Origin: a virus
DNA length: 21,553 bases
Direction: 5' to 3' (one strand)
IMG/VR virus record: IMGVR_UViG_3300034352_000089
Span: 1-21,553 of that record
In this document: in pieces, positions 1-21,553 of the stretch
How the letters are laid out: every line of letters starts with the position of its first letter
How positions within the stretch are numbered: position 1 is the stretch's first letter
Notes under the pieces: generated by a model
What the model saw: the letters and a program-made list of their open reading frames with translations, nothing else
What the model was told of the DNA's origin: nothing
The model's database searches: none
Program-made: the position numbers and the translations under genes

Positions 1-651
1 ATTACCAAGACCGTTCGCTGTTGATGTAATAATAACTCTAGTAGATTTACCTGATGATATTACTGGATATGTTGAGGTATAGAACTCACCGTCATTTTCT
101 ACAAAAGCAAACTCATCTAGGAAGAGTAATGATATAGACATACCACGAATAGAAGAACCTGATGTAGCAGCTGCAATAATACGTGAATTATTAGAAAACT
201 CTATGGATCCCTTATTAAGTACTTTACAGCCTGCTTGAAGAAAGAAAGGGAGGTTCTCTAGAGCTAATGTTACACGTGCTAACATTTCACGAGCAGTAGC
301 CCCTTTGTTTGCCAGAATAGCAATGGTTTTATCGGGATGGAATAATGCATACCAGAGAAGATATACAACAGATGATATTGATTTACCTGATTGACGACAA
401 GCTAATACTATAGAAAACCTATTATCCTCAAAATGTTGAAACATTTCCTCTTGATAAGGGTAAAGGTCAAAGGGTGTTAAACCTTTGTCAAGATGGACAA
501 TCTTAATGTAATTCCTTGCAAAGTAAGCAGCATCTTCTACACATTTAGAATACTCTTCTACTTCATCAAGTGTCCATTGTTGAGATATACCATCTTTCTT
601 AACATTTGCATTACCAAGATAACCAAATTGTCCGTGTTGTAGTTCCATCAT
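1..651 (-). CDS. 17: Terminase large subunit, gp17-like, N-terminal ATPase part (cut by the window edge)
   Basis: This is the motor ATPase and nuclease that drives DNA into the prohead; only the first 217 residues are inside the window. Reading from 651 leaves an unbroken frame to position 1. Visible motifs are an adenine-binding-type YPYQ (residues 64-67), Walker A ACRQSGKS (84-91), Walker B LLFLDE with D179/E180 (175-180) and a coupling motif TSTANG (209-214), all at spacings typical of T4 gp17. The C-terminal nuclease domain lies off the edge. The start is ATG at 651, overlapping the TGA of the upstream SufE-like gene in ATGA; a second ATG directly follows at 648 and could be used instead. 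I see no strong Shine-Dalgarno, so translational coupling is likely. The family assignment is very secure; completeness cannot be judged. Confidence 0.95.
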   Translation of the reverse strand, partial: MMELQHGQFGYLGNANVKKDGISQQWTLDEVEEYSKCVEDAAYFARNYIKIVHLDKGLTPFDLYPYQEEMFQHFEDNRFSIVLACRQSGKSISSVVYLLWYALFHPDKTIAILANKGATAREMLARVTLALENLPFFLQAGCKVLNKGSIEFSNNSRIIAAATSGSSIRGMSISLLFLDEFAFVENDGEFYTSTYPVISSGKSTRVIITSTANGLGN

Positions 652-1040
652 TTTGGTATTTTAGAGTTCATTATATCAATCATTTGAAAAAACCCTGATG
701 TACGATTCATAGATAATAACTCATCTATGTTAAGTATATCAAATTCTCTAGCATTTATAGTTCTATTTGATGAATTGAATACATCTAATAACATGTAAGC
801 ATATCCTGATGCTATCATTGCATCTGACCATGCTTTAAACTTACCATCCTCAATGTCAACATATAACTGAAATTGACAATATGTTACTTGATTTTTAGAT
901 ACCCTTTTCTCTTCTGATAAAGGATCATTTTGTAGCTTTTTACCTAAAGATATTAAGTGCGTATAGATTATATTAGGTTCCATTTCTTTCATAATTTCTA
1001 GAGCATCAAATGTATCTTTATACTTTTCAATAATATTCAT
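648..1040 (-). CDS. SufE-like sulfur-acceptor protein (Fe-S cluster assembly)
   Basis: SufE takes persulfide sulfur from the cysteine desulfurase SufS and passes it to the SufBCD scaffold. The 130 residues align along the whole SufE fold from memory of the E. coli protein: YTHLISLGKKL (26-36) matches the YIIELGQRL helix, NQVTYCQFQLYV (50-61) matches the catalytic-cysteine strand with C55 at the active position, SDAMIASGYAYMLLDVF (72-88) matches the DSDAAIVKG helix, and LSMNRTSGFFQMI (109-121) matches the LTPSRSQGLEAMI end. The usual GCQS around the cysteine is YCQF here, which is odd. The start overlaps the upstream stop in TAATG and the stop overlaps the gp17 start in ATGA. No SufS, SufB, SufC or SufD is in the window, so it would have to work with host partners. 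That role is inference; the family call is fairly firm. Confidence 0.85.
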   Translation of the reverse strand: MNIIEKYKDTFDALEIMKEMEPNIIYTHLISLGKKLQNDPLSEEKRVSKNQVTYCQFQLYVDIEDGKFKAWSDAMIASGYAYMLLDVFNSSNRTINAREFDILNIDELLSMNRTSGFFQMIDIMNSKIPK

Positions 1041-1318
1041 TATATTTCTTCCATAATACCTTCAACAATCATCTTAATAGCACGTGGATTATCAGATTCA
1101 ATAGTCTCGGATCTACATTGGTACCATCTACGCAATTCCTGTAATATTGTCTTTTCTAGGGTTAGAGTTTCTTTTTTGTTAAGATCAAGTTCATAAGTTT
1201 TATAATACGTTAAGTATGGGTCCGATGTACGGTACGCTTTCATCCTTTGTGTTAGATTCTTTGTAATACCAACTTTAATCAGATTAGACTTAACTTTAAT
1301 AATATAATAATAATACAT
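1040..1318 (-). CDS. Small GIY-YIG superfamily protein of T5orf172/MUG113 type
   Basis: This 92-residue protein has the arrangement of the T5orf172-type branch of GIY-YIG nucleases: YYYII near the start (3-7, the GIY strand), KVGIT (15-19, the YIG strand), an arginine in QRMKAYR (R25), a glutamate in LEKTILQEL (E55) and another in SETIE (E71). These match the expected catalytic arginine and metal-binding glutamate. It is a stand-alone domain with no obvious DNA-binding extension. It lies between the gp16 and gp17 homologues, a place where T4 has no gene, and is followed by the SufE-like gene with a TAATG overlap. Free-standing homing endonucleases often sit beside packaging and replication genes in T4-like phages, so a selfish or gene-conversion role is possible. 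Its activity and target are unknown. Confidence 0.75.
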   Translation of the reverse strand: MYYYYIIKVKSNLIKVGITKNLTQRMKAYRTSDPYLTYYKTYELDLNKKETLTLEKTILQELRRWYQCRSETIESDNPRAIKMIVEGIMEEI

Positions 1319-1331
1319 AATTTAGGATATA

Positions 1332-1664
1332 CTATTTATGTTCAATAATGTCGTTATTCTTATCAGCTAATAGTTTCTGAAGATCTGTAGCACTCCCAAT
1401 AAATACATTGTTATTAGTAATTTCTGCTTTAGAAGTAGGGGCTTCAGTTAATTCTAATTTGGATTTTTCTTTTTGGAGAGACATTAATGACTCAACAACT
1501 TCTGCGTTGGTTTTAATCATATTAGATAACACTTCAAAGGCTCTAGGATGCTCAGACTCACGTGCTAATTCCATCATGAGTTCTATACCCTCAGTTCCTT
1601 TGTCTGCGAGGTTATATAATGATGATCTAATATACTTATAATCAGAATCAATATCTTTATTCAT
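1332..1664 (-). CDS. 16: Terminase small subunit, gp16-like
   Basis: gp16 recognises phage DNA and regulates the gp17 motor during packaging. The 110-residue protein is shorter than T4 gp16 (164) but keeps its two recognisable blocks: a central helical stretch HPRAFEVLSNMIKTNAEV (39-56) followed by a charged helix through about residue 70, matching the T4 oligomerisation core (SPRHMEVFATLMGQM), and a C-terminal NNNVFIGSATDLQKL (84-98), matching T4 QNATVFMGSPTELMD. The shortening is mainly at the N-terminus, which in T4 carries a DNA-binding region. It starts two bases after the gp15 stop (TAA-AT-ATG). In T4 gene 17 follows directly; here two extra genes intervene. Confidence 0.9.
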   Translation of the reverse strand: MNKDIDSDYKYIRSSLYNLADKGTEGIELMMELARESEHPRAFEVLSNMIKTNAEVVESLMSLQKEKSKLELTEAPTSKAEITNNNVFIGSATDLQKLLADKNNDIIEHK

Positions 1665-1666
1665 AT

Positions 1667-2434
1667 TTAATGTTCTACAAAGTAGTCAATAGTATCTATA
1701 ATTTCGTATTCATCTTCTGGTGAAGCGGTAGCTGGATCAACATCCGATTTAATTTTTTCTAGGAGTATCTGTGGAGTTACAGTAGTATCTGTAATACCTA
1801 TCTCAGTATGTTTAATAATACCTGAGTCTTGTATACCTTGATAAAACCTTAGTTTTGATGTAAAATCTAATGTATATACAATAGTTCTTCTATATAAGAA
1901 ATCACCCTCATACTCTTCTGTTAAGTTTACAGCCTGTAGTGTAAACGGAACATCTGTTTTCCTATTAACATTAGAGTTTTCTATAATAGTTACAGTATAA
2001 TCAGGTTGGAATAATGGTAATATCTGTTCTATTATTTGTAGTCCTTCATCCATATTCTTAGCTAATATAGATAATTGAAACCCTATATTATATGGTGCGA
2101 ATGTTCTAAGAAACCTTTTCTTATAGGAATCAGTAGGGTGTGCATAAGCATCCTTAATATTTTTATTAAGTTTAGCTGTAGCATCATAATCTATAGAAGT
2201 TATCTCAAATGCCATCCTTGGAAGTTTAATAGCAATACCCTCTTCTCGAGGATTCTTTTCTTCTTCAAGTCGAGCAATAAACTTTTGTTTAGGTCCGTAC
2301 GCTAAAGGTACTCTATTAGTTTCGAGTATATTACCGGCAGCATCTCTTTTTTGTATCTGTATATCATTAAATAATGTTCCAAATACAGATACAAGATTTC
2401 TTATATGCTTGTTATAAAAAGGAGTTTCAAACAT
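1667..2434 (-). CDS. 15: Tail sheath stabiliser / tail terminator, gp15-like
   Basis: In T4, gp15 forms a hexameric ring that caps the finished tail tube and sheath and docks to the neck. This 255-residue protein (T4 gp15 has 272) matches along its length: FYNKHIRNLVSVFGTLFNDIQIQKR (6-30) against T4 FYNSSFRRYATLMGDLFSNIQIKR, RVPLAYGPKQKF (41-52), LPRMAFEITSIDYDA (71-85), and the strongly conserved EQILPLFQPDYTVTI (136-150). The C-terminal tail after about residue 200 is divergent and acidic. It sits between gp14 and gp16 exactly as in T4, with only two bases separating it from each neighbour. Confidence 0.93.
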   Translation of the reverse strand: MFETPFYNKHIRNLVSVFGTLFNDIQIQKRDAAGNILETNRVPLAYGPKQKFIARLEEEKNPREEGIAIKLPRMAFEITSIDYDATAKLNKNIKDAYAHPTDSYKKRFLRTFAPYNIGFQLSILAKNMDEGLQIIEQILPLFQPDYTVTIIENSNVNRKTDVPFTLQAVNLTEEYEGDFLYRRTIVYTLDFTSKLRFYQGIQDSGIIKHTEIGITDTTVTPQILLEKIKSDVDPATASPEDEYEIIDTIDYFVEH

Positions 2435-2436
2435 AT

Positions 2437-3333
2437 TTAAGGTTCTCCGAACGGATTAGATTCAGAAAAATCAATTATAGAATCTGCGTTTTTGTCAAAT
2501 GCTATATTAGAATCTACATTAGATTCTTCAGTATTAGGGTTAGATAAAGAAGATGCATCCGAAACAATTAATGCAGACGAACTAGATTTTTCACCTACAA
2601 TAGGATATGTAGAGGATACTTGAAATTCTCTACCTTTTCCGTCTGACCCGTGAGAGTTAGTAATATATATGTTGGATGTGGTATTGGTGAAAAGTACTTC
2701 TTTAGATACTTCCCCTATAACTGTAACATCTACTGTATCTGTAGCTTGTGTTACTATTTCACCTACAGTAAATAGCTGTGAAACTGACTTTTCAATACCG
2801 AATACATCATAATTAGCATGAATAGACTCAAATTGGTCTATAGCTGGAACAGATGTATTAAACTCTTCTGAAGCGTACTCGAAGAGGTTACAATGTAACT
2901 GATATGTAGGTAAATTACCAAGTGCATAAAAAGGAAGTTCATGTTCTACATGAGATATCTCAAACATAGCATTAGATAATGGCATATATATAAGATCACC
3001 CTCAAAAGGACGAATCTGATTCTCTGAAAAAAGTATCTTTTCCCATCTTGATTTAGATACAATAAATGTAGCTTGATCTCTAATCTGAAGTCCGAATTTA
3101 GACATAAGATCGCCTTCACCACCCCATCCTTCAGTATTTTCTATATACATTTCTATAGAATAGGTATTCTCAAACTTAGCATAATCTTCATTTAATATAT
3201 CATCTTTTGTTATAACATGTCTAGGTAGATACATAACATCTTGCCCAAACATCTGGAGAGATTCAATAATAATATCTTCATAGAGATTCTGTTCTGATTT
3301 TACTTTATGGTTAAAGTGTGTATTAGTTGCCAT
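2437..3333 (-). CDS. 14: Neck protein, gp14-like
   Basis: gp14 works with gp13 to close the DNA-filled head and make the attachment site for the tail. The 298-residue protein (T4 gp14 is 256) shows the family blocks IIIESLQMFGQDVMYLPR (21-38, T4 IVAESIQMRGVECYYVPR), FGLQIRDQATFIVS (80-93), FEGDLIYMPLSNAMFEISHVE (110-130, T4 [20 protein letters not shown]) and PFYALGN (134-140). The last 80 or so residues are Ser/Asn/Asp-rich, look disordered, and account for the extra length. It starts six bases after the gp13 stop and ends two bases before gp15, so it is probably co-transcribed with both. Confidence 0.93.
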   Translation of the reverse strand: MATNTHFNHKVKSEQNLYEDIIIESLQMFGQDVMYLPRHVITKDDILNEDYAKFENTYSIEMYIENTEGWGGEGDLMSKFGLQIRDQATFIVSKSRWEKILFSENQIRPFEGDLIYMPLSNAMFEISHVEHELPFYALGNLPTYQLHCNLFEYASEEFNTSVPAIDQFESIHANYDVFGIEKSVSQLFTVGEIVTQATDTVDVTVIGEVSKEVLFTNTTSNIYITNSHGSDGKGREFQVSSTYPIVGEKSSSSALIVSDASSLSNPNTEESNVDSNIAFDKNADSIIDFSESNPFGEP

Positions 3334-3339
3334 AACTTA

Positions 3340-4089
3340 TTAACCTATCATAAAGTCAATAGGGAGCTCGTACGATAACCTAATATCTGCTTCTATCTTT
3401 TCAATCTCCGCAATAGCATCATCATATAGTTGTCTACCATTTAAAGTAATTCCACCGGGTAAAACCATACCATCAAATTTAATTAAATTCTGACCCCATT
3501 GCTTCTTTATAAGCTGTGTAAGATACTTTTTCAACAAACGATCATTATATAAGGATGTGGCAGTTTCTGGGTCTATAGTAGACCATGCAGCTACTAGTAG
3601 ATAACTTCCTACTTCTAACTCATCATCATCTACATCTAAAAATAACTTGTGTTCATGTCTAGAAAATCTAATAGCCTCTGTTGTACCAGATCCTAATTTC
3701 ATATCATAGAGGGCTAATGATGATTGCATCATAGTATATTCTGCAATACCACCCATTGACATAAGTCTGTTCATATCAGCCAATCTCATTTGATACTCAA
3801 TATCAAAGAGGAAATTAGACCCAGAAGCATCTATAGGTAATATCCTATCTACCCATAAAATCTGATTAGATAGATCAAGGTATTTGTTCTCTTTATCCTC
3901 AGCTGTTATTAGATGTTTAAAATATACTTTTTTTGTAGCATCAGAATGGTATTCTTGCCAGAACTCGAAAGCTTCATCTAAACGATCTTCTAATTGATCT
4001 TCATCCACATTTACTTCAAGTACAGGTTCCCCTAATTCTCTTAAACAATAGTTAACTAGGGTCTCTCTTGAATTTGGTTGTAAAGTCAT
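3340..4089 (-). CDS. 13: Neck protein, gp13-like
   Basis: gp13 is the head-completion/neck protein that binds under the portal with gp14. The 249-residue protein is shorter than T4 gp13 (309), mostly for lack of the middle glycine-rich insertion. The N-terminal helix region LVNYCLRELGEPVLEVNVDEDQLEDRLDEAFEFWQEYHSD (11-50) parallels T4 [37 protein letters not shown]. The C-terminus carries the diagnostic block GMVLPGGITLNGRQLYDDA (about 207-225), matching T4 GMMLPGGVTIDGQRLIEEA, and ends DFMIG like T4 FGILVG. A 41-base gap containing a perfect TATAAATA precedes it, so it probably begins a late transcription unit for the neck and packaging genes. Confidence 0.93.
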   Translation of the reverse strand: MTLQPNSRETLVNYCLRELGEPVLEVNVDEDQLEDRLDEAFEFWQEYHSDATKKVYFKHLITAEDKENKYLDLSNQILWVDRILPIDASGSNFLFDIEYQMRLADMNRLMSMGGIAEYTMMQSSLALYDMKLGSGTTEAIRFSRHEHKLFLDVDDDELEVGSYLLVAAWSTIDPETATSLYNDRLLKKYLTQLIKKQWGQNLIKFDGMVLPGGITLNGRQLYDDAIAEIEKIEADIRLSYELPIDFMIG

Positions 4090-4119
4090 AATTGGTCCAT
4101 TACCTTATCTATATAAAGG

Positions 4120-4127
4120 TATTTATA
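4120..4127 (-). promoter_or_regulatory. T4 late-promoter-like octamer TATAAATA before gp13
   Basis: The minus strand reads TATAAATA here, the exact T4 late -10 consensus recognised by the gp55 sigma factor. It lies in the 41-base gap between the giant gene and gp13, and its 3' end is 30 bases before the gp13 ATG, leaving room for a short leader. A second exact copy lies 57 bases upstream. That this phage uses a gp55-type factor is inferred from its T4-like gene set. Confidence 0.7.
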
Positions 4128-4130
4128 CAT

Positions 4131-7100
4131 TTAGTCTTCTTGGTTCTTAAGCTGTGCCATATAAGATTCTATTTTATATTTATATTTAAACGGAAGTCTA
4201 ATATAATTGTTATCATAATAACCAGGACCTGTTACATCAGCAGGTCCTGTAACAAATCTATCAACTACTTTAAGGTCGAAAGCATTATGATGAAGCGATT
4301 GGTATAGATCGATCCAATAAGACGACCAATTATCTGCAGTACCAGTACTATCTCCATGAATTTTTAGTCTAATATACCAATAACCATCTTGACCAATATA
4401 AGCTTCATGCTGTGACGATGTGTGAGGAGCTCCAATATATCTTACAGATCCTATATCCGCAGTAAGATTAGAGCTTCTATTCCGAATAGATATTGTCTGT
4501 TCAGACATTACAAAATCAGTAGAAAGTGTTTTAATTTTTAACATTATTTCATGCTTTTTCTGGTTATACGGTATCTCTATAGAATACTGATTTAAATCTA
4601 ATATGGATTGAGTTGACCCAGTTTCTATTTTACCATCATCTAGAACATAATCTGTAGTAGCGTCTACAGGTGTATGAGCTGTTCTTGTAGTAGGATAACC
4701 CACTCTAGATTGTTCAAGAGAGGACATATCAAGTCGTGTTTTGATTATACCATTTGTTATAATTTCATACTTGTCGTTTGGTGTAGAAGTTTCAGCTGCC
4801 ATATCAATAAACCAATAAGGTTTTAATGGGTCATTGTGTGGTATGCTACGTTTATATATATTTTTAGGAATTATTATGTTTTCCCAAAATGTACCATTCC
4901 ATTTCCAATTATCTAAATGTGTATCATTAATACTCGGGTTTTCAGGAAAAGCCATCCCAGCTGGTAACCCTAATTGCTGTCGCTGTTTCTTTGTTTTAGC
5001 ATCAGCCTTTGGTGCTATATGAATCCAATACCTAGTATCTAATAATTCATGATGACCATTTGATGTCATTTTAGGATCTGCCCATCCTGTAGGTTCCGGT
5101 GAAGGTAATTGATCCATCAATTGTATACATTTATAAAATCCTGAAGACCATGGACCCATACATGAATCATAATCTTCAGTTCCTCTAGTTGTGTTAAAAT
5201 CGTAGGAGTGAGATACATATAATACTGTATCACCTACAGAATAGGGTAAGCCTCTTTGATATAGTGTAGTTTTAGGGTATTCTGATAAATAATACCCTCC
5301 GGAGTTATTTGTATATGTCATATCAAGTTCAGTCCAGTCAGTACCTGGAAGATTAGGCTGAACTTGAGCATTATTACTAACAGATGTATTAACTTCATTC
5401 CGGATCCATAACCCGTCAAAATTAGATAACCCATTACCCGCACATACTACAGACGTCCATAATTTGTCTTTATCCCAAATTACATCACCTTTCTCATATA
5501 CTCTAGCTATATCCCATTGTCTTATATCAGGGTTCATAGCATAGTTACCATTAGTATCAAATAAAATCCTATAAGGATTTATTTTATCCGCAAAGAGAAA
5601 TCCACGAAGAGAAGATGGGTGAGGTTTAAGATCTGTTAGGTCAGTTACCCCATATTGATAGTTCTCTGTATCTTCATAATGGAGAGAAGGTAGCAGTGCA
5701 TCTTGGTAATGAATAGATCTTAAATTAAGTATATCCTTTCTAGAGACAGATTGGTATGGCCATACATTTGCAGGTAGGCCTACAATAAAGGGAAGGTTAT
5801 CTACTCCTGAAAGATTTGGATGAAAAGGCCTTGATAGTGTTGTCTTAGCGGATGATGAATCAAAGAGGTGAGTTGTTCCTTCAAACCAATCAGTCCAATC
5901 TGCTCCATCCTCATTAGGAGAATTGTTTAGTGTTACTGCCGGCCATACTTTTCCGGGTATTTTCCCTGGTATATATGATTCTCTTGTCTGTACTGATGAA
6001 TGTTTAAGAAGTCTTACTTTAGCTCCGGAAGACAGAAAAGGTTCTGATTTATAAACATCTGGGTTAATAGCTGTTATTTTATCACCAAGAGTGAAAAAAT
6101 TTCTCCGCCCATCAGGATGATAATAATTTAGTGACAACATTTCATTATCTATTAAAGGTTCCACTCCAATATCTATTAAATTATAATCGTTTTCTGAAAG
6201 TATTGACGGTATAAGGTATTCTTTGGGTACAGTAGCTTTATTCCCAAAATGACCATAAAATTTAACATAAAATAAGTTCAGAGGACTTTTACCATCCCAA
6301 ACATCCCCGGGATATACACAAGCTATTTTTCTGTCATAATCCTTAGAAGTGTATTTTGTAAACCACTTTAAGTCTCCCATATCGGCAATAGAATATCTAA
6401 GACCTTCTACCATATCTGATATGTCTATTAGGTCATTACCACCGGAGTCCTTCTCAAATACAGGTTTCCAAACAGTAGCACCTGGGATATTAGTTACAGT
6501 AGACCCGTTTGCTCTAGCTACAAATGTTTTACCCACCATTCCAGCTTCAAATTCGTAATATTTAATAAGATTGACTACTACTTTTTCGCCATCTATAAGT
6601 GCCGCACCAAAATCAACTCCATCAGGAGTTGCTGTGTAGTCAACACCCTCTGTCTGAAGAACTTCATTTACATATACCTTTATTACATCACCAGCTGTCG
6701 GATCATAAGCACCAGCTTCTCCAATTCTAGCTCCTTGCCAAGCAGTTAGAGTATTATTAAATGATATAGTTGAACTACCAGAGCTACCATAATCACCTAT
6801 ATCGTATAATTCCGTCCCTCCGGATGGGAACTGATTATTATAAAACTGAATTGGATTGTTTTCAAGGTCAGTAGCAGGAACTGTATATTCTTGGATATAA
6901 GTATTATAGAACGACTGAGCACGATAAAAATTATGTCCTGTATATGTTGGAATAGCAACCGGAGTTAAACTAGTAATATCTGTAGCTCCAGTTGGCCAAT
7001 TACCAGTCGAAAGTTCGTTAGCAACAGCATTGCCTTCATGATCCGAACTCGGCAGGCCTGGGATGGTTCCAGTCATAGCTCCATAATTCCATATATCGAA

Positions 7101-10100
7101 TTGGGTTGGTATTCTTGTGGATCCTGTATATTCTTTCTGAAACCAGTTATTTACACCTGCAAACATTTGTTCTTCAGTTTTTATTTCAAGACTTACCTCA
7201 AGGTATGTTATAGCTTTCATTTGTTCTGGCAATATATAATCACCAGTAATAATCTCATTCCTACCGTCTAGTTGAGCCCACTTATCCATTAAATCTAATA
7301 CATCATTACCATCCCCTATATTTGAAATTACATATTCTTCTCCCTCTATAATATCAGCGAAGGGTATCTCCGTTGGCTCAACCAGATTCTTCATAGATAT
7401 TTCAGATGAGTTATACCCTACAGAGGTTGCGTAAGCTGTACTAGTTGTTGTAGCTGTAGCTAGTGTAGGAGTAACACCTATTTCATATTGTATAAGATCA
7501 TCAGCAAACCCAGTTTTTATAAAATTATTTTGATACTCAACAAATAATTCGTCACATATATTAACATGTGTATTACCTTGTTTATCATAAGTCCAATCGA
7601 TAATATAACGATCTGGTATAGAAGACTGATCTAAATGACTAACATTACTTAAAGCTCCACTTTTCCAAGCGTCAGTTGCTAGTTTTAAATCATCCTTAAC
7701 GTCCCCTATAGTCATATCCTGCCAATGTATAGCGTATGATGGGTTTGTGTTTAATTTTGTAAAAGCTCTTTTAGCTAATTTAGCATATGATACAATAGAT
7801 CCTTCAGAACCCCTAACAATTGGTACAGCCGTACCACCTGCCAGATAATCTGCTGTCTGATTAAACATGCGATATAACCACTGATTATCCGAAACATCGT
7901 ATGTAGATTGTTCTAGAAGGGTTCCGTTTTTATATATCTGTATCTGATCGTCTGGGTTTTCATCTTTAAACATCATATAACGTGCTTTCGGTTGAAGATT
8001 TTTACCATAAGGTACGTCATAATCTTCTATGGAATAGAACTCCATGTAGTCATAATCTTCAATAGATTGTATATTAATGTTAGAGAGGTAGTGATTTATA
8101 GATGTATCTAGGCTACGTTCATCCTCATTTATTATATCATATCTTACCTGAAAAAGATTAATTAGAGAAGCTTTTTCTTCTTCTGAATTAAGAGTCTGGA
8201 GTATATAATCTCTAGAATTTTCATAATTATTGGTAAATAATATGGGTCCATTGGTCCCGGTGTTCTGCTGGGTGTATGTAGTATAAGTCTCCTCGTCAAC
8301 ATTAGGGAGTGTTGGCCAAACATAATTATTAATTGATAATATATTAGTACGCCACGAATCTGTTAAATTCTGCAGTTCAGTATCATCATAGTTGGAGTCT
8401 ATTAATACATCATGATTAAGATAAAAGAATGGATTCTCTACACCTTCTTCAATTGTTTTATTAGTAACAGAATAAGCTGATTTAAATTCTGTTTTAATCA
8501 CATCTTGATTTTCATTTACAACTTTAGCATAATATGTAGGAAGTATGTTATTTAGATACTTGTCTGTAAATTTTACAGACCACGTTTTGTCCTTTTCTGG
8601 GGAAGTATACGTTGGGACTGAGATTGTTGAAAACGAATAAGATGAATCCATTCTATTAATTTCATTGGATTCATAAGTCTCTTTAACTTCATTCCAATCA
8701 GTCTTATAAGAATAGGCCTTTATGTCACTAACATCAGTTATTGTATTATTACTAACAGCTGGATAAACATTAATATTTCCTTGACTTGCGGGCGGACTCA
8801 TTCCGACAATTACAGGAAACAAATCAATAAACGAGGATATTATTGAAGGTCTTAAAGGCTGACCAAAGGCATTACCACTTGGGTCAACTGTAGGATTTAA
8901 ATTGGAAACTGTATAGTCAGTACCCTCCACTAGTAAAACATTTGGTGTCACACTTGTGTTATAGACGTCAAGTGACCAAGATCCTGATACATAAGGTAAA
9001 GCAAATGTATTAGTAGCCAGTTCATTTTGGTTAACACCTGTTCCAATAGTCTCGAAAATGTACTTATAAGCATGTGAACCGTTCTCTTTTACTATAAACA
9101 GTTCTTTAAGTGCTTTAGTATAATCATTAAATGTAGGTATTCTTACAGAAGAATAAATTGGAGGCGAGGGTGATTCCTCTAGAATTACATTGTGTGTATT
9201 GAGGACATGTTTAGTAGAAGGATTTTGACTTATTGCATCTAAAACTGCATATAATCTACCTTCTGCCGTATTAAAACGGGCTGATCTGATTCTAAAATTA
9301 GGATCCGGATGATCTGGGTTTTCGTAAATATATTCTGATGTAGGACCAACCTCAAAATCTGGTTTAACTGTTCCTCCAAGATTATTAGCATTTGCTGTAT
9401 TAATTTCTACAGAATTAAATAAATACCTACCCCATCTAACAGATTTAATAGAACATCTTACAGAAACACCGTTTAAGGAAACCAATAAAACTTCTTCCCA
9501 TGCATCGTCTTTAATTTTGGGCCAGTTATGATTATGAAGTTCACCTTCTTGTCTTTGACGCTGTGATTTGGTTCTATGTTGACTATACCAATCATAAAAG
9601 AACGGGTTTATATCCTTAATGACTCTATGTGTATCAATGCTAATATGTTCTGGCAAAACATTGTGTTCTTCAATATAATCTAATAATTTATTTGCAGGTA
9701 GCTTATTAATTTCAATATAGGCTTGATCCTGATTTTCGTCTAAGAATATTTTTCTAGTTCCGGATTCTAAATTGTTAAGGTAATCTTTAATAAACGATAT
9801 AGAATATGTTATATCCTTTTCTTTTATTACTAAAGGGTCTGTACCTACAAATAAAGGATTATAAGATTCTTCTGCAAATTTTAATGCTTCTATTTCTCCA
9901 GAGTTGGATGCTGGGTAATTATCCCAAAACATAGTTATTCCAGATCCAGGAATACGCTCCTTTGTGCGATTTACTTGAGTTTCACCTACTAATATAGATT
10001 TATTTGGCCAGTTAGTAGCTTCATTTAGAGGATCAAATAAATTTAATGATTCTTCAGTTGAGAGTAGAGTTTCTCCATAGAAATTCCCGTTTCCATTAAA

Positions 10101-13100
10101 GTTTACATCAGGTTTAATAATAGTAGGTGTGTATGTGGGTACTTTATTCCAAGACCTACTCATAGAGCTCCCAAGAAAGGATATCGATGAATTTGCAATA
10201 CCTGTTTCTTCACGCTCAGTTTCTTGATTAGGAAAGCATATATGTCTAATACGTTTAGATACGCCTATATTCCAAAGATATTGGACCGAATTATCAAATT
10301 GAAGAGAACTTTTATGTCCGTATTCATCACCAGGTGATTTGGCTTTAACCCCTGAAAGTTCTATTACTTTAGCCTTAGCTATTAATTCTTCCGAATTACC
10401 ATCTGGGTCCGCTACAGATATCTCTGATGATTTAAGCTGATCTTGAAGAGGTTTAATTTTAGTTTTATACAGATGCTCTAGGAACCAATCATACACATCT
10501 TTATTAAATGTTGATTTCTTCCATGCCTCTTCGTTATCTTTAGGAAACTTAAGACCGTATTCATCACCTCGATGATCTTTAATACATGTATAGTGTTCTC
10601 CTAGTGAATAAACTTCCATTCCCTTTAACCAGTCCCAGCCACGGTTATAACTTTCATATCGCCAGATATATCTTCTCCAAAGGGAACTTGGTTTTCTCAC
10701 AGAAGAATTATATCTGACCCGAGTTGTTGCATCTTCAATAAAGTATATTATTTTCTCTGATCTACCTGTCGAGGTGTTAAGGGTCCAGTTTGTTGGGGTA
10801 TCGTAGTCCCCTTGTAGATCTGGTATAGAAGACTGATCTAAAGGAGGAATCTTAGGACCAAAGGCACAATGGCCAATATCAACACTTAGTTCAGTAATAG
10901 GAATATCATCAACCGGGAAACTAAACCCATCATACGCGTCTAGGTCTTCAGCTCCGGATCCGGAATATTTTGCATGAAAATAATAACCAAAAGCATTAAA
11001 AATATAGTAAGACTTTATTTGAAAAATATCTGGAAATTGCCGGTCAAGCCAATAATCATCGGTTATATTATTAAAAATATAAGCACCAAATAATATTGCG
11101 GATGAATATGTTCCATGAGTCATACCAGGAGTATAATTATCTAAATCTTTATAGCTCTGATGGTCACATATTTTTATAAGCTCATTTAAGGTAGAAACTG
11201 TGTGATTTATATAATTATTATGAAAATAAGTACCAGAACAAGTATAACCGGAATCATGAATCCAAGAGTATGGGAATTCAAATTCAGTTATTTCAACTGG
11301 TGGTTCAAGTACCATAGAAAGAGCTCTATATGTCCAAAGATGCCATTGCTCAGATCTATCTCCTGTTTCAAGAGACTTATAGTCATAAGGATCTATAGGA
11401 TCATCAGAATCACGGTCATACATACCTGCATTTAGTACATTACCTATTTTTAATGTATTGTTATTTTTGTCTTTAGGTAATGTAGTGTCCTCAATATCCT
11501 CAAAGAGCCAATCCGCTAAATCTGGATATAGTCCTCGGTCAAAATAAAGAGCATCAGGATCTTGACCGATCCACCAATTATCCTGAGATGGGTAATGGTT
11601 ATATCCTGCATCCCTGTTAAGTTTCATTTTTGAACTTGAGCCATTAGCTGTATTATTAAATGGAGCAAAGACCGACATTGGTCTTTTCGATGTTGGTGAA
11701 GCATCCACTACCCAATTCATTTCTGATATTACTGTCTGGTAAATAGCTTGAAGCAGTATATACATTTTAGGGAATATTACATCGAATACATCATACCCCT
11801 TCTCTTCATATACTTTAAGAGCATAATCAAAATCTGGTTCAAAAGACATATTAGGTATTCTTAAACCTTCTGAGTCTAGATCATTTTCTTTAAAAGATAG
11901 AGTTTTATATTCAATATTGTGTGTGTCGAGAATACCATACGATATTGAACCGGGCACTTCGGTATCGTAACTAAGAGTTGCACCATCAGCGTCAGTATAT
12001 AGGCCAGCAAAAAGATTTGTTTTTAAATGAAGATATTTAGATGTAAGTAGTGTTTCCCATGTTTGAACTGAAAACCATGAAGCTTTATCTACCCACCAAT
12101 TTAATACAGAATGGGTAGCTGTATGTTCAGGTTTATTATAACCATCATCTCTCATTTCAATAATGTTAGAGGAGCATGTTTTTCGACTATCTGCTCTTAC
12201 AGAACCTAGAACTGTATTAGCAATTTTATTGTCATCATTAACATAAGTCCCTGTTATATTAATACCCCTAGAAGTATCAAAAGTAGTAGCGGAATCAATA
12301 TAAAGTGACCCTGTTTCCCCTGTAGATATTACTACTTCTTCAGTAGCCATAGCATCTAATGGAATACGTGAATCTAAATACTTACCGTACAGCGCAGTAT
12401 CTGCAGAATTCTTTACAACAGACCTACCATCTTCATCGAATTTAGTATAATCGGTACCTATTTTTAAAGCCTTAGATGTAAGAAATATATTACGAGGAAA
12501 TACATTTTCCTTTACCTTTTCTTTTTCTGCAGAATTTAACCCATGATTTACTACCAATGGGTTACCTACAAATATATCTTCCCCTGAAAGATTAATCTGT
12601 GACGATTCTATTAATATATTAGGTTTATTAAAGAATGGCCAGATATCATTATATCCTTTAAGTATTTTATCTGAGTATAGTTTAACAGAAGAACCTATGT
12701 ATTCTGAATTAGATAACTCTGGGTATTCCTCCGAAAACTTTATTAATATATCATTAGGAAGTCGTGAAGCATCAATACCATACGTTGTTAGGTATTTCAA
12801 AGTAGGGTTAGAAGATCTTTTAATGATAGGTAATAAGTGGGTAGAATACCAAGATAATTGACTTTCAGTAAGTTTCTTAATACCAAGAACGTGTTCAAAC
12901 AGACGTTCAAATTCGGAAATTGAAGGAATAGGATCACTGTAATTTCTATATTTAGCTTGGAAGTCCCATATATACCTAGATTTTTCTTCATAATGAATGT
13001 ATATCGGGGTTACTAAAATATTATATAATACAGTATTATTAGTAGGAATTCCTGATGAAAGAGCTAGGAGTTCTTGAGCAACTGATAAAAGTATAACATC

Positions 13101-14108
13101 ATCTATAAGAAAAACTTCATCTCTTATAAAAGCAATAGTTGATGTGTTGTATGTTATATCTGAAGTATCACGTGCAATTTCTTCAAGGTCTAGAGCAGAC
13201 GGTGGTGTATTGTATAAGGATTCTATATTCTCAGAATTAGTCTCAAATATAGATGATAAACCAGTCTGGAGATTATGTGAATATGTTGCCTCTGGGACAA
13301 CCATAAATTTCAATTGAGATGCAGTTGAAATTAAATCATCAGAGTCTAATTCCTTTACTATATTCTTAGAAGCACCAATAGCTAAGGAGTGATCGAATAC
13401 TAATCTTGCTCGTGACCCAGATCCAGTAGATAAAGATTCTAGAAGACTGACTGATGTATCCCGAAATGTAGTATTTAATGTACCTGAGTCAATATAAAAA
13501 GGGTATTTTTCTGTTATAAACTCGGACGCTTTACGGGTTTCTGAGTTATATATTGAGTGTATATATAAATCTGCTTCAAGTTCTATAATATCCGAATCAG
13601 AATTAATATAATGTATAGAGGATATTATCCCTCTTGTATAGGTACCATCATCGTTAAGCTGTTGTACTGTTTCATTTATTGTGAAATTAAATATCTCATC
13701 TTTATCTGCTTTTATTCTATAACGATGAACATCAGATACTTGTCTATTCCATATTAAATTGATTCTAGAATCTAATGAAAGTACACCTTCCGTATCTAAA
13801 ACTAAACCTCTACCAGGTTCTATTACTGTATCCGTATTAACAGTATCTGTAATAATAGGATCCCATAAATCCTCTTTAACTTTTACAAATAATCTGTGAC
13901 CTGTATTGGGCTCAACTCTCGAAAGTTGTGGGTTATAGTTTAAGAAACCTACTAGAGAACCTAGTGGGTATAATTCTGAATCTTCAAGTGGGGTAGATAT
14001 AGTTAATGCATTAACACTCGGAGACTCTGTAAAATAACGAAAATTATCATCGAGTTCCTGGTATGTTAAAGAAGATTCTTTATCTAATCTATATGTTAAT
14101 TTGCTCAT
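4131..14108 (-). CDS. Giant virion structural / fibre-like protein, 3,325 residues
   Basis: This is a single unbroken frame of 3,325 codons filling the place where T4 has wac and the gp9-gp12 genes. I do not recognise a full-length family. The N-terminus contains LTYQELDDNF (14-23), the LTxxELDxNF start common on marine phage fibre-type proteins. Fibre-like YxNGxxLxxGxDYxVS segments occur near residues 1,720, 2,060 and 2,480. Segments resembling small CBM5/12-type carbohydrate-binding modules (aromatic-Gly-Asp-xVxY...YxC...W) occur near 1,165, 2,870 and 2,950. Two divergent copies of a roughly 100-residue unit lie near 1,430-1,530 and 1,837-1,935. There is no signal peptide or clear membrane segment, and tryptophan and tyrosine are frequent throughout. 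An AGGG lies four bases before the start and late-promoter-like octamers lie upstream. A tail or baseplate-attached, host-contacting role is likely from position and composition, but unproven. Confidence 0.8.
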   Translation of the reverse strand: MSKLTYRLDKESSLTYQELDDNFRYFTESPSVNALTISTPLEDSELYPLGSLVGFLNYNPQLSRVEPNTGHRLFVKVKEDLWDPIITDTVNTDTVIEPGRGLVLDTEGVLSLDSRINLIWNRQVSDVHRYRIKADKDEIFNFTINETVQQLNDDGTYTRGIISSIHYINSDSDIIELEADLYIHSIYNSETRKASEFITEKYPFYIDSGTLNTTFRDTSVSLLESLSTGSGSRARLVFDHSLAIGASKNIVKELDSDDLISTASQLKFMVVPEATYSHNLQTGLSSIFETNSENIESLYNTPPSALDLEEIARDTSDITYNTSTIAFIRDEVFLIDDVILLSVAQELLALSSGIPTNNTVLYNILVTPIYIHYEEKSRYIWDFQAKYRNYSDPIPSISEFERLFEHVLGIKKLTESQLSWYSTHLLPIIKRSSNPTLKYLTTYGIDASRLPNDILIKFSEEYPELSNSEYIGSSVKLYSDKILKGYNDIWPFFNKPNILIESSQINLSGEDIFVGNPLVVNHGLNSAEKEKVKENVFPRNIFLTSKALKIGTDYTKFDEDGRSVVKNSADTALYGKYLDSRIPLDAMATEEVVISTGETGSLYIDSATTFDTSRGINITGTYVNDDNKIANTVLGSVRADSRKTCSSNIIEMRDDGYNKPEHTATHSVLNWWVDKASWFSVQTWETLLTSKYLHLKTNLFAGLYTDADGATLSYDTEVPGSISYGILDTHNIEYKTLSFKENDLDSEGLRIPNMSFEPDFDYALKVYEEKGYDVFDVIFPKMYILLQAIYQTVISEMNWVVDASPTSKRPMSVFAPFNNTANGSSSKMKLNRDAGYNHYPSQDNWWIGQDPDALYFDRGLYPDLADWLFEDIEDTTLPKDKNNNTLKIGNVLNAGMYDRDSDDPIDPYDYKSLETGDRSEQWHLWTYRALSMVLEPPVEITEFEFPYSWIHDSGYTCSGTYFHNNYINHTVSTLNELIKICDHQSYKDLDNYTPGMTHGTYSSAILFGAYIFNNITDDYWLDRQFPDIFQIKSYYIFNAFGYYFHAKYSGSGAEDLDAYDGFSFPVDDIPITELSVDIGHCAFGPKIPPLDQSSIPDLQGDYDTPTNWTLNTSTGRSEKIIYFIEDATTRVRYNSSVRKPSSLWRRYIWRYESYNRGWDWLKGMEVYSLGEHYTCIKDHRGDEYGLKFPKDNEEAWKKSTFNKDVYDWFLEHLYKTKIKPLQDQLKSSEISVADPDGNSEELIAKAKVIELSGVKAKSPGDEYGHKSSLQFDNSVQYLWNIGVSKRIRHICFPNQETEREETGIANSSISFLGSSMSRSWNKVPTYTPTIIKPDVNFNGNGNFYGETLLSTEESLNLFDPLNEATNWPNKSILVGETQVNRTKERIPGSGITMFWDNYPASNSGEIEALKFAEESYNPLFVGTDPLVIKEKDITYSISFIKDYLNNLESGTRKIFLDENQDQAYIEINKLPANKLLDYIEEHNVLPEHISIDTHRVIKDINPFFYDWYSQHRTKSQRQRQEGELHNHNWPKIKDDAWEEVLLVSLNGVSVRCSIKSVRWGRYLFNSVEINTANANNLGGTVKPDFEVGPTSEYIYENPDHPDPNFRIRSARFNTAEGRLYAVLDAISQNPSTKHVLNTHNVILEESPSPPIYSSVRIPTFNDYTKALKELFIVKENGSHAYKYIFETIGTGVNQNELATNTFALPYVSGSWSLDVYNTSVTPNVLLVEGTDYTVSNLNPTVDPSGNAFGQPLRPSIISSFIDLFPVIVGMSPPASQGNINVYPAVSNNTITDVSDIKAYSYKTDWNEVKETYESNEINRMDSSYSFSTISVPTYTSPEKDKTWSVKFTDKYLNNILPTYYAKVVNENQDVIKTEFKSAYSVTNKTIEEGVENPFFYLNHDVLIDSNYDDTELQNLTDSWRTNILSINNYVWPTLPNVDEETYTTYTQQNTGTNGPILFTNNYENSRDYILQTLNSEEEKASLINLFQVRYDIINEDERSLDTSINHYLSNINIQSIEDYDYMEFYSIEDYDVPYGKNLQPKARYMMFKDENPDDQIQIYKNGTLLEQSTYDVSDNQWLYRMFNQTADYLAGGTAVPIVRGSEGSIVSYAKLAKRAFTKLNTNPSYAIHWQDMTIGDVKDDLKLATDAWKSGALSNVSHLDQSSIPDRYIIDWTYDKQGNTHVNICDELFVEYQNNFIKTGFADDLIQYEIGVTPTLATATTTSTAYATSVGYNSSEISMKNLVEPTEIPFADIIEGEEYVISNIGDGNDVLDLMDKWAQLDGRNEIITGDYILPEQMKAITYLEVSLEIKTEEQMFAGVNNWFQKEYTGSTRIPTQFDIWNYGAMTGTIPGLPSSDHEGNAVANELSTGNWPTGATDITSLTPVAIPTYTGHNFYRAQSFYNTYIQEYTVPATDLENNPIQFYNNQFPSGGTELYDIGDYGSSGSSTISFNNTLTAWQGARIGEAGAYDPTAGDVIKVYVNEVLQTEGVDYTATPDGVDFGAALIDGEKVVVNLIKYYEFEAGMVGKTFVARANGSTVTNIPGATVWKPVFEKDSGGNDLIDISDMVEGLRYSIADMGDLKWFTKYTSKDYDRKIACVYPGDVWDGKSPLNLFYVKFYGHFGNKATVPKEYLIPSILSENDYNLIDIGVEPLIDNEMLSLNYYHPDGRRNFFTLGDKITAINPDVYKSEPFLSSGAKVRLLKHSSVQTRESYIPGKIPGKVWPAVTLNNSPNEDGADWTDWFEGTTHLFDSSSAKTTLSRPFHPNLSGVDNLPFIVGLPANVWPYQSVSRKDILNLRSIHYQDALLPSLHYEDTENYQYGVTDLTDLKPHPSSLRGFLFADKINPYRILFDTNGNYAMNPDIRQWDIARVYEKGDVIWDKDKLWTSVVCAGNGLSNFDGLWIRNEVNTSVSNNAQVQPNLPGTDWTELDMTYTNNSGGYYLSEYPKTTLYQRGLPYSVGDTVLYVSHSYDFNTTRGTEDYDSCMGPWSSGFYKCIQLMDQLPSPEPTGWADPKMTSNGHHELLDTRYWIHIAPKADAKTKKQRQQLGLPAGMAFPENPSINDTHLDNWKWNGTFWENIIIPKNIYKRSIPHNDPLKPYWFIDMAAETSTPNDKYEIITNGIIKTRLDMSSLEQSRVGYPTTRTAHTPVDATTDYVLDDGKIETGSTQSILDLNQYSIEIPYNQKKHEIMLKIKTLSTDFVMSEQTISIRNRSSNLTADIGSVRYIGAPHTSSQHEAYIGQDGYWYIRLKIHGDSTGTADNWSSYWIDLYQSLHHNAFDLKVVDRFVTGPADVTGPGYYDNNYIRLPFKYKYKIESYMAQLKNQED
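4177..4184 (-). promoter_or_regulatory. Second TATAAATA octamer inside the 3' end of the giant gene
   Basis: The minus strand reads TATAAATA within the last codons of the giant gene, 87 bases before the gp13 start. It could be a tandem late promoter for the gp13 unit. It lies in an AT-rich coding stretch (Lys/Tyr codons), so chance is a fair alternative. Confidence 0.35.
7610..7635 (-). repeat. 26-bp exact repeat, copy 2, inside the giant gene
   Basis: These 26 bases are identical to positions 10817-10842 in the same orientation. Both copies encode LDQSSIPD in the same frame. The flanking protein sequence does not match, so this is a short exact duplication or converted segment, not a whole repeated domain. 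Confidence 0.85.
8301..8598 (-). repeat. Divergent duplicated unit, copy 2, in the giant protein
   Basis: The encoded segment runs from EKDKTWSVKF through KYLNN, NENQD and NPFFY to NNYVWPTL. The same landmarks occur in the same order in the segment encoded at 9510-9822 (EKDITYSISF, DYLNN, DENQD, NPFFY, HNHNWPKI). The similarity is at protein level only, suggesting an old internal duplication. Boundaries are approximate. Confidence 0.55.
9510..9822 (-). repeat. Divergent duplicated unit, copy 1, in the giant protein
   Basis: This is the partner of 8301-8598, sharing EKDxT(Y/W)S, YLNN, ENQD, NPFFY and a WP-containing end in the same order, roughly 100 residues each. Boundaries are approximate. 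Confidence 0.55.
10817..10842 (-). repeat. 26-bp exact repeat, copy 1, inside the giant gene
   Basis: This is the partner of 7610-7635, identical over 26 bases and also encoding LDQSSIPD. The copies are about 3.2 kb apart. Confidence 0.85.
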
Positions 14109-14146
14109 ATTACCCTATTTCCAAAAATTAATAGCTATTATAACTA

Positions 14147-14163
14147 TATTTATTAGATTTATA
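14147..14163 (-). promoter_or_regulatory. Late-promoter-like octamers before the giant gene
   Basis: Two near-consensus octamers lie in the 68-base gap before the giant gene: AATAAATA (14147-14154) and TATAAATC (14156-14163) on the minus strand. Each differs from the T4 late consensus TATAAATA at one base. They end 38 and 47 bases before the ATG at 14108, a sensible distance for a late transcript leader. This is one of only two gaps in the window longer than 60 bases. Confidence 0.5.
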
Positions 14164-14176
14164 TCAATAGGTATTA

Positions 14177-14374
14177 TTATCCAACATATCCTTTTTCTGA
14201 CACATAACCGTCATTTATAGCATTATATATCTCCTGTTCCTCTGGAGAAAGTGCTCTATTAAAGATAAATAACTTCTTTCTTAATGTCTCATGGAGTTCT
14301 GTATTATCCGGATCGTTTTCTTTGGCGGCCGCTAAATCAGAAGCCACTTGAATATAATCAATATTATTCTCCAT
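14177..14374 (-). CDS. Small protein of unknown function after the PAAR gene
   Basis: I do not recognise this protein. The preferred start is ATG at 14374, giving 65 residues and overlapping the PAAR stop by 11 bases. The frame is open further upstream to an ATG at 14446 (89 residues), but that would overlap the PAAR gene by 83 bases. An AGGGA lies about 13 bases before the preferred ATG, so spacing is loose. The product is charged and mostly helical in character (ASDLAAAKEN, ELHETLRKKL, LSPEEQEIYNAI), with no membrane segment or cysteine. Position between the PAAR tip and the giant virion gene suggests a small virion or assembly factor, which is inference only. Confidence 0.55.
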   Translation of the reverse strand: MENNIDYIQVASDLAAAKENDPDNTELHETLRKKLFIFNRALSPEEQEIYNAINDGYVSEKGYVG

Positions 14375-14696
14375 TTGCAAAAACATTCCCTGACCCAGTC
14401 TCTGCAGAGTTTGCTGCCCACGATTCGTGGCCTTTAGTTGCATCACCTTTACGATGAACAGCTATGTTATTAATGTGTACATTTTCTGAACCAGCAGCAG
14501 CTGGATCTCCACATGAAGGCAACTCATCATCAGCATCTTCTGGCTTATCCACCGTATCACCTATTCTTACAGTATATTTGTTATTAGTAAATACATTAGT
14601 AGATCCTGTGGCATAAGCATACTGATGATGTGGATTAGGTGTGTCTGACGCATGTCCTGCATGTCTATCAAGTTCTACTCTAACTATTCCAGTCAT
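14364..14696 (-). CDS. PAAR-motif tail spike tip protein (gp5.4-like)
   Basis: PAAR proteins form the sharp metal-binding cone at the end of the tail spike (T4 gp5.4) that first pierces the host envelope. The 110-residue product shows the repeated PAAR pattern: GSTNVFTNNKYTVRIGD (31-47), GSENVHINNIAVHRKGD (69-85) and a final GSGNVFANG (101-109). Candidate metal ligands are among H12, H15, H23, H24, C62, H74, H81 and H90. Its length fits a single-domain PAAR protein. It ends shortly after the last VFANG strand. The start overlaps the upstream stop in TAATG, implying translational coupling to the chaperone-like gene. The tip would sit on a gp5-type spike encoded elsewhere. Confidence 0.87.
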   Translation of the reverse strand: MTGIVRVELDRHAGHASDTPNPHHQYAYATGSTNVFTNNKYTVRIGDTVDKPEDADDELPSCGDPAAAGSENVHINNIAVHRKGDATKGHESWAANSAETGSGNVFANGE

Positions 14697-15193
14697 TAGG
14701 TACCATCATCATTGATATTGTGGTCAATAGAATCATTATTATCCAAATTTGGCCAACCTATGTTGAACGGATCTTCCTGATTTGATATATCACGTAATGC
14801 TTGTATATATGTATCTAGTTCAGTAATATCATCTGTTGGTGTTAAATCTAACCGAACTTCGCTGTTATACCTATGAACTCTCCATTCAATATCATTAATC
14901 ATGCGGTTGCGTGTTTCTTTAACAGTTTCCCATTCCATATTAATATTGTTTTGCGTTATTTGATCAATTTCTTCTTGCGTTATATCACCAACTACCCAAC
15001 TGGTAGCACTAGAATCCCAATCACAAGTTTGAGTATTCTTGTCATACGTTGGTTGTTCTGAGCACACAACATAACCAGCATCGGCAATCTCTTCATCTGT
15101 AAAAGAAGTCGGGTCTGTCCTTGTAGATCCATCAGACAACACTATTCTAAAAGGTAGTGCTTCTGGGAATTTTCCGTTGTGAGAATATAGCAT
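14696..15193 (-). CDS. Tail fibre assembly chaperone-like protein (Phage_tail_APC type)
   Basis: The 165-residue product has a beta-type N-terminus (FRIVLSDGSTRTDPTSFTDEEIADAGYVV, 15-43) with a Trp-containing segment DWDSSATSWVVGDIT (58-72), then a helical part. Residues 86-148, with WETVKETRNRMINDIEW, then TPTDDITELDTYIQALRDI and finally FNIGWPNL, fit the Phage_tail_APC pattern of an R-x-x-x-L/I-x-x-D-W helix and a YRQALRDIP...WP end. Such proteins help phage tail fibres fold or assemble, and the gene directly follows a large adhesin gene. A good AGGAAG at 15199-15204, five bases before the ATG, supports the start. The family call is from pattern memory and moderate in strength. Confidence 0.65.
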   Translation of the reverse strand: MLYSHNGKFPEALPFRIVLSDGSTRTDPTSFTDEEIADAGYVVCSEQPTYDKNTQTCDWDSSATSWVVGDITQEEIDQITQNNINMEWETVKETRNRMINDIEWRVHRYNSEVRLDLTPTDDITELDTYIQALRDISNQEDPFNIGWPNLDNNDSIDHNINDDGT

Positions 15194-15198
15194 ATTGT

Positions 15199-15204
15199 CT
15201 TCCT
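15199..15204 (-). promoter_or_regulatory. Shine-Dalgarno AGGAAG for the chaperone-like gene
   Basis: The minus strand reads AGGAAG five bases before the ATG at 15193, in the 19-base gap after the adhesin stop. It is one of the clearest ribosome binding sites in the window and fixes this start. Confidence 0.7.
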
Positions 15205-15212
15205 AAATTATA

Positions 15213-17258
15213 TTAAGTTATTATTGGCGAATACAACCATTTATATTGAGTGTAGTACGATGAACCTTCTGAATATAAGTAATATTGATCGTAAGTGGTA
15301 GAAGAACCAGTTCCACTAGATGGTGTGGAATTAGTGTCAAGCCTATTCCACCTTCCGTGACCAGTTGAAGTGCTGGTTTGAACTTGAACCGCAGCTGCAA
15401 AGGCAACAGTAGAAATGCTGGTGCCGGTGCTGGTTGGACTCAACCACCCAGTGGCGTCCACATTAAAATTATAAGTAGTACCATTAATATCGACGTTATC
15501 TATCTGCCAATCAGAATACCAGTCAGAGCCAGTTAGTTGTTTAAATAATATCCTATGTCCTGGTGCAGCAGTATACGAATTAGTACTCACGTTGAACCAA
15601 AGGTTACTGGCATTACTACCTGTCCATGAGTGTAATGTGTATATTTCTGCGCCAGTAGTGCCATCAACTACTACTACAGACCCTGAACCCATTGTTGTTC
15701 CGTATCGACATTCAACAAAATTGACCTGGTATGGTATGCCAGTTGGCTCTGTGGCTCCGCTAGAAGTATCTGCCACTGAAACTGTAGGGGACGATGTCCA
15801 TGGGCCGGTATTGGTATGGCCAACGACCGCCATAATTACTTCTGTGCCTTCAGTATATCCATCAGCTGATAGGGTTTTGGTAAATGACCCACTATTAGAA
15901 GTACCTGATATTGTAAAGGATCCGGTTATTGTACCGTCAGTAAAATCATGATCGCCCATATGTCCTGTATTTGATATCATTTCATAATAAAAAGTGTATG
16001 TCTCGCCAGAAACACCACCAATAGTATTAGCAGTAAATGTTACAGGACTTCCTTCATTTACTGAAGTAGTAGAAACAGTAATATTTGATAATCTTGTAGT
16101 ATCTTGAATTGTAACTGGTACTGAATTCTGAGGTGATCCGTCTTCAACTGCAGCTATTTGATAATAAAAACTTTCAGATCCTTCCGTCACAAAGTCCCTA
16201 ATTATTGTATGAGTAAACTGGCCAGAATGTTGTCCACCACCCATAGAAGTATTCATCGAGACTATCCCCGACGGGGATAGTGGTCCGTAATCACCCGACG
16301 TAGTGGTTGTATTTACAATAGCAACATTAAATTGCGTTCCGGATGGTGTTAAAGCTTGAACTGTAATAGTGATTGTATCACCTTCGTTGGGGGTGATGTT
16401 GCTTATAGTAATTGTTGGGGTCGTTGATGTATCATTTACATATATGTATTGGCTAGTTGATGCTGACCCAGAACCATTTTTAGTATAGCTCACATAATTA
16501 GAAGCCTGATCTATATTATCATTATTAAACCTAACTCTCATATATCCTGCCGAAACCCCAGCCCCTTCGGTGGTAAGATCCCTAGACAAAACACCATGTT
16601 GTAGACCAGTACCACCATGTGCTTGATATCCATAATAATATCGGGTCCAGCTAAAAGTCCATTCTGCTGATATCCAACTACTACCACTACTATAAAAATA
16701 GGCACCGGTTGATGTTGTCAGTCCTGAAAAATTTGGGTAAAAGTAATAGCTGTTTCCTTCCGTACCATCCGGCATAGTAACATCATATATTAACTGTGCT
16801 ACAGTGATAGGAGCAGAGGTTTCGACTATTGGTCCAGTCGTGGATCCTGTTCTAAATTCAAAGGTAAAAGTAAATGATGATACAGCAGACAGTTGAAATT
16901 TTAATCTTTTAGAGAAAGTTATTGGTAATCCTGATGTTGCCGATAGCGGACCACCAGTGGTCGAGCCGTCTGCCCAATGGTTAAAGCTAGTCCCACCAGA
17001 AGTTACATTCATTGTGTAGTATAGAGGATTATTGGTAAATCCAGACCCATTTACGGTAACTGATATAGTATCACCCCAAAGGAAATTTGATATGGTACTA
17101 GTATTATCGAATGAGAATGATATACTCGAAATGCCAATTGTTACAGGCCATGTTCCATCTTTTATAGCATTATAATTATCAAATGTATCATGAACCCCAC
17201 CACCATCTATTATAGATGTTTTCGTTTTTGGTCCTATAATTCCTGTGTTTCTTCTCAT
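15213..17258 (-). CDS. Modular adhesin / tail fibre with Calx-beta-like repeats and MAM-like C-terminus
   Basis: The 681-residue product looks like a receptor-binding fibre made of beta domains. Residues 1-38 (NTGIIGP...GVHDTFDNYNAIKDGTWP) match a short N-terminal module common on marine phage fibres and shared with the gene downstream of the small virion protein. Residues about 278-500 contain two Calx-beta-like units, marked by NEGDTITITV with FVTEGSESFYY, and NEGSPVTFTA with YTEGTEVIMAV; an earlier degenerate unit may cover 158-277. The C-terminus (about 633-680), with GRWNR, TPSSGTG, YYLYSE and LYSPII, resembles part of a MAM-type lectin fold. Ser, Thr and Gly are very abundant. It starts three bases after the previous stop and is followed by a likely assembly chaperone. 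The adhesin role is well supported; individual domain names are tentative. Confidence 0.75.
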   Translation of the reverse strand: MRRNTGIIGPKTKTSIIDGGGVHDTFDNYNAIKDGTWPVTIGISSISFSFDNTSTISNFLWGDTISVTVNGSGFTNNPLYYTMNVTSGGTSFNHWADGSTTGGPLSATSGLPITFSKRLKFQLSAVSSFTFTFEFRTGSTTGPIVETSAPITVAQLIYDVTMPDGTEGNSYYFYPNFSGLTTSTGAYFYSSGSSWISAEWTFSWTRYYYGYQAHGGTGLQHGVLSRDLTTEGAGVSAGYMRVRFNNDNIDQASNYVSYTKNGSGSASTSQYIYVNDTSTTPTITISNITPNEGDTITITVQALTPSGTQFNVAIVNTTTTSGDYGPLSPSGIVSMNTSMGGGQHSGQFTHTIIRDFVTEGSESFYYQIAAVEDGSPQNSVPVTIQDTTRLSNITVSTTSVNEGSPVTFTANTIGGVSGETYTFYYEMISNTGHMGDHDFTDGTITGSFTISGTSNSGSFTKTLSADGYTEGTEVIMAVVGHTNTGPWTSSPTVSVADTSSGATEPTGIPYQVNFVECRYGTTMGSGSVVVVDGTTGAEIYTLHSWTGSNASNLWFNVSTNSYTAAPGHRILFKQLTGSDWYSDWQIDNVDINGTTYNFNVDATGWLSPTSTGTSISTVAFAAAVQVQTSTSTGHGRWNRLDTNSTPSSGTGSSTTYDQYYLYSEGSSYYTQYKWLYSPIIT

Positions 17259-17261
17259 TTT

Positions 17262-18347
17262 TTATACCAGTGTAATCTGTATTGAACCGTGATTCCAAAC
17301 AGTATGTTGAGCAATGGTTGCGCTTCCTATTCTATTTGACGAATTCGAATAACTCCCACCGCCACCTCCACCTGCATTGGGTGGGGTACTATTGGAACCA
17401 CCTCCGCCAGAGTATCCTCCTCCCCCTCCGGTTCCCATATTATCTGAGCCACCGCCACCGCCACCACCAAATCCACCATTTCCGCCCGAGTCAGTATTAT
17501 CGTCATGTCTCGTCCCACCAATAGCGGAGTTTGCTGGAGATTGACCAGCATTAGCGTAAGAAGGAGATGCGGCAACATAATTAACGCCAACATTTCCCCC
17601 AGTGCCGTCTGACTTCCAACCAGCTCCGCCTGCCGACCAATAAGAACCTCCATTAGCTAAGACTCTGCTACCATATCCACCAGTGCCAAAATTAGTAGAA
17701 TTTGTTGTGGATTGAGAATTTTTGCCGTCAGTACCTACACTAGCATTCATCTGCGTGCCAGAGTTCTTACTCCCGCCACCGCCAGCACCAGCGACAATTA
17801 AAGGCTCAGCGTCAGTGGTATCGAAAAAAACCCAAGAAGCTCCACCACCACCTGGAGCTGAATTATCACCCTCGTTAGCGTTAGATACTACCGGATAATA
17901 TGTTCCGTCATCTTCTCCTCGCTGACCAACAATAAGTTGAATTTTATCATTTTCAATCAAACTATAGGTCGCAGTGACAACAGCAGCCATTGGCCGATAG
18001 TTTCCACCTTGAAAAGAGGTGTTAGTCTTTTGCCCACCGGAAGCTCCTATAACAACAAACTCATAATTTCCAGATTGTGGAACGGTCCATTTTTGAAACC
18101 CTTGATAAGTTCCTTCAGTAAAATACAAACTATCGTTTAACCAAGGATAGAGAGAAGTATTATAATTGGCCAATAGATCTGACTGAGTTGGACCATATTG
18201 GCCAGTTGTTGAGCCATTAGTAAATGTGACCGATGTAAATGGGTAAAGAGCATTTATAGACAATTGTGTAGCGATAATATCGTGGACACCTGTAGGCGTT
18301 ACATGACCTGTGCCTATTAACCCACTATTTTTTGAAAAGTATCCCAT
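17262..18347 (-). CDS. Glycine-rich adhesin with fibre-anchoring N-terminus (paralogue 1)
   Basis: The 361-residue product begins with NSGLIGTGHVTPTGVHD (7-23), the same module as the next gene's NTGIIG...GVHD start. Then comes FTNGSTTGQYGPTQSDL and a beta domain (FTEGTYQGFQKWTVPQSG...YEFVVIGASGG...IQLIVGQRG) leading into repeated glycine tracts with GGGGAS, AGGGGS, GGFGGGGGGGS and GGGGGYSGGGG, and a closing GGGGGGSYS...GSIQITLV strand. This layout matches the Gly_rich family (ALK-type) and recalls the polyglycine adhesin tips of T-even gp38 proteins, where loops between glycine helices set host range. A paralogue without the anchoring module lies at 20151-21101. A terminal receptor-binding role is a strong inference. 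Confidence 0.75.
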   Translation of the reverse strand: MGYFSKNSGLIGTGHVTPTGVHDIIATQLSINALYPFTSVTFTNGSTTGQYGPTQSDLLANYNTSLYPWLNDSLYFTEGTYQGFQKWTVPQSGNYEFVVIGASGGQKTNTSFQGGNYRPMAAVVTATYSLIENDKIQLIVGQRGEDDGTYYPVVSNANEGDNSAPGGGGASWVFFDTTDAEPLIVAGAGGGGSKNSGTQMNASVGTDGKNSQSTTNSTNFGTGGYGSRVLANGGSYWSAGGAGWKSDGTGGNVGVNYVAASPSYANAGQSPANSAIGGTRHDDNTDSGGNGGFGGGGGGGSDNMGTGGGGGYSGGGGSNSTPPNAGGGGGGSYSNSSNRIGSATIAQHTVWNHGSIQITLV

Positions 18348-18356
18348 ATCTAACTA

Positions 18357-18710
18357 CTAAGAAATTTCGTCATACGAAACGATTATGTCTAAATCTCCTG
18401 CAGCACTAGCTAGTGCAGTAAGTGTATCCAGTTCTTCCAAATAGAAAGATGTGTCCTTAGAAGAAACAACTAATGTTGATTTTGCAGGAACTGTTATTGT
18501 ATATGCAAGGTATCTAACGGCAGAATCAATTGTTGCATATACAGTAACATCGGCATCATTTGTGCCATCTCTATTTGCAACAGTAATACTATTGATTTTT
18601 AAAATCTTATTCGATACGGTGCTTATTATTGCTGTTGCTCCAGTTGTTAATGCAGCTCCTATTGTTCTACCGTAGATACTTGTTACATCGACTATATTTG
18701 GATTTGCCAT
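18357..18710 (-). CDS. Small conserved virion protein of marine T4-like phages
   Basis: The 117-residue product has the pattern I know from a structural protein widespread in marine T4-like phages: NPNIVDVTSIYGRT (3-16), an ALTTGATAII stretch, KILKINSITVANRDGTNDADVTVYA (35-59), VPAKSTLVVSSKDTSFYLEELD and a closing DLDIIVSYDEIS. It reads as a single beta-sandwich, rich in Ala, Thr and Val, with no Cys or Trp. Its exact place in the virion is not known to me. An AGGA seven bases before the ATG supports the start. It sits between two fibre genes, in keeping with a tail or fibre-linked role. Confidence 0.75.
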   Translation of the reverse strand: MANPNIVDVTSIYGRTIGAALTTGATAIISTVSNKILKINSITVANRDGTNDADVTVYATIDSAVRYLAYTITVPAKSTLVVSSKDTSFYLEELDTLTALASAAGDLDIIVSYDEIS

Positions 18711-18717
18711 TTATTTT

Positions 18718-18728
18718 TCCTATTTATT
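18718..18728 (-). promoter_or_regulatory. Shine-Dalgarno AGGA overlapping an AATAAATA octamer
   Basis: On the minus strand AATAAATA (18721-18728) runs directly into AGGA (18718-18721), seven bases before the ATG at 18710. The AGGA is a good ribosome binding site. As a late promoter the octamer would start transcription almost at the ribosome site, so that role is doubtful. Confidence 0.45.
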
Positions 18729-18740
18729 ATTTCTTATTTC

Positions 18741-20081
18741 TTAACCAAAAACTATGGCCATCGCAATAGCCTTTCCTGTAGTAATACCACTTCCACCACT
18801 GGCAGGAGCTGCCCATTCTAATGATCCAGCTGTAGATCCAGCAGTTAATACGTCACCTTGAGTTGTAGAACTAGGTACATGTATACCATGAGACGATGCT
18901 GCGTATTCCGAATGTGTATGTCCTTCCGGGGATTTACCTGCAAAGGCTGTGTATAGTACACCAGATGATACAATATCATTAGAGCCAGAAGCTATAGCAC
19001 CTACAGTACGTCTTAAATCACCAGTGGTAGTGGTAGTGGTATCATCAAATGTTAGGGTTATTGTACCGTCACTTGCATTATAACTAGATCCTGTAATACC
19101 ATTACCGTCAGTACCGTTAGTTGGTTTAGCTACCCAACTATTATTAGCCTGTAATATTTTATTAGCTAATATATCAGCAGCAGTTGGACCCGTTACAAAT
19201 CCACTAGTATTAGTAGTAAACGTGACATTTGGTGCATGAGTTGTCCCATAATGAGTTACAGCTGAGTTTAAATTACCCACATGAGTTGTCGACATTAAAC
19301 CATTAGCTAATGTTGTTGCGACTGTAGATGCCCCTCTTAAATCATCAGTTACAACTCCTAACCCGTCATTTGATGTAAGCGTTATTTTACCTGTAGCAGA
19401 TGCATATGATCCACCAGTCCAACCCAGACCATTAGTACCGTTAGTTGGTTTAACTATCCAGTCGCCATTTGATTGTAATATTTTATCAGTACCTGCGCTA
19501 GTGCCATCTGGTACTAGTCCTTTAGCACCACCACCAAACTCAGATGTGGATGCTTTACCTGCAAAGGCGGTATACAATGTACCAGATGATACAATATCAT
19601 TAGAGCCAGAAGCTATAGCACCTACAGTACGTCTTAAATCACCAGTGGTAGTGGTAGTGGTATCATCAAATGTTAATGTAATCTTACCTGTACCTGCATC
19701 ATAATTAGATCCTGAAATACCATTACCGTCAGTACCATTAGTTGGTTTAGCTACCCAACTATTATTAGCCTGTAATATTTTATTAGCTGTCACATCAGCA
19801 GCAGTTGGACCCGTTACATGACCATCACTACCCTGTGCAAATATACCAGATTCAGTATCCGTAAATAATGCGTTCTCAGGGACAATTGTTTTTACAGAAT
19901 CAAATGCCCAATTTGAAGAAATGGCGATTGTACTAGAACCATCAACTGGAGTATCATGAATAATTGGAGCAGCCGTCGATGGTTCCCATAGAGTTTTAGC
20001 TAAATTGTAGGTAAATGTTACATCCCCTACTACATGGATGTACCCGTTATATAAGTTAGTACTTGGAAAATTAATTGCCAT
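18741..20081 (-). CDS. Tail fibre protein with internal direct repeats
   Basis: The 446-residue product starts INFPSTNLYNGYIHVVGDVTFTYNLAKTLWEPS, the short N-terminal module typical of marine phage fibres. The body is built of repeats. A unit running from GPTAAD through NKILQANNSWVAKPTNG, ITLTFDDTTTTTTGDLRRT and SGSNDIVSSG to LYTAFAGK occurs twice nearly unchanged, with a degenerate copy between (DKILQSNGDWIVKPTNG, GKITLTSNDG, DDLRGAS). Near the C-terminus GHTHSEYAASSHGIHVP contains the HxH element used for metal-bound trimer packing in several phage fibres. The end is small, Gly/Ala-rich and hydrophobic (SGITTGKAIAMAIVFG), which may mark the tip or an attachment for an adhesin such as the neighbouring glycine-rich proteins. 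A late-promoter-like octamer and an AGAGG precede it. Confidence 0.78.
   Translation of the reverse strand: MAINFPSTNLYNGYIHVVGDVTFTYNLAKTLWEPSTAAPIIHDTPVDGSSTIAISSNWAFDSVKTIVPENALFTDTESGIFAQGSDGHVTGPTAADVTANKILQANNSWVAKPTNGTDGNGISGSNYDAGTGKITLTFDDTTTTTTGDLRRTVGAIASGSNDIVSSGTLYTAFAGKASTSEFGGGAKGLVPDGTSAGTDKILQSNGDWIVKPTNGTNGLGWTGGSYASATGKITLTSNDGLGVVTDDLRGASTVATTLANGLMSTTHVGNLNSAVTHYGTTHAPNVTFTTNTSGFVTGPTAADILANKILQANNSWVAKPTNGTDGNGITGSSYNASDGTITLTFDDTTTTTTGDLRRTVGAIASGSNDIVSSGVLYTAFAGKSPEGHTHSEYAASSHGIHVPSSTTQGDVLTAGSTAGSLEWAAPASGGSGITTGKAIAMAIVFG
18937..19197 (-). repeat. 261-bp direct repeat in the fibre gene, downstream (C-terminal) copy
   Basis: This block is the same length as, and nearly identical to, 19558-19818. 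Positions 18960-19054 match 19581-19675 base for base over 95 bases. Differences cluster in the middle, where the protein differs (GTGK against SDGT types). Confidence 0.88.
19558..19818 (-). repeat. 261-bp direct repeat in the fibre gene, upstream (N-terminal) copy
   Basis: This is the partner of 18937-19197, offset by exactly 621 bases, which is a multiple of three and so keeps the frame. A third, degenerate unit lies between them at about 19325-19510. Confidence 0.88.
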
Positions 20082-20132
20082 TCTTATTCAACCTCTGTTA
20101 AGTTTCAGTTACTAGTTTCTTCGTTCCACATA

Positions 20133-20140
20133 TATTTATC
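20133..20140 (-). promoter_or_regulatory. Late-promoter-like octamer GATAAATA before the repeat fibre gene
   Basis: The minus strand reads GATAAATA in the 69-base gap between the glycine-rich adhesin and the repeat fibre gene, ending 51 bases before the ATG at 20081. It differs from the T4 consensus only in the first base. No convincing terminator hairpin is seen in the same gap. Confidence 0.45.
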
Positions 20141-20150
20141 ATCATCTAAG

Positions 20151-21101
20151 CTAAAGAGTTTCGATTATTACGTAGCCATGACCAGTCTGATAACCAAGAG
20201 TGGTGGTATTTTGACCGCTGTTATATGAACCACCGCCACCTCCGCTGCCTCTATCAGTATTAGTATTACCGCCACCGCCACCGCCTGAGTAGCCACCGCC
20301 ACCGCCACCAACACCTTGATGACCATCTCCGGTAGCTCCTGCACCGCATCCAAAGCCACCAACACCTTCGACAGTCGACTGATAATGCCCAAGTCCACCA
20401 ATCGCACCATTGGCAACTGAAACTGGGGGGGCTCCTAGTCCAGTATGTTCTCCAGAGGTCACAGAGTCTTGATGCCAACCTGCTCCACCTGTTCCATCCC
20501 ACCAATTACCATCACAACCTCCTGGTGCTCCAGCCCCTCCATTTGTACCTCCACTTCCAGGACAGCCACCTGTTCCAATGCTACCAGATGTAGAGTATGA
20601 AGCGTCTATTCCGGTTTTGTTTCCGTCGGTGCCACTTCCTCCTCCTCCTCCTCCAGCTGCTATCAGGGGGGTATTTGAACTTGAGGGGGTTCCAATATTT
20701 GAATTCCACACAAAACTACCTCCTCCCCCAGAACTAGGATAAATATCGCTCTGCACGCCAGTTGTAGGGTCTCCCTCTTGAGTACCTTGTTGGCCAACAA
20801 TTATTTTTATAGTATCCCCTTCTGTAAGATTAAACTCCCCCTTTATAATCGCCCCTAGTCCTTTTCTCGACCCGTCAGCTGATGCTCCAGCTACAGTGAT
20901 ACTATAGGTAGAGGTGCAAGAAACTATCCATTCTTGAATACCATTAGTAACAGTTACACCTGAATATGCTTGATTAATTTGACTTTGAGAAGGTCCAGTC
21001 CTACCTATTTGTCCTGCATTAGTGAATGTGTTAGAGAATGGGTCACAATCACCACTACCAAACGTAAAAGTCGCCACGTGGAAAGTATGCGGCAAACTCA
21101 C
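20151..21101 (-). CDS. Glycine-rich adhesin (paralogue 2)
   Basis: The 316-residue product is a glycine-rich beta protein of the same kind as that at 17262-18347: NTFTNAGQIGRTGPSQSQI (24-42) corresponds to TFTNGSTTGQYGPTQSDL, then GIQEWIVSCTSTYSITVAGAS, TIKIIVGQQG, and glycine tracts SSGGGGSFVW, AAGGGGGGSG, GGGGGGYSGGGGGG and GGGGGSYNSG, ending HGYVIIETL. It lacks the NSGLIG...GVHD anchoring module. Unlike its paralogue it has several cysteines (C19, and others in GGCPG, GGCDG and FGCGAG). The start is GTG at 21101, overlapping the upstream TGA in GTGA. Base composition is visibly richer in G+C than the flanking genes, partly because of glycine codons. A host-range adhesin tip attached to the upstream fibre is the likely role. 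Confidence 0.75.
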   Translation of the reverse strand: MSLPHTFHVATFTFGSGDCDPFSNTFTNAGQIGRTGPSQSQINQAYSGVTVTNGIQEWIVSCTSTYSITVAGASADGSRKGLGAIIKGEFNLTEGDTIKIIVGQQGTQEGDPTTGVQSDIYPSSGGGGSFVWNSNIGTPSSSNTPLIAAGGGGGGSGTDGNKTGIDASYSTSGSIGTGGCPGSGGTNGGAGAPGGCDGNWWDGTGGAGWHQDSVTSGEHTGLGAPPVSVANGAIGGLGHYQSTVEGVGGFGCGAGATGDGHQGVGGGGGGYSGGGGGGNTNTDRGSGGGGGSYNSGQNTTTLGYQTGHGYVIIETL

Positions 21102-21553
21102 GTCGCAGGGCCCTGACCTGTCGGACTACAAAAAACATAACCGGAATCGACATACGTCAAACCAATCAACCACCAGGTATGCTCCGACCATGTCGGTTCC
21201 GTACCCCCGGCCCATTTAAAGTCGCTGCCTGACCAAGTAACTGTATATCCTCCGGGTTTTAGCATCAACATCATTGTTGAGCCAAATATACTAGCGGTAT
21301 AAGTCAATGTAGCATTGCCACTAAATATTAGCCTATATTGGGGATATTGAAAATCTAAGGAATGTACCTCGCCTAGTGCCGGGTAAGCGGTAATGACTCG
21401 CGGGTAAAAATTGTAATAGTCGTTCCCACTGACAGCCTCTTCCTCAAAATCATCAGTATCATCAAATATATTTTCTGGATTAACAGCCCCACCCATTCCA
21501 TTAGTTATAGCAAAATGTAACCAATGATGCATGGGGGGATGGAAATTCGCATG
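21098..21553 (-). CDS. Tail fibre protein, C-terminal part (cut by the window edge)
   Basis: The frame is open to the right edge, so the first ATG inside (21532) is probably not the true start; 151 residues are visible. The segment YRLIFSGNATLTYTAS, MMLMLKPGGYTVTWSG, FKWAGGTEPTW and ending VDSGYVFCSPTG matches a C-terminal beta domain common on phage fibres, of the form 'vtwp..vkWagGtaPtlt....d.i.f...dgG..w.g'. The stop overlaps the GTG start of the glycine-rich adhesin in GTGA, suggesting the two are made together, as fibre and tip or helper. The upstream part is acidic (FDDTDDFEEEA). The fibre call is moderate; the N-terminus is not visible. Confidence 0.65.
   Translation of the reverse strand, partial: HANFHPPMHHWLHFAITNGMGGAVNPENIFDDTDDFEEEAVSGNDYYNFYPRVITAYPALGEVHSLDFQYPQYRLIFSGNATLTYTASIFGSTMMLMLKPGGYTVTWSGSDFKWAGGTEPTWSEHTWWLIGLTYVDSGYVFCSPTGQGPAT

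Follow-up and report, generated by a model that had tools for sequence, protein, structure and literature searches.

The question raised by this locus is what is encoded by one very long open reading frame in a 21,553-bp IMG/VR virus record, from a marine T4-like virus, the whole of which is here called the window. The original prediction had described a fibre-like gene with an uninterrupted frame of 3,325 codons directly upstream of gp13, and as to frame and place it was accurate: the boundaries 4131-14108 are exact, the frame opens with ATG, and in the direction of transcription gp13 follows with gp14 and gp15 next; only the strand had been missing, which is minus for this as for all genes in the window. 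The giant gene (hereafter the giant) and its surroundings are as follows.

1667..2434 (-), gp15, tail sheath stabiliser (PF16724)
2437..3333 (-), gp14, neck protein, head closure (PF11649)
3340..4089 (-), gp13, neck protein, head-tail adaptor (phrog_211)
4120..4127 (-), TATAAATA, late-promoter-like box between the giant and gp13, 37 nt before the gp13 ATG and kept in the related contig L002
4131..14108 (-), the giant ORF, ATG start, 3,325 aa, free of internal stops
14147..14154 (-), AATAAATA, box resembling a late promoter, 45 nt ahead of the giant's start codon
14177..14374 (-), small acidic ORF of 65 aa, 97% identical in relatives
14364..14696 (-), PAAR spike-tip protein (gp5.4-like)
14696..15193 (-), tail fibre assembly chaperone-like protein (Phage_tail_APC, PF16778)

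A gap of 41 nt separates the giant from gp13, and after gp15 a terminase-like ORF is met at the window edge; the upstream flank holds fibre-type genes, the fibre chaperone and the PAAR gene, and the downstream flank the neck genes, so that the giant is sited among baseplate and fibre genes. Two further small genes lie within this downstream block. One, downstream of the neck genes and ahead of the terminase large subunit (648-1040, minus strand), encodes a SufE protein of Fe-S cluster metabolism (PF02657, E=1e-14) and is a probable auxiliary metabolic gene; the other (1040-1318, minus strand) encodes a small T5orf172/MUG113 (GIY-YIG-like) protein, possibly a mobile endonuclease. On the other flank, two glycine-rich proteins on the minus strand recall polyglycine adhesin tips: that at 17262-18347 matches PF12810 and phrog_22713, and that at 20151-21101 has an 80% identical counterpart in the related genome G002.

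The giant encodes a protein of 378 kDa with a pI of 4.7, in which no clear membrane segment was found. At 34% GC the chance of meeting 3,325 successive sense codons is about log10 P ~ -109, and GC content over the three codon positions is 45/37/21%. Moreover, a second intact allele of 3,317 aa occurs in the IMG/VR records L001 and L002, the latter a 79-kb contig, with 93.8% amino acid and 95.9% nucleotide identity to that of the window, while L003 and L097 hold incomplete copies that do not differ from L002. Every indel between the two alleles is a multiple of three and keeps the frame, and dN (0.035) is below dS (0.071). From this second intact allele, the frame-preserving indels and dN<dS it follows that the giant is a real gene under selection and not an assembly error.

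As for its expression, the ATG of the giant is preceded by an RBS-like AGGG, and the window's coding strand carries six copies of the motif ATAAATA, each no more than 100 nt ahead of the start of a gene. The late promoter of S-PM2 is NATAAATA (PMC2984593), and as boxes of this kind stand before both starts, it is probable that the giant and gp13 are each served by a separate late promoter.

To understand what the protein does, it is helpful to divide it into the following parts.

14028..14108 (-), aa 1-27, N-terminal anchor peptide MSKLTYRLDKESSLTYQELDDNFRYFT, common to the N-termini of tail fibre/tail proteins of other phages
11409..14027 (-), aa ~28-900, conserved N-terminal region with 2.6% amino acid differences between alleles
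10569..11408 (-), aa ~901-1180, variable zone 1, with 13% amino acid differences and indels, silent changes not raised
6009..7418 (-), aa ~2231-2700, variable zone 2, with 13% amino acid differences
4875..4970 (approximate) (-), aa ~3047-3078, internal module around MAFPENPSINDTHLDNWKWNGTFWENI, resembling an N-terminal segment of other phage fibre-region proteins
4134..4661 (-), aa 3150-3325, conserved C-terminal region, mainly beta as predicted with very low confidence

At the extreme N-terminus of the giant, residues ~1-27 match those with which tail fibre/tail proteins of unrelated phages begin, and in the annotated phage collection the same peptide opens tail fibre, collar or tail proteins of Achromobacter, Flavobacterium, Klebsiella and Rheinheimera phages. 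The matches were stronger when the query was a consensus of proteins tagged with this peptide; when the first 40 residues of the giant itself were used instead, the matches persisted but were weaker, the best at E=4e-3. In Klebsiella pKp383 and Rheinheimera Barba5S the tagged genes adjoin baseplate wedge or spike genes, and two of the annotated tagged tail fibre/tail proteins give sub-threshold tail-collar matches. Furthermore, among marine loci fetched by gp13 alone, the ORF directly upstream of gp13 opens with the anchor peptide in L068, L071, L073 and L079-L083.

The peptide is also tied to a conserved gene order. The giant is the third and last gene of a trio formed by the PAAR gene, the small acidic ORF and a tagged protein, and in six of the eight marine contigs fetched through the peptide the tagged gene is likewise directly preceded by such a pair, a PAAR gene with a small ORF (small ORFs analogous to the 65-aa one are present in L101-L106); the tagged protein there has 184, 185 or 610 aa. 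On contig L103 the trio is located between gp5 (PF06714) and gp25/gp6/gp8, that is within a T4-type baseplate module, while next to gp13 it is found, with the giant as third member, both in the window and in G002. This linkage, together with the position of the L103 trio inside the baseplate module, leads us to infer that the anchor is a baseplate-docking peptide and the giant the adhesin docked by it.

Behind the anchor, the protein is of another character. Pfam, PHROG and PDB-sequence searches with the whole giant and ten pieces gave no convincing match, tblastn of its halves and ends against 50,697 phage records gave no significant match to the body, pattern scans of IMG/VR with the whole giant and six pieces returned the second allele only, plus contigs having short end motifs in common, and two scans of GTDB contigs with patterns of the giant matched nothing; in the literature, nothing was found on the protein. 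The only recognisable stretch is the MAFPENPSINDTHLDNWKWNGTFWENI module, which resembles an 'FP-x-P...WKWNGTFWE' segment (L098, with a weak match in P-SSM2); apart from it, these searches showed no likeness of the body to a known fibre or receptor-binding domain, a likeness not strictly required for membership among tagged fibres, as their bodies differ from one another. Several segments that look by eye like CBM5/12-like 'YxxGDxV..Y' modules were backed by no tool and are not claimed. Many long fibres have internal repeats; none were found in the giant, unlike those fibres, so its shape may be globular. Since no divergent homologue of the body was found in these searches, no deep alignment was available, and AlphaFold2 run without one gave unreliable models, with pLDDT of 29.5 for aa 2701-3325 and 39.6 for aa 3150-3325. 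Judged by these comparisons, the body appears to be an orphan, a large span of uncharacterised protein sequence, and the sequence link between the giant and known fibres lies in ~25 residues and one short internal motif, beside 3,000 residues of body to which no homologue was found.

The two alleles provide some insight into this body. They differ in 204 residues and, silently, in 120 codons. The replacement changes are clustered: their maximum over 150 codons is 33, compared with 17.5 under permutation, and none of 2,000 permutations reaches 33, whereas the silent changes are not clustered (p=0.87). Across the first 600 codons dN/dS is 0.09-0.24, indels are absent from aa 1-716, and at the other end aa 3126-3325 differ by 3% of residues. 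Because replacement changes concentrate in zones 1 and 2 while silent changes are even, these two zones are candidate exposed or receptor-contact regions. The pattern is one of relaxed or diversifying selection, two causes that two alleles cannot separate, and it fits exposed receptor-contact surfaces.

On these grounds the giant most likely serves in host attachment, as a protein of unusual size, a reading that follows from a short anchor peptide common to the tail fibres of many unrelated phages and then ~3,300 residues unlike known proteins; more specifically, we consider it probable that it is a baseplate-anchored tail fibre or adhesin with an orphan body. Expressed late from its own promoter, such a tail fibre/adhesin (receptor-binding protein) would be non-repetitive and probably multidomain; its N-terminal peptide of ~25 residues would attach it to the baseplate, probably close to the central spike with its PAAR tip, the conserved N-terminal ~900 residues would form its structural base, and the two variable zones, further out, would contact the host surface. 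The original prediction is thus upheld in its fibre reading, for which the N-terminal peptide match to tail fibres speaks, in its recognition of a fibre-type N-terminus, in the lack of a recognised full-length family among Pfam, PHROGs and PDB sequences, and, as a probable matter, in taking the product for a virion protein.

The locus itself is replaceable, as with swappable host-range loci. In L011, with gp13 and gp14 respectively 95% and 96% identical to those of the window, the slot before gp13 holds an unrelated 632-aa orphan (L011:2338-4236) and a small ORF; in P-TIM40 an unrelated 2,301-aa structural protein (phrog_697) is encoded directly upstream of gp13; and in the Pelagibacter phages HTVC008M and Mosig the slot is filled with metabolic genes. 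In marine T4-like contigs, the slot before gp13 is a general hot spot of gene swapping. The genes before gp13 in the marine T4-like loci L014-L090 are very diverse and include large unrelated ORFs (L020, 1,861 aa; L089, 1,792 aa; L043, 1,250 aa). The original prediction had proposed a comparison with such large gp13-adjacent ORFs of other marine phages; we ran it, and none was detectably related to the giant, neither P-TIM40 gp107 nor those of L018, L020, L022, L043, L053 and L089.

Cyanomyoviruses are reported to be without gp10, gp11, gp12, wac and gp34/35/37 (PMC2984593), which leaves room for new adhesins. The same report also gives some ground to the alternative that survives best, namely that the giant is a structural baseplate part and no receptor binder, stabilising the baseplate as a strap or as an extension of the fibre network and substituting for T4 gp9-gp12, since unknown large structural proteins may replace gp10, gp11, gp12, wac, g34, g35 and g37, absent in cyanomyoviruses (PMC2984593); the high conservation of the N-terminal 900 residues is also in its favour. 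We nevertheless hold it rather unlikely, as the close relative L011 has an unrelated protein in the slot, two zones gather replacement changes, and wedge proteins and a 4,335-aa DUF4815 protein are present elsewhere in the close relative G002. In fact, G002 encodes gp5, gp6, a gp7-like protein, gp8, the 4,335-aa DUF4815 protein and another of 1,512 aa, as well as a whole array of genes of fibre type, and since all of them are encoded in this relative, the giant does not replace the gp6, gp7-like and gp8 wedge genes. Between its baseplate and fibre genes G002 (L091-L094) also has an insertion of ~17-19 kb (contig 33.7-52.6 kb) with radical-SAM-like, sugar-metabolism-like and halogenase-like ORFs, as read by eye.

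The equivalence to wac or gp9-gp12 that the original prediction had suggested is not supported. Pfam and PHROGs, searched with the whole protein and pieces, gave no match to gp9, gp10, gp11 or gp12, and no fibritin (wac) match was found in Pfam at E<=0.1, at full length or in pieces; moreover the conserved partners are PAAR and the small ORF, and the L103 trio, with gp5 on one side and gp25/gp6 on the other, belongs to the baseplate module and not to the neck. That the giant is a neck or collar whisker, a fibritin analogue with its gene sited, as in T4, between those of the baseplate and gp13, is therefore very unlikely: its location directly upstream of gp13 agrees, but gp13 has a separate late-promoter-like box, and the anchor peptide is carried by tail fibres of phages that do not belong to the T4 group. 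The suggestion of a tape- or strap-like role likewise found no repeats and no other evidence to support it. Nor is the size exceptional, as had been supposed: the 4,335-aa DUF4815 protein after gp8 (L109:41-13045; G002 15941-28948) is larger than the giant, and the structural protein of P-TIM40 occupies the same slot.

Slightly less probable again is a PAAR-associated cargo injected into the host, comparable to a T6SS effector or to the large proteins that some phages eject. The conserved linkage to the PAAR gene just upstream and the very large, non-repetitive sequence would suit a cargo, but the third trio gene of other phages encodes a short or fibre-like protein, the same anchor peptide is on tail fibres, and no enzymatic or toxin domain was found by Pfam in the whole giant or its pieces. 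An assembly or frame artefact fusing several genes, to which the want of a divergent homologue and the purely metagenomic records lend something, has practically no chance against a different intact allele in other records.

Coming back to the giant as a docked adhesin, it would give a concrete link between a short N-terminal docking peptide, found in phages with contractile tails and in others, and a PAAR-linked locus with room for bodies of 184 to 3,325 residues. Such a link would help explain how marine T4-like phages without wac, gp10-gp12 and gp34-37 attach to their hosts, and for the body of the giant candidate receptor-contact zones are already mapped. As a tentative idea, rather doubtful at present, it might represent a new adhesin architecture, in which one non-repetitive chain of ~380 kDa made of new domains is held at the spike/PAAR region of the baseplate by a short docking peptide of wide exchange among phages and contacts the receptor through two internal zones instead of a C-terminal tip.

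Compared with known systems, the giant shares with T4 fibritin the gene position before gp13, with no detectable similarity. In P-TIM40, gp107 is likewise a giant structural-protein gene directly upstream of gp13, but it belongs to its own PHROG family, phrog_697, for which the giant has no match, and has a different N-terminus, and no sequence similarity was found between the two. The DUF4815/VrlC-like giants (the 4,335-aa protein of G002 and P-TIM40 gp104) are, as the giant, very large presumed tail proteins of T4-like marine phages; however, they are another family at another locus after gp8, the giant has no PF16075 match while the separate protein of G002 does, and G002 carries both giants. 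The third trio genes of L101-L106, from marine T4-like contigs, agree with the giant in synteny and N-terminal peptide, although their proteins have 184-610 aa, one with a sub-threshold BclA_C-like hint, and the trio was not seen beside gp13. Finally, the 'LTxRLxKGSxLTYQELDDNF'-type fibres (Achromobacter JWX and AMA2, Flavobacterium immuto, Klebsiella pKp383, Rheinheimera Barba5S) have bodies of ~500-900 aa, unrelated in sequence, whereas the giant has 3,325 non-repetitive residues; yet they begin with the same peptide over residues ~1-27.
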